From Dysgonomonas hofstadii (GTDB taxonomy: Bacteria > Bacteroidota > Bacteroidia > Bacteroidales > Dysgonomonadaceae), in assembly GCF_014196915.1 (NCBI RefSeq), contig NZ_JACIEP010000002.1, positions 434,001 to 498,000 on the forward strand: DNA of 64,000 nucleotides. Direction: 5' to 3'. Shown here in pieces: positions 1 to 64,000 of the stretch; position 1 is the stretch's first letter, and each line of letters begins with the position of its first letter. Under the pieces are notes generated by a model. That model did no database searches and had not been told where the DNA came from. It saw only the letters and a program-made list of their open reading frames with translations. A program made the translations under genes and the position numbers.

Positions 1-906
1 CATGAAAGTAAATATTTCGATTGTTTCGTCCGGATCGACAGGAACTTCTTTTGACCTGAAGAATTTGAGTATCTGATCCAGGAGTGGTTTATATCCATTA
101 TAGCCTCCGGCCTGTACTACCTTGCTGCTACAGAATACACTGCCGCCGAAATAGTTATGGCCTGTGCGGATAGCCCGGAATGTTCCGATCCTTCCGTCAG
201 TCCAGATGCCTGTAACCACACTGTAATCTTTGGTAGTGGAACGACTGACCTGCGTACAGCCTTTACCCATCACTGTATAAAGAGTTTCTACCCCATGAAT
301 TCCATACCATGTAAAATCGGCATGGCTAGGCTCATAAGCATCGGGAGAATAACAATCGGCTCCCAATACTTTACCATGATCCCCATTGCGTATCTCCTGA
401 TTTATAGGAGAATAACGAAGTACAGAAGAAGAAAATACAGGCACGTTATATTTCTTCGCCAACTTGAATATTGCAATAGTTTCAGCCAACGTTGCAGCAA
501 CCGGTTTATCTATAAATACCGGCTTGCCTGCCTTGAAAACTTCAATTGCCTGCTCCAGATGCATATTACCGTCATTTGTTTCTAAAAACACACAATCCAC
601 TTGTTTAAGCATTTCCGCTATCGAAGTTGTTATTTTTACTCCGTGTTTTTTAGCTTCTTCTATATAACCCGGAATACGTTTGTAGCTGCTTTCTATTGTC
701 TTTGACCCGTAAGGATATGCTGCTACAATTTTAAATCCTTTATACTGCTCATGTTCTGGAGCACTCTCATCATTCAACAATTTGATGAAAGCCGGAGAAT
801 GGGAGGTATCCAGTCCAATTATTCCTAATTTGATAACTTCCTGAGAGTATAAAGACACTGATATAAGTGAGAAGAGAAGTGCTATAATGATATTTTTTGT
901 TTTCAT
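1..906 (-). CDS. Exported Gfo/Idh/MocA family oxidoreductase, 3' end outside window
   Basis: An open frame of 302 codons starts at ATG 906 and runs off the window edge without a stop. The protein begins with a signal peptide (MKTKNIIIALLFSLISVSLYS) followed by a dinucleotide-binding fold starting KLGIIGLDTSHS. This variant lacks the usual GxGxxG but is common in one Gfo/Idh/MocA subgroup. The catalytic-lysine motif appears as DKPVAA, and a WYGIHGVETLY stretch fits the substrate domain. Family knowledge: NAD(P)-dependent oxidation, reduction or epimerisation of sugars. It lies 47 bp downstream of nagB on the same strand, so it is probably last in the regulator-nagA-nagB series. An exported enzyme would act in the periplasm and must carry its cofactor bound. 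The substrate is unknown. Confidence 0.85.
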   Translation of the reverse strand, partial: MKTKNIIIALLFSLISVSLYSQEVIKLGIIGLDTSHSPAFIKLLNDESAPEHEQYKGFKIVAAYPYGSKTIESSYKRIPGYIEEAKKHGVKITTSIAEMLKQVDCVFLETNDGNMHLEQAIEVFKAGKPVFIDKPVAATLAETIAIFKLAKKYNVPVFSSSVLRYSPINQEIRNGDHGKVLGADCYSPDAYEPSHADFTWYGIHGVETLYTVMGKGCTQVSRSTTKDYSVVTGIWTDGRIGTFRAIRTGHNYFGGSVFCSSKVVQAGGYNGYKPLLDQILKFFRSKEVPVDPDETIEIFTFM

Positions 907-953
907 ATTATGAATAGATTTATAGGTTTTCGTTTTCTGTTGATTCTACATTT

Positions 954-1712
954 CTAATAATTCAAAAGAGCCGAACTATCCCTATCCAGATAGAGGACGG
1001 CGTTGTCTTTTGTTCGTAAAGCCGATGCCGGGCATACTTCGGATATTTTTCCGTTTATTGTATTAAATACCGCCTGCGCTTTCGTCCTAAACGGCACAAT
1101 ACAGAACAGATACTGGGCGAGTAGTAATGTCGGAATCGTAAGAGTAAGCGCCTCAGTAGGCACATCGTCTAATTTATCGAAACATTTATCATTAACCTGT
1201 TGTTGCCTGCACATTTCATCCAACACCACGACTTTTACCATCTCTTCATCATCGAACCGTGCCACATGAGGATCATTGAATGCGATATGTCCATTCTCTC
1301 CTATTCCCAAACATACAATGTTCGGCGGGTATTTTTTCAACAGATCGGCATAGCGTTTACATTCTTCATCTATCGGTTTGTTCCCGTCAAGGTAGTAAAT
1401 TTTCCGGAAAGGCAGCAAGCCGAAGATTTCTTTTTTCAGGAAATTGCCAAACCTTTGTGGTGCATCTTCACTCAGATTTATGTATTCATCAAGATGAAAA
1501 GCATTTATACGAGACCAGTCAATTTCCTTATGCGAGGTAAGTTCCTTTAAAAACTCAGACTGGGAAGGAGCCGCCGCAAAGATCATATTTATATATTCTT
1601 TCTCTTTGAGAAGCTCCTTTATCTGATCCGACACATCCCGCGCAGCATTTACAGACATCTCTTTAGTCGTAGTATATATTTTTACCGTAAGTTTATCCTT
1701 TTTTAAAATCAT
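954..1712 (-). CDS. nagB: Glucosamine-6-phosphate deaminase-like protein (NagB family)
   Basis: The protein converts glucosamine-6-phosphate to fructose-6-phosphate and ammonia, if the family assignment holds. It shows the family blocks INAFHLDEYINL (active-site Asp) and CLGIGENGHIAFNDP (phosphate/ring-opening loop with His). In E. coli NagB the second block reads GNDGH; here it is GENGH, so the Asp is replaced by Asn. The ORF can start at 1748, overlapping nagA by 29 bp, but an ATG at 1712 gives 252 aa starting MILKKDKL and sits 7 bp past the nagA stop, so I prefer it. No clear ribosome binding site is seen. Following nagA in the same direction, it would complete N-acetylglucosamine-6-phosphate catabolism. 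A related 6-phosphosugar isomerase activity is possible. Confidence 0.82.
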   Translation of the reverse strand: MILKKDKLTVKIYTTTKEMSVNAARDVSDQIKELLKEKEYINMIFAAAPSQSEFLKELTSHKEIDWSRINAFHLDEYINLSEDAPQRFGNFLKKEIFGLLPFRKIYYLDGNKPIDEECKRYADLLKKYPPNIVCLGIGENGHIAFNDPHVARFDDEEMVKVVVLDEMCRQQQVNDKCFDKLDDVPTEALTLTIPTLLLAQYLFCIVPFRTKAQAVFNTINGKISEVCPASALRTKDNAVLYLDRDSSALLNY

Positions 1713-1719
1713 AGCATTG

Positions 1720-2910
1720 TTAATTTTTTGTATAAATAATTCTACCATTCACTATCGTTGTCTGAACTGAAATTTCTGAATCGAATATGATAATATCTGC
1801 GTCTTTTCCTACCTCCAATGAGCCCTTATTCTTATCTACACCAAGAATACGGGCCGGATTCTGAGTAATCATTTTCACAGCATCATGCAAAGGAACTTCC
1901 GCTATTTGCGTCATTGTTCGCACCAGACGGTCAGCCGTAGCCACACTACCTGCAAACGCCGAGCGATCCGGCAGTTTTGCGACACCATCTTCTACTATGA
2001 CTTTCTGCCCTTTATCGTTGCTTCCCAAGATGTATTCACCATCCGGCATACCCGCTCCCCTCATTGAATCCGTACATAAAGCAATCGTGTGAGGTGCCTT
2101 GAATTTGCATACATATTGTAAAAGTGATTTCGGCAAATGAATACCGTCTGCTATGATCTCAACAGTCATATCATCGATCATATAAGCGGCCTCGATAGAT
2201 CCCGCATAGCGGTAAGCATTGCGACGGGTAATGGACGACATACAGGAATATAAATGTGTGACGTGTGTGAAGCCATGTTTGTATGCTTCGACAACTTCTT
2301 CATACAGGGCATCGGTATGCCCTAAAGAAGCTAATATACCTTTAGACCGCAACAGATCGCCTAACTCCAATGCGCCATCCAGCTCTGGAGCCATACTCCA
2401 ACGGATAATATGTTTTCCGCCTATAGCCAGTATTTCGTTATATTCCTCAGGTTCAGGGTTACGCAGATACTTAGGGTCTTGCGCTCCTCGCTGACTGTAT
2501 GCGAAATAAGGGCCTTCGAGATGTAGTCCTAAGAGCCCTGCTCCATCGGTATTTAACTCTTTTGCCTGCTCGTATACGGAGAATGTTTTCAACAATTCCC
2601 CGGTTGTACTTGTCAAAGTCGTAGGCACAAGGCTTGTAGTACCGTATTTTGCATGAGTTATGGCTGCTCCCAGATAGGCTTCGACTGTATTATCCATAAA
2701 ATCATAACCTCCGGCACCATGCGTATGCATATCAATAAAACCCGGAGATACATAATTTCCTTTCGCATCGATTACGACATCGGATTCATTATACTCCCCG
2801 AAAGCCCCCTCCCCTATTTGAGAAATAGTACTCCCGGCCAGAATAATAAAGCCCTCGTTCAGTATCCTGTCAGACAGGATAAGAGTCGCATTTTTTATTA
2901 TTGTTCTCAT
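1720..2910 (-). CDS. nagA: N-acetylglucosamine-6-phosphate deacetylase
   Basis: This amidohydrolase-superfamily enzyme removes the acetyl group from GlcNAc-6-phosphate in the cytoplasm, giving the NagB substrate. The 396-aa length is normal. It shows the metal-binding HTHG motif at residues 62-65, HLEGPYF with the metal Glu, LGHTDA and THVTHLYSCM with metal His residues, and ALCTDSMRGAGMPDGEY with the catalytic Asp. The usual HLFNAM block reads HLYSCM, so the enzyme is somewhat divergent. It is translated just ahead of nagB, probably as one transcript, and lies downstream of a XylR-like regulator on the same strand. A TAatTTTG box about 50 bp upstream may be its own promoter. Confidence 0.9.
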   Translation of the reverse strand: MRTIIKNATLILSDRILNEGFIILAGSTISQIGEGAFGEYNESDVVIDAKGNYVSPGFIDMHTHGAGGYDFMDNTVEAYLGAAITHAKYGTTSLVPTTLTSTTGELLKTFSVYEQAKELNTDGAGLLGLHLEGPYFAYSQRGAQDPKYLRNPEPEEYNEILAIGGKHIIRWSMAPELDGALELGDLLRSKGILASLGHTDALYEEVVEAYKHGFTHVTHLYSCMSSITRRNAYRYAGSIEAAYMIDDMTVEIIADGIHLPKSLLQYVCKFKAPHTIALCTDSMRGAGMPDGEYILGSNDKGQKVIVEDGVAKLPDRSAFAGSVATADRLVRTMTQIAEVPLHDAVKMITQNPARILGVDKNKGSLEVGKDADIIIFDSEISVQTTIVNGRIIYTKN

Positions 2911-2960
2911 TCAAATTTCAGTTATAAGGTATCAGTCAGAACATCGATCTAGTAATTGTT

Positions 2961-2968
2961 CAAAATTA
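2961..2968 (-). promoter_or_regulatory. Candidate -7 box of a Bacteroidota promoter for nagA
   Basis: On the minus strand this reads TAATTTTG, matching the TAnnTTTG box used by the Bacteroidota primary sigma factor. It lies about 50 bp ahead of the nagA start. No convincing -33 TTTG is seen at the right distance, and the box can occur by chance in AT-rich DNA. Confidence 0.3.
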
Positions 2969-3158
2969 ATCTTTTAAATTTTCAGAATAAGGAATGTAAT
3001 GCGAATGACTGTTGTCATAAGACGTCAAAATTTCATTTTTGAGGAAAATACATTACAATAAGGTTAACCGCGTGTGTTTGCTTTTGTTTATACTGATAAG
3101 GATGTGTCTTCTTTTCTCCACATTATTATATGGAAGGATATAATTATCACTGAAATTT

Positions 3159-4352
3159 TTAAAGTTTTTCTGGAATATCTGTTAATAATCCGGACGATTC
3201 CTCTTTTTTATACAGTTTCCTGTACTCAGCCGGAGATATGGACTTATATTTACGGAATATGCGTGACACATTTTTATAATCGTCAAATCCGGCCTGGATA
3301 GCGGCATCGGGTAGATGCAAATCTGTGGTAAGCAGTAATTTTATAAAATGATTGATCCTGTGATCCAATACACATTGATATATAGAAGTCCCAATCAGGT
3401 CTTTAAACTTTTTCTCAAGCACTCTTCTTGACAGGGGCACCAGGTCAACCAGGTCATTGACAGATATTTTATTATTGTAATTATTATTTATATAATCCAG
3501 TATAAATCTGATATGAGGATCCGAAACGGCATACTTATCAGTCGATGAACGGTTCTCTATATACAAAGGTTTCACTACTATGTTAAAGGCCTCATCTATT
3601 TCATTCCTTATATATTGATCCAGTAATTTGGCAGCCTGGTATCCACCATTTTCTACATCGAGTACTATGGAGGATAATGTAGGCGTGGATAAATTACACA
3701 ACAACGAATCATTATCACACCCTAAAATGGCTACTTCATCAGGTATAGATATATTGAATATATTACACGTTTCTGATATCTGCAATGCATAGTAATCGTC
3801 ACAGGCAAAAAGGGCTGTAGGCTTAGGTAACGATTGTAACCATTTACCCGTATACTCGGTATTATACAGCCATTCCTTATTGTCAGGATTTTTATTTTCA
3901 AGTATTTTACATTCGTAACCAAGATTTTCAATTTTTTCCTTATATCCCAATCCTCTTTCCCTGGACCAGATTGCATTCTTATATCCGTAATATGCAAAAT
4001 TCTTATATCCTTTTGCAATAAAAAAATCGGCGGCCATTACTCCTGTTTCATAATAATCCCCGGTAAGATTAGAAATATACTTATTTCTTTCACGGTAATT
4101 CTGTACAATAATAGGAATATCCAACTCCCTGAATAATTCAAGGTTCACATCCCGAAGTTGCGCGATAATAGCATTTGCTTTCCATTTTTTTGCAAAATTC
4201 ACAACTCCTGTTTCTCCATACATCATCTGATAATACAAAGGCATACGCAAAAACGACCACGGCCCGACCTCTCTCGAATAACGGATAATACCTTCCAGCA
4301 AGCGACGACTGTATCCACTTGAAAAGTCAGTTAGAACAAGAATCTTTAGCAT
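3159..4352 (-). CDS. XylR-like transcriptional regulator (periplasmic-binding-like domain plus AraC HTH)
   Basis: The 397-aa protein has two parts. Residues 1 to about 270 form a LacI-type sugar-binding fold, with MLKILVLTDFSSGYSRRLLE at the start, HDY-like CDDYYALQ, and VAILGCDND near residue 210. Residues about 285-385 form an AraC-type double helix-turn-helix (ISVNDLVDLVPLSRRVLEKKF, then LPDAAIQAGFDDYKNVSRIFRKYKSISP, given here as separate blocks in order). This matches XylR-family activators, which sense a sugar in the cytoplasm. It sits between nagA and the long divergent array, the usual place for a local regulator of both. The inducer is not predictable from sequence. Confidence 0.88.
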   Translation of the reverse strand: MLKILVLTDFSSGYSRRLLEGIIRYSREVGPWSFLRMPLYYQMMYGETGVVNFAKKWKANAIIAQLRDVNLELFRELDIPIIVQNYRERNKYISNLTGDYYETGVMAADFFIAKGYKNFAYYGYKNAIWSRERGLGYKEKIENLGYECKILENKNPDNKEWLYNTEYTGKWLQSLPKPTALFACDDYYALQISETCNIFNISIPDEVAILGCDNDSLLCNLSTPTLSSIVLDVENGGYQAAKLLDQYIRNEIDEAFNIVVKPLYIENRSSTDKYAVSDPHIRFILDYINNNYNNKISVNDLVDLVPLSRRVLEKKFKDLIGTSIYQCVLDHRINHFIKLLLTTDLHLPDAAIQAGFDDYKNVSRIFRKYKSISPAEYRKLYKKEESSGLLTDIPEKL

Positions 4353-4911
4353 AGGTTTTTAGGATTTGTTGAAAATCTCAATTCGCATCTAAAATAATAC
4401 GTATAGATTAAAAAGTATCAATTTTATTTTAAAAATAATCTAAATGATTATTAAATGCAGCAAATTTCCAGATTTTATTTATACATTTAGGTCAAAGCAA
4501 GTCTGATGGGTTAGCCACGGCACTTTAACCCCATCAAAACAAACAAATTGATTAAAAATATTTATAAAAATGATTTTTATGATACAGAATGAAAAATGTG
4601 ATCATATACTATTTCTATTATTACAAAAATAATTAATTATTTCGAAATTGTATTCCAGAGAAAAACTTACTTAAACACTATTATATTTTCAGACTTATTG
4701 ACTTCGGATTATTATATACCTTCGAAATCCGCATTAAATCTAACTTTATAATTATATATCTTAGAAAGATATTTCTTAAAGCGACAAATAGATGTTGACG
4801 TTTTTTGAGAATAGTAAGGCGTCATTTGAGTTTAGTTTTGTTTCAAATAAGAGTTTCTTTGTATTAGTAACATTATGTTAGATTAAATTTAATTACCATA
4901 AAAACATTATC
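4353..4911. promoter_or_regulatory. Divergent control region between regulator and oxidoreductase operon
   Basis: This 559-bp, very AT-rich stretch has no plausible gene. It separates the leftward regulator gene from the rightward oxidoreductase-transporter series, so promoters for both should lie here. A hairpin with TGATGGG and CCCATCA arms is at 4504-4536. TAccTTCG at 4717-4724 resembles a rightward -7 box, but its nearest upstream TTG element is too close. A long leader before the 4912 start is likely. No firm operator can be named. Confidence 0.5.
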
Positions 4912-6252
4912 ATGAGTACACGACGTGATTTTTTAAAGAAAGCAGTTCTGGGAACTTCAGCTCTTTCATTCGGAGGAGTAATAAACGACATGAGTGCAAA
5001 AAGTTATTTCAATGTCAATGGTGCAAACGATAAAATAAGAGTTGCTGCCATAGGCGTCAATTCCCGTGGTGGAGCTTTAGCCGTAAATTTCGCAAAACAA
5101 AAAGGTTGCGAAATAACTTATATATGTGATGTGGACAGCCGTGCTATCGCAAAATGCTCGGAAGCCGTAGCAAAAGTACAGGGAAGTAATCCAAAAGGAG
5201 AAAAAGATATAAGAAAAGTCCTCGAATCGAAAGATGTGGATGCTGTTATAATCGCTACACCTGACCACTGGCACGCACCGGCTGCATTAATGGCCATGCA
5301 GGCTGGCAAAGATATTTATCTTGAAAAACCTTGCAGCTATTGCCCTGAAGAAGGTGAAATCCTTATTAATGGAGTAGCAAAATACAACCGTGTCCTGCAA
5401 ATGGGTAACCAGAGACGCTCATGGCCGAATGTGCAGGAAGGGATTCAGGCCATAAAAGAAGGGATTATCGGCAATGTGCATTTCGGTAAAGCATGGTACA
5501 CCAACAACCGCCCGTCGATAGGTATAGGTAAAGAGGTTGCCGTTCCTGAATGGCTCGATTGGGATCTTTGGCAAGGACCTGCTCCACGTACAGCATACAA
5601 AGACAATATCGTACACTATAACTGGCACTGGATGTGGAAATGGGGAACTGCCGAATCATTGAACAACGGAACACATATGGTCGACATATTACGTTGGGGA
5701 ATGGAAACAGAATACCCTACAATGGTCAGTTCTGCAGGAGGCCGTTATTTCTTCAAGGACGATTGGGAAACACCGGATACGCAGGTCATAAATATGGAGT
5801 TCGGCAAAACCAAATCCATGACATGGGAAGGCCGCAGTTGTAATGGACGGACTATCGAAGGCAGTAGCGTAGGTTCTATGTTCTACGGAGATAAAGGTAG
5901 CATGCTGATTACAGGAAGCGACGGATACCGGATTTTCGATATGGATAATAAAGTTATAAAACAACAGTACAGCAAACTGGAAATTGATCCGCGCAACCTG
6001 ATGAATCCGGCAGAGAGTCTGGATGCATTGCACATCAATAATTTCTTTGACGGTATAAGAAAAGGTGAGAAATTAAATTCCGATATCGTATCGGGACATA
6101 AGAGCACATTGCTTATGCAGCTCGGAAACATCTCTCAACGTGTTGGACGATCTCTTGATATAGATTCTGCCAATGGTCGTATAATAAAAGACAAAGACGC
6201 CCAGAAACACTGGAGCCGTACTTACCAAAAAGGATGGGAAATGAAACTGTAA
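4912..6252 (+). CDS. Tat-exported Gfo/Idh/MocA family oxidoreductase
   Basis: The 446-aa protein opens with a twin-arginine signal (STRRDFLKKAVLGTSALSF), so it is probably exported folded with its nucleotide cofactor. The Rossmann loop reads AAIGVNSRGG near residue 46, the catalytic-lysine motif is LEKPCSY, and NAVNIIATPDHWH-type sequence (VIIATPDHWHAP) marks the dinucleotide domain edge. The C-terminal alpha/beta domain carries the substrate site (QRRSWP, WHWMWKWGT, NNGTHMVD). Family members oxidise or epimerise sugars, and some Bacteroidota versions act on glycosides in the periplasm. It is first in the rightward series, 51 bp ahead of the NagP-like permease. The GH109 N-acetylgalactosaminidase branch is an alternative I consider less likely. 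Confidence 0.88.
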   Translation: MSTRRDFLKKAVLGTSALSFGGVINDMSAKSYFNVNGANDKIRVAAIGVNSRGGALAVNFAKQKGCEITYICDVDSRAIAKCSEAVAKVQGSNPKGEKDIRKVLESKDVDAVIIATPDHWHAPAALMAMQAGKDIYLEKPCSYCPEEGEILINGVAKYNRVLQMGNQRRSWPNVQEGIQAIKEGIIGNVHFGKAWYTNNRPSIGIGKEVAVPEWLDWDLWQGPAPRTAYKDNIVHYNWHWMWKWGTAESLNNGTHMVDILRWGMETEYPTMVSSAGGRYFFKDDWETPDTQVINMEFGKTKSMTWEGRSCNGRTIEGSSVGSMFYGDKGSMLITGSDGYRIFDMDNKVIKQQYSKLEIDPRNLMNPAESLDALHINNFFDGIRKGEKLNSDIVSGHKSTLLMQLGNISQRVGRSLDIDSANGRIIKDKDAQKHWSRTYQKGWEMKL

Positions 6253-6303
6253 TATTTTACAGATGAACAAAGCAAACAAAAACAATTTTAAATCTGATGC
6301 CCC

Positions 6304-7632
6304 ATGAAACCATTAGAAAATCAACCATTAAACAAACGTAATACCACGATTGCCATAATCATAGTAGGCGCTATGTTTTTCATTTTCGGTTTGGTTTCAT
6401 GGGTCAATGCGATCCTGATACCATACTTCAAGATAGCATGTGAACTAACACATTTCGAATCTTACTTTGTCGCTTTCGCATTCTATATTGCGTACCTCTG
6501 TTTATCGATACCTTCGGCTTTTATACTGAATAAGGTGGGTTATAAACGGGGGATCATGTACGGTTTTATTTGTATGGCTATAGGAGCAGCGTTGTTTATA
6601 CCTGCTGCCCTTACTCGGACATACGGAATATTCCTTGCGGGATTATTCGTTATCGGGGCAGGCCTCACAATACTCCAGTCTGCGGCAAACCCTTATATAA
6701 CGATCGTAGGCCCCATCGAAAGTGCAGCCAAGAGGATCAGCCTGATGGGAATCTGTAATAAGTTTGCGGGAATTATCTCCCCACTTATCTTTGCCGCAGT
6801 AGTGCTGAAAGTAACAGACAGCAGTTTATTTACTTTACTGGAATCCGGAACACTGGACGAAGCATCTAAAAACATGATGCTCGACGACCTGATCCGGCGC
6901 GTAATAAAACCATACGCGATCTTATCTGTTGCTCTGCTTGCATTCGGAATATTTATACGTTATTCGGTACTTCCCGAGATCGATCCGGCGGAGAATAATA
7001 AGGAAGAAGAAAATTGCACTCATAAAAGGACTTCCATCTTTCAGTTTCCATACCTGATTCTAGGTGCATTCGCATTGTTCGTACATGTGGGAACACAGAT
7101 AATAGCTATAGACACCATTATCAGTTATGCCGGTTCGATGGGCATGAACCTACTGGAAGCCAAAGCATTCCCCTCTTATACATTAACAGCGACAATAGTC
7201 GGATATGCAATAGGAATTGCACTGATACCAAAATATTTATCGCAGACAAGAGCTCTGCAGATATGCTGTTCTCTCGGATTGTTATTGTCCATAGCCGTTA
7301 TCCTTGTCAGCAAAGAAGTGATAATATTAGGGCATGACAGCACTCTTTCCATCTGGTTCCTTTGTGCGCTGGGATTGCCCAATGCTTTGATCTACGCAGG
7401 TATCTGGCCGTTATCGATAAAAGGATTAGGGCGTTTCACTAAGATAGGCTCTTCTCTCCTAATCATGGGGCTGAGCGGAAATGCTATTATGCCGATAGTT
7501 TATGGATACTTCGCAGACATACAGGGCCTGCAGAATGCTTACTGGGTTCTATTACCTTGCTATATTTACCTGATATTCTTTGCCATAAAAGGGCATAAAA
7601 TCCAGTCGTGGTCCTTCAAATCAAAGAGTTAG
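6304..7632 (+). CDS. MFS sugar permease of the FucP/NagP group
   Basis: The 442-aa inner-membrane protein has about 12 hydrophobic segments and the hallmarks of the fucose:H+ symporter family: FGLVSWVNAILIPYFK in helix 1, LNKVGYKRG between helices 2 and 3, and GAGLTILQSAANPYI in helix 4. Relatives carry L-fucose, glucose/galactose or, as NagP in Bacteroidota, N-acetylglucosamine. With nagA and nagB on the other side of the shared control region, import of GlcNAc or a related amino sugar is the best guess. It starts 51 bp after the first oxidoreductase gene and is probably cotranscribed with it. Confidence 0.88.
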   Translation: MKPLENQPLNKRNTTIAIIIVGAMFFIFGLVSWVNAILIPYFKIACELTHFESYFVAFAFYIAYLCLSIPSAFILNKVGYKRGIMYGFICMAIGAALFIPAALTRTYGIFLAGLFVIGAGLTILQSAANPYITIVGPIESAAKRISLMGICNKFAGIISPLIFAAVVLKVTDSSLFTLLESGTLDEASKNMMLDDLIRRVIKPYAILSVALLAFGIFIRYSVLPEIDPAENNKEEENCTHKRTSIFQFPYLILGAFALFVHVGTQIIAIDTIISYAGSMGMNLLEAKAFPSYTLTATIVGYAIGIALIPKYLSQTRALQICCSLGLLLSIAVILVSKEVIILGHDSTLSIWFLCALGLPNALIYAGIWPLSIKGLGRFTKIGSSLLIMGLSGNAIMPIVYGYFADIQGLQNAYWVLLPCYIYLIFFAIKGHKIQSWSFKSKS

Positions 7633-7736
7633 GGTCGCAGACCTATTTATAACTTTTGTCTGTGTAATAACAAAAATCAGCTATAGGTGGATATTATTGT
7701 ATTAAATACTTTCTTTTACTTAAATATATCAGACTT

Positions 7737-9140
7737 ATGAAATATGCTAAATATCTCTTTTGTCTTCTACCGGTTCTTATCTTTATAACAGCTTGTGATA
7801 TGCAACCAAAACATGAGAAGTTCAATGGCTCTGAAGGTGAAGTACGTTTAATAACGGTAGCACCGGCGCATTTCCATGCAGCCTTGTTACAAAAGTCAAT
7901 GCTCAGGCAGTTGAATTATAATGTGAACGTATATGCTACTGAAGGTCCCGAATTGGATAATTACCTCAATCTTATCAATTCGTTCAACACGAGAGAACAT
8001 AACCCGACTTATTGGAATCCTAAGGTATACACAGGAAACGACTTTTTTGAAAAAATGCTTTCGGAGAAAAACGGGAATGTTGTCGTATTGGCAGGGAACA
8101 ACAAGTTGAAAACAGATTATATTCTCCGTTCGGTAGGTGCAGGATTAAATGTTCTGGCCGATAAACCGATGGCAATAGATGAAGCATCGTTCGAGCAACT
8201 GAAGAATGCTTTTACCCTCTCGGCAAAAAACGATGTCCTTCTATACGATATTATGACCGAGCGTTACAACTTTATCAACATCTTAAGCAGAGTATTGATG
8301 CAGGATAAAGAACTTTTCGGAACGATAACCAAAGGCACACCCGAAAATCCTGCCGTGGAAATGGAAAGTGTACATCATTTTTACAAAATTGTATCGGGAA
8401 ATCCTCTTACACGTCCGGCATGGTATTACGATGTGGAACAACAGGGCGAAGGCATTGTGGATGTGACCACACACCTGATAGATATTGTCAACTGGCAATG
8501 TTTTCCGGAAGTAGCGCTCGATTACAAAAAGGACGTAAAGGTTACAGATGCTAACCATTCGGCCACACCTATTACGCTCGAACAGTTCCGTTTATCGACA
8601 AAAGTGGAAGAATTTCCGGATTATTTACATAAATATGTCAAAGATTCCGTTCTATACGTATATGCGAACGGTAATATAAGTTATCAGGTGAAAGATGTCA
8701 ACGTAGGTATAAAAGTAGTCTGGAATTATCAGGCTCCCAACGGGACAGGCGATACACACCGTACTGTGATAAACGGTACTAAAGCGACCTTGCTGGTGCT
8801 TCAGGGCGAGGAACAGGGATATAAATCGAAACTATATATAAAGAAAGGAGCAGATGCGACGGAAAGTGCATTCAGAGAGAATATTGAAAGAGCGATCAAT
8901 GACCTGAAAAATATCTATCCTGTATCTCTTAAAGAAGCATACGATAGCATGCTGGAGATAGAAATATCACCAAGTATGGATGACGGACATGAAGCCCATT
9001 TCTCCAAGGTTGCCGAAAAATATTTCAACTTCCTTATTACCCGTGAAATGCCTGAATGGGAAGTACCTAATATGCTGGTAAAATATTATATAACCACCAC
9101 AGCATTGGAAATGGCCAGAAAAAAACAACCTGCTTTTTAA
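7737..9140 (+). CDS. Lipoprotein Gfo/Idh/MocA-like putative oxidoreductase
   Basis: The 467-aa protein has a lipoprotein signal ending ITACDMQ, so it should be anchored in the envelope. The N-terminal fold begins RLITVAPAHFHAALLQ, lacking the glycine-rich nucleotide loop of classical Gfo/Idh/MocA enzymes, but keeps a lysine motif (LADKPMAI near residue 140) and a VTTHLIDIVNW block. The long C-terminal half fits the putative oxidoreductase C-terminal domain typical of Bacteroidota. It may bind cofactor differently or not at all. It follows the permease by 104 bp and precedes another oxidoreductase by 52 bp. The substrate is unknown. Confidence 0.8.
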   Translation: MKYAKYLFCLLPVLIFITACDMQPKHEKFNGSEGEVRLITVAPAHFHAALLQKSMLRQLNYNVNVYATEGPELDNYLNLINSFNTREHNPTYWNPKVYTGNDFFEKMLSEKNGNVVVLAGNNKLKTDYILRSVGAGLNVLADKPMAIDEASFEQLKNAFTLSAKNDVLLYDIMTERYNFINILSRVLMQDKELFGTITKGTPENPAVEMESVHHFYKIVSGNPLTRPAWYYDVEQQGEGIVDVTTHLIDIVNWQCFPEVALDYKKDVKVTDANHSATPITLEQFRLSTKVEEFPDYLHKYVKDSVLYVYANGNISYQVKDVNVGIKVVWNYQAPNGTGDTHRTVINGTKATLLVLQGEEQGYKSKLYIKKGADATESAFRENIERAINDLKNIYPVSLKEAYDSMLEIEISPSMDDGHEAHFSKVAEKYFNFLITREMPEWEVPNMLVKYYITTTALEMARKKQPAF

Positions 9141-9192
9141 GCGGTTACTAATATAAAACAACTCATAAAATGACAATAAAAGAATAAGAACC

Positions 9193-10494
9193 ATGAAAAC
9201 ACAGAATCTGTCTCGTAGAGATTTCCTGAAAAATATGGGAACGGCAGGAGGAGGGCTGATGTTATCCTCACTACCTTTAATACATATGTTCGCCCAAAAC
9301 AACCATAAAGACGCGCAGGGTGGAAAAGCAAGGCTTGCACTCATAGGTACAGGATCGAGAGGTATGTACCACGTTAATCACCTATTGCAGATACCTCATG
9401 CCGAAGTTGTCGCCATATGCGATATCTACCAGCCACACCTCGATAATGCTGCTAAATTTTACCCGAAGGCAAAACAGTATAAAGATTACAATGATGCTAT
9501 CGCCGACCCGAATGTAGACGGTATCCTTATTTCTACTCCGCTACATATGCATGCTCCAATCTCCATAGCAGGACTAAGAGCAGGAAAACATGTATTCTGT
9601 GAGAAATCGATGGCCCGTACATTAGAGCAGTGCAGGGAGATGTACGATACGTACAAAGAAACAGGCAAAGTCCTCTATATAGGAATGCAACGATTGTTCG
9701 ATCCTAAATATCTGAAAGCGATAGAACTTATTAATGACGGAACCATAGGACAGATCGTTGGCCTGCGTAATTTCTGGTACAGGAACAACGATTGGCGCAG
9801 ACCTGTGCCTGAACCATCATTAGAAAGACAGATCAACTGGCGACTGTATAAGGAATATTCGGGTGGTTTGATGACCGAACTTGCTTCACACCAGTTGCAA
9901 ATGGGTACATGGGTAAATAAATCTTTGCCAGACTATATCACCGGCTTCGGAGACAATATCTTCTGGAAAGATAGCCGTACAGTTTACGACAGTGTTAGTG
10001 TAATTTATCACTACTCCAATGGTCTTCGTATGACTTTCGAATCCATCATTTCCAACAAGCGTTATGGTATGGACGAACAGGTACTGGGACATAAAGGGAC
10101 TCTTGAACTCGCCCAGGGATTACTATACATGGAAAATCCCAAACCGGCACCGGGTATTCAGCAACTTATAAACCAGATAGAGCATAAAGTATTTGACAGC
10201 ATTCCGTTTGCAGGACCTAGCTGGGTACCTGAAACAGCTTCAAATGTAAAAGGAGAACCGATTCTGGATAATATACAGACACACGACGGTTCAAATACAA
10301 CCGGAGCTGCTATCGACGATGGTTCAAAAGCACTCGTTTCAGCTTTCTGTTCATCAGTGATCACAGGCGAAGCTATGCCGATGCTGGTAGAAGAAGCATA
10401 TTATTCATCGGTACTGGCCCTGCTTGGAAATAAAGCAATGGAAGAACGTACTATATTAGAGTTCCCTCAGGAATATGTGATACCTTACTTATAA
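9193..10494 (+). CDS. Tat-exported Gfo/Idh/MocA family oxidoreductase
   Basis: The 433-aa protein starts with a twin-arginine signal (LSRRDFLKNMGTAGGG) and has a classical dinucleotide loop (ALIGTGSRGMYHV). The catalytic-lysine motif reads CEKSMAR, with Ser where EKP has Pro. The substrate domain includes GMQRLFDPKY, NFWYRNNDWRRP and ELASHQLQMGTW, the last carrying a His usual at the active site. The predicted location is the periplasm. It lies in a tight run: 52 bp after the lipoprotein oxidoreductase and 2 bp before a small membrane protein gene. Sugar oxidation at a ring carbon is the likely chemistry, inferred from family only. Confidence 0.88.
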   Translation: MKTQNLSRRDFLKNMGTAGGGLMLSSLPLIHMFAQNNHKDAQGGKARLALIGTGSRGMYHVNHLLQIPHAEVVAICDIYQPHLDNAAKFYPKAKQYKDYNDAIADPNVDGILISTPLHMHAPISIAGLRAGKHVFCEKSMARTLEQCREMYDTYKETGKVLYIGMQRLFDPKYLKAIELINDGTIGQIVGLRNFWYRNNDWRRPVPEPSLERQINWRLYKEYSGGLMTELASHQLQMGTWVNKSLPDYITGFGDNIFWKDSRTVYDSVSVIYHYSNGLRMTFESIISNKRYGMDEQVLGHKGTLELAQGLLYMENPKPAPGIQQLINQIEHKVFDSIPFAGPSWVPETASNVKGEPILDNIQTHDGSNTTGAAIDDGSKALVSAFCSSVITGEAMPMLVEEAYYSSVLALLGNKAMEERTILEFPQEYVIPYL

Positions 10495-10496
10495 AA

Positions 10497-10772
10497 ATGA
10501 AGATCATGAAAGATATAAAATTTAAATTAACAGCAAAAAGGCAAAAGACCGAACTTATTATATTCGCAGCATGCTTCCTGTTCGCCTTTTTATTAAACGT
10601 TTATTCTATCATCTCATTCGAAACAGAGTGGAAAGAACTATATACACAATTACTATGGGTGCTTAGCCTGAGCATAGGGTTCTACTTCCTAGTACTTTTT
10701 TTACGGTTACTATATTGGCTCATTGCCAGCGCATTCCGTAAAAAATCAACAGATAAAACTGACGTAAAATGA
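10497..10772 (+). CDS. Small two-helix membrane protein, function unknown
   Basis: The 91-aa protein has a basic N-terminus, two hydrophobic segments (about residues 22-42 and 52-75) and a basic tail (AFRKKSTDKTDVK). I do not recognise a family. The gene begins 2 bp after one oxidoreductase gene, and its stop overlaps the next start in an ATGA, so translation is probably coupled to the beta-helix protein. It could be an accessory subunit or membrane anchor for the exported oxidoreductases, but nothing in the sequence shows this. Confidence 0.7.
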   Translation: MKIMKDIKFKLTAKRQKTELIIFAACFLFAFLLNVYSIISFETEWKELYTQLLWVLSLSIGFYFLVLFLRLLYWLIASAFRKKSTDKTDVK

Positions 10773-11962
10773 AACGTATACTATCCGCACTTTTAATTTT
10801 CACTCTCCAGTTTGGATTCTTACATGCTACAGAGCCCCAATATACAGAGAACGAGCGTGGCTCCGTCTGTGTAAAACCGGAGGATTTTGAAGGTGCTAAT
10901 ATATCCGGAAAAATCGCCAATGCGCTCAATTTCCTGAAAGAGTGCAATGGTGGAACAATAATATTTAAAGATAATCCAGTTTATCTTATTTCCGAAGCTA
11001 TTGCCCTGCCATCCAATACAAAGATGATAGTGGATGGTTGCAAGATAAAGCTGGCCGATAATATTTTCGACAATATTATTCGTTCGGGAAATCTGGATAT
11101 TGATCCGGAAAATCCAAATGGATACGTGAAACAATTGTTGCCAGCCCAGAATATCAGGATAGTCGGATTAAATGGTGCGGAAATAGAAGGTGCGGAAAAC
11201 TTTTATGAAGGGGTTAATCCGAAAACAGGAGTGAAAGAGAAATGGCTCGGAGACTACTGGGGATGGCGCAATTATACGATCCTGCTCTCATTTGTCGATG
11301 GCTTTGAAATATCCGGACTGAAGGTAAGTAAAACTCATAGCTGGGGCATTGTACTGACCAACGGATGTAAAAACGGTCATGTAAACAAATTAGATCTGCA
11401 TACCACCGTCAAGAACGGGGACGGAGTAAGCATCATTCAGGGAGGATCGGATATAGTGATCGAAAATATCACAGGCGAGACATCTGACGATACTATAATC
11501 CTTGCTGCATTCGACGAAACAAGATGGAGCAATAACAAATATGTATTCCCTCTATTACCTGTAAGATACTCCGATTATTCTTTTGGGGGCGACATACATG
11601 ATATTACCTGTAGGAATATAGAAACATCTGGCATACACCATGTTATGATACTTCTGCCGTCACAACCTAAAATATATAACATTTACTGTTCCAATATAAG
11701 TGACGGGCCAAAAGGTGGCAAGCGGAAAGTTGTACGTATCTACGGTAACGGGCAATACGGAGAAGGCTTCAAACCGGGAAACATGTATAACATCTACATG
11801 AATGATATACGTTCTTATAAAACGGATATAGCCCTTGAATTTCTGGCACCAGTACACAATGCTCACTTCAATAAAATTACCCAACTAAATCCTAAAGGCA
11901 CGGAAGTCCAGAACAATCCAGATAATGTGAATGTAAGGATAACCAATGTCACGAAAAAATAG
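10769..11962 (+). CDS. Secreted right-handed beta-helix protein (polygalacturonase/pectate-lyase-like)
   Basis: The 397-aa protein has a signal peptide (KRILSALLIFTLQFGFLHA). The body shows short repeating strands typical of a parallel beta-helix: NTKMIVDGCKIKL, QNIRIVGLNGAEIEG, DGFEISGLKVSKTHSWG, NGDGVSIIQGGSDIVIENI, then SDDTIILAA. The last two resemble the active-site strands of GH28 enzymes, but the GH28 RIK-type motif is not obvious, so the catalytic role is uncertain. Such proteins bind or cut acidic polysaccharides. It is translationally coupled to the small membrane protein and 30 bp ahead of the epimerase-like gene. Confidence 0.78.
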   Translation: MKRILSALLIFTLQFGFLHATEPQYTENERGSVCVKPEDFEGANISGKIANALNFLKECNGGTIIFKDNPVYLISEAIALPSNTKMIVDGCKIKLADNIFDNIIRSGNLDIDPENPNGYVKQLLPAQNIRIVGLNGAEIEGAENFYEGVNPKTGVKEKWLGDYWGWRNYTILLSFVDGFEISGLKVSKTHSWGIVLTNGCKNGHVNKLDLHTTVKNGDGVSIIQGGSDIVIENITGETSDDTIILAAFDETRWSNNKYVFPLLPVRYSDYSFGGDIHDITCRNIETSGIHHVMILLPSQPKIYNIYCSNISDGPKGGKRKVVRIYGNGQYGEGFKPGNMYNIYMNDIRSYKTDIALEFLAPVHNAHFNKITQLNPKGTEVQNNPDNVNVRITNVTKK

Positions 11963-11992
11963 CAGGGGGATTTAATCCAAAAGAAAGGTACT

Positions 11993-13021
11993 ATGATGAG
12001 AACACCGATAAATGAACAGGAGCTGAACGATCTAATATCACAGCCCTGGAAGAAACTAATTGACTTTTTTAAAGAATTACCAGGTGATATTTCCATACTC
12101 GGGGCAAACGGAAAGATTGGATTATCCCTGTCGCTGATGGCGAAAAAAGCTATCGAAATGGCCAATGTGGATAAGAAGCTTTACGCTGTTTCCCGCTTTT
12201 CTTCCGAAGAAGGCAGATTATTGCTGGAAAGTCATGGAATTACCACCATAGCCTGCGACCTGAGCAACAGGGAAGAAGTACAGAAACTACCCAAAACGGA
12301 GAATGTGATCTTCATGGCCGGACGAAAGTTTGGAACAGAAGGTGCAGAGCCTTATACATGGGCGAAGAATGTGCTCGTCCCCGCGATTTGCGTAGAACAT
12401 TTCAAAGAGTCGAGGATAGTAGCTTTTTCAACAGGTTGTGTTTATCCGTTGGTGTCTAAAGAAAGTGGAGGATCAGTAGAGTCTGACCGTCCCGAACCAA
12501 TTGGTGAATATTCGCAGTCGTGCCTTGGTAGGGAACGTGTATTCGAATACTATTCCCTTATCCAAAAGACGCCTGCGCTACTGTTACGGTTAAATTACTC
12601 TACCGACCTGCGATATGGTGTTCTATGCGACATTGCGAAAAAAATATGGAACGACGAACCTGTTATCACTGATAATGAGTACTTCAATATATCCTGGCAG
12701 GGAGATGTGAATAACTATACCTTGCTGTCATTGAGTGAGTGTACATTTCCGGCTAATTACCTGAACATAACAGGCCCTGAAATTCTATCCGTAAAAGAAG
12801 TGGCTGAAGAGATGGCGGAAATAATGGGTAAAAAAGTCGTTGTAAAATGTACTGGAACAGACAGGTCATACCTCAACAATGCTGAAAAGTCTTTCAAATT
12901 GTATGGAAAGCCATCTGTAACGGCAAAAAAACTGATCCGCATGCAAGCAGAGTGGACTATGCAGGGAGGAAAAGAACTGAATATTCCGACTCATTTTGAG
13001 GTTGGTGACGGTAAGTTTTAA
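11993..13021 (+). CDS. NAD-dependent epimerase/dehydratase family protein
   Basis: The 342-aa protein has an N-terminal Rossmann fold of the extended short-chain dehydrogenase type (ISILGANGKIGLSLSLMA with the glycine loop near residue 35) and FMAGRKFG in the fourth strand. VAFSTGCVYP and GEYSQSCLGRE occupy the places of the catalytic Ser and YxxxK; here the expected Tyr is followed by SQSC and no Lys, so catalysis is doubtful or altered. The C-terminal part resembles sugar-nucleotide epimerases. No signal peptide is seen, so it acts in the cytoplasm. Two ATG codons stand in tandem at the start. It closes this gene run before a terminator-like hairpin. Confidence 0.78.
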   Translation: MMRTPINEQELNDLISQPWKKLIDFFKELPGDISILGANGKIGLSLSLMAKKAIEMANVDKKLYAVSRFSSEEGRLLLESHGITTIACDLSNREEVQKLPKTENVIFMAGRKFGTEGAEPYTWAKNVLVPAICVEHFKESRIVAFSTGCVYPLVSKESGGSVESDRPEPIGEYSQSCLGRERVFEYYSLIQKTPALLLRLNYSTDLRYGVLCDIAKKIWNDEPVITDNEYFNISWQGDVNNYTLLSLSECTFPANYLNITGPEILSVKEVAEEMAEIMGKKVVVKCTGTDRSYLNNAEKSFKLYGKPSVTAKKLIRMQAEWTMQGGKELNIPTHFEVGDGKF

Positions 13022-13037
13022 GACCACAGGTCTTTTT
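13020..13037 (+). terminator. Short hairpin terminator after the epimerase-like gene
   Basis: Arms AAGACC and GGTCTT with a 3-nt loop are followed directly by a T run. The hairpin overlaps the stop codon. A second copy of the CTGTGGT sequence at 13061-13067 could pair with the left arm region instead. Confidence 0.55.
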
Positions 13038-13091
13038 ATTACTTTATTGAGAATGTAAATCTGTGGTTAAAATTATTATGATAGATATAAA

Positions 13092-13365
13092 TAATGGTTC
13101 TATTATTAGGAACCTATGCACGGGAAGCTGACGCACTAGTGGCTTTGCCCGGTGGCATTAGGCCGTAGTGCTGGGCACCCGTCAGGTGAAAGGGGCGTGA
13201 AATTAAAAGCGTCCGACAGGACAATCTTTTAATTTAGCCCATGAATCTGTAACGGGTAGCACGGAGGGCGAGCCGCCAAAGCGTTTTTGGTTCCTTTTGC
13301 GGCTTTGGGCAAAAGGAACACAAGCAATCTTCGATTGCGCGTAGTATAAGATAATAGAACGATTA
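13092..13365. repeat. GC-rich structured island with terminal inverted repeats (MITE- or structured-RNA-like)
   Basis: The ends are TAATGGTTCTATTAT (13092-13106) and, inverted, ATAATAGAACGATTA (13351-13365), matching at 14 of 15 positions. The interior is clearly richer in G and C than its surroundings and packed with hairpins. CTGACG/CGTCAG and GCACTA/TAGTGC occur in 13128-13185. AAATTAAAAG/CTTTTAATTT enclose GTCC-GACA-GGAC at 13200-13235. GTTCCTTTTGC/GCAAAAGGAAC lie at 13290-13319 and GCAATC/GATTGC at 13324-13338. No credible protein is encoded. It lies between the epimerase-like and aldolase genes, in a 412-bp gap. A non-autonomous mobile repeat or a structured RNA are both possible. Confidence 0.65.
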
Positions 13366-13433
13366 AGTTTTACGACTATTAACATTAAATATAAAGTTAT
13401 AATCTAAAAACCTATTACTTAAAATACTCTTCC

Positions 13434-14501
13434 ATGAAAATAACAGATATAGATAGCCATTTATTACAACTATTCCGCAAAGGAACAGTAATACCGGCAA
13501 CTCCTCTTGCTTTGACGAAATTACGGACTGTGGACGAAAAATACCAGAAGGCACTTGTGCGTTACCACATCGATTGTGGCGTAGGAGGAATTGCTATCGG
13601 AGTACATTCTACTCAGTTCGAAATACGCGAACATGGCCTATTTGAGGGATTATTAAGCCTTGTTTCCGAAGAAATAGACAAATGGTCGGAATTCCGGGGT
13701 AAGAAGATATTGAAAATCGCAGGTGTTTGTGGGAAGACTGAGCAGGCTTTAAAAGAAGCTACTTTCGCATCGTCAACCGGATATCATGCTGCTTTAGTCA
13801 GCCTTTCAGCATTAAAAGAGAATAGCTTGGATGAACTGATCTTACATTGCAGACAGGTAGCTGAAATAATGCCGATCATCGGCTTCTATATGCAGACATC
13901 GGTAGGCGGTATCAATCTGCCTTATGAATTCTGGAAAGAATTTGCCGCCATCCCTAATGTACTGGGAATAAAGATAGCTCCTTTCGACAGATACAAAACT
14001 TTCGATGTGGTAAGGGCTATCTGCGATGTGGAAAAAGAAAAAGAGATTACGCTATATACCGGAAACGATGACAATATTGTGGCGGATTTGCTGTCTGAAT
14101 ATAAGATAGAAACTTCTACAGGAACAAAAAATATAAGGATAAAAGGAGGCTTGCTCGGGCACTGGTGTGTATGGACTAAAAAAGCCGTTGAACTTCTGGA
14201 TGAGATTCATTCCATAACAGAGTCGGGCAAGGATATACCTCAAAGCTTATTAACCCGTGCCATTCAGATCACTGATTCGAATGCTGCGTTCTTCGATTCC
14301 AAGAATAAGTTTGCAGGATGTATTCCGGGATTGCATGAAGTCCTCTTCAGACAAGGACTGATGACCAATACCTTATGCCTGAACCCGGAAGAAGTATTAT
14401 CAGACGGACAGAAAGAAGAAATATCAAGGGTTTACAATGCATACCCTCATCTCAATGACGACGATTTCGTCCGCTCTAATCTTTCTATGTGGTTAAAATA
14501 A
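13434..14501 (+). CDS. DapA/N-acetylneuraminate-lyase family aldolase
   Basis: The 355-aa TIM-barrel protein has the class I aldolase Schiff-base lysine at K180 (LGIKIAPFD) and the partner tyrosine at Y152 (IGFYMQTS). The N-terminal part carries VIPATPLAL and GVGGIAIGVHSTQFEIRE, the latter typical of an uncharacterised dihydrodipicolinate-synthase-like subgroup. Known relatives split or join pyruvate with an aldehyde, as for 2-keto-3-deoxy sugar acids, sialic acid and lysine biosynthesis. Here the context of a polysaccharide lyase and oxidoreductases favours keto-deoxy sugar acid cleavage over lysine synthesis. The next gene begins 13 bp downstream. Confidence 0.82.
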   Translation: MKITDIDSHLLQLFRKGTVIPATPLALTKLRTVDEKYQKALVRYHIDCGVGGIAIGVHSTQFEIREHGLFEGLLSLVSEEIDKWSEFRGKKILKIAGVCGKTEQALKEATFASSTGYHAALVSLSALKENSLDELILHCRQVAEIMPIIGFYMQTSVGGINLPYEFWKEFAAIPNVLGIKIAPFDRYKTFDVVRAICDVEKEKEITLYTGNDDNIVADLLSEYKIETSTGTKNIRIKGGLLGHWCVWTKKAVELLDEIHSITESGKDIPQSLLTRAIQITDSNAAFFDSKNKFAGCIPGLHEVLFRQGLMTNTLCLNPEEVLSDGQKEEISRVYNAYPHLNDDDFVRSNLSMWLK

Positions 14502-14514
14502 AACACAAGACAAA

Positions 14515-15726
14515 ATGAATACCAAAACTCCTTTCTTTCAGCAACTGCTATCATCGTTCGGCCCCGGCCTGATAACCGCTGCTCTTGTACTAGGGCCCGG
14601 AACAATTACAGTATGCAGCAATGTCGGGGCAACGACAGGCTACTCTATGTTATGGGTTGTTGTTATATCCTGCCTGTTTATGATCTGCATGACAAGAGTT
14701 GCTGCAAAGATGGGATGTGTATCGCCGTTGTCGTTATTGACCAATGTAGAGAATAATTACGGCAGGGTAGTATCTGTACTTGTGGGACTCAGTGTATGTT
14801 TTAGCTGTTCAGGATTCCAAACAGGAAATACTGTTGGCGTAGGCATATCAATGATGGAACTCTTCGGAGGAAATATACCTATATGGACTATTTTATTTTT
14901 AGCAGTCACCCTTGTTTTTATATGGACTTCCAATAACTTTTATTCATTACTGGAAAAAACCATGATTTTTCTTATCCTGATAATGGTAGTCGCTTTTGTT
15001 GGCAATATGTTTTTTATAGAAATAGACGGGGGTGATCTGCTTAAAGGCCTCATTCCTACCGCTCCTTCCAATAAAGCCCTCTGGATAGCCGTGGCATCCA
15101 CCTCTTTCAGCGTAGCCGGAGCAGCAGGACAGGCGTATATGGTACAGGGAAAAAACTGGAAAGTAGAAGACCTGAAAAAAGGGCTAAGAGATGCTACAGT
15201 AGGCATACTTATTCTGAGCACGTTAGGTATTATAATAATTATCACATCAGCGGCCATTCTTCATCCTCAGGGAATAACAATTAAAAATGCGGTGGATATG
15301 GGATTGCAACTGGAGCCTTTCCTTGGTTCTTTCGGCAAATGGCTTTTCCTGATAGGCTTATTTGCAACCTCTCTTTCATCTTATGTGTCTAATGCTGCTC
15401 TGGGTGGAATGTTCCTTTGCGAAGCCTTGCATCTGGGTAAATCGATCAACGACCGCTGGGTAAAGGTATTTGCGTCGGGTATATTAGTATTCGGTACAAT
15501 TATCGCTATCATATTCGGTTCCAACCCTATACAGCTTATCGTATTCGCTCAATCGATGACAATATTCGGAGCTCCTATCGTTGCTGTGGTTATCTTATTA
15601 TTGTCTAACAATAAGAAGATGATGGGACAATACAGAAATTCCCTTCCGTTGAATATAATACTGGGAATAGCAACGGCATGGGCTATATATATTTCAATAA
15701 ATCAACTCATAGCTTTAATACGATAA
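14515..15726 (+). CDS. Nramp-fold membrane transporter lacking canonical metal ligands
   Basis: The 403-aa protein has about 11 hydrophobic segments and starts with SSFGPGLITAALVLGPGTIT, clearly the Nramp helix 1. The metal-binding DPGN of that helix reads GPGT, and the helix 6 MPH motif is replaced (STSFSVAGAAGQAYMVQGK). Since these residues bind Mn or Fe in true Nramp proteins, transport of a divalent metal is doubtful. Its neighbours are a keto-acid aldolase (13 bp upstream) and an M20 amidohydrolase (4 bp downstream), so a small organic substrate of that pathway is an attractive alternative. This is inference. Confidence 0.82.
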   Translation: MNTKTPFFQQLLSSFGPGLITAALVLGPGTITVCSNVGATTGYSMLWVVVISCLFMICMTRVAAKMGCVSPLSLLTNVENNYGRVVSVLVGLSVCFSCSGFQTGNTVGVGISMMELFGGNIPIWTILFLAVTLVFIWTSNNFYSLLEKTMIFLILIMVVAFVGNMFFIEIDGGDLLKGLIPTAPSNKALWIAVASTSFSVAGAAGQAYMVQGKNWKVEDLKKGLRDATVGILILSTLGIIIIITSAAILHPQGITIKNAVDMGLQLEPFLGSFGKWLFLIGLFATSLSSYVSNAALGGMFLCEALHLGKSINDRWVKVFASGILVFGTIIAIIFGSNPIQLIVFAQSMTIFGAPIVAVVILLLSNNKKMMGQYRNSLPLNIILGIATAWAIYISINQLIALIR

Positions 15727-15730
15727 CATT

Positions 15731-17026
15731 ATGGGAACTATTAAAGATACAGTTGACAAAATCATAGACCTGAATTCAGAAGAGGTAATCGGTCTTGTAA
15801 AAGATATCGATCTACATCCCGAACTCGGATTTCAGGAACACCGGACGTCTGAGATAGTGGCCAAATATCTGAAAGAATGTTCATACGATGTGAAAGAGGA
15901 ACTGGCAATAACAGGTCTGAAAACAATACTGAAAGGAAAACAATATAAATATACGATAGCTTTTATAGCAGAACTGGACGGCGTAGTATGTAAAGACAGT
16001 CCGAAAGCATCGCCCAAAGACGGGGCAACCCACACCTGCGGCCATAACCTGCAATTAGGGATATTGATGCTTGTTGCAAAAGCGTTAAAAGAATCTGGTG
16101 TAGCAAATGAACTGGATGGGAATATTGCATTTATAGCAGTTCCGGCCGAAGAATATATCCAACTCGAATACAGGCGGCAACTACAAAAAGAGGAAAAAAT
16201 AAAATATTTGAGTGGCAAGCAGGAGTTTATCCGTTTAGGCTTATTCGATGATATAGATGCTGCTATACTACTACATGCCGAGCCAAACAGCGAAGTTGCC
16301 TCTATCCATTTATATAATACAGGTAATGGGTTCAAACTAAAAGATGTCGTATGTAAAGGGAAAACCGCACATGCGGCCGCTGCTCCCCACGAAGGGATTA
16401 ACGCCCTGCATGCATTGGTTCAGGGAATAAACAATATAAATGCAATACGGGATACTTTCCAGGATGAGAACCATAGCCGGATACACTATATAATCACCAA
16501 CGGCGGGGACAATGTGAATAGTGTTCCATCCGAAACCAGTCTGCAGGGTTATGTCCGGTCTTCTTCGATAGAGTCGATAGATAACCTCTCGGAAAGGTTC
16601 GATAAAGCTTTTTATTGTGCAGGAGAGAACTTTAATGCTAAAATGTCGGTGCGCACATCAGCCGGATATATGCCTCTTATCTGCAATCAAGCACTAAACA
16701 ACGTGTTCGAAGATAATGCAAGAAAATATTTACCCAAAGAAAGCATTTACCACAAAGGGCACTTTATGGCATCTACTGATCTGGGTGACCTGTCCCATAT
16801 AATGCCCGTTATACAACCTATGATGGGAGGGATAAAAGGAGGGTTGCATTCTCCCGATTTTGAAGTCACTGATTATAATGCGGCAATAGTTATCCCTGCA
16901 AAAATCGTGACAAACACGCTGATCGACCTATTAAGTGATAATAGAATGGAGAATATCCTAAAAGGTTATAAACCTGAATTGACTAAAGAAGAATATCTGC
17001 AATTGATGGAGAAAGACAATCTGTAA
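15731..17026 (+). CDS. M20 family metallo-amidohydrolase
   Basis: The 431-aa cytoplasmic protein has the M20D features: LHPELGFQEHRT near residue 28, a di-metal site with HTCGHN near residue 101, PAEEY near residue 138, and a final metal His in GGLHSPDFEV. The lid domain starts at GKTAHAAAAPHEGINAL. Family members cleave the amide of N-acyl or N-carbamoyl amino acids and indole-acetyl conjugates, or deacetylate small molecules. Tight packing between the Nramp-fold transporter and the lyase gene suggests it works on a product of this locus, perhaps an N-acyl group. The exact substrate cannot be read. Confidence 0.85.
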   Translation: MGTIKDTVDKIIDLNSEEVIGLVKDIDLHPELGFQEHRTSEIVAKYLKECSYDVKEELAITGLKTILKGKQYKYTIAFIAELDGVVCKDSPKASPKDGATHTCGHNLQLGILMLVAKALKESGVANELDGNIAFIAVPAEEYIQLEYRRQLQKEEKIKYLSGKQEFIRLGLFDDIDAAILLHAEPNSEVASIHLYNTGNGFKLKDVVCKGKTAHAAAAPHEGINALHALVQGINNINAIRDTFQDENHSRIHYIITNGGDNVNSVPSETSLQGYVRSSSIESIDNLSERFDKAFYCAGENFNAKMSVRTSAGYMPLICNQALNNVFEDNARKYLPKESIYHKGHFMASTDLGDLSHIMPVIQPMMGGIKGGLHSPDFEVTDYNAAIVIPAKIVTNTLIDLLSDNRMENILKGYKPELTKEEYLQLMEKDNL

Positions 17027-17053
17027 TTGCCCTATTTTCTAAAAAAACTGTTT

Positions 17054-19792
17054 ATGAATAAAAACAAAGACAACATATCATACCTTATACTTCTCATTAC
17101 CGGCATTTTACTTTTGTCTGGAACATCTGTATGTGCAAAAGAAATTCTAACAGATGGAAAATACAGTGTCACTCTATATGCAAACAAAGCCGATATAAAT
17201 AAAAAGACTACTAAAATAATCGGTAAGATAGGAACACCTAAAATAAAACTTGTTACGCTGAAAGATAATATAACTGAAAGGGCGAGCAATGAAATTGAAA
17301 ATGATCCGGATATAACATACCAAATAAAATTACCCGTTGCTGGTAAATACAGGATATTTGCAGAAGTAGTCAGAGAAGATAAAGTCATCCCTGGAATGAA
17401 AGTTGAAACCCGTCTGGTCAAACTTAAAATAGATGGTCAGCGAATTACAAGACGGATAATTTCCAATCTTCACGAATACTCAGGTCACGATCTGGGAATA
17501 TTTGATTTGCAGGCAGAGTCAGAAATAAAAATGTGGTTGCCCGAGAAAATATCTTTCGAATCAATCCGTATAGAAGAATATATGCCAATAGCAGTACCAA
17601 ACGAAGCTGCTAACTATATTCCATACATCACGCCTCCTTCAGACAGGCCAAGTTTATGGGTGAATAAAAATAATCTACCCAGTATAAGAAAACGGTTGAC
17701 GAAAGGAGAAAATCTTCCGGTCTGGCAGGAAGTGCAGAAAAAAGCAAAACAACCTTACCCTTTCGAATTCGATGTACGAAAAGAAATGTTTCACAACAAT
17801 GAGATAGAAAAGATTGCTCTTATAAAGGCGTTTTATTATCTGATGACAGATGATCGCAAAGTCGGACAGGAAGTTGTCAATCTGATGCTGAATTATTTGT
17901 CCGTTCTCGAATTCGGGAATGTAAGACATGGAGACATTACCAGGGAACTGGGACAATCTATTTATACCGCAGCAATCACTTATGACTGGTGCTACAACCT
18001 GTTGAGTGAAAATGACAGGCATACACTTTATAATCACATGATGCGCCTTGCTCCCGAAATGGAAATAGGATGGCCTCCATTCAAGGAGCATGTGGTCAAC
18101 GGGCATGCCAGTGAAGCTCAAGTTAACAGGGATCTGTTGGCTATGAGCATCGCTATTTATGACATAGACCCTCAGCCATATCGTTATACATCATATCTGC
18201 TGCTTGAGCACCTGTTGCCGATGAGAGCTTTTGAATACCAGTCGCCACGGCATAACCAGGGATTCGACTACGGAGCATACAGGCACGGTTGGGAAATGCA
18301 TGCGGCATGGATGTTTTACAGGATGACAGGAGTACGCATATTCAACGATAATATCACAAGCCTGAGCAAATATTGGATATATATGCAACTGCCTGACGGC
18401 AAACGTTTTTCGGACGGAGATAAATTCTCAAAAACCCATGTCTCCTATCCTGAAACATTGCTGTTAGATTATGCATATGCTGATGATGCTGTACTCAAAG
18501 GAGAATTTGAACGACGTGGCGGATTAAGCAGAGCAAAAGATAATCCGATTCTTTTCCTATTGGTAAATAATCCCGATCTGAAAACGAATCCAGACCTCAA
18601 TACTTTACCACTATCTATAGATTATGGAAATATCTTAGGTGGATTATCCGCAAGGACAGGCTGGAATATGGAAGAAGGAAGCAACGATGTAGCGGCAGAA
18701 ATACGAGGTGGAGGATATCATTTCGGAAACCATCAGCATTGCGATGCAGGCTCTTTTCAAATCTATTTTCATGGAGAACAGGTATTTAATGTCGGCATAT
18801 ACAGGGCTTACGGAACCCCTTACGATTTCAATTTTTATAAAAGATCGGTAGCTCACAATACAATACTGGTAAAAGATCCGGACGAAAAACTGGCGCACAG
18901 GACAAATATCAATGATGGCGGAAGCAGATTTAACCAGAGGAATCCAAAGACACCGGAAGAAGCGATGAACGATCCCTGGTTCGATTACGGAACCGTGATC
19001 TCCGCCGATTTCGAGGCGAATACTTTAAAACCATCATACAGTTATTTCAAAGCCGATCTTACAGCCGCTTATTACAGTAAAACAAGTAATTACACACGCA
19101 GTTTCTGCTTCCTTAACCTGAATAGGGAAGATATTCCGGCGGCGATCATACTGGCGGATGATCTTATCACATCGAAAAATGATTTCGAAAAATACTGGAA
19201 GATAAATACATTCAATCAACCTTCTTTTTCTGATCAGAATGTTGTTTTACATAATAGCAGTGGTGGCCAGGTAGGTAAAACACATATGAATATGTTGCTT
19301 CCGCGACCCGAAGACAGACAAATCGAAATTTCCAGCCTGAAGGACTCTACAAGTGTTTTAGGGCTTCAATATCAGATTAAATATCCGACTCCCGAAGCAA
19401 ATGCCTATCAGGTAGTGGCATATCCTAAAAAGAATAAAAAGCATAATCGCTTCCTTACTGTATTCCAGATGACTGCCGACGGAACAGAACCATTACCTGT
19501 TGATTTCTACGAAACAGACAATAAATATGTTATTTCCCTTCAAGACCGCATAGTGTGCATGAGTGCCGGGTACGGACAAATACAGGATTCATTTTCTCTA
19601 AACATAGATAGAAACACTGAAATTCAAATACTTATCACCGATCTAAAACCCGGATTTTGGAATATACGGAATATGGAAACCAATACAGATCGAAATTTTA
19701 AAGTAGAAGCCGGAAAGAACACTATTTTCTTCAAAGGAGGAAAGGGCAAATACATAATTACTCCGGGGCGGTCTTATGTTGTTGGGGAATAG
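17054..19792 (+). CDS. Heparinase II/III-like polysaccharide lyase
   Basis: The frame can open at TTG 17027, but ATG 17054 gives a proper signal peptide (MNKNKDNISYLILLITGILL...SVCAKE) and 912 aa. An N-terminal beta region (about residues 30-190) precedes an alpha/alpha toroid with GQSIYTAAITYDWCYNLLSE and NQGFDYGAYRHGWEMH. A heparinase II/III domain follows, with FGNHQHCDAGSFQIYFHGE and YKRSVAHNTILVKDP, the region that carries catalytic Tyr/His and metal residues. Known relatives eliminate uronate linkages in heparan, alginate or similar chains. It starts 27 bp after the M20 gene. A periplasmic or surface lyase acting on a uronate-hexosamine chain fits the locus. The exact polymer is unknown. 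Confidence 0.87.
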   Translation: MNKNKDNISYLILLITGILLLSGTSVCAKEILTDGKYSVTLYANKADINKKTTKIIGKIGTPKIKLVTLKDNITERASNEIENDPDITYQIKLPVAGKYRIFAEVVREDKVIPGMKVETRLVKLKIDGQRITRRIISNLHEYSGHDLGIFDLQAESEIKMWLPEKISFESIRIEEYMPIAVPNEAANYIPYITPPSDRPSLWVNKNNLPSIRKRLTKGENLPVWQEVQKKAKQPYPFEFDVRKEMFHNNEIEKIALIKAFYYLMTDDRKVGQEVVNLMLNYLSVLEFGNVRHGDITRELGQSIYTAAITYDWCYNLLSENDRHTLYNHMMRLAPEMEIGWPPFKEHVVNGHASEAQVNRDLLAMSIAIYDIDPQPYRYTSYLLLEHLLPMRAFEYQSPRHNQGFDYGAYRHGWEMHAAWMFYRMTGVRIFNDNITSLSKYWIYMQLPDGKRFSDGDKFSKTHVSYPETLLLDYAYADDAVLKGEFERRGGLSRAKDNPILFLLVNNPDLKTNPDLNTLPLSIDYGNILGGLSARTGWNMEEGSNDVAAEIRGGGYHFGNHQHCDAGSFQIYFHGEQVFNVGIYRAYGTPYDFNFYKRSVAHNTILVKDPDEKLAHRTNINDGGSRFNQRNPKTPEEAMNDPWFDYGTVISADFEANTLKPSYSYFKADLTAAYYSKTSNYTRSFCFLNLNREDIPAAIILADDLITSKNDFEKYWKINTFNQPSFSDQNVVLHNSSGGQVGKTHMNMLLPRPEDRQIEISSLKDSTSVLGLQYQIKYPTPEANAYQVVAYPKKNKKHNRFLTVFQMTADGTEPLPVDFYETDNKYVISLQDRIVCMSAGYGQIQDSFSLNIDRNTEIQILITDLKPGFWNIRNMETNTDRNFKVEAGKNTIFFKGGKGKYIITPGRSYVVGE

Positions 19793-19805
19793 TATAACAG
19801 AAAAG

Positions 19806-19834
19806 TATAAATTTTTCCGGAAAAGTATTTATAT
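19806..19834. repeat. Nested palindrome ahead of the acetyltransferase gene
   Basis: The perfect palindrome TTTTCCGGAAAA (19813-19824) is flanked by TATAAA and TTTATA. It lies in the 62-bp gap between the lyase and acetyltransferase genes. It could be an operator or an mRNA processing hairpin. No T run follows, so it is not a typical terminator. Confidence 0.35.
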
Positions 19835-19854
19835 AACAAACAAAAAATAATACC

Positions 19855-21018
19855 ATGATTCAGAAAACGAACAACAGACTACTATCCCTTGACGTATTAC
19901 GGGGATTAACTATTGCCGGAATGATATTGGTAAACAATGCCGGCTCGTGGAGATATCAGCCATTAAGCCATGCCGCATGGGACGGGCTAACTCCGACAGA
20001 TCTGGTGTTTCCCTTCTTTATGTTCATCATGGGGATATCAACATTCATATCGCTTCGCAAATTCAACTTTGAATGTAATAAACCAACATTGTTCAAAATA
20101 TTGAAAAGGACAGTGGTTATTTTCCTCATCGGATTGGGATTAAACTGGTTATCATTATCTTTTCGTACTTTCCATAACTTATCAGCGGAAGAAATGGGCT
20201 TTGGGGAACGTTTCATTAAAGCCATTACAAATTTCGAATATATCCGCATATTAGGAGTAATGCAAAGACTGGCCATTACATATGGTGCTACAGCCTTGAT
20301 TGCAATTCTTGTAAAGCACAAATATATTCCCTATATCATTGTAACTGCATTGATCGGCTATTTCCTGTTACTCTTTTTCGGAAACGGATTCGAATTCAGC
20401 GAAAACAATATCGTCTCTACCCTCGACAGAGCCATATTGGGAACAAAGCATATGTATAAGGATAGCGGAATGGCCATAGACCCGGAAGGATTACTAAGTA
20501 CAATACCGGCTATCGCTCATGTATTAATTGGTTTCTGGTGCGGAAAGGTTTTGTTGGCAACAAAAGATAACAATGAACGGATACAGTATCTGTTTATCGC
20601 TGGTGCAATTATGACCTTCCTTGGATTCCTTCTGAGCTATGGATGCCCGATAAACAAAAAAATATGGACTCCTACTTTTGTTCTGGCTACTTGCGGGATG
20701 GCCTCCACACTGCTGGCTCTACTGATATGGATCATAGATATCAAGGGATATAAAAAATGGAGTGTCTTTTTCGAATCATTCGGAGTAAATCCCTTATTTA
20801 TATACGTAATGGCAGGCGTAGTCTCCATTCTGTTAGTGAACATCTCGTTTATATATAATGGAGATGCTATCAGTATCAGGGACTTCATATATCAGGCATG
20901 TATACAGCCATATTGTGGCAATTACTTCGGTTCGCTTGTCTATGCGCTATTATTTGTCGGCTTCAACTGGGTAATAGGAAATATATTATATAAAAAGAAG
21001 ATCTTTATAAAGATATGA
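19855..21018 (+). CDS. nagX: NagX/HGSNAT-type transmembrane acyltransferase
   Basis: The 387-aa protein opens with the family signature SLDVLRGLTIAGMILVNN, then PLSHAAWDGLTPTDLVFPFF, where the His corresponds to the active-site His of heparan-alpha-glucosaminide N-acetyltransferase. About ten hydrophobic helices follow, with GVMQRLAITYG in the middle. The human relative acetylates the terminal glucosamine of heparan using cytosolic acetyl-CoA. In bacteria, NagX-type proteins occur with GlcNAc utilisation genes. Beside a heparinase-like lyase it may cap glucosamine ends in the periplasm so that later enzymes can act. The gene symbol follows family usage and is not proven. Confidence 0.8.
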   Translation: MIQKTNNRLLSLDVLRGLTIAGMILVNNAGSWRYQPLSHAAWDGLTPTDLVFPFFMFIMGISTFISLRKFNFECNKPTLFKILKRTVVIFLIGLGLNWLSLSFRTFHNLSAEEMGFGERFIKAITNFEYIRILGVMQRLAITYGATALIAILVKHKYIPYIIVTALIGYFLLLFFGNGFEFSENNIVSTLDRAILGTKHMYKDSGMAIDPEGLLSTIPAIAHVLIGFWCGKVLLATKDNNERIQYLFIAGAIMTFLGFLLSYGCPINKKIWTPTFVLATCGMASTLLALLIWIIDIKGYKKWSVFFESFGVNPLFIYVMAGVVSILLVNISFIYNGDAISIRDFIYQACIQPYCGNYFGSLVYALLFVGFNWVIGNILYKKKIFIKI

Positions 21019-21362
21019 TAATGATAAAGATACTTTTAACAGACATATAAATCAAAATGACGGAATTTGAGGATTCTTTAGCTCGAATGGACTACTAAAG
21101 AGGTAAAAGAATCAATATTTTTGTTTTAGAGTACATCGAAATACTAAAATAAATAATCAGCTGCTATTTATAAATTTTTAAGTATTTAAACCCTCCTATA
21201 AACTCTGAAATTATGAATGCAACAAAATGAGGTATCTGAACTAAGGTTGGAATCTGGTAATTAACTGAGAATGCCATTCACAAAACATATTGTGAAATTG
21301 TCTTTTTGTAAATGAAAAACGTTTAAGGCTATAAACCAACGTAAAATGTAAAATCTAATAAT
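21019..21362 (+). promoter_or_regulatory. Leader and control region of the first susC gene
   Basis: This 344-bp gap holds no gene. A hairpin with TCTTTAG and CTAAAGA arms is at 21075-21101. TAttTTTG at 21116-21123 matches the -7 box but lacks a good -33 partner. A perfect inverted repeat, TTCACAA and TTGTGAA with a 6-bp spacer, lies at 21277-21296, about 66 bp before the susC start, and could be an operator or part of the mRNA leader. Confidence 0.45.
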
Positions 21363-24300
21363 ATGAAAAACTTCAAGAAGCTTATTTTAGGAGCACTAAC
21401 CTGCTCCATAATATTGGGGTTATCCAATATTACTGCATATGCATACACGCATGATGAAGCGCTGAACAGTAGTAATACTGAAACATTATCCACTACTCCA
21501 ATGCAACAGAAAAGAATACAGGGTACTGTTGTAGACGAACTGAGAGATCCTCTTATTGGTGCCAGCATTACTGTCAAAGGCACAACAAATGCTACAATGA
21601 CCGATATTGATGGTAAATTTTCCCTGAATGCAAATGCCGGTTCTGTAATAGTCGTTACATTTGTCGGCTACCACACAAAAGAAGTTTCCATTGATTCGAA
21701 AAGCAACTATGACATCCAATTAGAATCAAACTCTCACATAATGGACGACATTGTAGTTGTAGGTTACGGTACCATGAAAAAACAAAACATGACAGGTGCT
21801 GTTTCGTCCGTTAAATTTGACGAGGCATTATCGAGCCGTCCTACTATGAGTTTGTCTTCTGCCCTTACGGGATTAAGCGCAGGATTGAACATTTCGCAAT
21901 TGTCGGGAACACCGGGTGCAGAAGATGTTAATATTATGGTGCGAGGCAGAGGTACAATGAATGATTCTTCTCCTTTAGTGGTAGTAGACGGAGTACCGGG
22001 AGCTCTGAATGATATAAATCCAAGTGATGTAGAAAGTGTATCTATACTTAAAGATGCGGCATCTTCAGCCATTTATGGGTCGCGTGCTGCTAATGGTGTT
22101 ATTCTTGTTACTACAAAAAGAGGAACCGAAGGTAGAGTAAACGTCACCTATAACGGATATATAGGCTGGCAAAAAGCCGCAAAAACTCTTGATTTTATAT
22201 CTGATATGGCAACCCATATGGAGATGGTAAATATAGGAGCGGAAAATATAGCTCTTACTACTACTGGTAAACCTAGAACAAGTGATAAATACGACAAAAG
22301 TCTTATTGAAGAATGGAGAAGAGAGTCCGCGGCAGGTAACCCATTATATCCCAGTACAGACTGGTATGACGAAATGCTGAATACATCTGTTCTTACCGAG
22401 CATAACCTGTCGGTAAGGGGGGGGAGCGAAAAAGCTAATTTTTCTTTCTCTTTGGGATATTTAAACAATAAAGGTATAATTGATAATTCAGGATATACAA
22501 AATACTCTTTCCGTCTGAGTGCCGATTCGAAGGTGAATAACTGGCTACAACTGGGTGGACATGTTTTCGGTTCGTGGTCGGACAGGGATCCTATTGATGT
22601 TAATCAATTTTTTGGACAGATTAAAGATACAACTCCAGGGACTATCCCAAAATCGGAAGACGGACGTTATGGAAGGGCAATGTTTCCGGGCTTACCGGCT
22701 GGATACAATCCGCGGGCATATGTCGATCATGTACGTGGAAATTATGAAAGGCAGAAGTTAGGATTAAAGTTTTATAAAAAAGTAAAATTCCTGAAATATC
22801 TGGAGTGGGAAAGCAGTTTCGGTTTCAATTTCGATAACAGGCGTAACTGGGAGTATTCCATGCCTTATGATGTATGGAATTTCCAAACAGAAACCAAAGA
22901 GGGTGGTAATACTCTCACTGAAGACAAATTGTTTAATGGTACCCGGAGAGATTATTCAACCATTCTGAATACATTATTACGGTTTAATTATTCTTTGAAT
23001 AAAGAGCACAATTTTGCAGCATTGGTTGGTATCGACCAGCAATATAACCGTATGGACAGATTCGATGCTACTAAGGATGACATATTGGGTAACGATGTCC
23101 TTTATATAATGAATGCCGGTGTAGAGATGAAAAGTATAACAGGTGATGCTACAGATGATGCCCTCAGATCCTATTTCGGACGCATCAACTATGATTATAA
23201 AGGCAAATATTTATTCGAAGCCAATGCCCGTTACGATGGATCTTCCAGATTTGCAAAAGATAACAGATGGGGCTTTTTCCCTTCATTTTCAGCAGGATGG
23301 AGAGTCACCGAAGAATCCTTTGCTGAATCATTGAAAACTGTTTTTGATGATATTAAAATAAGGGGATCGTGGGGTAAACTTGGTAACAACAGGATTGGAG
23401 ATTATACTTATCAGGTAATATATAATTCTCTAAAATATCCTTTTGGAGGAAAAGTTCAACAAGGCGTTGCTCCTACCGAACTGGCTAATGATAAGGTAAA
23501 ATGGGAGACTACCACCATGACCAATATTGGGTTAGATCTGGTCCTTCTGAAGAACAGATTAACATTAAGCGCTGAATATTATAATAAAACAACCAACGAT
23601 ATATTGGTACAAATTCCTGTACCATATGTATTGGGAAAGTTCAACCCTTTCTGGCAAAATATTGCTGAGATGAGGAATAATGGTATTGAATTACAGGTAA
23701 CCTATCATGGAAATGCCGGAAAAGACTTTTCATATAGTATCAGCGGAAACTTATCGACAATCAGCAACAAAGTGGTGAAATACGGCGAGGTAACAGATAA
23801 CGGAGCGACAGTCATACAAGAAGGAAGCCCTTATGGAGCATTCTATCTTCTCGAGTTCGACCATATTATCCAAGATCAGGCTGAAATAGACCAACTAGTG
23901 GCAGACGGCTATACCTGGAGTGCCAATCTAGGAAATAAGCCATTACCGGGTGATATGCTATATAAAGATTCAAACGGGGATAAGATTTTTGATCTGAATG
24001 ATCGAGTTGCCAGAGATTACACGACTCTTCCCAAACTCACTTATGGGATAAATATCAATCTGGCATATAAAGATTTTGATATAAATATAGTAGGGCAAGG
24101 CGTAAGCGGTTCGAAAGGATATTGGAACGATGGATATAATACCTTTAATATTAATGAAGGTCAATTAATGAGAACTAATGTTTTGGAACACTGGACCCCA
24201 GAAAACAAGTCGACTAAGTATCCACGCCTATCGGAAGGAGGATCTCTAAATGTTTCTGCAAGTGATTACTGGTTATATAATACATCTTACTTCAGGATAA

Positions 24301-24491
24301 AATCGATACAACTGGGATATACTTTACCTAAAAAGTTAACATCAAAGTTTCAGGTCGAAAGGTTAAGATTGTATACCAATCTGGAAAATTACTTTACAAT
24401 CACCGGCTTCAAAGGATATAATCCGGAAAATACAAGTATGGCTTATCCTATTATGAAACAATGGGTTATTGGTTTAAATCTAACATTTTAA
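21363..24491 (+). CDS. SusC-family TonB-dependent outer-membrane transporter
   Basis: The 1042-aa protein has a signal peptide, then a carboxypeptidase-regulatory-like domain (IQGTVVDELRDPLIGASITV to about residue 125), a TonB-box-like DDIVVVGYGTMKK, a plug domain (VDGVPGALNDINPSDVESVS, AASSAIYGSRAANG) and a 22-strand barrel ending in the aromatic ...VIGLNLTF. It would import an oligosaccharide across the outer membrane with the SusD-like partner encoded 11 bp downstream. Placement behind the lyase and acetyltransferase genes suggests the cargo is a fragment of the same glycan. SusC numbering and substrate cannot be predicted. Confidence 0.95.
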   Translation: MKNFKKLILGALTCSIILGLSNITAYAYTHDEALNSSNTETLSTTPMQQKRIQGTVVDELRDPLIGASITVKGTTNATMTDIDGKFSLNANAGSVIVVTFVGYHTKEVSIDSKSNYDIQLESNSHIMDDIVVVGYGTMKKQNMTGAVSSVKFDEALSSRPTMSLSSALTGLSAGLNISQLSGTPGAEDVNIMVRGRGTMNDSSPLVVVDGVPGALNDINPSDVESVSILKDAASSAIYGSRAANGVILVTTKRGTEGRVNVTYNGYIGWQKAAKTLDFISDMATHMEMVNIGAENIALTTTGKPRTSDKYDKSLIEEWRRESAAGNPLYPSTDWYDEMLNTSVLTEHNLSVRGGSEKANFSFSLGYLNNKGIIDNSGYTKYSFRLSADSKVNNWLQLGGHVFGSWSDRDPIDVNQFFGQIKDTTPGTIPKSEDGRYGRAMFPGLPAGYNPRAYVDHVRGNYERQKLGLKFYKKVKFLKYLEWESSFGFNFDNRRNWEYSMPYDVWNFQTETKEGGNTLTEDKLFNGTRRDYSTILNTLLRFNYSLNKEHNFAALVGIDQQYNRMDRFDATKDDILGNDVLYIMNAGVEMKSITGDATDDALRSYFGRINYDYKGKYLFEANARYDGSSRFAKDNRWGFFPSFSAGWRVTEESFAESLKTVFDDIKIRGSWGKLGNNRIGDYTYQVIYNSLKYPFGGKVQQGVAPTELANDKVKWETTTMTNIGLDLVLLKNRLTLSAEYYNKTTNDILVQIPVPYVLGKFNPFWQNIAEMRNNGIELQVTYHGNAGKDFSYSISGNLSTISNKVVKYGEVTDNGATVIQEGSPYGAFYLLEFDHIIQDQAEIDQLVADGYTWSANLGNKPLPGDMLYKDSNGDKIFDLNDRVARDYTTLPKLTYGININLAYKDFDINIVGQGVSGSKGYWNDGYNTFNINEGQLMRTNVLEHWTPENKSTKYPRLSEGGSLNVSASDYWLYNTSYFRIKSIQLGYTLPKKLTSKFQVERLRLYTNLENYFTITGFKGYNPENTSMAYPIMKQWVIGLNLTF

Positions 24492-24502
24492 ATAAAAGAG
24501 AT

Positions 24503-26155
24503 ATGAAAAACAAAATAATATTAATTTTACTATCTGTTTGTCTTCTATCTTCTTGCAGTGATAGTTTTCTCGATCGGAACTCACTATCAGGATTATCTGG
24601 AGGAGATTTCTGGACAACTCAGGAAAACGCCATATTGGGTATTAATACCTTATATCATTCTAACCGTGAATATACGAGTGGTAATGGTGCAGGAATAACA
24701 AATCCCGCCGTCTTTATAGGTATAATGGAATACGGAATGCTCGATGATTTTACGGATATTTCTTACCATTCGCTAAATATCCCAATGGTAACCGGGACAA
24801 TTGCTCCAAATAATGTAATGTTTTTAAATTATTGGGGAATATTATATAAAGGTATTTACCGTGCAAATACAGGCCTTAAATATATACCTGATATAGCGAT
24901 GGATAATGACATCAAAAACCGCTGTATAGGTGAAGCCAAATTTTTCAGAAGTTATTTCTACTTTAAGTTATGGGATTTATATGGAGGCGTTCCTATTTAT
25001 GATTACGCGATGAATCCGGATGAAGCATACAAACCCCGTAATACAGAGAGGGAAGTATATGAATTTATAGTACAGGATATGACTGACGCATATGCTCTGT
25101 TACCTGAAAAATATGAAAGTACCGATGTTGGACGGGCGACTAAATGGGCTGCACTGGCAATGCGGGGTAAAGCTCATCTCTGGGCAAAAGAATATGCAAA
25201 AGCTGCTGCGGATTTTAAAGAACTGATGGAAAAAAGCGACAGAAAACTAGTTGATGACTACGAAACTCTCTTTCATGTGGATGGAAATAATAACAGTGAA
25301 GTTATTTTGGATGTTCAATATACAACGGAAGCCGGACATGGAATACCTACAGGCAGATGGTGGATAGCGAGCGCAAAAGCGTCTCCATCTCCCGGACAAC
25401 GGTCACGTCCAACAAATGAATTAGTGAATTCATATGAAATGATCGATGGTACTCCTTTTGATTTTAATAATTTTACTAATGCGAAAGGAGAACCATTCAA
25501 CCCTAATAATGAAGAAGACTGGAATGATGAGGCTTCTGTCAGAAAATTATATGAAAACAGAGATCCCCGTTTACAGCAGTCGATAGTAGTACCCTGGTCA
25601 ACATATGTTGGTTTAAATAATAGTACATATATTTATAGGTTTCCTGAAACCAGTGACGCGGATAGCTATACAATGGTTTTCCCTAATAACTATGCCTGGC
25701 GTAAATTTGTCGAACCGGGAACACGATATCTTACAGATTTATATAATGTCCCACAAAATATACCTCTTATCCGCTTAGCTGACATCATGTTGATGTATGC
25801 TGAAGCACAGAATGAAGCATTAGCATCCCCTGACCAATCTGTTTATAAAGCTGTAAACGATATTCGTGACAGGGCAGGTATGCCTGATCTGCCTACAGGC
25901 CTGACTAAAGACCAGATGCGAGAAAGAATACGCCATGAAAGAAAAATAGAGCTTTGTGTTGAAGGGCAACGCTATTCAGATATTCGCAGATGGGGGATTG
26001 CCAAAGAATTGGTAGACAAGTTCGAAATGAAAGCAATTAGAGGCGGCGGCGCTATTCGAGTAAAAGGATTCGGCGATCAGTATTATCTATGGCCAATACC
26101 GCAACAGGAAATTACTTTGAATCCGAGTTTAACACAAAATCCGGGTTGGGAATAA
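24503..26155 (+). CDS. SusD-family surface glycan-binding lipoprotein
   Basis: The frame is open from 24461 inside susC, but ATG 24503 gives a correct lipoprotein signal (MKNKIILILLSVCLLSSCSD) and 550 aa. The fold is TPR-based: AKFFRSYFYFKLWDLYGGVP near residue 135 and MRGKAHLWAKEYAKAAADFKEL are typical helices. The C-terminal RagB/SusD signature includes VKAVNDIRDRAGMP-type sequence, ERKIELCVEGQRYSDIRRWG and YLWPIPQQEITLNPSLTQNPGW. It is paired with the SusC just upstream. The last gene of the rightward series, it is closed by a strong hairpin. Confidence 0.95.
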   Translation: MKNKIILILLSVCLLSSCSDSFLDRNSLSGLSGGDFWTTQENAILGINTLYHSNREYTSGNGAGITNPAVFIGIMEYGMLDDFTDISYHSLNIPMVTGTIAPNNVMFLNYWGILYKGIYRANTGLKYIPDIAMDNDIKNRCIGEAKFFRSYFYFKLWDLYGGVPIYDYAMNPDEAYKPRNTEREVYEFIVQDMTDAYALLPEKYESTDVGRATKWAALAMRGKAHLWAKEYAKAAADFKELMEKSDRKLVDDYETLFHVDGNNNSEVILDVQYTTEAGHGIPTGRWWIASAKASPSPGQRSRPTNELVNSYEMIDGTPFDFNNFTNAKGEPFNPNNEEDWNDEASVRKLYENRDPRLQQSIVVPWSTYVGLNNSTYIYRFPETSDADSYTMVFPNNYAWRKFVEPGTRYLTDLYNVPQNIPLIRLADIMLMYAEAQNEALASPDQSVYKAVNDIRDRAGMPDLPTGLTKDQMRERIRHERKIELCVEGQRYSDIRRWGIAKELVDKFEMKAIRGGGAIRVKGFGDQYYLWPIPQQEITLNPSLTQNPGWE

Positions 26156-26209
26156 ACATAAACATCGGCGATTTCGGTTACATAGGTTAATTATTTGATA
26201 TATAGATTG

Positions 26210-26256
26210 ATAAAAGAGGAAGTTAGAATCGCTGATTCATTCCTCTTTTATTATTT
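26210..26256 (+). terminator. Terminator after the first susD gene
   Basis: A 12-bp perfect stem (ATAAAAGAGGAA pairing with TTCCTCTTTTAT) encloses a small inner hairpin GAATC-GCT-GATTC. A/T-rich sequence follows. It marks the end of the first carbohydrate locus and could work on both strands. Confidence 0.75.
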
Positions 26257-26308
26257 TATACTTTTAAATCTTTTTATTACTTTTAGTTAGTTCAATAAGC
26301 TGATAACA

Positions 26309-27130
26309 ATGGATACTTCAAACTCATACTCGGAATTCTACGAATCATCTAACCTGTTTCACGGATCGTTAATGCACGCGATGGGCACCAGACTGGATGT
26401 TATAATCGTGGAGCCCAATAAAAACACATCGATGATCTGCTGGGAAAGGATTGAAGAAGAGATTTCACGGTTATCGCTGCTATTTAATAAGTTCGATGAA
26501 AGGAGTGAGTTATTTACTGTAAATCAGAAGGCTGCTCAATCTCCTGTTGCTGTGAGTAATGAACTGTGGACCGTATTAATAGACTGTAAACAATATTTCA
26601 ACATGACTTCCGGTTACTTTGATATCAGCCTCAAGGATTATAATCAGGTAATACTGGATGCGAAAAAACGAACCGTCTATTTTAAAGATGAGCAAATTCA
26701 ATTGGATCTGGGGGCATATGCCAAAGGCTATGCACTGGAGAAAATCCGCAATATATTACATGATCAGTATGTCAGTTGTGCCCTGATCAATTTCGGGAAT
26801 AGTTCCGTCCTTGCATTAGGTTCCCATCCTCATGGCGACTATTGGCCTATCGGAATAGAAGACCCTTATAATCCCGAAAATACACTCGGAATAGTAGAAC
26901 TTGTTGACAACACCTTGTCTACATCCGGAAACATGCCCAGTCATACAAAACATATCCTCGATCCTCATACAGGGACATATACAGAAGCGCGAAAAATTGT
27001 ATCTGTAAAAGCAGTAAACGCAATTGATGCTGAAGTCCTTTCCACAACTTTGATGATAATTCCCGATGAATTGGCAAGCTCTGTATTATCCAATTTTATC
27101 GTTGATGAATATTTATCTTTTGACCTGTAA
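26309..27130 (+). CDS. ApbE-family FAD:protein FMN transferase
   Basis: The 273-aa protein matches ApbE flavin transferases, which attach FMN to Thr or Ser of target proteins. It shows FHGSLMHAMGTRLDVI at the start, QLDLGAYAKGYALE near residue 140 (family DxGxxxKG), INFGNSSVLALG, LSTSGNMPSHTKHILDPHTG, and AEVLSTTLMI in place of the ADALATA metal-binding segment. No signal peptide is evident, so unlike many ApbE proteins it may act in the cytoplasm. It stands alone between two terminators. The AEVLST segment has Glu where metal-binding Asp is common, so activity needs caution. No obvious flavinylated target is encoded beside it. Confidence 0.82.
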   Translation: MDTSNSYSEFYESSNLFHGSLMHAMGTRLDVIIVEPNKNTSMICWERIEEEISRLSLLFNKFDERSELFTVNQKAAQSPVAVSNELWTVLIDCKQYFNMTSGYFDISLKDYNQVILDAKKRTVYFKDEQIQLDLGAYAKGYALEKIRNILHDQYVSCALINFGNSSVLALGSHPHGDYWPIGIEDPYNPENTLGIVELVDNTLSTSGNMPSHTKHILDPHTGTYTEARKIVSVKAVNAIDAEVLSTTLMIIPDELASSVLSNFIVDEYLSFDL

Positions 27131-27360
27131 TAAGGGTTAAGATTATCATTCGCTCATAGCCCATTAATAATCATGATAACAGGATTTCGGAATATTTTTT
27201 TCTTATCATACCTACCAGATCAGCAGTCCTCAATCATTCCAAAAACACCAATATACCATGTTTATGGTATAAAAATACCTTATTTTGGCGATTACATAAA
27301 CCCTTAAAACCTTGTACCTTTGTAACAATTAATCATTGAAACAAATAAAAGATATTCGTT
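27131..27360 (+). promoter_or_regulatory. cysK upstream control region
   Basis: The 230-bp gap holds no gene. A perfect inverted repeat, TATACCAT and ATGGTATA with 4 bp between (27252-27271), lies about 45 bp ahead of a TAccTTTG box (27315-27322), placed to act as an operator for a sulfur-responsive regulator. Confidence 0.5.
27315..27322 (+). promoter_or_regulatory. Candidate -7 box for cysK
   Basis: TACCTTTG is an exact match to the Bacteroidota TAnnTTTG box, giving a leader of roughly 30 nt before the cysK start. A TTTG at 27284-27287 is too far for a standard -33 element, so an activator may be needed. Confidence 0.5.
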
Positions 27361-28308
27361 ATGAGTAAAATAGCAAAAAAACTAACAGACCTTATAGGTA
27401 ACACACCTTTACTGGAACTATCCAATTTTAATAAGAAGCACGGGATCGATGCCCACCTGATTGCCAAACTGGAATATTTCAATCCGGCATCGAGTGTAAA
27501 AGACCGTATTGCAAACGCAATGATTGAGGATGCTGAAGCGTCGGGTATATTAAAACCTGATAGTGAACTTATTGAGCCTACCAGCGGGAATACCGGTATA
27601 GGACTGGCTTTTGTAGCAGCAGCAAAGGGATATAAATTAACCCTTACCATGCCCGAAACCATGAGTATCGAACGCCGTAATCTGTTGAAAGCTCTGGGGG
27701 CAAATATAGTGCTCACTCCGGGACCCGATGGTATGAAAGGAGCAATAGCCAAAGCCGAAGAACTTCAAAGAGAGAACCCTAAAGCTGTATTATTGCAACA
27801 GTTTGCCAATCCTGCTAATCCCGCAATACATAGAAAAACAACCGCAGAGGAAATCTGGCGCGATACAGATGGCAAAGTAGATATATTTGTATCCGGTGTA
27901 GGAACGGGGGGAACTGTCAGTGGTGTCGGTGAAGTTCTGAAAAAATATAACCCGGATGTAAAGATTGTGGCTGTTGAACCAAGTGACTCTCCGGTATTAT
28001 CAGGAGGCAAACCCGGGCCGCATAAAATACAGGGAATCGGAGCTGGATTTATCCCAAAAACTTATGATGCATCTGTGGTTGATGAAGTAGTCCAAGTGAG
28101 TAATGACGATGCCATCAGAGCAAGTCGAGAACTGGCTCGTGAAGAAGGTCTGCTGGTGGGTATATCATCCGGAGCAGCTGTCTTTGCAGCTCTTCAACTG
28201 GCCAAAAAATCCGAGAATAAAGGGAAAAACATTGTAGCTATATTACCCGACACAGGAGAAAGATACCTGTCTACGGTACTATATGCTTTCGAAGAATACC
28301 CACTTTAA
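27361..28308 (+). CDS. cysK: Cysteine synthase A (O-acetylserine sulfhydrylase)
   Basis: This 315-aa PLP enzyme makes cysteine from O-acetylserine and sulfide in the cytoplasm. The PLP-binding lysine is K47 in [11 protein letters not shown], followed by the substrate loop [12 protein letters not shown] and the phosphate-binding [14 protein letters not shown]. Length and order are typical of CysK. It lies ahead of metY on the same strand, separated by a hairpin, forming a small sulfur-assimilation unit. An inverted repeat upstream suggests sulfur-dependent control. Confidence 0.95.
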
Positions 28309-28340
28309 TCTATAATATAAAATTGTTTGGTTATCAATGG

Positions 28341-28380
28341 AAGAGTAATTGGCCTTAATAAGCCTGTTACTCTTTGTTTT
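28341..28380 (+). terminator. Hairpin between cysK and metY
   Basis: Arms AAGAGTAA and TTACTCTT enclose GGCCTTAATAAGCC, and TTTGTTTT follows. It may end cysK transcripts in part, or act as an attenuator before metY, which begins 16 bp beyond. Confidence 0.6.
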
Positions 28381-28392
28381 AAATTCATGTAG

Positions 28393-29691
<1,299 letters not shown>

Positions 29692-29694
29692 AAT

Positions 29695-29725
29695 AAAAAA
29701 AGACCAGATATTCTGGTCTTTTTTT
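29695..29725. terminator. Bidirectional terminator between metY and ompH
   Basis: A perfect stem AGACCAGA/TCTGGTCT with loop TAT is flanked by an A run on the left and a T run on the right. It can end both metY on the plus strand and the envelope operon on the minus strand. Confidence 0.85.
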
Positions 29726-29753
29726 ATTTATATAGAATTTTCGATTATTTTTT

Positions 29754-30254
29754 TTAATCTGTTATCCCTAATTTGGTTTTTACAAATTTAGTGGCATCTA
29801 CTGCACTCGACCCTACATGTAGTAATGAAGCTGCATCAAGAATGTAAGTATAGTTATGCTCATCGCCTACATCCTTTATAGCCTGTCTCATTTTCTGCTG
29901 TACAGGCGCAAGCAATGTTTGATGCTCTCTTTCATATTCGCCCTGGCTAGCCTGCATGTAGTCCTGATATCTTTTTTGAAGGGCTTCTAATTGGTTTTGC
30001 CTGTCAACAAGAATACTTTCTGTAACCTCAGTAGAATCGCCACGAAATTTCTCCAGTAAATCGTTGTATTCTTTTTCAATGGCGGCTGCATTCTTTTGTA
30101 TTGTTTCTCTCTTAGTCGCCAGTTTTGTTTCAATATCTTTCAGTTCCGGCATTTTAGAGAAAACCTCATTGGAATTGATAAATGCAATTTTATCTTGGGC
30201 AAAGATGGTTACCGGTGCTACAATAAGCAGTAACAGGAATAGCTTTTTCAACAT
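29754..30254 (-). CDS. OmpH/Skp-family periplasmic chaperone
   Basis: The 166-aa protein has a signal peptide (MLKKLFLLLLIVAPVTIFAQ), then DKIAFINSNEVFSKMPELKD and a long charged coiled-coil section (about residues 40-120) as in Skp. The C-terminal YTYILDAASLLHVGS is the usual end strand. Skp-type proteins hold unfolded outer-membrane proteins on their way to BamA. It is the last gene of the uppS-bamA-ompH series and a paralogue of the gene immediately upstream. Confidence 0.9.
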   Translation of the reverse strand: MLKKLFLLLLIVAPVTIFAQDKIAFINSNEVFSKMPELKDIETKLATKRETIQKNAAAIEKEYNDLLEKFRGDSTEVTESILVDRQNQLEALQKRYQDYMQASQGEYEREHQTLLAPVQQKMRQAIKDVGDEHNYTYILDAASLLHVGSSAVDATKFVKTKLGITD

Positions 30255-30311
30255 AGTTATAATTTCTTTTTTAGTGGTTAATTCTATATTTGTGGAGACA
30301 AATATAAATAA

Positions 30312-30827
30312 TTATTTTGAATATCCGAGCTTCTGAAGGACTTCATTACTAATGTCAATCCTCGGAGATGCAAAAATAACACTTTCGGCTGATGCCCTGT
30401 CTAAAACCAGTTGATAACCTTTAGCTTCGGATATTTCTTTTATGGCCTCGTATATATCATCCTGAATAGGCTTTATAAGCGCCTCTCTCTGTTTGAATAA
30501 TTCACCTTCGGCTCCGAAATATTTCCTGTTCAACTCTTGCAGACTCTTTTCTTTCTCTACAATTTCGTTTTCTCTTTTGGTCTTTTGTTCGGGAGACAGT
30601 AATATCAGATCTGTCTGATATTTTTTATACATATTTTTTACATCCTGCTGAACTTTCTCAACTTCTCCCTGCCATTTCTTAGACATGACTTCTATCTGCT
30701 CCTGAGCGGTTTCATAGCTACTTATATTCTTAAGTATGTATTCCATGTCTATCAGCGCAAATTTTTGGGCGTAGCTGCCTGTAGACACGCCTAAAAATAA
30801 TACAAATAGTAAAATCAATTTCTTCAT
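30312..30827 (-). CDS. OmpH/Skp-family periplasmic chaperone
   Basis: The 171-aa protein has a signal peptide ending SYAQ, then KFALIDMEYILKNISSYETA and a coiled-coil arm (about residues 40-120) rich in Lys, Glu and Gln. It closes with YQLVLDRASAESVIFASPR. It follows bamA by 92 bp and precedes the second ompH by 57 bp, the common Bacteroidota arrangement. It likely delivers outer-membrane proteins to the Bam machine. Confidence 0.9.
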   Translation of the reverse strand: MKKLILLFVLFLGVSTGSYAQKFALIDMEYILKNISSYETAQEQIEVMSKKWQGEVEKVQQDVKNMYKKYQTDLILLSPEQKTKRENEIVEKEKSLQELNRKYFGAEGELFKQREALIKPIQDDIYEAIKEISEAKGYQLVLDRASAESVIFASPRIDISNEVLQKLGYSK

Positions 30828-30919
30828 AACTGCTATTTTTTAATATATAAATATTAGACATCATGTCTGTGTTTTTGTTTACTCTGTCCAATATAAATAA
30901 TGTTAAATCCCTCTTTTTC

Positions 30920-33598
30920 TTAGAATTCCTGTCCTATGATAAAGTGGAACTGGCTGCCACTACTATCCCGGCTTCCTCTTATCGGATCGAAACCATAAGC
31001 CCAGTCGATTCCCATCAACCCGATCATTGGCAACATAATACGTGCACCAAATCCGGCAGAACGTTTCAGATCGAATGGATTAAATTTCTTCAGATCGTCC
31101 CATGCGTTACCAGCTTCAACAAATCCCAATATATAGATGGTAGACGATGGTTCGAGAATAAGTGGATATCTCAATTCAAGTGCCAGACGTGAATATGCGC
31201 TGGCCTGTGTACTTAATGATCCGTTTTCATAACCACGCAATCCGATAGTTTCTGTTGCATATGTACTTGAATATCCTGACATACCGTCTCCCCCTACATA
31301 GAATGTTTCGAATGGTGATTTTTTATCTTTATTAAAGTAGCCTACAAATCCATATTCGGCACGGGTCATCAACACAGGAGTACGTTTTGAATCCATATTT
31401 GCCAAAGCGGTAAATGTCTTGGCTTTGAATTTCCATTTATGATATTCTATCCACCTGAATTTTTCTGCTGGTTCATAGTAATTGTCAACCTTCTTCATCG
31501 ATGCATAATCCTTTCCATCCCACAATGAGAATGGAGGTGTAACCTGAAGGCTCAATGAAATGTCTGTACCACGACGCGTATAGACCGGATTATCAATAGA
31601 TCGCCTGTTCAGTGACAAGTTAAGACTCAGATTGTTGGCTGTTCCATCTTTTACTATGAAATAGGCCCAGTCCTTCATTTTATATAACTGATATGATAAT
31701 TCTGCCTGTACATAGAAATAATCATCAGGCCAGTTCAAACGTTTTCCATATCCTACTGATAGTCCCATCACCTGGATAGACTTATTCGGGTCTGCTCCAA
31801 ATTCATAGCTATTACCATAACCATAGCTATTACCGTATCCATACCCGTAACCATATCCATAGCTATACGGATCATAATAGCTGCTGTTTTGTAAATAACG
31901 GCTGTTGATGTCTGTCTGTTTTGAATAGTAAGCACCTACAGAGAGCGAATTAGGTCTCTTTCCGCCAAACCAAGGATCCATAAACGATACAGAATACGAC
32001 TGATAGTATTTGGCATTGGTCTGCGCACTCAATACAAGAGTTTGTCCTTCACCCTGAGGTATGATACCTTTATATGATTTTGGATTAAGCAAATTCTTCA
32101 AAGAAAAGTTTGTAAACTTGAGACTCAATTTTCCGATAATCCCTGTTTGTCCCCATCCGGCAGAGAATTCAACCTGGTCGTTAGCTTTAGACACTAATGG
32201 TAAACCTATATCCACTGTACCGGATTCTGGATCAGGAACAATTCCCGGATTCAGATTCTCAGGATCGAAATGTCCTGTCTGTGCAATCTCACGTAAAGAC
32301 CGAACAATATCATCACGACTATAAAGTGCCCCTGGTTTAATCCGAAGTTCGCGACGGACTACATCTTCATATACCCTATCATTACCCGAAATAGTAACTT
32401 TACGAATAGTAGCCTGAGGCCCTTCGGTAATTCTTATTTCAAGATCAATAGAATCTTTATCTATATTCACTTCAACAGGATCGGCATTGGAAAATATATA
32501 ACCGTTATTTTGATAGAAGATGTTCATTACAGCCTCGTCTTTAACCATAAGGTTCTCAGTCAGTTTCTTCTGATTATAGACATCACCCGGCTTCATATTC
32601 AACAAGGTTTGCAGCTTCCATGTAGGCTCAATTGTATTACCAACCCATTTTATATCTTTGATGAAATATTGTTTCCCTTCATCTACTTTGATATTGATAT
32701 TTACCTTATCGGGCTTTTCTGAATCGGAATAAACTGTATCCCAAACAATTGCCGCATCACGATACCCCAATTCATTGTATTTTTCGATCAGTAGATCCTT
32801 ATCTTCCTCATAGCTTTCAGGCACATATTTAGTTGAACGGAGGAAGTTTCTTATCCAGGCATTGAAGTTACTCTTATGGCGGGTTTTCTTCATTGCCTTC
32901 TCTAAAGTACTGGATTTTACCTCTGAATTCCCTTCTATCGCTATTGTATTAACCTTTGTCTTATTCTTCTTAACAACATCCACATGGAGTATAATATGGT
33001 TTTCTTTCGACAGATCAGGCTCTTCGGTAAGATTTATCTCAGCCTTGTTAAAACCTTTTTCATCAAAATATTTTTTAATAATGGTCCGGGCCCTGTCCAT
33101 TTTATTCGGAGTTATCTGCAGATTTCTCTCCATCCCTATCCGGGATTCAATATCCTGACGTTCTCCCTTTTTCATTCCCGTATATACGATATCTGAAATA
33201 CGAGGACGCTCTTTCAACTTGATCTCCAACCATATTTTATTTCCTTCTACTTTTGTCGCAAGTATTTTCACATCGGAAAATAAACCCTGCCTCCAAAAAC
33301 GCCTTACAGCATTTGTTATTTCGGCACCGGGAACCTCAATCTTATCGCCTACCTGCAATTGGGCGAAACCCAATATTGTGTAGTCTTCATACATAGGATT
33401 TTCAATTCCTGTAACCTTGATATCTGCTATTTCATACTTTTTACTTGTATTGTACGATATAACAGGTAAATCTTCTACATTTTCCTGTAAAATTTTATTG
33501 ACATTTTTCAGTTCTGTACTATCTGCTATTTGAGCGGTTATTCCGGCAGAAACAGAAAAGAGGATGACAAACAGAATAAATAAACCTTTTTTGAACAT
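30920..33598 (-). CDS. bamA: Outer-membrane assembly factor BamA (Omp85)
   Basis: This 892-aa protein inserts beta-barrel proteins in the outer membrane. It has a signal peptide, five POTRA-like repeats (about residues 50-470; e.g. ISDIVYTGMKKGERQDIESR, DIKWVGNTIEPTWKLQTLL) and a 16-strand barrel. The barrel holds the lid-loop signature region (RGSRDSSGSQFHFIIGQEF near the end) and RGYENGSL. A Tyr-Gly repeat (SYGYGYGYGYGNSYGYGN) at about residues 577-595 lies in what should be a surface loop. It is encoded between uppS and two ompH genes. Confidence 0.94.
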   Translation of the reverse strand: MFKKGLFILFVILFSVSAGITAQIADSTELKNVNKILQENVEDLPVISYNTSKKYEIADIKVTGIENPMYEDYTILGFAQLQVGDKIEVPGAEITNAVRRFWRQGLFSDVKILATKVEGNKIWLEIKLKERPRISDIVYTGMKKGERQDIESRIGMERNLQITPNKMDRARTIIKKYFDEKGFNKAEINLTEEPDLSKENHIILHVDVVKKNKTKVNTIAIEGNSEVKSSTLEKAMKKTRHKSNFNAWIRNFLRSTKYVPESYEEDKDLLIEKYNELGYRDAAIVWDTVYSDSEKPDKVNINIKVDEGKQYFIKDIKWVGNTIEPTWKLQTLLNMKPGDVYNQKKLTENLMVKDEAVMNIFYQNNGYIFSNADPVEVNIDKDSIDLEIRITEGPQATIRKVTISGNDRVYEDVVRRELRIKPGALYSRDDIVRSLREIAQTGHFDPENLNPGIVPDPESGTVDIGLPLVSKANDQVEFSAGWGQTGIIGKLSLKFTNFSLKNLLNPKSYKGIIPQGEGQTLVLSAQTNAKYYQSYSVSFMDPWFGGKRPNSLSVGAYYSKQTDINSRYLQNSSYYDPYSYGYGYGYGYGNSYGYGNSYEFGADPNKSIQVMGLSVGYGKRLNWPDDYFYVQAELSYQLYKMKDWAYFIVKDGTANNLSLNLSLNRRSIDNPVYTRRGTDISLSLQVTPPFSLWDGKDYASMKKVDNYYEPAEKFRWIEYHKWKFKAKTFTALANMDSKRTPVLMTRAEYGFVGYFNKDKKSPFETFYVGGDGMSGYSSTYATETIGLRGYENGSLSTQASAYSRLALELRYPLILEPSSTIYILGFVEAGNAWDDLKKFNPFDLKRSAGFGARIMLPMIGLMGIDWAYGFDPIRGSRDSSGSQFHFIIGQEF

Positions 33599-33656
33599 AT
33601 ATATGGAAGTTACTTTCTAATGTTATTGTTTTAATCAGTGTTTTTTAGGTCGTGTC

Positions 33657-34406
33657 TCAAGATTTCCCTGATACCTGTTCGCTTGTTTTCCCAAAACGTC
33701 TTTCCCTGTTTTGGTATTCAACAATGGCCTTATATATAGATTCTTCATTGAAATCGGGCCACAATTCATTGGTAAAATAGAGCTCTGAATATGCGATCTG
33801 CCATAACAGGAAATTACTTATGCGCAATTCCCCTCCTGTACGGATGAGTATGTCCGGATCAGGAATTCCGTTGGTCGCAAGATATGTACTAACAAGTGCT
33901 TCATCAATATTTTCAGCATTCATTTTTCCGTTTTTCACATCGTTGGCTATATTTTTTATCGCTTGTGTCAGCTCCCATTTCGAGGAATAACTCAATGCCA
34001 GCACAACGGTGGTTCCTGTACATTTGGAGGTTGTATCCAGACAGTATTGCAATGCTTCTTTAGTATCAGCAGGTAACCGGTCTATATCTCCAATCACCTT
34101 CACCCTGACATTGTTTTTCACCAGTTCCGGAGTTTCATTGGCCACAGCCTGTACCATAAGCGCCATAAGGGCTTTAACTTCTTCTTCAGGCCTTTTCCAG
34201 TTCTCGGTAGAGAATGTGTATAGAGTCAGATAAGCAATCTCAGCCCGTGAAGCGCCTTCAATGGCTCTCCGTACAGCCGAAATGCCTTCTTTATGGCCGA
34301 ATGTCCGATCTAAATTTCTCTGTTTTGCCCATCTGCCGTTGCCATCCATTATGACAGCAATGTGATGGGGTAACCTTTCTTTATCTATCTGGTCGAGAAA
34401 TGACAT
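33657..34406 (-). CDS. uppS: Isoprenyl transferase (undecaprenyl diphosphate synthase)
   Basis: This 249-aa cis-prenyltransferase makes the C55 lipid carrier for cell-wall and surface glycans. The diphosphate-binding block is HIAVIMDGNGRWAKQR with catalytic D21, followed by TFGHKEG, LTLYTFSTENWKRP and the C-terminal DILIRTGGELRISNFLLWQ and ELYFTNELWPDF. All key residues are intact. It is directly upstream of bamA (58 bp) and 18 bp after the DUF6089 gene. Confidence 0.95.
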   Translation of the reverse strand: MSFLDQIDKERLPHHIAVIMDGNGRWAKQRNLDRTFGHKEGISAVRRAIEGASRAEIAYLTLYTFSTENWKRPEEEVKALMALMVQAVANETPELVKNNVRVKVIGDIDRLPADTKEALQYCLDTTSKCTGTTVVLALSYSSKWELTQAIKNIANDVKNGKMNAENIDEALVSTYLATNGIPDPDILIRTGGELRISNFLLWQIAYSELYFTNELWPDFNEESIYKAIVEYQNRERRFGKTSEQVSGKS

Positions 34407-34424
34407 CTAAATCTTATTTTGTTA

Positions 34425-35135
34425 TTAATCTATATTCAAGCATGGACAAACTCTGGGACCAAAATCCCAGGTAACAGTAAACATTGTTAAGGAGTACCAG
34501 TCATTATTTTTCAGAAAACTCCCCTTTATTTCATACGGTTCATCCAGATTAAAATCATCTCCTCTTTTTGTAACATCGAACGTGTCGCTGAACAATTTGC
34601 GGAAAGAAAACTCAAATCCGAGATTCCACCGGTCTCTAATCTTATATTTTACTCCTATCCCTATAGGAACATTAACATCCAGAAAAGTTTTTTGTCCGGA
34701 ACCGAGTGTAAGCCCTACTCCGGTAAAAATATAAGGTGATACCCTCTTTGTTCCCAGATATGAGAATTTGTCACTATAATTAAAAAAATTAAACTCAATT
34801 TGCGTCCCCAGTTCATAAAACATCCGGCTGAAAGATGTTTCTTGGCTAAAGGGAAATTTATTCCCCGACTTACGGGTATCTCCAGAGACTTTCCCTATAA
34901 CGAAGTTACTTTTCACAGACCATCTTAAATCGGGGTTATACCTGAATATAACACCTGCTGACAACCCGGGATCTTTGTACAATTTCGTTTTATTGGCATC
35001 TCCCATATAAAAAGATGTACCCGCCATCCCTCCTATCTCGAACTTATAGTCATCCTGCGCTACTGATTTAGTTAAAAAGAAGAATAAGAAGACGATAAGC
35101 AGAAAAGTATATTTGATTTTTCTTTTATCCATCAT
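34425..35135 (-). CDS. DUF6089-type outer-membrane beta-barrel protein
   Basis: The frame opens at 35153, but the twin ATG at 35135/35132 gives a compact signal peptide (MDKRKIKYTFLLIVFLFFFL...SVAQ). The mature part begins YKFEIGGMAGTSFYMGDANKT and shows alternating strands such as VSPYIFTGVGLTLGSG and WNLGFEFSFRKLFSDTFD, as in small eight-strand barrels. Its place before uppS and bamA is conserved in Bacteroidota. The role is unknown; a structural or assembly function at the outer membrane is likely. Confidence 0.8.
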   Translation of the reverse strand: MMDKRKIKYTFLLIVFLFFFLTKSVAQDDYKFEIGGMAGTSFYMGDANKTKLYKDPGLSAGVIFRYNPDLRWSVKSNFVIGKVSGDTRKSGNKFPFSQETSFSRMFYELGTQIEFNFFNYSDKFSYLGTKRVSPYIFTGVGLTLGSGQKTFLDVNVPIGIGVKYKIRDRWNLGFEFSFRKLFSDTFDVTKRGDDFNLDEPYEIKGSFLKNNDWYSLTMFTVTWDFGPRVCPCLNID

Positions 35136-35215
35136 GGTTCGTTTACACTGCATCTATTCTTCTAACGCAAAAAATGGGACTATAAGTATACAGGACGTAA
35201 ATATTAATTCCAGTC

Positions 35216-36592
35216 TTATGGGTTGAGTTTATTCAACCGCCCTTTCCAGATATCTAAAACCGGAAAATCTCCTGTACCTGAAATTCCGCCGAATATCCAG
35301 ATATTATTCTCATCATCTACAATAACAGACTGAGCTGTAGTGCTTACCATATCAGCACTAAACTGCTCTTTATCGGGAGCAAGATTCCAGCTGTCAGCAA
35401 ACATTGACTTATAGAACTTATTATCTGTCAATGCATACAAATAGCCGTCGTACATAAAGCTAGCAATACCGGCCTTAGCTGCAAAACGATTATGTTGTTG
35501 ATTCGATGTTACTCTAAATACCCCACTTCCGTCAACCTGCATAAACCAGGTTAGATTTGAATAACTGTTATCTGCTTTTTGTCCGGCTGTTACTGCCAGT
35601 ATATTTTTATTCAGATTACTTCTGTCATAATTTGTTACCGAAGAAAACCCTGAGAAAGAGATACCTGCCGACTCGAAATCACTCAATATCCTAATAGGGT
35701 CTATCGTTGCCATATCGGTAGTTTTAGCAAAAGAATCCTGAGTTCCGTCTGTTATTACCAGTAACGCATCCTTATCGGCAGAAGCACCTGGTAAAACCCC
35801 TAACAAGGCTTTAATTCCGCTACTCTTTTGTGACCAGTTAATACCATCAGAAGAACTATAACCGTTCTTCGATTTATCTATAGCATAGAACTTTCCATTA
35901 AACAGAGTAATACTTTCCAGCAGAACGTCCGATGCATTTATTCCGTTTATAGGCAGCTTCGTTTCATAATCAGTTACAGCGGCATTTGTTTTATGTAGAT
36001 AGAACTGATTATCTTTATCTATAGAAAATGTATAGAAACCATCATTTTCTTTTAAAAGAGTTTTCTGCTCTTTTACAGATGATGGTATTAATAAAACCTG
36101 TTTATTCCAATTTATAAGCTCGGGGTCAACTTTTCTTATTCGTATGTCAATTGTATATTCTCTGGTAGAGGTTGCGCCAACAGCTGCTGTCACCTTGAAA
36201 TTAGGATGCAAAGAGAAATCTACTGAATCACTACCATTCCACTCAGCTACTGAATCGGCATAGATTAATTCCACCTTGCTTGGAGTAGCTGACGAGTATG
36301 AAATTGTTACCGCATAATTCTTTAGCCTAGTCTGATAAGGCAGGGAATCTCTGTTATATATTATCCGGTTGCCCTGATCGATAGAAAACAAGGTCGATGC
36401 CAATATCGGATAATTCACCGAGTCAACCGCATTATCTGCTATGGCTGCAAGTGCAAACGAGTATATCTGCGCATCTGCCGAGGCATCTAAAGAAATGGTA
36501 TCAGAGTCGCTGTTACACGAACTCAATGTAATAATAGCGAGTACAAAAAACAGCAGTTTATTAATATGCTTCAATTTCATTAGTTTAAACAA
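35216..36592 (-). CDS. DUF6242-type lipoprotein
   Basis: The 458-aa protein has a lipoprotein signal ending ITLSSCNSD. An N-terminal beta domain (about residues 30-155, with REYTIDIRIRKVDPELINW) is followed by a beta-propeller-like part with repeats such as TITLFNGKFYAIDKSKNGYSS, DGTQDSFAKTTDM and NNIWIFGGISGTGDFP. I recognise only the uncharacterised DUF6242 pattern. It lies between ribD and the DUF6089 gene. The cell-surface or periplasmic role is unknown. Confidence 0.75.
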   Translation of the reverse strand: MFKLMKLKHINKLLFFVLAIITLSSCNSDSDTISLDASADAQIYSFALAAIADNAVDSVNYPILASTLFSIDQGNRIIYNRDSLPYQTRLKNYAVTISYSSATPSKVELIYADSVAEWNGSDSVDFSLHPNFKVTAAVGATSTREYTIDIRIRKVDPELINWNKQVLLIPSSVKEQKTLLKENDGFYTFSIDKDNQFYLHKTNAAVTDYETKLPINGINASDVLLESITLFNGKFYAIDKSKNGYSSSDGINWSQKSSGIKALLGVLPGASADKDALLVITDGTQDSFAKTTDMATIDPIRILSDFESAGISFSGFSSVTNYDRSNLNKNILAVTAGQKADNSYSNLTWFMQVDGSGVFRVTSNQQHNRFAAKAGIASFMYDGYLYALTDNKFYKSMFADSWNLAPDKEQFSADMVSTTAQSVIVDDENNIWIFGGISGTGDFPVLDIWKGRLNKLNP

Positions 36593-36658
36593 ATTTATTC
36601 AAATATCAATTTGCAAAAATAGAAAGAATTTCGGCTTACGCGTCAATAAATCTAATAT

Positions 36659-37720
36659 TTATAAAATTTTATAGTTATCCCTGAAGGCTAAATGCCTTTG
36701 CCGGGAAGTCCTCCAATCGTATTCATCTATAAGATGTCCGTCAATAACCGGAGCCTCAACTCCAGCTCTAAAAATCTGATCTGATCTTTCAATGTAAGCT
36801 TCATCCCAAAGTTCTTTATCGATAAGGCTTTGCAATACTTCCTTTCCCCCTTCAACTAAAACAGAATTTATCTTACGTTTCTTCAACTCCGAAAAAACAG
36901 ACTGAAAAAGATTATCGTCAAAACAAAGCTTGATAAAAGTAATATTTTCCAAAGATTCTCTATCCTTTTCTGTGAAAACAATGGTTTCCACATTACCATC
37001 AAACAATTTATAGTCAGAAGGAATACGCCCCTGCCTGTCTAATACCACACGGATTGGGTTTTTACCATACCAAAATCTTGTAGTCAAAGATGGGTTGTCA
37101 TTGACGGCTGTATTTGTTCCGACCATTATAGCAGACACTTCGGCTCGTTTCTTATGAACCAACATCTGCATAAAGTCATTAGATATAGGAGTCGGAGAAG
37201 GCACTTCGCCCTCAATACGTTTCTTATCAATAAAGCCATCTCTTGTTTGTGCCCATTTAAGGTACACGTAAGGACGGTTTTGTATTTGAGCAGTAAAAAA
37301 TTCTTTATTCAGAAACCTTGCCTCTTCCTCAAGTACCCCCATAACAACTTCAATACCTGCATCCTGCAACATTTTAATACCTCTACCCGAAACAGACGGG
37401 TAAGGGTCGAGGCATGCTACCACAACACGTGGTATCTGCTGATCTATAATCAGTTGTGCACAAGGAGGGGTCTTCCCGTAATGTGAGCATGGTTCAAGAG
37501 AAACATAGATTGTAGAATCCTTCAGAATAGACTTGTCTTTCACGCTGCTTATAGCATTCACTTCGGCATGGGCTTTTCCGTAACGACGATGATAGCCTTC
37601 GCCTATTATCTTATCCTGATGAACAATAACAGCACCAACCATCGGATTGGGAGCGACATAGCCACTTCCGTTCAAGGCCAATTGTAAACAGCGGTACATG
37701 TATTTGTTATCTACATCCAT
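36659..37720 (-). CDS. ribD: Bifunctional riboflavin biosynthesis deaminase/reductase
   Basis: This 353-aa enzyme carries two steps of riboflavin synthesis. The N-terminal deaminase (about residues 1-145) has the zinc site HAEVNAI and SLEPCSHYGKTPPCA. The C-terminal reductase has KWAQTRDGFI, MVGTNTAVNDNPSLTTR and LVEGGKEVLQS for NADPH and substrate binding. Length and order are typical. It is preceded by a 150-bp gap with a terminator hairpin for the ridA unit, so it probably starts a new transcript that runs into the envelope genes. Confidence 0.94.
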   Translation of the reverse strand: MDVDNKYMYRCLQLALNGSGYVAPNPMVGAVIVHQDKIIGEGYHRRYGKAHAEVNAISSVKDKSILKDSTIYVSLEPCSHYGKTPPCAQLIIDQQIPRVVVACLDPYPSVSGRGIKMLQDAGIEVVMGVLEEEARFLNKEFFTAQIQNRPYVYLKWAQTRDGFIDKKRIEGEVPSPTPISNDFMQMLVHKKRAEVSAIMVGTNTAVNDNPSLTTRFWYGKNPIRVVLDRQGRIPSDYKLFDGNVETIVFTEKDRESLENITFIKLCFDDNLFQSVFSELKKRKINSVLVEGGKEVLQSLIDKELWDEAYIERSDQIFRAGVEAPVIDGHLIDEYDWRTSRQRHLAFRDNYKIL

Positions 37721-37840
37721 TCTTTTAAGTTTCTGTAATGAGAGAAACGCAATTATTGCAACTATATTTTAATGAATGCCAATAAAAATGATTATTGGTA
37801 TCTTTTTTTTAACAAAGTTCAAATTTGCCCTAATACAACA

Positions 37841-37859
37841 AAAGGGCCTAAAGCCCTTT
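37841..37859 (-). terminator. Hairpin terminator after ridA
   Basis: Arms AAAGGGC and GCCCTTT with a 5-nt loop, followed on the minus strand by a TTTTGTTG stretch. It lies just past the ridA stop and separates it from ribD. Confidence 0.6.
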
Positions 37860-37870
37860 CTATATGCTAA

Positions 37871-38248
37871 TTATCTGGATGCTATCACTTCTATTTCCAC
37901 CATTGCTCCTTTAGGCAGATCTTTCACAGCAAAAGCCGAACGTGCCGGAAATGTTCCTGTAAATTGGGTGGCATATACCTCATTCATTCCTCCGAAATAC
38001 GCTATATCGGAAAGGAAAACTGTTGTTTTCACAATATTATCAGTCGTTAATCCGGCTTCAGCCAGAATAGCTTTAATATTTTGGAACGACTGGGCGGTCT
38101 GCTCTTTGATATCTCCATCCGGAAAATCTCCTGTGGCAGGATTAACCGGTAATTGTCCCGATATAAACACAAAACCGTTTACTTCAATTGCCTGACTGTA
38201 AGGCCCAATTGCTGCAGGAGCCTTATCTGTTGCTATTACTTTTTTCAT
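37871..38248 (-). CDS. ridA: RidA-family reactive enamine/imine deaminase
   Basis: The 125-aa protein matches RidA, which hydrolyses reactive 2-aminoacrylate and related imines to ammonia and keto acids. Motifs are APAAIGPYSQAIEVNGFVF, SGQLPVNPATGDF, and the conserved arginine in FPARSAFAVKDLPKGAMVEIE. Length and sequence are canonical. It follows rlmB by 33 bp on the minus strand and ends this transcript. Confidence 0.93.
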   Translation of the reverse strand: MKKVIATDKAPAAIGPYSQAIEVNGFVFISGQLPVNPATGDFPDGDIKEQTAQSFQNIKAILAEAGLTTDNIVKTTVFLSDIAYFGGMNEVYATQFTGTFPARSAFAVKDLPKGAMVEIEVIASR

Positions 38249-38281
38249 TAATTAATTAATTTATTTGTTTTGAGGTTTATA

Positions 38282-39019
38282 CTATTGATTTCTTTGCCGT
38301 ATTACTTCATAAATTAAAACTCCGGCTGCTACTGATACATTCAACGATCCAATGGTTCCATACTGAGGAATTTTCACCAGGTTATCCACTATCCGCAGAT
38401 TCTCGTTAGATACCCCTGTATCTTCTGCTCCCATAACGATGGCCACAGGCCCGCCATAATTAGCTTCAGTATAATTAACAGCTCCCCGTTCCGTAGCAGC
38501 AACAACTGTTACTCCGCTATTTTTAAGAAACTGGATTGCATCGGTTAAGCTCTGCTCTTTACAAACCGGAATTTTCAGCAAAGCTCCTGCCGAAGTTTTC
38601 ACAGCATCTGCATTTACTGTTACACTACCTTTAGCCGGTATAACAATGGCATCTACACCTGCCACTTCACAGGTACGTGCTATTGCCCCGAAATTGCGTA
38701 CGTCGGTTATACCATCGAGCAAAACGATGAATGGGTCTTTGCCGTTTTCATACAGAAAAGGGATAATATCTTCTATTTGCTCGTATGTGATCGCAGATAG
38801 AAAAGCGATTACTCCCTGATGATTTTTACGGGTAAACCTATCGAGCCGCTCAGCAGGAACTCGCTGCACTGGAATATCCTTTGTTTTAAGCAAGGCAAAT
38901 AATTCTTTCGACAAATCTCCTTGCAGCTCACGTCTTACAATGACTTTATCTATCTCTTTTCCGGCTTCGATAGCCTCTATCACGGCACGAATGCCAAAAA
39001 TCATTTCTTTTTCTTTCAT
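38282..39019 (-). CDS. rlmB: 23S rRNA (guanosine-2'-O)-methyltransferase, RlmB type
   Basis: This 245-aa SpoU-class enzyme has an N-terminal substrate-binding domain (FGIRAVIEAIEAGKEIDKVI) and a C-terminal trefoil-knot SAM domain with DGITDVRNFGAIARTCE, VAIVMGAEDTGVS and IPQYGTIGSLNVSVAAGVLI. RlmB methylates G2251 in the peptidyl-transferase loop in E. coli; the exact site here is assumed from family. It lies between the amino acid permease and ridA genes. Confidence 0.9.
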   Translation of the reverse strand: MKEKEMIFGIRAVIEAIEAGKEIDKVIVRRELQGDLSKELFALLKTKDIPVQRVPAERLDRFTRKNHQGVIAFLSAITYEQIEDIIPFLYENGKDPFIVLLDGITDVRNFGAIARTCEVAGVDAIVIPAKGSVTVNADAVKTSAGALLKIPVCKEQSLTDAIQFLKNSGVTVVAATERGAVNYTEANYGGPVAIVMGAEDTGVSNENLRIVDNLVKIPQYGTIGSLNVSVAAGVLIYEVIRQRNQ

Positions 39020-39040
39020 TCAGTATTATATTCTGCCTGT

Positions 39041-40699
39041 TTATTTTTGTGAGGCCAGCTTACTTTTCCTGTATCCGTATCCCAGGTATATAATCAACCC
39101 TATTGCCAACCAGATGATAAACATTACCCAGTTTGACCAGCCTAATTCAGTCATCAGATATAAATTAGTGAGAATGCCTAATACCGGCAATAACGAAAAT
39201 TTATATTTGAATGCGGTAATTGACAGGCCTAGCCATACCGCCCAGAAAACAAGCAGTAATGGTTTATGGCTTATGACTTCAATAAAATCCGTCTTAACCA
39301 GGAACAAAGATACGGCAACTAGCAGTAAAATAAAAATGATATACTGTCCATTTATATACGGAACCTTAAATTTAGCCTTTTTACTATCTCCTTTGTGATC
39401 TAAAAACAAAACACCTGCACAAACCAAAATGAAAGCAAAGAAAGTACCCACGCTAGTCAAATCGACCACAAACTGCATATCAAGGAAAAGAGAGGGAATA
39501 CAAACCAAAATGCCTGCGATAACAGTAGAAAATGAAGGTGTCTTATATTTCGGGTGTATTTTAGAGAATTTCGGCCACAAAAGCCCGTCACGGCTCATTG
39601 TCATCCAGATGCGGGGCTGTCCTATCTGAAAGACTAGGATAGCACTGGTTATAGCAACAATAGCTGTTGCAGATATAACGCCCGCCACGAAATTCATATC
39701 CACCACCTGAAAAACATAGGCCAGCGGATCATCCACACCTAATTCCTTATAATTGACCATACCTGTCAACACCAAAGCTATGGCTACATAGAGTATGGTG
39801 CAGATACCCAGACAATACATCATGGCGCGGGGCATATCCCGCTGGGGATTCTTACTTTCTTCAGCCGTGGTGGAAATGGAATCGAATCCGATGAATGCAA
39901 AAAACACGGCTGCCACACCGCCCAATACACCTGTCAGCCCATTAGGCGCAAAGGGAGACCAGTTGTCGGGCTTAACGAAAAATGCTCCGACAAGAATAAC
40001 TGTCAGGATGATTGCAATTTTGAGGTATACAAGCAGATTATTAATCGTTTTTGATTCCTTTATTCCAATATACACAAGATAAGTAAGGGCTGTCACTACC
40101 AATCCTGCAGGCAGATTCACTAATACTTTCATCCCCATAAACTGAGGTGCATTCTGATAAGCCCGTGCTGCGCTACTTATATGATATGGCAAATTAGCAT
40201 CCGCTCCGGCAGTGATCACCTCGTTATATGCCTTATGGGCTGTAGAATAGCCTATTGCCAGCCAGTCGGGCCATGCGATGCCGAACCCATGCAACAGAGT
40301 GGTAAAATATTCAGACCATGAAATGGCTATCACCATATTCGATACAGCATATTCCAGAATCAGTGCCCAGCCTATCACCCAGGCAAATACTTCGCCCAAT
40401 GACACATATGTATAAGTATATGCACTACCACTGACCGAAATCATAGACGCAAATTGCGCATAGCATAAAGCTGTAAAAATACAGGCTATAGCTACAAAAA
40501 CAAAAAGGAGCGACACTGCCGGTCCTCCATAAAATGCCGCACGTCCGATAGTGCTGAATATTCCTGCGCCGATAATGGCCGCAATCCCAAAAAGGGTCAG
40601 GTCTTTTACGCCTAATACCCGTTTCATGCCCGAACCAATAGCATCTTCTCCCGAAATGCTATCAATGTTCTTTTTCCTTATAAATGAGTTCAGATTCAT
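39041..40699 (-). CDS. APC-family amino acid permease
   Basis: The 552-aa inner-membrane protein has about 14 hydrophobic segments. It starts with LGVKDLTLFGIAAIIGAGIFSTIGRAAF, the helix 1 unwound GAGIF motif of APC carriers, and AFIGFDSISTTAEESKNPQRDMP typical of cationic amino acid transporters. A 40-residue insertion between helices 4 and 5 (around HKAYNEVITAGADANLPYH) is usual in this YfnA/CAT-like branch. It is 9 bp after the FemAB-like gene and 21 bp before rlmB. Confidence 0.88.
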   Translation of the reverse strand: MNLNSFIRKKNIDSISGEDAIGSGMKRVLGVKDLTLFGIAAIIGAGIFSTIGRAAFYGGPAVSLLFVFVAIACIFTALCYAQFASMISVSGSAYTYTYVSLGEVFAWVIGWALILEYAVSNMVIAISWSEYFTTLLHGFGIAWPDWLAIGYSTAHKAYNEVITAGADANLPYHISSAARAYQNAPQFMGMKVLVNLPAGLVVTALTYLVYIGIKESKTINNLLVYLKIAIILTVILVGAFFVKPDNWSPFAPNGLTGVLGGVAAVFFAFIGFDSISTTAEESKNPQRDMPRAMMYCLGICTILYVAIALVLTGMVNYKELGVDDPLAYVFQVVDMNFVAGVISATAIVAITSAILVFQIGQPRIWMTMSRDGLLWPKFSKIHPKYKTPSFSTVIAGILVCIPSLFLDMQFVVDLTSVGTFFAFILVCAGVLFLDHKGDSKKAKFKVPYINGQYIIFILLLVAVSLFLVKTDFIEVISHKPLLLVFWAVWLGLSITAFKYKFSLLPVLGILTNLYLMTELGWSNWVMFIIWLAIGLIIYLGYGYRKSKLASQK

Positions 40700-40708
40700 T
40701 CTCTCTAA

Positions 40709-41641
40709 TTACAGTTCTATTGTATAGATGTCATAAATAGTCGCCCGTGCTCCAAAACCCTCTTTCTGGTATATCAGATTCTCATTCAGATACCAGCCGT
40801 CGTTCTCAGTTGAAGTTCCGTAATCGAAATATTTCTTATCAGGATACGCCACATTAATAATATGATCGATAACAATATCCACCGCACCTTTATTTTTCCC
40901 CTCTTCTGTTGCAGCTGTATATTGAGCGTGGATGACAGTATCCGTCACGAAGACCAAACAGCCTCCTAATATCTGATCAGCATCCGTAACAGAAAAAAGA
41001 TGAATATTGTTTGGGAATTTTGCTTCTAAATAAGTTATTTCAGCCAATGTGTGAACTGGCTTTTTATCATACCTTTCTTTCAGATTTGCGGAAAGTATTT
41101 GCCAGAAACTATCTAAATTATCAGATCGTTCTACCCTGAGATTATTTTTCTTTGCTTTCTTCAATCCATTCTTTCTGGAATCGGAATACTTGATTTTCTC
41201 GGGTAAAAAGATTGTGGATGATATATTTCTTGTTGTCAAAACAGCCTTATAACGGAACAGGGCATATAAATCCTCTTCAGAAGGCAGCTTATGATAGATG
41301 TGGGGAACAGCCTTATAAATTATCTTTTTTATCCCCTGATGACGAAAAGTCACAGTAAGATATTCAAATATTTCCATCACAAGGGAAGCCGTTGTTTGCT
41401 CACCCATAATAAGCCCTCCGTAAGTCAGTCCCTGATGAGAGTAGTAAATGCGATCCCTGATATGACCAGGCATCAGGGCAACAAGGCTGCCGCCATCATA
41501 AAACATTAACGAATAGTCGCCAAACCTGTCTCCATGATATTCTATAAAGTCCCTGTAAAAGAGAAATGTTCCATTCTTTGAATTCCTTACAAAACCATCC
41601 CACTCTGCTTTTAATCCGGATTTATAGATTTCAATCTTCAT
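40709..41641 (-). CDS. FemAB/GNAT-like acyltransferase
   Basis: The frame opens at 41716, but ATG 41641 gives a better start (MKIEIYKSGLKAEWDGFVRN) and 310 aa, overlapping the upstream gene by 11 bp. The protein resembles the double-GNAT fold of FemAB-like acyltransferases: LMFYDGGSLVALMPGHI in the first half, and RYDKKPVHTLAEITYLEAKF, LGGCLVFVTDTVIHAQYTAA and YFDYGTSTENDGWYLNENL in the second. Such proteins transfer an acyl or aminoacyl group to peptidoglycan or sugars. Coupling with a sugar ketoisomerase-like gene suggests acylation of an amino sugar. Confidence 0.75.
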   Translation of the reverse strand: MKIEIYKSGLKAEWDGFVRNSKNGTFLFYRDFIEYHGDRFGDYSLMFYDGGSLVALMPGHIRDRIYYSHQGLTYGGLIMGEQTTASLVMEIFEYLTVTFRHQGIKKIIYKAVPHIYHKLPSEEDLYALFRYKAVLTTRNISSTIFLPEKIKYSDSRKNGLKKAKKNNLRVERSDNLDSFWQILSANLKERYDKKPVHTLAEITYLEAKFPNNIHLFSVTDADQILGGCLVFVTDTVIHAQYTAATEEGKNKGAVDIVIDHIINVAYPDKKYFDYGTSTENDGWYLNENLIYQKEGFGARATIYDIYTIEL

Positions 41642-42506
41642 GCTGGCGATATTTTTTGAATTCTGAATATGTATCAATGTAATCTTCCGAATCGTAGACA
41701 TCCGAGGCCAAGACAAGGCATACTACTCCTGCCGAGTAATTTTTCTGGGCAGCCCATACCCCGGGAGGGATGTGCAATCCCTGCATAGGGCTGTTCAGCA
41801 ATACAGACTTTTTGTTTGTACCATCATCCAGTTCCACCTCAAAGCTACCGCTTGTGGCCACCAGTATTTCATGACAGGCTTTATGTGCATGCATTCCTCT
41901 TTTCACTCCCGAGGGAATATCGTATATATAGAATACCCTTCTGATGCTGAATGGAACATTCTCCATCCCTTGCACAGGAGTGATATTACCGGCACGGTTC
42001 CTGATTATGGGAAAATCTATAAGGGAGCAATCTGTAACGGTATTGTATCCGGATACCGGATTATCAGGACGGGACAACGAGGGAACGCCCCCAGACCTGT
42101 CGACGGACATGCTTAAGTGTTTTCTAAACTGCTTATAGTTACGAATATAATCTTCTTCACTGTATGGTTCGGAAGCAATAACAAGACACAAGGCATTCGT
42201 CGAAAAATTGTTGAGACTACGCCACACCATATTCGGAACATAAAGTGCATTATAGGAACGGTTCAATGTGTATGTTCGTATTTCTACCCCATCATTGAGG
42301 ACGACATCGAAACTACCCGACAGGGCAATTATAACTTCATGCTGAGATTTGAATGCGTGGCTTCCCCTATGCTGTCCCCCCGGCACATCGTATATCCAGT
42401 AGGAACGGGCAATATTGAACGGAATGTGTTTTCCGGCCTCTATGAAAGAAAGATTTCCCCTCCGGTCGATAACCTTCGGTAGTTCTATTATGCGTACTCT
42501 TTTCAT
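41631..42506 (-). CDS. Tandem FdtA/WxcM-like cupin protein (sugar 3,4-ketoisomerase family)
   Basis: The 291-aa protein holds two similar cupin domains of the dTDP-4-keto-6-deoxyhexose 3,4-ketoisomerase type. The first (about residues 1-130) has RSYWIYDVPGGQHRGSHAF; the second (about residues 150-285) has RRVFYIYDIPSGVKRGMHAH. In FdtA the RGxHAH histidines are catalytic. The first copy has Phe in place of the second His, while the second copy is complete, so the N-terminal half is probably inactive or altered. It would act on nucleotide sugars for surface glycans. Translationally coupled to the FemAB-like gene. Confidence 0.85.
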   Translation of the reverse strand: MKRVRIIELPKVIDRRGNLSFIEAGKHIPFNIARSYWIYDVPGGQHRGSHAFKSQHEVIIALSGSFDVVLNDGVEIRTYTLNRSYNALYVPNMVWRSLNNFSTNALCLVIASEPYSEEDYIRNYKQFRKHLSMSVDRSGGVPSLSRPDNPVSGYNTVTDCSLIDFPIIRNRAGNITPVQGMENVPFSIRRVFYIYDIPSGVKRGMHAHKACHEILVATSGSFEVELDDGTNKKSVLLNSPMQGLHIPPGVWAAQKNYSAGVVCLVLASDVYDSEDYIDTYSEFKKYRQHED

Positions 42507-42523
42507 ATTACCCGATCAAAAGG

Positions 42524-43798
42524 TTATCGTAGCCAGGGTTCAGGGTTTTGTTTGTTTGTACCCTGCCACAACTGGAAGTGAATCTCAGAGAATCCGGTGT
42601 CAGGATCAGTATATAATCTACCCAGACTCTGTCCGGTTTTCACCTTATCTCCCTGTTTTACATATATGGATTGTATATTACCATAGAAAGTATAGTAATT
42701 GCCGTGGCGGACAATGATGCAAGTATTATACCCCGGAATAGCGGCTACATACGTTATCTCCCCATTGAATACGGCTTTAGCTTCTGCCCCCGATTGAGAA
42801 CGGATATCCAGTCCGCTGTTGAAAATAGTTACTGCAGGCCCCTGCTGACGTTTCCCGAAGCGGGAAGTTATCGTATAATTTCCTGAAATAGGATACGGCA
42901 GTTTCCCTCTGTTGGAAGCAAAATTATTAGAAAGGACAACATTTTCCGTTGTCATTTTTTCACTAGGCAAAGTAATGGATGGTTTAGTTTTACCTTTCGA
43001 TGAAGCTGAACCCGATTTAGCCGCCTCTGCTTTTGCCTTTTCTGCAGCAATACGTTTGGCTTCACGCTCCTGACGGGCTACCTCTTCGGCTATGAGCTTG
43101 GCTATCTGCCTGTCTAAGGCTTCGGCTTGTTTTCTCTTCTGCGTAAGTATTTTTTGTAAATCTTTCTGCTTCTTCTGGGCTTCAGACACTTCCTGCTGAA
43201 AATTACCTTCCTCCTTTTTCAAATTGGCCTGTTCTGTAACACGTTGCCCCAGAAGAACTGTTTTCTCATTCCGGGTTTTAGCCAGAGCCTCTTTCCGCTC
43301 TTTCAGATTGTCGCTTTTTTCTTTTATCTCGTCGGCCTGTTTGCTTCTCCATTCTGAATAATCACGAAGATAACGCAACCGCCGGTATGACTCAGTCAAA
43401 GATTTCCCTGACAAGACAAAAAGCATACGATTTTCGCTCTGACGGTTACGCAACATACCGTCTATTGCTTTAGCATAGTTTTTCTGTTTTTCTTTCAGTT
43501 CGCCTTCAAGGACAATCACCTCAGACTCGATACGTTTTTGTTCAGCATCCAGACCATTTATTTCCTGCCCTAGTAGATCGAGCACTTTTTGACGCGAGAA
43601 TATCTGATTGGATATTAATTTTATCCTATCCAGTAATGTTGTTGTAGTTTTCTTTGTATCAGACAGTAGTTTGTTCGTGTTCGAGATTTCGCGCAAAGCC
43701 TCTTTCCGCTGCCGTTCGAGCTCCTTGATATGGGGAGTACTTTGGGCAAAAGACGATATGCTAATCGCAAAAGCTAACAGAACAACGAATATTCTCAT
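42524..43798 (-). CDS. EnvC-like murein hydrolase activator
   Basis: The 424-aa protein has a signal peptide (MRIFVVLLAFAISISSFAQ), two coiled-coil segments (about residues 20-120 and 160-260) and a C-terminal M23/LytM domain from about residue 300. The domain lacks the zinc ligands: the HxxxD site reads NSGLD and the final HxH reads EIH. E. coli EnvC is degenerate in the same way and activates cell-wall amidases during division. The same regulatory role is likely here. It overlaps the DUF4292 gene by 4 bp. Confidence 0.87.
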   Translation of the reverse strand: MRIFVVLLAFAISISSFAQSTPHIKELERQRKEALREISNTNKLLSDTKKTTTTLLDRIKLISNQIFSRQKVLDLLGQEINGLDAEQKRIESEVIVLEGELKEKQKNYAKAIDGMLRNRQSENRMLFVLSGKSLTESYRRLRYLRDYSEWRSKQADEIKEKSDNLKERKEALAKTRNEKTVLLGQRVTEQANLKKEEGNFQQEVSEAQKKQKDLQKILTQKRKQAEALDRQIAKLIAEEVARQEREAKRIAAEKAKAEAAKSGSASSKGKTKPSITLPSEKMTTENVVLSNNFASNRGKLPYPISGNYTITSRFGKRQQGPAVTIFNSGLDIRSQSGAEAKAVFNGEITYVAAIPGYNTCIIVRHGNYYTFYGNIQSIYVKQGDKVKTGQSLGRLYTDPDTGFSEIHFQLWQGTNKQNPEPWLR

Positions 43799-44649
43799 TT
43801 CGACTTAATATATGTTCCCATTAATTCTGTGAAATCGACACGCTGATATCTCGACGACACAGAATTATCTATACTTACATCCTGATCCAGTTCTAGTTTG
43901 TTATATGCTATTCCCAGATCAAAGCGTTTCTTTGCAATATCTACATTTGCTTCGATACGGGTAGGATAAATCAGTTCGTTATCCTGAATAAAATCGGAAT
44001 AAGACCACTGCAAAGTTACTTTCTTCTTTTCATTATAGATGAGTGTGGACACCAGATGATCGGATGCGTCTATAGCAAAAGTATAAAGCATATCGCTCTT
44101 ATCTTTTGTTTGCAGCATATAAGCATCTTTTGAGGCTATTATCCTCATTTTATCATAATTCTTTTTCTCTACGGATTTGGTTCCGGGTATGAATATCTTA
44201 TTTGTAAACAAAGACTGAAGGTTATAAAAATTGAAATCGAAATTACTTGCCAGTTGAGAATCCTTAAATCTTTCGGCTACATATTGTTTATTCAGACGGT
44301 CAATGATTATTACACTGTCGGGAGTTATAGTAATGCGCATAGCTTCTCCTCCAAGAATTGGAATCCTGACCGAAGCCTGCAATACTTCATCTTTTATCAG
44401 TTTGTACACAGTATTCAGTTTCCGGCTTTTACTTCCCATCTTGAATTCTATACTTCCTTTAGCCGAAATCGTTTTATAATCTATCTCCTTGGATAAAACA
44501 TCTGTAACAACCTGTTCCTGCGACTTTTTTGTCAATTCGCCCGTACCGGTTTCTATAATCTTCTTCGATTTACAACCATTCAAAAAAAGGATTGCTGAAA
44601 TGAAGAACAGCAAAGCCAGTGTTTTATTTATTTTGTGTGATTTCATCAT
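43795..44649 (-). CDS. DUF4292 lipoprotein
   Basis: The 284-aa protein has a lipoprotein signal ending FLNGCKSKK. The mature part looks like a LolA/LolB-type half barrel: SAKGSIEFKMGSKSRKLNTV, VRIPILGGEAMRITITPDSV, LQTKDKSDMLYTFAID and ELIYPTRIEANVDIAKKRFD. DUF4292 proteins are common in Bacteroidota beside TPR proteins and envC. A role in lipoprotein or lipid handling is suggested by the fold only. It overlaps the TPR gene by 26 bp and envC by 4 bp, so the three are translated together. Confidence 0.82.
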   Translation of the reverse strand: MMKSHKINKTLALLFFISAILFLNGCKSKKIIETGTGELTKKSQEQVVTDVLSKEIDYKTISAKGSIEFKMGSKSRKLNTVYKLIKDEVLQASVRIPILGGEAMRITITPDSVIIIDRLNKQYVAERFKDSQLASNFDFNFYNLQSLFTNKIFIPGTKSVEKKNYDKMRIIASKDAYMLQTKDKSDMLYTFAIDASDHLVSTLIYNEKKKVTLQWSYSDFIQDNELIYPTRIEANVDIAKKRFDLGIAYNKLELDQDVSIDNSVSSRYQRVDFTELMGTYIKSK

Positions 44650-46417
44650 CCGAAATATATGTTTTTGTTTCTATTTTTTTGTCGAGCGTTTTCGACTTGC
44701 TATCGCCTTTTTCCTTTGCTCTTATCCAATACTCCAAAGCTTTTTCGGCATCATCCGTTTTGTAAAGCACATCTCCATAATGCTCCAGCACTTCGGCGCT
44801 GAGGTCTTCTCCTTTTTCCTCACTGTATTTCACTGCATTTTCGATATAAATCTTTGCGATGGTATAAGCTCCCTGTTGAAACAGTACCCAACCATATGTA
44901 TCGAGATAAGTGGGGTTGGATGGCTCTGCCTTTATGGTAATACTACTCATTCGCTCTGCTTTATTCAGGTCTTTTTTTGCCACCGAAAGAAAATAACTGT
45001 AATTATTAAGAACACCGACATTGTTGGGATTGTAAGACAATGCTTTATCGTATGTGGCAAAAGCGCTGTCTGTCTTTTCCAGATGGTAGTACAGATCGCC
45101 TATTTGTCCATAGAAATCGGAAAGTAACCCTTTATTATTTTCATCTACATATTCCACACCTTTTTGTAGGGCTTCAAGGGCAGTAGCATAATCTTCTTTC
45201 ATATATTCCGAAACACCCAGATAGAAATAGAACTGGGGCTGATCAGTTATATATTTCAAAGCCTCGTTGCAGATATTTATCGTTAAATCCAGGCTGTCTG
45301 GAAAAGCTGTGCTCAACATCTGTTCCCATCCGATCGGATTCGTAGGATTGGCTTCTGCAAACAATTGGTACTGAAACCGGGCCTCATCCTTCTTCTCCTG
45401 CATCATAAGCAGATTGCCGTACATCAGGTTCAGTTTTGGTTCCTGAGGATGTTGCGTCATCAATGTATCAAAAAGAGCATTTGCCGCACCTGTATCATTT
45501 TTATTTTGCTGCAACGACCCTACATATTGAGCCAGTATAGCCAGTTTGGTATCCACATCCATTTTAGGACTGATCAGAGCGGTATGCAATTCGTTTTCAG
45601 CAGCTTCCTTATTATTCGTCTGCTCATAGTATTCCGCCATAGATGAGATCAGATAAGGATCTTCCGGATCGATGGCTTTTGCCCTGCTGTATACCAGAAA
45701 CGCATCTTCTTTTTTGCCGGCCTGCAGATATAAGTCTCCGAGCAGAATCTGGTATTTCAACTCGTTAGGATATTTATCTATATATTTCTGAATTTCAGCA
45801 AAGCCTTTGCTTTCCTGCTTCAGTGTAGCATATAATTGGTATTTTTGCAGGCTTATTTTCTCATTCAGACCAACTATCAGCTCCAGCTTATCTAATGTTT
45901 TAATAGCACTCTGCAAATCACCATCCATACGATACGATTCTGACAGATAAATATACAAATCCGTATTATCAGGATCTTCGTTAATGAGCTTCTCGAATTG
46001 TTCTATAGCATCGCTGTATTGTTTAAATTCGAGACATAATGTCGCATAAGCCATGTTGTAATAATAATTATCACTATCATAACTTACAGCTTTGCGGTAC
46101 AGATCTATAGCCCTGTTTTTATTATCGAGGGAATTATAGTAATTACCTAACTCATACAAAACATGTGCATTAGTAGAATCTAACGCCATGCAGTACTTTA
46201 AATAATCGTATGCAGCATCATATTTATTGAGAGTCTTGGCATTCATAGCCTCGTAAAAATAATAATCGAATTTCCGCTTATTATCCGGCGATATGATCTG
46301 TGGTTGAGGTTCGCCTGCCACAGTTTGACTCACTTTCTGAGCTTTCTGCGAAAACACAGGAAAGATAGAAGATGTCACAAATAAGAAAATAAGAAATGTA
46401 TAGAATTTTTTATACAT
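44624..46417 (-). CDS. Exported tetratricopeptide-repeat protein
   Basis: The 597-aa protein has a signal peptide (MYKKFYTFLIFLFVTSSIFP) and about 14 TPR units from residue 45 to 580. Examples are AHVLYELGNYYNSLDNKNRAIDLY, split here as AHVLYELGNYYN and NRAIDLYRKAVS, and the late DSAFATYDKALSYNPNN and AEVLEHYGDVLYKTDDAEKA. TPR arrays act as scaffolds. Coupling with the DUF4292 lipoprotein and EnvC-like genes suggests an envelope complex. The partner is unknown. Confidence 0.87.
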   Translation of the reverse strand: MYKKFYTFLIFLFVTSSIFPVFSQKAQKVSQTVAGEPQPQIISPDNKRKFDYYFYEAMNAKTLNKYDAAYDYLKYCMALDSTNAHVLYELGNYYNSLDNKNRAIDLYRKAVSYDSDNYYYNMAYATLCLEFKQYSDAIEQFEKLINEDPDNTDLYIYLSESYRMDGDLQSAIKTLDKLELIVGLNEKISLQKYQLYATLKQESKGFAEIQKYIDKYPNELKYQILLGDLYLQAGKKEDAFLVYSRAKAIDPEDPYLISSMAEYYEQTNNKEAAENELHTALISPKMDVDTKLAILAQYVGSLQQNKNDTGAANALFDTLMTQHPQEPKLNLMYGNLLMMQEKKDEARFQYQLFAEANPTNPIGWEQMLSTAFPDSLDLTINICNEALKYITDQPQFYFYLGVSEYMKEDYATALEALQKGVEYVDENNKGLLSDFYGQIGDLYYHLEKTDSAFATYDKALSYNPNNVGVLNNYSYFLSVAKKDLNKAERMSSITIKAEPSNPTYLDTYGWVLFQQGAYTIAKIYIENAVKYSEEKGEDLSAEVLEHYGDVLYKTDDAEKALEYWIRAKEKGDSKSKTLDKKIETKTYISDDEITQNK

Positions 46418-46440
46418 AAAATAAAGGGATCGTTTCTTAA

Positions 46441-46875
46441 TTATTTTTTACCGGTATGGCCAAATCCTCCGGCGCCCCGTTCGGTTTCGTTTATCTGATC
46501 TACTTCGTCCCAAACAACCTGGGCATGCTCTGCAATTACCATTTGGCAGATACGCTCTCCGTCATTTATAACAAAGTCCTCGTTAGATAAGTTTACCAGA
46601 ATCACCCGGATCTCGCCTCTATAATCGGCATCGATAGTGCCCGGAGTATTCAACACAGTCAAACCATGTTTAAAAGCAAGCCCGCTTCGGGGACGTATCT
46701 GAGCTTCATATCCCTGAGGAAGTTCCAGAAATAACCCCGTAGGCACCAGGATTCTCTCTAACGGTTTTAGATACAATGGCTCGGAAATATTCGCTCTAAG
46801 ATCGACTCCGGCAGAATAAGGAGTTGCATACTCCGGCAGCGGATGATGCGATTTATTTATTATTTTTACTTTCAT
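46441..46875 (-). CDS. dut: Deoxyuridine 5'-triphosphate nucleotidohydrolase
   Basis: The 144-aa protein is a trimeric dUTPase that hydrolyses dUTP to dUMP, keeping uracil out of DNA and feeding thymidylate synthesis. Motifs in order are [35 protein letters not shown] with the catalytic Asp, GERICQMVI and the C-terminal [12 protein letters not shown] arm. All five are complete. It is first in the minus-strand operon and divergent from the hybrid regulator. Confidence 0.96.
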
Positions 46876-47003
46876 TATTGCATTATTCTTATTGTGTGCG
46901 AAATTAGTTAATTCTTTGATATCTATCTTGTATATTGATAAAAATTAAGAATTTAAATACTAAGAAAATATTTCAATCAGGTTACGTGTTCTTCTTATTT
47001 TAT

Positions 47004-47011
47004 TACTTTTG
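47004..47011 (+). promoter_or_regulatory. Candidate -7 box for the hybrid two-component regulator
   Basis: TACTTTTG matches TAnnTTTG and would give a leader of about 35 nt before the 47053 start. No clear -33 TTTG is seen. It lies in the 177-bp divergent gap shared with dut. Confidence 0.4.
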
Positions 47012-47052
47012 CTAAATTCGAAGAAAAGAAAAACATACTTAGTCGTTGAAAT

Positions 47053-50000
47053 ATGAGGTTTTTGTTTGCGGTATTTTTCACACTGTTTTCCATCCCCGGC
47101 TTTGCCTTAAATATATCAGATTATAGATTTCATACTATGCCGGAAACCTCCTATTATGGAGGGATACATAGTATTACTAAAGATAGTATCGGGCGAATTT
47201 GGTTTAGCGGATACGATGCTTTATTTGTCTATAATGGCAATTCGTTCGAACAAATGAATGATCTTGTCACAAGTATTCTGCCTAGTTCCTACTGGGCATA
47301 CGGGCAAGTTATTACCGATAAATCGAAAAGATTGTACGTCGGCACTAACCAGGGATTATTACGCTTCAACTACCAGACCAAAAAATTCGACCGTATCTTA
47401 ACCGGAAATGTAGGGTCGGTTATACCTGCTGAGGATGGGAATATATGGCTAATCAGGGATAACAAGATCGAATCGTTCCATCCCGACCATTTACCTGACA
47501 TTACCCAATATCCGCTACCTTCAGACGTCGTTGTATCTACAATGTCATTAATATGTACAGAAGATCATATCTATATTTCCTCGAATGGCAATGTATACAG
47601 GTTGAACAAGGCTACAAAGCAATATAACCTGTTTTCGGCATTAGGGGATGATAGCTATGTAATAAGGGATGTAATAGAATATAATGAGTCGGTTTATATT
47701 CTTACGCATATGGATGGGTTATATAAATGTGATAATAATGGTAAAGTAACGAAGCATTACAATCTCTCACGCGAGTACGGGAAATCGGCCAGCACAAAAA
47801 AACTATATCTCGACTCTTCAAATACCGTCTGGGTAGCCACGCAATCCGGATTATTCCTGTTAGATCCACTAACGGAAGAAATGCATCAACTCCGGTTCAA
47901 TCTTCATTATACATATTCCCTGCCAAATAATTCGGTATGGTCGATTTTTCCTGATCCGGATGGAGGTGTATGGATAGGCACATATGGAGGCAAGTTAGCC
48001 TATATGACTTTCTTCGACAACAATGTCAACTATTTCAAAGCTACCCCGGGAGGACTGAATCACCCTATAATAAGTTGCTTCGAAGAAGATAAAGAAGGCA
48101 ATCTATGGATAGGCACAGAAGGAGGAGGTTTGAATTACTGGAACAGGAAGACCGATAAGTTCTTCTATTATACACAAGGAAACAAAACAGGAATAACATC
48201 AAATATGATAAAAAAGCTGCAATATGACGAAAAAACCAATTCTTTACAGATTTCGGCTTTCAACGGCGGCATGGAGCTATTCGATGCCAGGCAGCAACAT
48301 TTTATAGACCAACGCATGCATCATCCCATAACCTCACAACAGTTAACCGTATATGACTTCGTTATGGAAAGTGACTCAGGTATTTGGATGACTGATCCCG
48401 ATACCGAACTGATGTATAAAGATAAAAGAAAAGGAACTATAGAAATTGTCTCTATACTTGACTCTAAAGGAGCTATGGTTAGAATGCAGATTGAAACACT
48501 GTTTCGCGACAAGGGAAACAATCTCTGGCTGATAACCCACAACGGAGCATATATCGTAGATGTCAGCACAAGACGAATCATAAAACATTATTATATAGAA
48601 AACGCTCCTTATTCGGTGAATAACCTCTGTTCATTTTGTATTACATCCGAGTCTGATATTTGGTTTGGAACACGCGGCGGCGGCATAAACAGATTGAGTA
48701 AGGATGGTCGTTATGTGAATTTTGCAGAAAAAGACGGACTATTGGGAAAAACCGTTTTTGGTATACTGGAGGACACCTCTTCCAAAGACATATGGTTCAG
48801 CACCAATGATGGTTTGTATTATTACGACCATAAGAACGGGAAAATAAACAAATCCCAGATAGATAACCTGAGCTTGTGTGGCGCGTTCTATGTACGCGCA
48901 TGCTACAAAACATCGCAGGGAGAAATGTTGTTTGGCGGAACAAACGGCTTTATTATGTTCACCCCGGGTAAAATAAAATATAACAATCAAAAGCCCAAAG
49001 TCTTTTTTACTGATCTACTTATCAATAGTAAAATAATTGCACCAAATGATAAAAACTCCCCATTGACAAAAGATATATCTACACTATCCTATTCCGAAAG
49101 ATATGATGACAAGATAATACTATCGCATAAGCAGTCTAATATTGAAATACAGGTTTCGGCAAACAGCTATCTGGATGCTGAAAAAAATCAATACGCATAC
49201 CGGATGATCGGGCTTTCAGACAAATGGAACCTTCTGCCCCGGGGACAGAAAACAATACAATTCTTTAATTTGCCTGCCGGTAAATACACCTTCGAGGTCA
49301 AGGCCGCCAACAACGACGGTTTGTGGGGCGATGAGGTTTCCACTTTACTTTTCGAGGTAAAGCCCTCGCCTTTCCTTTCCATTTGGGCATACATTGTCTA
49401 CTCAATATTATTATTATTCATAGTATACTTTATATGGAGATATTTTACGAATAAGAAGATATTCAAGAACCGGCTCGAAATGGAACAGATCAAGGAGCAA
49501 AACATGCAGAAGCTCACTCAAGCCCGGATTAATTTCTTTACAAATATCTCACATGATCTTAAGACCCCACTTACTTTGGTCGTCGATCCGTTGAAACAAC
49601 TAAAGGAGTATTTACCAGACGATCAATCGTCGAATGCGAACACCTATGTAAATCTTATTGAAAAGAACGTAAACCGCATTCAGCGAATGATCAGCCAGTT
49701 ACTTCAATTCAGGGAAATAGAGAGTCAAAAAATCACATTCAACCTGCAACCCGGCGACCTGATCCAATATATCGGCGATATCTTCTCTTTATTTGAGCTT
49801 TATGCCAACAAAAAGGGAATAGAGACGGATATGAACCCTGATATTGAAAGCTTCTATACAAAATTCGATCACGATGCAGTAGAGAAGATCTTCACCAATT
49901 TATTTTCGAATGCCATAAAATACACATCTGAAGACGGATTTGTAGGGGTAAGAATCAGTAAAACTACCCAAGAAGAGATCACTGCTCTTGCTCTATCGGA

Positions 50001-51114
50001 AACAACAAATACAGGGTATATATCTGTTGCCATAACCAATACCGGCACAGAAATTCCCGATGACAAGAAAGAAGAGATATTTGAGTCATTCAATCGCCTG
50101 ACTTCTGGCAAACCTGCGTTTGAAGAGAGTACAGGATTGGGTCTGGCCATTGTCAGGGAACTGGTTAATAGCCTGGAAGGGAAAGTTTTACTGCATTCCG
50201 GTGACTCGAAAGTCACTTTTACAGTAATCCTGCCTTTCTCTTTAAATATCGAAAAGGCCGATAGCAATGTTGTGTCGTATGAATATGCCATTTCCGAGAT
50301 AGATAATATTCTGGCAGAATCAGAAGTGACCAATCTGAACGACAAGCGAAGCCGTAAAACACACAGTATTGTTGTCATAGAAGACGATCCTGATCTGAGA
50401 GCCTACATGGAACAACGGTTATCGGAATACCATAATGTATACACAGCAGTAAATGGCAATGAGGGTATAGCTAAAACTGAAAAAATATTTCCTCAGATCG
50501 TCATTACCGACCTGATGATGCCGGAAGCCGATGGTTTTGACGTTTGCCGCAATCTGCGCTCTAATATAAAAACAAGCCATATCCCGATAATTGTCCTTTC
50601 GGCAGTGGGTAAGAATACCGAATATAAGATAAAAGCACTGGAAAGCGGAGCAAATGTCTTTATCGACAAGCCGTTCGATATGGATTTCCTGCTCAAACAG
50701 GTGGATAATCTCATCAGGAATCAAAACGAACTCAAAGAATTGTACAGCAAGAAATATATTGCCGAACCGTCTAAGATCACGATATCCTCAATGGACGAAG
50801 AATTGCTGAAAAGAGCAATGGAGCAGATCGAACAGAACATCAGTAACTGTGAATATAATGTCGAGGCATTCGTTTCCGATATGGGTATCGGACGTACGCT
50901 TTTATACCAAAAGATAAACGATATAGTAGGAATGTCCATTAAAGAATTTATAATGGATGTCCGGCTTAAACGCAGCGCTCAACTATTAAAAGATTCAGAT
51001 CTTACCATATCCGAAATAGCAATTCAAACAGGATTCAATAATCCTAAATACTTTAGTATTTGCTTTAAAAAACATTTCGAACTAACACCTACCGAATTTA
51101 AAAAGAAGCCGTAA
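47053..51114 (+). CDS. Hybrid two-component system sensor/regulator (HTCS)
   Basis: The 1353-aa single-protein regulator has a signal peptide, a periplasmic sensor of about 14 Reg_prop beta-propeller repeats (e.g. GGVWIGTYGGKLAYM, GNLWIGTEGGGLNYW) and a Y_Y_Y domain to about residue 770. One membrane helix lies near 775-797. The kinase has phospho-acceptor H834 in ISHDLKTPLTLV, the N-box FTNLFSNAIKYT and GLGLAIVREL. A receiver domain follows with D1153 in VITDLMMPEADG. A C-terminal AraC-type HTH (about 1255-1353) contains ISEIAIQTGFNNPKYFSICF. Such regulators bind a breakdown oligosaccharide and switch on their own locus, here the susC group downstream. Confidence 0.95.
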   Translation: MRFLFAVFFTLFSIPGFALNISDYRFHTMPETSYYGGIHSITKDSIGRIWFSGYDALFVYNGNSFEQMNDLVTSILPSSYWAYGQVITDKSKRLYVGTNQGLLRFNYQTKKFDRILTGNVGSVIPAEDGNIWLIRDNKIESFHPDHLPDITQYPLPSDVVVSTMSLICTEDHIYISSNGNVYRLNKATKQYNLFSALGDDSYVIRDVIEYNESVYILTHMDGLYKCDNNGKVTKHYNLSREYGKSASTKKLYLDSSNTVWVATQSGLFLLDPLTEEMHQLRFNLHYTYSLPNNSVWSIFPDPDGGVWIGTYGGKLAYMTFFDNNVNYFKATPGGLNHPIISCFEEDKEGNLWIGTEGGGLNYWNRKTDKFFYYTQGNKTGITSNMIKKLQYDEKTNSLQISAFNGGMELFDARQQHFIDQRMHHPITSQQLTVYDFVMESDSGIWMTDPDTELMYKDKRKGTIEIVSILDSKGAMVRMQIETLFRDKGNNLWLITHNGAYIVDVSTRRIIKHYYIENAPYSVNNLCSFCITSESDIWFGTRGGGINRLSKDGRYVNFAEKDGLLGKTVFGILEDTSSKDIWFSTNDGLYYYDHKNGKINKSQIDNLSLCGAFYVRACYKTSQGEMLFGGTNGFIMFTPGKIKYNNQKPKVFFTDLLINSKIIAPNDKNSPLTKDISTLSYSERYDDKIILSHKQSNIEIQVSANSYLDAEKNQYAYRMIGLSDKWNLLPRGQKTIQFFNLPAGKYTFEVKAANNDGLWGDEVSTLLFEVKPSPFLSIWAYIVYSILLLFIVYFIWRYFTNKKIFKNRLEMEQIKEQNMQKLTQARINFFTNISHDLKTPLTLVVDPLKQLKEYLPDDQSSNANTYVNLIEKNVNRIQRMISQLLQFREIESQKITFNLQPGDLIQYIGDIFSLFELYANKKGIETDMNPDIESFYTKFDHDAVEKIFTNLFSNAIKYTSEDGFVGVRISKTTQEEITALALSETTNTGYISVAITNTGTEIPDDKKEEIFESFNRLTSGKPAFEESTGLGLAIVRELVNSLEGKVLLHSGDSKVTFTVILPFSLNIEKADSNVVSYEYAISEIDNILAESEVTNLNDKRSRKTHSIVVIEDDPDLRAYMEQRLSEYHNVYTAVNGNEGIAKTEKIFPQIVITDLMMPEADGFDVCRNLRSNIKTSHIPIIVLSAVGKNTEYKIKALESGANVFIDKPFDMDFLLKQVDNLIRNQNELKELYSKKYIAEPSKITISSMDEELLKRAMEQIEQNISNCEYNVEAFVSDMGIGRTLLYQKINDIVGMSIKEFIMDVRLKRSAQLLKDSDLTISEIAIQTGFNNPKYFSICFKKHFELTPTEFKKKP

Positions 51115-51129
51115 AAGGCTTCTTTTTTT
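51101..51129 (+). terminator. Terminator overlapping the end of the HTCS gene
   Basis: Arms AAGAAGCC and GGCTTCTT with a short loop that contains the stop codon are followed by a run of seven T. It separates the regulator from the susC transcript. Confidence 0.85.
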
Positions 51130-51142
51130 ATGATAAGTATAA

Positions 51143-51166
51143 ATTTTGTACGGCTCCGTACAAAAT
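51143..51166. promoter_or_regulatory. Perfect palindrome, candidate regulator binding site
   Basis: ATTTTGTACGG is followed after 2 bp by its exact reverse complement. No T run follows it, so it is unlike a terminator. It sits just after the HTCS gene and upstream of the probable susC promoter, a likely position for the HTCS AraC domain or another dimeric regulator to bind. Confidence 0.5.
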
Positions 51167-51365
51167 GAAACCATTTCCGAATAAATGAGTACCAGGGTAT
51201 ATTCGATTTTTATTCACCTTTGCTATAGACAAAGGCTAGATCCTGTTTTTCTTCTTCGATATACCTATACCATGAAATGGAATAAATAGAATCTACTTGC
51301 CATACCCTAATAAAAACAACAGTCTAAAACCATAAGAATATTTCAATAATCTAACCTTAAAGCAT

Positions 51366-51428
51366 ATGAAAATAACAAGAGAAGATGGAAACATCTTCAT
51401 TCTGGCTAACATCAGATCCCCATCCTGA
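51366..51428 (+). CDS. Possible 20-codon leader peptide upstream of susC
   Basis: ATG at 51366 opens a frame of 20 codons starting MKITREDG and ending ANIRSPS before TGA at 51426. It lies fully inside the leader and overlaps both competing hairpins. A leader peptide could link translation to the choice between hairpins. There is no protein homology to support it and no clear ribosome binding site, so it may be chance. Confidence 0.3.
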   Translation: MKITREDGNIFILANIRSPS

Positions 51429-51443
51429 TATCAGAATGAAGAT
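51381..51443 (+). promoter_or_regulatory. Mutually exclusive hairpins in the susC leader
   Basis: Hairpin A pairs GAAGATG with CATCTTC around a GAAA loop (51381-51398). Hairpin B pairs ATCTTCATTCTG (51393-51404) with CAGAATGAAGAT (51432-51443), with an inner ATCAG/CTGAT stem. The right arm of A lies inside the left arm of B, so only one can form. The layout resembles an attenuator or riboregulator, though no T run follows B. Confidence 0.55.
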
Positions 51444-51489
51444 ACAAATGAAAATACTAACTTAAATTTTTATCTTATAATATTGAAAA

Positions 51490-54400
51490 ATGAAAATACA
51501 CAAAAAGATTAAAAGTAGATTGATGATTGTTGCCATATTCTTACTATCGGCAACTCATATGTATGCAGACTTGCAACAAGATCTTATTAAAATTACCGGA
51601 AAGGTTATTGATGGAACTGGAGAATCTCTTATCGGAGTCACAGTTCGTGTGAAAGACGGAGATGCAGGAACAGTTACTGATGTAGACGGGAACTTCACAA
51701 TACAGGCTTCCCCTGCATCAACTCTGGTTTTTACCTATGTAGGCTTTACAACTCAGGAGGTTAAGGTAAATCCTTCTGGAATTATGAATATAACAATGAC
51801 CGGAGATGATAAATTACTTGACGAAGTAGTCGTTGTAGGCTACGGTACACAGAAGAAAAAAGACCTTACAGGAGGGCTTTCAGTGGTAGGCAAAGAAAAA
51901 TTAGACATGGTTTCTACCAGCAATCTGATGGATCGTCTGACCGGACAGATTGCCGGGCTAAATATTACCACCTCTAATGCAGCTCCCGGACAGGATCAGA
52001 CCCTTCTCATCCGTGGACAAAATTCTATATCAGCAAACAACGATCCCCTAATTGTTCTGGATGGAATTCCGTATAGTGGTTCTTTAGTCGATCTCGACCC
52101 GAACATTATTGACAATCTTTCTGTATTGAAAGATGCCTCGGCTGTATCAATTTACGGAGCACGCGGATCTAACGGAGTAATACTTATACAGACAAAAAGA
52201 GGTGCAAAAGGAAAACCACAGGTAACGTATAAAGCCCAGCTTGGAATATCCGAGCCAATGCAGAGAATTCAGGTAATGGGACCGAATCAATACATTCGTT
52301 TCCAACAAGATATAGGCCGTCTGAAAGAGGGTTATACAGGCGACCAGCTCGATCCTATCGCAGGCCAGATCATCAGTGTCAGTGAGCGTGAAAATTACCA
52401 GAACGGAATTACACACAACTGGCAGGATTATGTTTTCCAAACAGGTTTCACAATGGATCATCAAGTAAGTATTTCAGGAGGCACCGACGATACCAAGTAT
52501 ATGGCGGCGATAGCTTATCTTGATCAGGAAGGAGTGGTTTACAACTCTAAATTGGAGCGAATAAACGTCTCTGTAAATATCGACCAGACTTTCAATAAAT
52601 GGCTGACCATCGGAGTAGGAACCCAGTTCATACAAAAAGAGAATGGCGGCATCACCCCAAATCTCGAGCATGCCATAAAACAGAGTCCGTATGGAAAATA
52701 CAAGGATGACGCTGGCTATTATGTTACCGAGCCGATGGAGTATTCTCTTATAACCAACCCTATGATCAATGTAAATGCCGATCAGGATAGAACCAACCGA
52801 AACTTTTTCCTCAATGCATATGCCAATATTCTGCTACCAGTCAAAGGTTTGTCATTCAGGACCAATTATGGATACAACTACCGGAGCAGCTTTACCGGAA
52901 CCTATTACGGACGAGATACATATGACGGTAGAGAACAAGGAGCGCAAATCGGAGGGAAAGCAAGTATCAGCAATGAACATTATACAGATTATACATGGGA
53001 GAATATACTCCGCTACGACCGTGAGATCGGTGACCACCGCTTCGATGCAACCGGACTGTTTAGTATCCAGGAAAACAGGAAAACCACATCTTCCCAGACA
53101 GCATATGGTTTTGTAACCGATGATACCAGTTATCACATGATGGGCACCGCAGAACGCAATCAAACGATATCTTCGGGATTGAGCGAAGAGGCAAGAATGT
53201 CCATGATGCTTCGCTTGAATTATGCCTACAAAGGCAAATATATGACTACATTGACCGGGCGTAGAGACGGGGCTTCAGTCTTTGGGGAAAACAATAAATA
53301 TGGATTCTTCCCATCTGCCGCTCTTGCATGGCATATAGCTGAAGAAAATTTTATAAAAGATAATATCGAATGGATGGACATGCTTAAACTAAGGGTCTCT
53401 TATGGTGCCAATGGTAATGAGGCTATATCTTCCTACAGAACCCTGGATCGCCTTTACTCGAAAGTAAAATATATATGGGGAGATGGGGGAAATGCCGCTA
53501 ACACGGCCTATCTGGCCAGTGATGGCATTGGTAACCCAAACCTGAAATGGGAGACCACATATACGGCTAATGTCGGATTGGATTTTCAGTTATTCAAAGG
53601 CCGCCTCAACGGAACTATTGATATGTACCTGTCCAACACACACGATCTGCTCATGCAACGCACTGTGCCTATTATGAATGGTTACAGTAAAATATGGGAT
53701 AATGTGGGACAAACCCGCAACAAGGGGATAGAAATAACCTTGAATTCCCAGAATATCCGTAGTAAAGATTTCACCTGGAGTACCGACATTAACTTCTCAT
53801 TAAACCGTGATAAAATTGTTGAGTTGCGTGGAGATAAAATAGACGACATTGCCAATAAATGGTTTATAGGCAAACCTATACAGGTTTATTATGACTATAA
53901 TATGGTAGGTATCTGGCAACAGGGCGACGAGTTTTACTATACCGATGCGAATGGAAGCCAAAGTAAAATCCAGACCGGTGCCGAACCGGGATCTGCCAAA
54001 GTCGAAGATGTAGATGGCAACGGGTATATAGATGCAAAAGATAAGACGATTATCGGATCCAAAGTACCGGATTTCAGAATGTCTATGGGTAACAGGTTTA
54101 CGTATAAAGATTTTTACTTTTCATTTCTGTTAAATGGAGTATTTGGTGTTTGGCGCGAAGATAATGTGGCTAATATAGGATCATGGACATTTGGTATAAC
54201 AAACTATGTGCATAACGCAAATTATTGGACGCCGGAGAATCCCGATGCGGAAATTGTTTCCCCGGGTTATCTGAATCCCCTGGGACACAGCTATTACAAA
54301 AAGATGACATATGTACAGCTTAAGAATATAACCTTCGGTTACAGAATGCCTCATAAAATAGCCGGTAAACTTGGAGTAAACGCAATCGATATAAACGTGA

Positions 54401-54519
54401 GTGTCAACAATGCGCATACATTCTCTAACGTAAGGCAGGTTCTTAATTACGATAATAGCTGGATGGCTTCTTATCCCACAGCTCGTTCCTTTATGTTCGG
54501 ATTAAATTTAACTTTCTAA
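51490..54519 (+). CDS. SusC-family TonB-dependent outer-membrane transporter
   Basis: The 1009-aa protein has a signal peptide, a carboxypeptidase-regulatory-like domain (ITGKVIDGTGESLIGVTVRV, residues about 35-110), a TonB-box-like LDEVVVVGYGTQKKKD, a plug (VLDGIPYSGSLVDLDP, DASAVSIYGARGSNG) and a barrel ending RSFMFGLNLTF. It imports an oligosaccharide and pairs with the SusD encoded 13 bp later. It shares general architecture but little close sequence with the first SusC, so the cargo should differ. Expression is probably driven by the upstream HTCS. Confidence 0.95.
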   Translation: MKIHKKIKSRLMIVAIFLLSATHMYADLQQDLIKITGKVIDGTGESLIGVTVRVKDGDAGTVTDVDGNFTIQASPASTLVFTYVGFTTQEVKVNPSGIMNITMTGDDKLLDEVVVVGYGTQKKKDLTGGLSVVGKEKLDMVSTSNLMDRLTGQIAGLNITTSNAAPGQDQTLLIRGQNSISANNDPLIVLDGIPYSGSLVDLDPNIIDNLSVLKDASAVSIYGARGSNGVILIQTKRGAKGKPQVTYKAQLGISEPMQRIQVMGPNQYIRFQQDIGRLKEGYTGDQLDPIAGQIISVSERENYQNGITHNWQDYVFQTGFTMDHQVSISGGTDDTKYMAAIAYLDQEGVVYNSKLERINVSVNIDQTFNKWLTIGVGTQFIQKENGGITPNLEHAIKQSPYGKYKDDAGYYVTEPMEYSLITNPMINVNADQDRTNRNFFLNAYANILLPVKGLSFRTNYGYNYRSSFTGTYYGRDTYDGREQGAQIGGKASISNEHYTDYTWENILRYDREIGDHRFDATGLFSIQENRKTTSSQTAYGFVTDDTSYHMMGTAERNQTISSGLSEEARMSMMLRLNYAYKGKYMTTLTGRRDGASVFGENNKYGFFPSAALAWHIAEENFIKDNIEWMDMLKLRVSYGANGNEAISSYRTLDRLYSKVKYIWGDGGNAANTAYLASDGIGNPNLKWETTYTANVGLDFQLFKGRLNGTIDMYLSNTHDLLMQRTVPIMNGYSKIWDNVGQTRNKGIEITLNSQNIRSKDFTWSTDINFSLNRDKIVELRGDKIDDIANKWFIGKPIQVYYDYNMVGIWQQGDEFYYTDANGSQSKIQTGAEPGSAKVEDVDGNGYIDAKDKTIIGSKVPDFRMSMGNRFTYKDFYFSFLLNGVFGVWREDNVANIGSWTFGITNYVHNANYWTPENPDAEIVSPGYLNPLGHSYYKKMTYVQLKNITFGYRMPHKIAGKLGVNAIDINVSVNNAHTFSNVRQVLNYDNSWMASYPTARSFMFGLNLTF

Positions 54520-54532
54520 ATCAAAACACGAT

Positions 54533-56179
54533 ATGAAAATAAAAAACATCATAAAAACAGGGCTGGCATCCATATTAATGATCACAGCCACCGGATGTGA
54601 CGGTTTTCTCGACGAAGACTTAAAATCAGAATTGTCTCCTACCAATACCTTTACTAGTACATACGGTTTTGAGGTAGGTGTTACCGGACTTTATGCCCTT
54701 ACCCGCGCCGAATACAATACATATGGTGAAGAAGGTGCATTTATGCACAATGGAGCTTGCCCTTACGAAGCGTTACAAGCTGCTACTGATATTGTAGATG
54801 TAATAAACAGTGATGCATCTCTTACTGCATTTGCAAATCTGACACTGACATCCGAAGAAAGATTTGTAGGTACATACTGGAATTGGGCATATAGTGTGAT
54901 CTCTTCGGCCAATTTAATACTGGACTATTCAGAAAAAAACAATAACTGGGATTATCCTACAGACAAGACTCGTTTTCAGGCTGAAGCACGCTTTTTCCGT
55001 GCTTACGCATATCGTACGTTGGTCTACCTCTACGGAGACGTGCCATATGTAGAGAAAATATTATATGATTTCCAGCTTGATTTCACCCGCACTCCTAAAG
55101 CAGAAGTACTAGGACATATTGTAGACGACCTGAAATTTGCAACTGAATATCTCCCTGAAAATCCGGATAATGTCAAGGATGGAAAACTAACTAAATGGGC
55201 GGCATATCACCTGTTAAGTGAAATGTACCTGTTGCAGGGAGAATATAAGCTGGCAGAAGAAGCTGCTCTGGAAGTGATTAACAGTAAGCATTATGAGTTG
55301 ATGAAAGCCCGTTATGGAGCGGGTAAGGATAAAGCAGGCGATGTATTCAGCGATCTGTTTGTCGAAAACAATCAAAATAGAGGAAGCGGCAACAAAGAAA
55401 GTATCTGGGTTATGCAATTCGAATATAATACGATCGGAGGAGGAACCAATTCTGACGAATGGACACGCAGAGCGTGGAATCCTAAATACCAGGATATCTC
55501 AGGCTTCGTCTTAGCCGATACATTGGGTGGTCGCGGTCTGGCACAGATAGTTCCTATGAAATGGTGGGTAGGTACCAAAGGTACAAATGCTACCGGAGAT
55601 GTTGCCGGTATCTTTGATGACACAGATATTCGCAACTCGAACCACAATATCAAACGTAACTGGTATTATAACAACTCAGGTGATGCATCCCTATATGGTA
55701 AAAAATGTAATATTACAGAACAAACCTGGTTCTCTACAAAAACATTGTTTCCGGCTTTGACTAAATTTTTCTATGGACGTAGCGAAAATTTAAGTCTTAC
55801 AGGAAGCTATAGGGACCGTATGAAATTTCGCCTGTCCGAAACTTATCTGTTGCTTGCAGAGGCTTATCTGGGACAAAATGAAACATCAAAAGCTGCCGAC
55901 GCTGTAAACGAAGTACGCAAGCGGGCAGGAGCAACACCAGTTGCAGCCGAAGACATGTCAATGGATTACCTGCTCGATGAGCGTATCCGTGAATTGGTTG
56001 GAGAAGAAACCCGCCGCTTTACATTGGTACGCACAAATAAATTGATAGACCGGGCTAAGAAGTACAATAGTGCAATAAAAGATGTCATCCAGGATTATCA
56101 TGCATTGTGGCCTATTCCGCAAACGATAATCGACGCTAACCGTGACGTAGTATTCCCTCAGAATCCAGGGTACAAATAA
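54533..56179 (+). CDS. SusD-family surface glycan-binding lipoprotein
   Basis: The 548-aa protein has a lipoprotein signal ending ITATGCDGFLDEDLKSELSP, the last part being a usual SusD start. TPR helices include ARFFRAYAYRTLVYLYGDVP and AAYHLLSEMYLLQGEYKLAEE. The C-terminal signature is LSETYLLLAEAYLGQNETSK, VNEVRKRAGATP, DERIRELVGEETRRFTLVRT and LWPIPQTIIDANRDVVFPQNPGY (each quoted in part). It works with the SusC encoded just upstream at the cell surface. Confidence 0.95.
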   Translation: MKIKNIIKTGLASILMITATGCDGFLDEDLKSELSPTNTFTSTYGFEVGVTGLYALTRAEYNTYGEEGAFMHNGACPYEALQAATDIVDVINSDASLTAFANLTLTSEERFVGTYWNWAYSVISSANLILDYSEKNNNWDYPTDKTRFQAEARFFRAYAYRTLVYLYGDVPYVEKILYDFQLDFTRTPKAEVLGHIVDDLKFATEYLPENPDNVKDGKLTKWAAYHLLSEMYLLQGEYKLAEEAALEVINSKHYELMKARYGAGKDKAGDVFSDLFVENNQNRGSGNKESIWVMQFEYNTIGGGTNSDEWTRRAWNPKYQDISGFVLADTLGGRGLAQIVPMKWWVGTKGTNATGDVAGIFDDTDIRNSNHNIKRNWYYNNSGDASLYGKKCNITEQTWFSTKTLFPALTKFFYGRSENLSLTGSYRDRMKFRLSETYLLLAEAYLGQNETSKAADAVNEVRKRAGATPVAAEDMSMDYLLDERIRELVGEETRRFTLVRTNKLIDRAKKYNSAIKDVIQDYHALWPIPQTIIDANRDVVFPQNPGYK

Positions 56180-56272
56180 ATAAAATCATTCATTCAACAA
56201 CATTAAGTTAGAGACATTTAAGAAACACTTAATAAAAAGAGAATAATGATTTTTATCTTAAAAACAATATTT

Positions 56273-57502
56273 ATGAAAAAAGTAAATTTTTTATATAAAA
56301 CATTGCCATTATTGTTCACCGCGTTTTGCATGAATGCATGTGACGATGGCGATATTAAAGATATACCAAAGGTTGAAGAACATCTGGAGCTTACAGCTTC
56401 ATCTACTGACATCATACTGGATGAGAATAATCTTACAGGCGACATCCTTACTTTCACATGGACCGAAGCCCGCCCTCAATCAGATGATGATCATATGGTC
56501 TCTTATACAACAAAGCTCGATGTTGTAGGGAATAATTTCGGTTCGTCTACAGCTATCCTTACATATGAGGATGACGGAGTATTCAGTAAGAGCTTTACAT
56601 CCGAACAGTTACAAAACTGGGCAAACGAGAAATGGACCCTGCCTACTAATAAACCTTTTACTCTTGAGTTCCGGGTAGTTGCCCAATGGGAAGGAGGATC
56701 TACCTTCGAAGCCCCTGAAGTTCGTACTGTCAGGGTTAATGTTCAGCCTATTAAAACAATTGTTTTTGATGCAGATAAGTTATTCCTTGAAGGTAGCGCC
56801 GTACCAGGCATGAGTGGAATTGAATTAACTCAAACCCTAGAGAATGAAAACCTATACGCATATCTTCTCAACCTGGAAGCCGGAGACCTCATTATTCCGG
56901 TTGAATTCGAAGGAGAAACCAACTATCTTTGTCCTGTCGAGGGAGATGGGACTTTACAAGATGGCGAAGCCGTAAGTGTAACAATGCGCGAAAATCCTGT
57001 TGCATGGAAAATACCAACTGCCGGAGAATACCGTATCGTTGTGAATATGCAGAAAGCGACAGTTACTATCTATTCGCCGGAGAAAGCACTTAAACCAAAG
57101 AGCGTTGACTGGAATGGTGACGGAGGTGTACCAATGACAACCGAAGTAACGGAATTATGGATGCATGGAGCCATCAATAGCTGGGGAACTCCTATAAAAT
57201 GTGAATGTACAGTAAGCTTGGCCGACCCGCAAGTACTTATATATACAGGAGGCAAAACGGGCAAAACTAAGTTCATCGTTTATGGAGGATCAGATAATAA
57301 CAAAAACCTTGCTTATGCATTCAGTTGCCCGCTGACAGCTAGCAGCACAGCGCAAGAACTGACTCTTACATTGGGTAAAGTAGCCGAACTGTCGGGAGGA
57401 TATACGAGTGCACAGCGTAACTCATACTATACGATCCCTACAGGAGCAAACTTTGTAATACTCGATCTGAGAAATATGACAATCATAGCTGAAAAACGTT
57501 AA
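56273..57502 (+). CDS. SusE/SusF-like surface glycan-binding lipoprotein
   Basis: The frame opens at 56246, but ATG 56273 gives a lipoprotein signal (MKKVNFLYKTLPLLFTAFCM then NACDDGD) and 409 aa. The N-terminal SusE domain shows ILDENNLTGDILTFTWTEAR and VSYTTKLDVVGNNFGSSTA. Two SusE/F-type carbohydrate-binding beta domains follow, with FLEGSAVPGMSGIELTQTLE and ATVTIYSPE, then ELWMHGAINSWGTPI. Such proteins bind the target glycan beside SusCD. The gene follows susD by 93 bp. Confidence 0.85.
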   Translation: MKKVNFLYKTLPLLFTAFCMNACDDGDIKDIPKVEEHLELTASSTDIILDENNLTGDILTFTWTEARPQSDDDHMVSYTTKLDVVGNNFGSSTAILTYEDDGVFSKSFTSEQLQNWANEKWTLPTNKPFTLEFRVVAQWEGGSTFEAPEVRTVRVNVQPIKTIVFDADKLFLEGSAVPGMSGIELTQTLENENLYAYLLNLEAGDLIIPVEFEGETNYLCPVEGDGTLQDGEAVSVTMRENPVAWKIPTAGEYRIVVNMQKATVTIYSPEKALKPKSVDWNGDGGVPMTTEVTELWMHGAINSWGTPIKCECTVSLADPQVLIYTGGKTGKTKFIVYGGSDNNKNLAYAFSCPLTASSTAQELTLTLGKVAELSGGYTSAQRNSYYTIPTGANFVILDLRNMTIIAEKR

Positions 57503-57616
57503 GGTACACCAAAGAATAATATTGCCGTATTGGAATGAAGATAAAAATACTGACAGGAAGGTACGGCAACATTTTCTGATTATTAATTACTACAAATTCT
57601 CTTTAATATTATAAAT
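57503..57616 (+). promoter_or_regulatory. Intercistronic hairpin region before the DUF4832 gene
   Basis: In this 114-bp gap TTGCCGTA (57532-57539) and TACGGCAA (57562-57569) can pair across a 22-nt loop. No strong T run follows, so partial termination or mRNA processing is more likely than full stop. Confidence 0.35.
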
Positions 57617-59194
57617 ATGAAAAATATAAACATCAAAATATTGATTTCCTGCGCATTGGCCGCATTATTATGCCTCACTTTACACGCTTGCAGTGATGAT
57701 GATAACACGGATCAGGGGAATAACTATCCGGGAACTACTTTGGTGAAAACTAATTACAGTAGATCTAAAATCCTTCGTAATCCTCTGAACGGATGGGTAA
57801 TGTATGCAGCCCGCACTGCCGAACCGTCCTATTGGGATACAGAATATTACGTTCCAGACCTTGGAAAGAAAGTAAAGGTTATAGACTATGCTTCGGCCTG
57901 TTATGTCCGTACAAGTTGGGCTTCTCTTAATCCCAGCGATGGGGTCTATACCTGGAAAGATAAAAATACCCAGATAGGGCGGTTGATTCAGGGAGCCTTG
58001 GAAAGAGGTGTGCCTATTGCCTTCCGTATTGTGGTTGATGGACGCGACCAGGGAGCGAACACTCCGGATTTTGTGTTCGACGCCGGAGCTAAATATTATC
58101 TGGAAAATTCTAATTATCCAACCAGGAAGACACCATATCCTCAGGATCCTGTCTTTCAACAATACTATACCAAACTGATAGAGGCTCTAGCCGCAGATTT
58201 CAATGATGGTGAACTTTGCGCTTTCATCGATGCATATGGTTTAGGTAAATGGGGAGAAGCACATAATGTAATTTACGAAGATCCTAACACTTCTACCGGA
58301 GAAAATACAGAAAGACTTAAAGAAGAAGTTTTTGAATGGATCACCGACCTATATACCCGATGCTTCACAAATGTACCTCTGGTTATCAACTATCATCGCG
58401 TAGTGGGACATCCGGCTAGTGACGGGGCAGTGAATGTAAACACAGAAAAGCTACTAAATATGGCTATCAACAAAGGATATAGCCTTAGACAAGATGCATT
58501 CGGAATGACTGATTATTATAAGGATTGGGAGAAGAACTTTGCCAAAACTTGGAATTACAAACGCCCGATCATTATGGAAGGAGGCTGGATTACCGACCCC
58601 GGCCACTCTCACAGACCTGAAACCGACAGTAGTGGCAAGTATAGAGCGGGTCATCCGGAAGATGTACGCCAGGGAGAATTCGATGCTTCACTCGAAGCTA
58701 AGGTAAACATGATGGACTTCAGAGCCGGATATGAAACCGAAACTTGGTTTGCTCTGAGTTTCAGCCTTGTTCAGCGATTCAATGCCGAAGGAGGATACCG
58801 TCTCTATCCAGACAGGGTATACTTACCTGAAAGTGTCAACAGAGGAACTGAAATAACTATAGCTCATCGCTGGAGAAATATGGGTTGGGGATATTTTCCT
58901 AACAATATTCCTCAGTGGAATTACAGATATAAAGTTGCTTTTGCTCTGTTGGATTCTGGTGACAATGTAAAGGAGGTAATAGTCGACAGTACCAGTGAGC
59001 CTTCTAACTGGCTAAAAGATACCCCCGCATTATACGAACTTAAAACATCTGTTGATTTACCTGCCGGAAGCTATAAATGGGCTGTGGCAATTGTAGATAC
59101 AAAAAAAGACAATCAACCGGCTATACAACTTGCGGTAAACGAGGACATAACCGCTGACGGTTGGGCTAAACTCCTTGATGTGCAGGTGAAATAG
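57617..59194 (+). CDS. DUF4832 lipoprotein, glycosidase-like TIM barrel
   Basis: The 525-aa protein has a lipoprotein signal ending LTLHACSDDD. The first part (RNPLNGWVMYAARTAEPSYWD, VRTSWASLNPSDGVYTWKD, GVPIAFRIVVDGRDQG) looks like a (beta/alpha)8 glycosidase barrel of the DUF4874/DUF4832 type. DAYGLGKWGEAHNVIYED places Glu where GH-A clan acid/base residues occur, and PIIMEGGWITD gives a second Glu near residue 322. The C-terminal 150 aa are a beta-sandwich. Activity has not been established for the family as far as I know; hydrolysis of a surface glycan is a fair guess. Confidence 0.78.
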   Translation: MKNINIKILISCALAALLCLTLHACSDDDNTDQGNNYPGTTLVKTNYSRSKILRNPLNGWVMYAARTAEPSYWDTEYYVPDLGKKVKVIDYASACYVRTSWASLNPSDGVYTWKDKNTQIGRLIQGALERGVPIAFRIVVDGRDQGANTPDFVFDAGAKYYLENSNYPTRKTPYPQDPVFQQYYTKLIEALAADFNDGELCAFIDAYGLGKWGEAHNVIYEDPNTSTGENTERLKEEVFEWITDLYTRCFTNVPLVINYHRVVGHPASDGAVNVNTEKLLNMAINKGYSLRQDAFGMTDYYKDWEKNFAKTWNYKRPIIMEGGWITDPGHSHRPETDSSGKYRAGHPEDVRQGEFDASLEAKVNMMDFRAGYETETWFALSFSLVQRFNAEGGYRLYPDRVYLPESVNRGTEITIAHRWRNMGWGYFPNNIPQWNYRYKVAFALLDSGDNVKEVIVDSTSEPSNWLKDTPALYELKTSVDLPAGSYKWAVAIVDTKKDNQPAIQLAVNEDITADGWAKLLDVQVK

Positions 59195-59229
59195 CAGATC
59201 GTATTTTATAATCTCAAAGAACTGAAAAG

Positions 59230-61119
59230 TTGGAAAAATATACAAAAAGAACAGTTTTAATCTCTCTATTACTGTTTCTGAACTTAACCTCATATGCCGT
59301 CGTGCTCTTGGTCGAAACCGAGAGTTTCGGCGACAAAGGTGGCTGGGTTCTGGATCAGCAGTTCATGGATCAGATGGGCTCGCCATATTTAATGGCTCAT
59401 GGCATGGGAAAGCCTGTTGCCAATGCCACAACAAATATTACTTTCCCCGAAACCGGAACCTATTACATCTATGTCCGCACATTCAACTGGACTTCGCCAT
59501 GGACCAGCACAAACGGACCGGGAAAGTTTACCCTGAAGATCGGAAACAAAAAATTACCGGTAGTATTAGGTGATAAAGGTTCTGAATGGATGTGGCAGAG
59601 TGCCGGAAAAATTACTGTGAAAGATTTGCAGACTACTGTTTCTCTTGTCGATCTCACAGGTTTCAATGGCCGGTGCGATGCTATTTATTTTACAACAGAA
59701 GAAAGGAACGTTCCACCATCGGACATTAAGGAATTAGCTTTATTCAGAAAAAAGATGTTGAATATTCCTGCGATCCCCGAAGAAACAGAATCCTATGACT
59801 TTGTTGTAGTCGGAGGTGGAATTGCCGGAATGTGTGCATCCGCAGCCGCATCACGTCTGGGATGCAAAGTCGCATTGATAAATGACCGCCCGGTTCTGGG
59901 CGGTAATAACAGTTCCGAAATCAGAGTACATCTCGGCGGTTCCATCGAATTGGAACCAAACAAAGGTCTGGGACGTATGATCCGTGAATTCGGCCATTCC
60001 CGCGAGGGCAACGCCAAACCGGGAGACTACTACGAAGACGGCAAAAAGAGTGAATTTATCGCTAATGAAAGAAATATCACCTTATATTCGAATTACCGGG
60101 CAATTGCAGTCAAAAAGAATGGAGATAAGATAGAGTCTATCATCATCAAAAACATAGAAACAGGAAAAGAAATATGCCTTAAAGCTCCTTTATTTTCCGA
60201 CTGTACAGGGGATGGGACAATAGGATATCTGGCCGGAGCCGATTATACAAGCGGTCGTGAAAGCCGTGCCGAATTCGGTGAAGAACTGGCTCCCGAAGTA
60301 GCTGATAATATGACAATGGGCGCATCCGTACAATGGTATTCAGTAGATGCAGGAAAGAAGATCAAATTTCCACAATTCCGCTACGGTGTGGAGTTTAACG
60401 ACACAAACGCCGAAAAAGTAACTATGGGCGAGTGGAAATGGGAAACAGGCATGAATCTGGATCAGGTAAATGAATTCGAACGTATTCGTGACTATGGCTT
60501 ACTAGTTGTTTTTTCTAACTGGAGTTTTTTGAAGAATGAACTGATAGATAATGATAAATATGTTAATCGGGAATTGGGATGGGTAGCTTATATTGCCGGT
60601 AAACGTGAATCACGCCGTCTATTGGGCGATTATATTCTTAAACAGGACGATATCGATAAAAATGTATTCCACGAAGATGCGTCTTTTGTAACAACATGGA
60701 GCATCGACCTGCATTTCCCCGATTCGGTAAATTCCAGCCGTTTTCCTGATCAGGAATTTAAGGCTGCTACAAAACATATACGTATCTATCCGTATGCAGT
60801 ACCTTATCGTTGCCTGTATTCCCGGAACATCGATAATCTGTTCATGGCGGGCCGTGACATCAGCGTTACTCATGTTGCGCTAGGCACAGTGAGGGTAATG
60901 CGTACTACAGGTATGATGGGAGAAGTAGTAGGGATGGCGGCATCGCTATGCAAGAAATATAATACAACACCCCGGATAATCTACCAGGCACACCTGAGTG
61001 AATTAAAGGTACTGATGAAAGAAGGGGCTGGAAAACATGACGTCCCCGACAATCAACGGTTTAATGAACAAAAACCATTAAAAACACCCCGGGGATTAAA
61101 TAACAGTGAGAATAAATAA
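59230..61119 (+). CDS. Exported FAD-dependent oxidoreductase with N-terminal beta domain
   Basis: The 629-aa protein appears to start at TTG 59230, since no ATG lies upstream in frame and this start gives a good signal peptide (MEKYTKRTVLISLLLFLNLT). An A/G-rich AAAGAACTGAAAAG precedes it. Residues about 25-160 form a beta-sandwich of carbohydrate-binding type. From about 190 comes an FAD-binding fold (YDFVVVGGGIAGMCASAAAS, then DRPVLGGNNSSEIRVHLGG), with FSDCTGDGTIGYLAGADY and LFMAGRDISVTHVALGTVRV completing the FAD_oxidored pattern. It probably oxidises a sugar or glycoside in the periplasm or at the surface. The substrate is unknown. Confidence 0.83.
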   Translation: MEKYTKRTVLISLLLFLNLTSYAVVLLVETESFGDKGGWVLDQQFMDQMGSPYLMAHGMGKPVANATTNITFPETGTYYIYVRTFNWTSPWTSTNGPGKFTLKIGNKKLPVVLGDKGSEWMWQSAGKITVKDLQTTVSLVDLTGFNGRCDAIYFTTEERNVPPSDIKELALFRKKMLNIPAIPEETESYDFVVVGGGIAGMCASAAASRLGCKVALINDRPVLGGNNSSEIRVHLGGSIELEPNKGLGRMIREFGHSREGNAKPGDYYEDGKKSEFIANERNITLYSNYRAIAVKKNGDKIESIIIKNIETGKEICLKAPLFSDCTGDGTIGYLAGADYTSGRESRAEFGEELAPEVADNMTMGASVQWYSVDAGKKIKFPQFRYGVEFNDTNAEKVTMGEWKWETGMNLDQVNEFERIRDYGLLVVFSNWSFLKNELIDNDKYVNRELGWVAYIAGKRESRRLLGDYILKQDDIDKNVFHEDASFVTTWSIDLHFPDSVNSSRFPDQEFKAATKHIRIYPYAVPYRCLYSRNIDNLFMAGRDISVTHVALGTVRVMRTTGMMGEVVGMAASLCKKYNTTPRIIYQAHLSELKVLMKEGAGKHDVPDNQRFNEQKPLKTPRGLNNSENK

Positions 61120-61122
61120 TAA

Positions 61123-61890
61123 ATGAAAAAACTGATTTTCATATCAATCTTTTTATTGTCATTCCTGAATGGGCATGCTCTTTTACAGGATAGTACGCAA
61201 TATACTATCCTGTTAACAGGGGCTTCTTTTGCATCACCTCAAAACGGATGGTTCGAAATAGGTTGCCGGAAGCTAAAAGCCCGCCCGGTTAACAGGGCAA
61301 TCGGAGGCGAATCTATTGCAAATACGGCAAACAGGATGATTGACGGCACTTTGTATTCTTTCGAAGAGCTGGATAATATCGATGCACTTGTTATTATGCA
61401 GGTACACAACCGGAATGTCTTTGATGAATCTCAATTATTATCCAAATACACTGATTATCCGGTTCCTTTCGACAGGAGCAACTATGCTGCTGCTTACGAT
61501 TATGTGATAAAAAGATATATCAGTGAATGCTACGAACTGAAAAATAATCAGGAATCGAAATATTATGGCACTAAATCCGGAAAACCAGCAGTCATTATTC
61601 TTTGTACCGATTGGCATGATGGACGTATCATATACAATACTTCTGTTCGTAGATTAGCTTCGAAGTGGGGATTACCTCTTGTAGAATTCGATACGTCTAT
61701 CGGCTTCTCAAAAGGCAGCCCACACCCTGTTACCGGAGAACAGCAAAGCCTGCTGCACGCAAAAGATACCCAGACCATAGACGGAGTAAAATATGGCTGG
61801 CATCCCAACCGGGGCGAAGACAAATACATCCAACAGCGGATGGCCGCAATATTCACAGATTTGATGAAAAAAGTTTTACCTATAAAATAA
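61123..61890 (+). CDS. SGNH-hydrolase-like secreted protein (DUF5040 type)
   Basis: The 255-aa protein has a signal peptide (MKKLIFISIFLLSFLNGHA). An SGNH-type fold is suggested by ILLTGASFASPQNGW with the nucleophile Ser, AIGGESIANTANRM for the oxyanion Gly block, and the C-terminal YGWHPNRGEDKYIQ with the catalytic His. Such enzymes are often carbohydrate esterases that remove acetyl groups. It lies 3 bp after the FAD-oxidoreductase gene and 10 bp before the GH36-like gene, so the three are surely cotranscribed. Confidence 0.75.
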   Translation: MKKLIFISIFLLSFLNGHALLQDSTQYTILLTGASFASPQNGWFEIGCRKLKARPVNRAIGGESIANTANRMIDGTLYSFEELDNIDALVIMQVHNRNVFDESQLLSKYTDYPVPFDRSNYAAAYDYVIKRYISECYELKNNQESKYYGTKSGKPAVIILCTDWHDGRIIYNTSVRRLASKWGLPLVEFDTSIGFSKGSPHPVTGEQQSLLHAKDTQTIDGVKYGWHPNRGEDKYIQQRMAAIFTDLMKKVLPIK

Positions 61891-61900
61891 GAACTGCAAG

Positions 61901-63958
61901 ATGAAACGTATATTATTAATTCTGTTTGTTTTTGGGATATTAGTACCTGCTCATTCTCAGAACGCTTATTATAGCCGTCTGGAGAATGACACACTAACTA
62001 TCGGAAATGACCTGATAGAGCGGAAATTTATCTGGAACAAAGGAAATCTGATCACATACAGCCTGACCGACAAAAGTTCAGATCATTGCTGGCTGAACAA
62101 AGTAAAATCTCCGGATTTTTCCATATCCAAAAACGCAGATAACATATCCAACTCATCTTATGCCTCGAAAGAAGTAAAAGAATCAGTCATTCATCCCGCT
62201 TACCTTGAAATAACAGTCTCTTTTTCATTGGATAAGCTGGACATTAAAAGGGTATTTCGCATCTATAAAAACAGTCCCGCCATTGCTTGTAACACATATC
62301 TAAAAGGCAGTATGGAAGTCACTCTGGATGGGAAGGTCACTAATCTGGCCGATATGAAAAACATAGAGTTCACCGAAGATATGAAGTCCAGACAGGTAAT
62401 GGCCATACTAGACCAGATCAAACTGGACGGATTTCACTGGCAGACAAAAATAGTTGAATTTTATGACGTCACCGACTGGAACAACAACCTCGTTTTCGAA
62501 AGTAATATAATACCTTATCGCAAAAATTCATATAAAGGAAACTTATTATTCGCACACAATACGGAGAATGACAAAGGCTTTTTCTTCTTGAAAGAAGCAC
62601 CTTCATCAAGTGTTCAGTTGGCTTATAACGGATATGATTTTACCACCGAATTCGGACATTTTGTTGTAACCGGACTAGGCATGACCGAAAAAGACATCAG
62701 AGTAGATGAATGGCGGAAAACATATGGCTGTGTAATCGGTGTCTATAGCGGTTCGGAACTGGATCAACTGATGGCTCTACGTAGTTATCAGAAAAATATC
62801 AGGAAATTACTACCGGGCAGGGACGAAATGGTGATGATGAATACATGGGGCGACCGCAGCCAGGATTCTAAGGTAAATGAGAAATTCAGTCTGATAGAGG
62901 TAGAAAAAGCCGCCAGACTCGGCATCACTCACTTTCAGATAGATGACGGATGGCAAGTCGGTAAAAGTCCCAATTCGGCTGTAGCAAAAGGATCTTTTAA
63001 AAACATCTGGGACAATCCCGATTACTGGAAACCCGATCCTGTGAAATATCCTAACGGGCTGCATCCAATCGTAAAAAGGGGGAAAGAACTGGGTGTTGAA
63101 ATATGTCTTTGGTTCAATCCAAGTGTTCAGCACGATTATGCCGATTGGGAAAAAGACGCTCAGGCTATGGTAGACCTATATAATGAGTATGACATCCGTA
63201 CTTTCAAAATAGATGGGCTAGCTATCCCGACCAAACAATCCGAAATCAACCTGCACAAGCTGTTCGACAAAGTGCTGAAAAAAACAAACAACAATGTTGT
63301 CTTTAATCTTGATGCGACTGCCGGACGCCGTGGAGGATATCATATGTTCAACGAATATGGCAATATATTTTTAGAGAATCGCTACACCGACTGGCAGAAC
63401 TATTATCCATACTGGACGCTACGAAATCTGTGGAAACTCTCGAAATATGTTCCTGCCGAAAAGCTTCAGATCGAATTCCTGAATAAATGGAGAAATACGG
63501 AAAAATATGGGAATGATATATTCGCTCCGGCGAACTATTCATTCGAATATCTTTTCGCAACCACCATGGCCGGGCAACCGCTGGCCTGGTTCGAGGGTAG
63601 CAGTTTGCCAGAAGAGGCCTTTGGTGTAAGCAAACTGATAAAAGCTTATAAGGAAATACAACATGATTTCCATACCGGAACCATATTACCTGTCGGAGAA
63701 GAACCATCCGGCAAATCGTGGACAGGGTTTCAGTCTGTAAAGGGAGATAAGGGATATTTTATCTTTTTCAGGGAGAATAATTCTAATGGAAAAGCTACTG
63801 TTGAAACATGGTTGCCCGAAAATATAAAAGTCAGATGCACGCCTGTTCTTGGAAATGGCAAGAACTTCGAGCAACAGACAGGACGTAAAGGATCACTGGA
63901 AATAGAACTGCCTGGAATCAATGACTTTGTGATGTACAAATATGAAATAATAAAATAA
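61901..63958 (+). CDS. GH36-like alpha-galactosidase
   Basis: The 685-aa protein has a signal peptide (MKRILLILFVFGILVPAHSQ), an N-terminal beta-supersandwich (to about residue 290) and a TIM barrel with MMNTWGDRS, ITHFQIDDGWQVG, EICLWFNPSVQHDYADW and FKIDGLAI, where D438 should be the nucleophile. NRYTDWQNYYPYW may carry the acid/base region. A C-terminal beta domain follows. Clan GH-D members cleave alpha-galactosides or related alpha-linked sugars. As the only clear glycosidase in this locus, it hints at alpha-galactosyl-type side chains on the target glycan. Confidence 0.83.
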   Translation: MKRILLILFVFGILVPAHSQNAYYSRLENDTLTIGNDLIERKFIWNKGNLITYSLTDKSSDHCWLNKVKSPDFSISKNADNISNSSYASKEVKESVIHPAYLEITVSFSLDKLDIKRVFRIYKNSPAIACNTYLKGSMEVTLDGKVTNLADMKNIEFTEDMKSRQVMAILDQIKLDGFHWQTKIVEFYDVTDWNNNLVFESNIIPYRKNSYKGNLLFAHNTENDKGFFFLKEAPSSSVQLAYNGYDFTTEFGHFVVTGLGMTEKDIRVDEWRKTYGCVIGVYSGSELDQLMALRSYQKNIRKLLPGRDEMVMMNTWGDRSQDSKVNEKFSLIEVEKAARLGITHFQIDDGWQVGKSPNSAVAKGSFKNIWDNPDYWKPDPVKYPNGLHPIVKRGKELGVEICLWFNPSVQHDYADWEKDAQAMVDLYNEYDIRTFKIDGLAIPTKQSEINLHKLFDKVLKKTNNNVVFNLDATAGRRGGYHMFNEYGNIFLENRYTDWQNYYPYWTLRNLWKLSKYVPAEKLQIEFLNKWRNTEKYGNDIFAPANYSFEYLFATTMAGQPLAWFEGSSLPEEAFGVSKLIKAYKEIQHDFHTGTILPVGEEPSGKSWTGFQSVKGDKGYFIFFRENNSNGKATVETWLPENIKVRCTPVLGNGKNFEQQTGRKGSLEIELPGINDFVMYKYEIIK

Positions 63959-63974
63959 ATAAGCTATAAACATA

Positions 63975-64000
63975 ATGAAACTGAAAGCAACTATTATTAT
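63975..64000 (+). CDS. Start of a further gene, cut by the window end
   Basis: ATG 63975 opens MKLKATII, probably the beginning of a signal peptide, 16 bp after the GH36-like gene on the same strand. Only eight codons are visible, so no function can be given. It is likely part of the same locus. Confidence 0.5.

Follow-up and report, generated by a model that had tools for sequence, protein, structure and literature searches.

A transposon-like repeat of Dysgonomonas hofstadii appears to carry a structured module found across the Bacteroidota

MITECca01 of Cardinium is a MITE of an IS982-family element, about 240 bp long, in which a short stretch of the parent insertion sequence is kept next to the end (PMC9769881). 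The intergenic element of Dysgonomonas hofstadii described here resembles it in being short, in lacking a transposase gene, in its many copies and in having ends in common with an IS982-like insertion sequence. Unlike MITECca01, the present element is mostly 500-620 bp at full length and its interior is a structured module of phylum-wide occurrence, here called the arm; and whereas MITECca01 retains sequence of its parent, no clear arm was seen in the present insertion-sequence loci. The REP and BIME palindromes are likewise intergenic structured repeats with paired inverted units (PMC6006769), but the element studied here is much larger, pseudoknotted, and provided with terminal inverted repeats and 9-bp duplications. 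In the same paper, subclass 2.6 of the RAYT transposases, from Bacteroidetes, is described as flanked by atypical structures; in contrast to such REP/Y1 systems, at most one weak arm match lies near the 30 Y1 loci that we searched. The arm is also reminiscent of structured RNA candidates from the human microbiome, which are palindromic, stem from Bacteroidetes and have no known function (PMC8040213), although such candidates as were considered measure 40-132 bp; an overlap in sequence is not excluded. Covariation in the arm is of the kind that defines the families of Rfam 15, but none of these families matches the arm at threshold. Among the papers listed by searches of the open-licence PubMed Central literature there was no description of the element, which does not show that it is unpublished.

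The window analysed here is a stretch of 64,000 nucleotides of contig NZ_JACIEP010000002.1 (forward strand, 434,001 to 498,000). It contains, between an upstream gene on the + strand without a Pfam family at E ≤ 1e-5 (11993-13021) and a downstream + strand gene assigned to the dihydrodipicolinate synthase family by a Pfam scan (13434-14501), a GC-rich island at 13092-13365 to which an initial annotation, made from the letters alone, had drawn attention. Its description of the island is borne out: the ends 13092-13106 and 13351-13365 are complementary at 14 of 15 positions when inverted (93%), the GC content is higher than in the flanks (0.58 at 13100-13199 against 0.28 at 13000-13099 and 0.21 at 13350-13449), the stems at 13200-13235 and 13290-13319 are both present, and there is no credible protein, no ORF of at least 80 aa being listed between the two genes. 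On either strand the island folds as RNA to an energy far lower than any of 200 dinucleotide shuffles (z = -7.1). The annotation had wavered between a non-autonomous mobile repeat and a structured RNA. The evidence presented below supports a mobile repeat with a conserved structured module as its cargo, and we put the probability of this two-part identity at about 0.62.

The D. hofstadii genome (5.04 Mb in 44 contigs) has at least 40 places that match the island at E < 1e-39, plus nine short pieces; the number is a lower bound, as 40 of 62 candidates were scored. Most full-length copies are about 500-620 bp long with GCNAATCAGTAGTT as their outermost sequence, according to an all-against-all comparison and a reading of the copies, and this end pattern occurs 133 times in the genome as against 13 times for the reversed control. 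Anchoring on the last hairpin of the arm delimited 57 elements with paired ends in this and related genomes. Target duplications were assessed in the 45 of them that had at most two mismatches per end and a length above 250 bp: the flanking 9-mers agree at 0.76 of their positions, while an exchange of flanks among elements gives 0.606 (z = 10.1), and lengths of 3-8 gave no signal in the same 45 elements. Agreement is complete in seven elements, 8/9 in 14, 7/9 in eight, 6/9 in six and 3-5/9 in ten. This set counts L189 and L190 on each of their strands and includes at least two false left ends (L024 and one of the two L065 entries). An earlier test with loosely defined ends (126 pairs; z = 1.6 at 9 bp) had been swamped by false pairs and was repeated with the anchored elements. 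Members of the family insert into AT-rich sites with duplication of 9 bp of the target; because these duplications occur together with terminal inverted repeats, the family was moved by DNA transposition. The island is a decayed copy of this multi-copy element, which is without a credible gene.

Other arrangements of the shell were seen in passing. Two mini-elements of 61 bp (L044, 401-461) and 52 bp (L045, 344-395) consist of little beyond the two terminal repeats, while L196, L197 and L048 contain a foreign insert with inverted TGTCAT / ATGACA ends, so that one interspersed repeat lies inside another. No match of the element to a plasmid was found. The only phage match is to a Microvirus record (MT135430.1, 29-71), at 93% over 45 nt of the left outer hairpin.

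Comparison with the family moves the borders of the window copy. The interval 13092-13365 stands as the extent of the island and fails as that of the whole element, a decayed and left-shortened copy on the + strand whose ends are placed by homology near 13055 and 13383; the 15-bp ends read as termini belong to longer terminal repeats, of which they are only the inner section. The left terminal repeat, GTAAATCTGTGGTTAAAATTATTATG...ATGGTTCTATT (13055-13104, + strand), was read against GCCAATCAGTAGTTGAAATTATTATG...ATCGTTCTATT of the copy L009. In the right one (13353-13383, - strand) the inner part, AATAGAACGATTA, is intact and the outer part is eroded. The left end equals the family end at 10 of 14 positions; at the right end no more than 4 of 14 agree. 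Most of the left half is gone from this copy. Possible 9-bp target duplications, which have no strand, adjoin the element as ATTGAGAAT on the left (13046-13054) and ATTAAATAT on the right (13384-13392). They are identical at six of nine positions, which is not above chance (permuted family mean about 5.5/9).

The neighbouring gene of the window was found in 3 of 25 genomes of the genus at E ≤ 1e-40, the D. hofstadii genome included. In Prevotella sp. 10(H), a relative that GTDB places in Dysgonomonas, the gene order is kept and the site is empty of the element. At this empty site (L071, 3790-3990) lies another short sequence, GAGCCTGTTCAAATTTT..., which looks like a repeat and seems unrelated to the element family. 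The orthologous gap of genome G003 (L153, about 2550-3020) contains another family member, whose ends cannot be recognised, and a third species has none. Either repeated insertion at one place or the rewriting of an old element could account for this gap.

An autonomous element with the same ends exists in related bacteria. A search of eight relatives for paired ends gave, among the matches listed, a 1,060-bp element (L195) with a single ORF of 303 aa, whose protein matches Pfam DDE_Tnp_1 and DDE_Tnp_1_3 above cut-off; the best of its three NCBIfam matches is the IS982 transposase NF033520, at 117.6 bits and thus under the curated cut-off of 130. The transposase is present in 15 of 101 genomes of the taxonomic family, and the D. 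hofstadii genome has no match to it at E ≤ 1e-30. Nineteen transposase loci include seven distinct elements of 1,036-1,064 bp with both family ends in register (L221 shows one of the seven a second time), and the 9-mers flanking these seven agree at 5-8 of 9 positions. The remaining loci are fragments, lie at contig ends or lack such ends (L214, L215). In L218, ends 326 bp apart enclose a transposase fragment, an internal deletion of the insertion sequence. Among the 100 of 133 end sites listed for the D. hofstadii genome, the end pairs noted more than 800 bp apart are those of the long copies L042 and L043, which contain extra arm sequence and no transposase; the ORFs in these two, the longest of 115 aa, traverse arm sequence and were regarded as spurious. 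The non-autonomous element and the IS982-like insertion sequence of about 1,060 bp in relatives have the same ends.

Between these ends, ten full-length elements fold into two large arms enclosed by the terminal repeats; a single covariance model detects the two, which lie on opposite strands. The arm measures about 170-205 nt and is composed of a basal stem, an upper hairpin and a pseudoknotted hairpin, to which a small last hairpin is added in the lineage of the window. The window has only the right arm (13174-13344, + strand), at 184.1 bits the sole match in the window at E ≤ 0.05 to the whole-arm model (R2). All of its parts lie on the + strand. The basal stem, helix 1, pairs ACCCGT (13177-13182) with ACGGGT (13252-13257); the upper hairpin occupies 13200-13235; the 11-bp hairpin, helix 5, occupies 13290-13319, with 5 of its 11 pairs changed on both sides among related arms; and the terminal small hairpin, helix 6, reads GCAATC-TTC-GATTGC (13324-13338). 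The alternative pairing pointed out in the initial annotation is real as well: CCAAAGC (13276-13282), the upstream partner, is complementary to GCTTTGG in the loop of the 11-bp hairpin (13302-13308), and the place corresponds to the pseudoknot of distant copies.

The arm is conserved as a structure. In an alignment of 45 right arms from this genome and its relatives (A1), picked for diversity from 75 found, 25 of 41 consensus pairs are changed on both sides, and 97.8% of cells are paired, compared with 84.7% when the 3' letters are shuffled and 35-50% when the partners are slid; relatedness of the sequences inflates the shuffle comparison, whereas slides keep that relatedness. After realignment of the arms found with R2 (A3; 65 rows, 63 of them distinct), 39 of 41 pairs are changed on both sides (96.3% of cells paired; 67.5% shuffled). 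An alignment of 79 arms from 55 loci outside the taxonomic family of the window (A4; 78 distinct rows, some shared with A3) has 93.4% of cells paired, versus 55.9% shuffled and 46-57% slid, and both partners have changed in 37 of 39 pairs. Fitting to models, as was done for A3 and A4, favours pairing and G-U. Covariation in the stems, a point left for checking when the island was first described, is hence strong, and the arm is a phylum-wide module. The search for further copies, another such point, also came out in favour of the initial annotation, with copies both in the genome and in relatives.

Unpaired parts of the distant arms are also retained. Most of them have in the upper hairpin an asymmetric internal loop of UGUUUGA against GAGUU (CUGUUUGA/GAGUU); [CU]UGUU[UC]GA is present in 45 of 78 distant rows and GAGUU in 62 of 78. 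Each position of UGU..GA is conserved in 0.87-0.92 of 75 rows, the two intervening ones in 0.71 and 0.80. The hairpin of the window (13200-13235) and those of its nearest relatives are without this loop. There is also pairing between the loop of the main hairpin and a segment shortly 5' of that hairpin, in the forms CUUGAU/AUCAAG, CUUGAC/GUCAAG, CUUGAA/UUCAAG, CUGUAGCG/UGCUGCAG and others. The mean length of this helix in 74 distinct distant rows is 4.84, against 4.09 (sd 0.09) with loops dealt to other rows. In rows of the CUUGAx/xUCAAG type, the variable sixth pair is complementary in 37 of 37 cases (UA in 18, CG in 12, AU in 7), and five further distant rows have CUUGA/UCAAG without the variable base. 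Of 75 distinct distant rows, 33 lack the CUUGA/UCAAG form, and in several of these no partner is evident. Within the genus the same test gives little (A1, 5.23 versus 5.10, sd 0.12), because the sequences there are too alike. These pairs are not part of the covariance models. The geometry is that of an H-type pseudoknot, and the upstream pairing could also be an alternative to the hairpin.

Three models were used to trace the arm: R1, made from its last 80 nt, R2, and R3, built from A3. Strong R1 matches are confined to the taxonomic family (4 of 393 genomes of the order), with three weak matches elsewhere. R2 reaches 23 of 393 genomes and 16 of 206 genera of the order, with E-values down to 1.6e-16 in other families, and R3 reaches 70 of 395 genomes and 38 of 171 genera of the phylum at E ≤ 1e-4, D. 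hofstadii included. Among 40 genomes reached through loci, R3 has matches at E ≤ 0.01 in four of seven Bacteroidota, namely Prevotella sp. 10(H) (27 matches), two Zobellia species and Portibacter lacus (weak; best E = 7e-4); at this threshold there are none in the three other Bacteroidota and none in the 33 genomes of other phyla. Rfam 15 has no match to the window at gathering score and none to 13000-13450 at E ≤ 5. In 20 loci (19 distant ones and L065) compared with it at E ≤ 1, no family lies over the arm at threshold, the sole match over an arm being a sub-threshold one to STnc410 on the other strand of L252 (30.2 of 50 bits).

The distribution of the shell is different. An IS982-type end with at most two mismatches accompanies 24 of 30 copies from the D. 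hofstadii genome but only 2 of 55 distant arm loci. None of the 19 transposase loci contains an arm according to R2, and with R3 only L209 gives a match, which is partial, weak (19.8 bits) and at the edge of the locus; therefore the cargo does not seem to derive from the insertion sequence. Several distant arms occur in groups: L316, L320, L347 and L250, all from genomes outside the taxonomic family of the window, have neighbouring copies on the same strand, some of them 300-600 bp apart.

The main competitor to this two-part identity is a purely selfish MITE of IS982 type whose hairpins matter only as DNA. In quasi-palindromes, replication slips and template switching could rewrite one arm from the other and so produce compensatory changes without any RNA function. 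Much in the alignments is compatible with such a process: departures mostly affect the two partners of a pair together (249 cells in A1), whole hairpins have been exchanged between copies, and the full-length elements are near-palindromes of two arms, with arms on both strands also in 7 of the 55 distant loci. However, 42 of those loci have a single arm (13 have more), and palindrome correction alone would not preserve the unpaired loop and the pseudoknot that are common to many distant arms. The bias of the arms in their orientation to the upstream gene, given below, also speaks against the selfish-DNA explanation.

A further distinction is offered by wobble pairs, since pairing as RNA predicts more G-U than A-C cells on the arm's own strand. 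On the stricter set of A1 pairs, those predicted for both strands, the two are nearly equal (15 G-U, 11 A-C), which speaks for selfish DNA. In wider sets G-U outnumbers A-C, with 20 against 5 cells in 67 distinct tails (their last two hairpins), 83 against 16 in A3 and 101 against 33 in A4. The asymmetry is mixed and supports RNA only moderately, because the fitted alignments favour G-U. Overall, the purely selfish element seems improbable to us, yet it is not a reading that can be put aside. That the arm works as RNA is inferred from the conserved loop, the pseudoknot, the wobble asymmetry and the orientation to genes; there are no transcript data.

Orientation was counted in 54 distant loci with one arm taken from each, some of them from a shared genome (L259, a near-copy of L257, was left out). 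The 5' neighbour within 600 nt is in the same sense as the arm in 28 of 39 loci (p = 0.009), and in 22 of these 28 within 180 nt, while the 3' neighbour is in the same sense in 18 of 39; four of the 54 arms overlap an ORF. As distant loci mostly have a single arm that is more often sense to its 5' gene, the arm may work at the 3' ends of messages. We regard this function as possible rather than probable, and it too is inferred. In the D. hofstadii genome, a crude ORF call for 30 copies with long flanks gave the left gene on the + strand in 17 and the right gene in 22. In two related genomes (L251, 1063-1137; L253, 865-939) an arm follows a tRNA gene at a distance of about 0.4-0.5 kb and has homologous genes beside it, so that its place is shared by two species.

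The tendency of arms to sit 3' of genes in sense would also be expected if the arm were an intrinsic terminator of upstream transcripts. This reading was rejected: of 77 arms, only two have at least five consecutive T within 15 nt after the main hairpin, and on the opposite strand none of the 77 does. The window has a terminator-like match on the + strand (13020-13034), which lies outside the arm, between it and the upstream gene. A terminator role for the arm is very improbable. Two minus-strand terminator-like matches lie inside the window arm. The window arm is in sense to the upstream gene, 152 nt 3' of its end, and the upstream message may end before the arm, at the hairpin 13020-13034; on account of this hairpin, a 3'-end function is weakened for the window copy.

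In L343, each of eight arms lies in sense 3' of a gene (one weak minus-strand match of 18.3 bits is left out of this count); in the adjoining L344 it is one of three. Such a series could suggest integron-like attachment sites serving recombination between gene cassettes. The eight scanned genes of L343, however, are unremarkable (glycosyltransferases, radical SAM, polyphenol oxidase and others), and a single arm per locus prevails in distant genomes. We give the attachment-site explanation next to no weight.

Just as little founded is the view that the arms are palindromes of REP type, moved by a RAYT (a Y1 tyrosine transposase), for instance one of the Bacteroidetes subclass 2.6. Genes for Y1 transposases do occur in 11 of 12 arm-carrying genomes, and R3 gives a weak arm match near one of 30 Y1 loci (L282; 21.1 bits, E = 0.0025). 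R2, however, finds no arm in these 30 loci (from 33 matches), so the association has no support from neighbourhood. A 9-bp duplication and long terminal repeats are not known to be features of REP sequences.

Our preferred reading thus remains that of a mobile shell with a conserved structured module. Under this reading, the arm would form the 3' end of an mRNA and shield or process the message, with mobility as a part-time property. In the lineage of the window, two inverted arms may have been captured between IS982-type ends and amplified as a unit, and the window copy would later have lost most of its left half. Extended to the phylum, the proposal is that Bacteroidota share an ancient pseudoknotted element of mRNA 3' ends whose CUGUUUGA/GAGUU loop is read by a protein or by the 3' exonuclease machinery, with protection or processing of transcripts as the outcome, and that transposase ends captured inverted pairs of it in some lineages and so spread a regulatory RNA module as transposon cargo. 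This wider proposal is tentative, and we would sooner expect it to fail in some part than to hold as a whole.

Bacteroidota include major gut bacteria, and knowledge of message ends and message stability in this phylum is limited. The arm covaries at nearly every pair and occurs in 70 of 395 genomes of the phylum and in none of 33 outside it, yet it has no match in the standard RNA library. The RNA and DNA readings make different and simple predictions. If the arm acts only as DNA, it would be a model for the long-term matching of palindromes; if it acts on messages, it would represent a general regulatory layer that transposons can redistribute.
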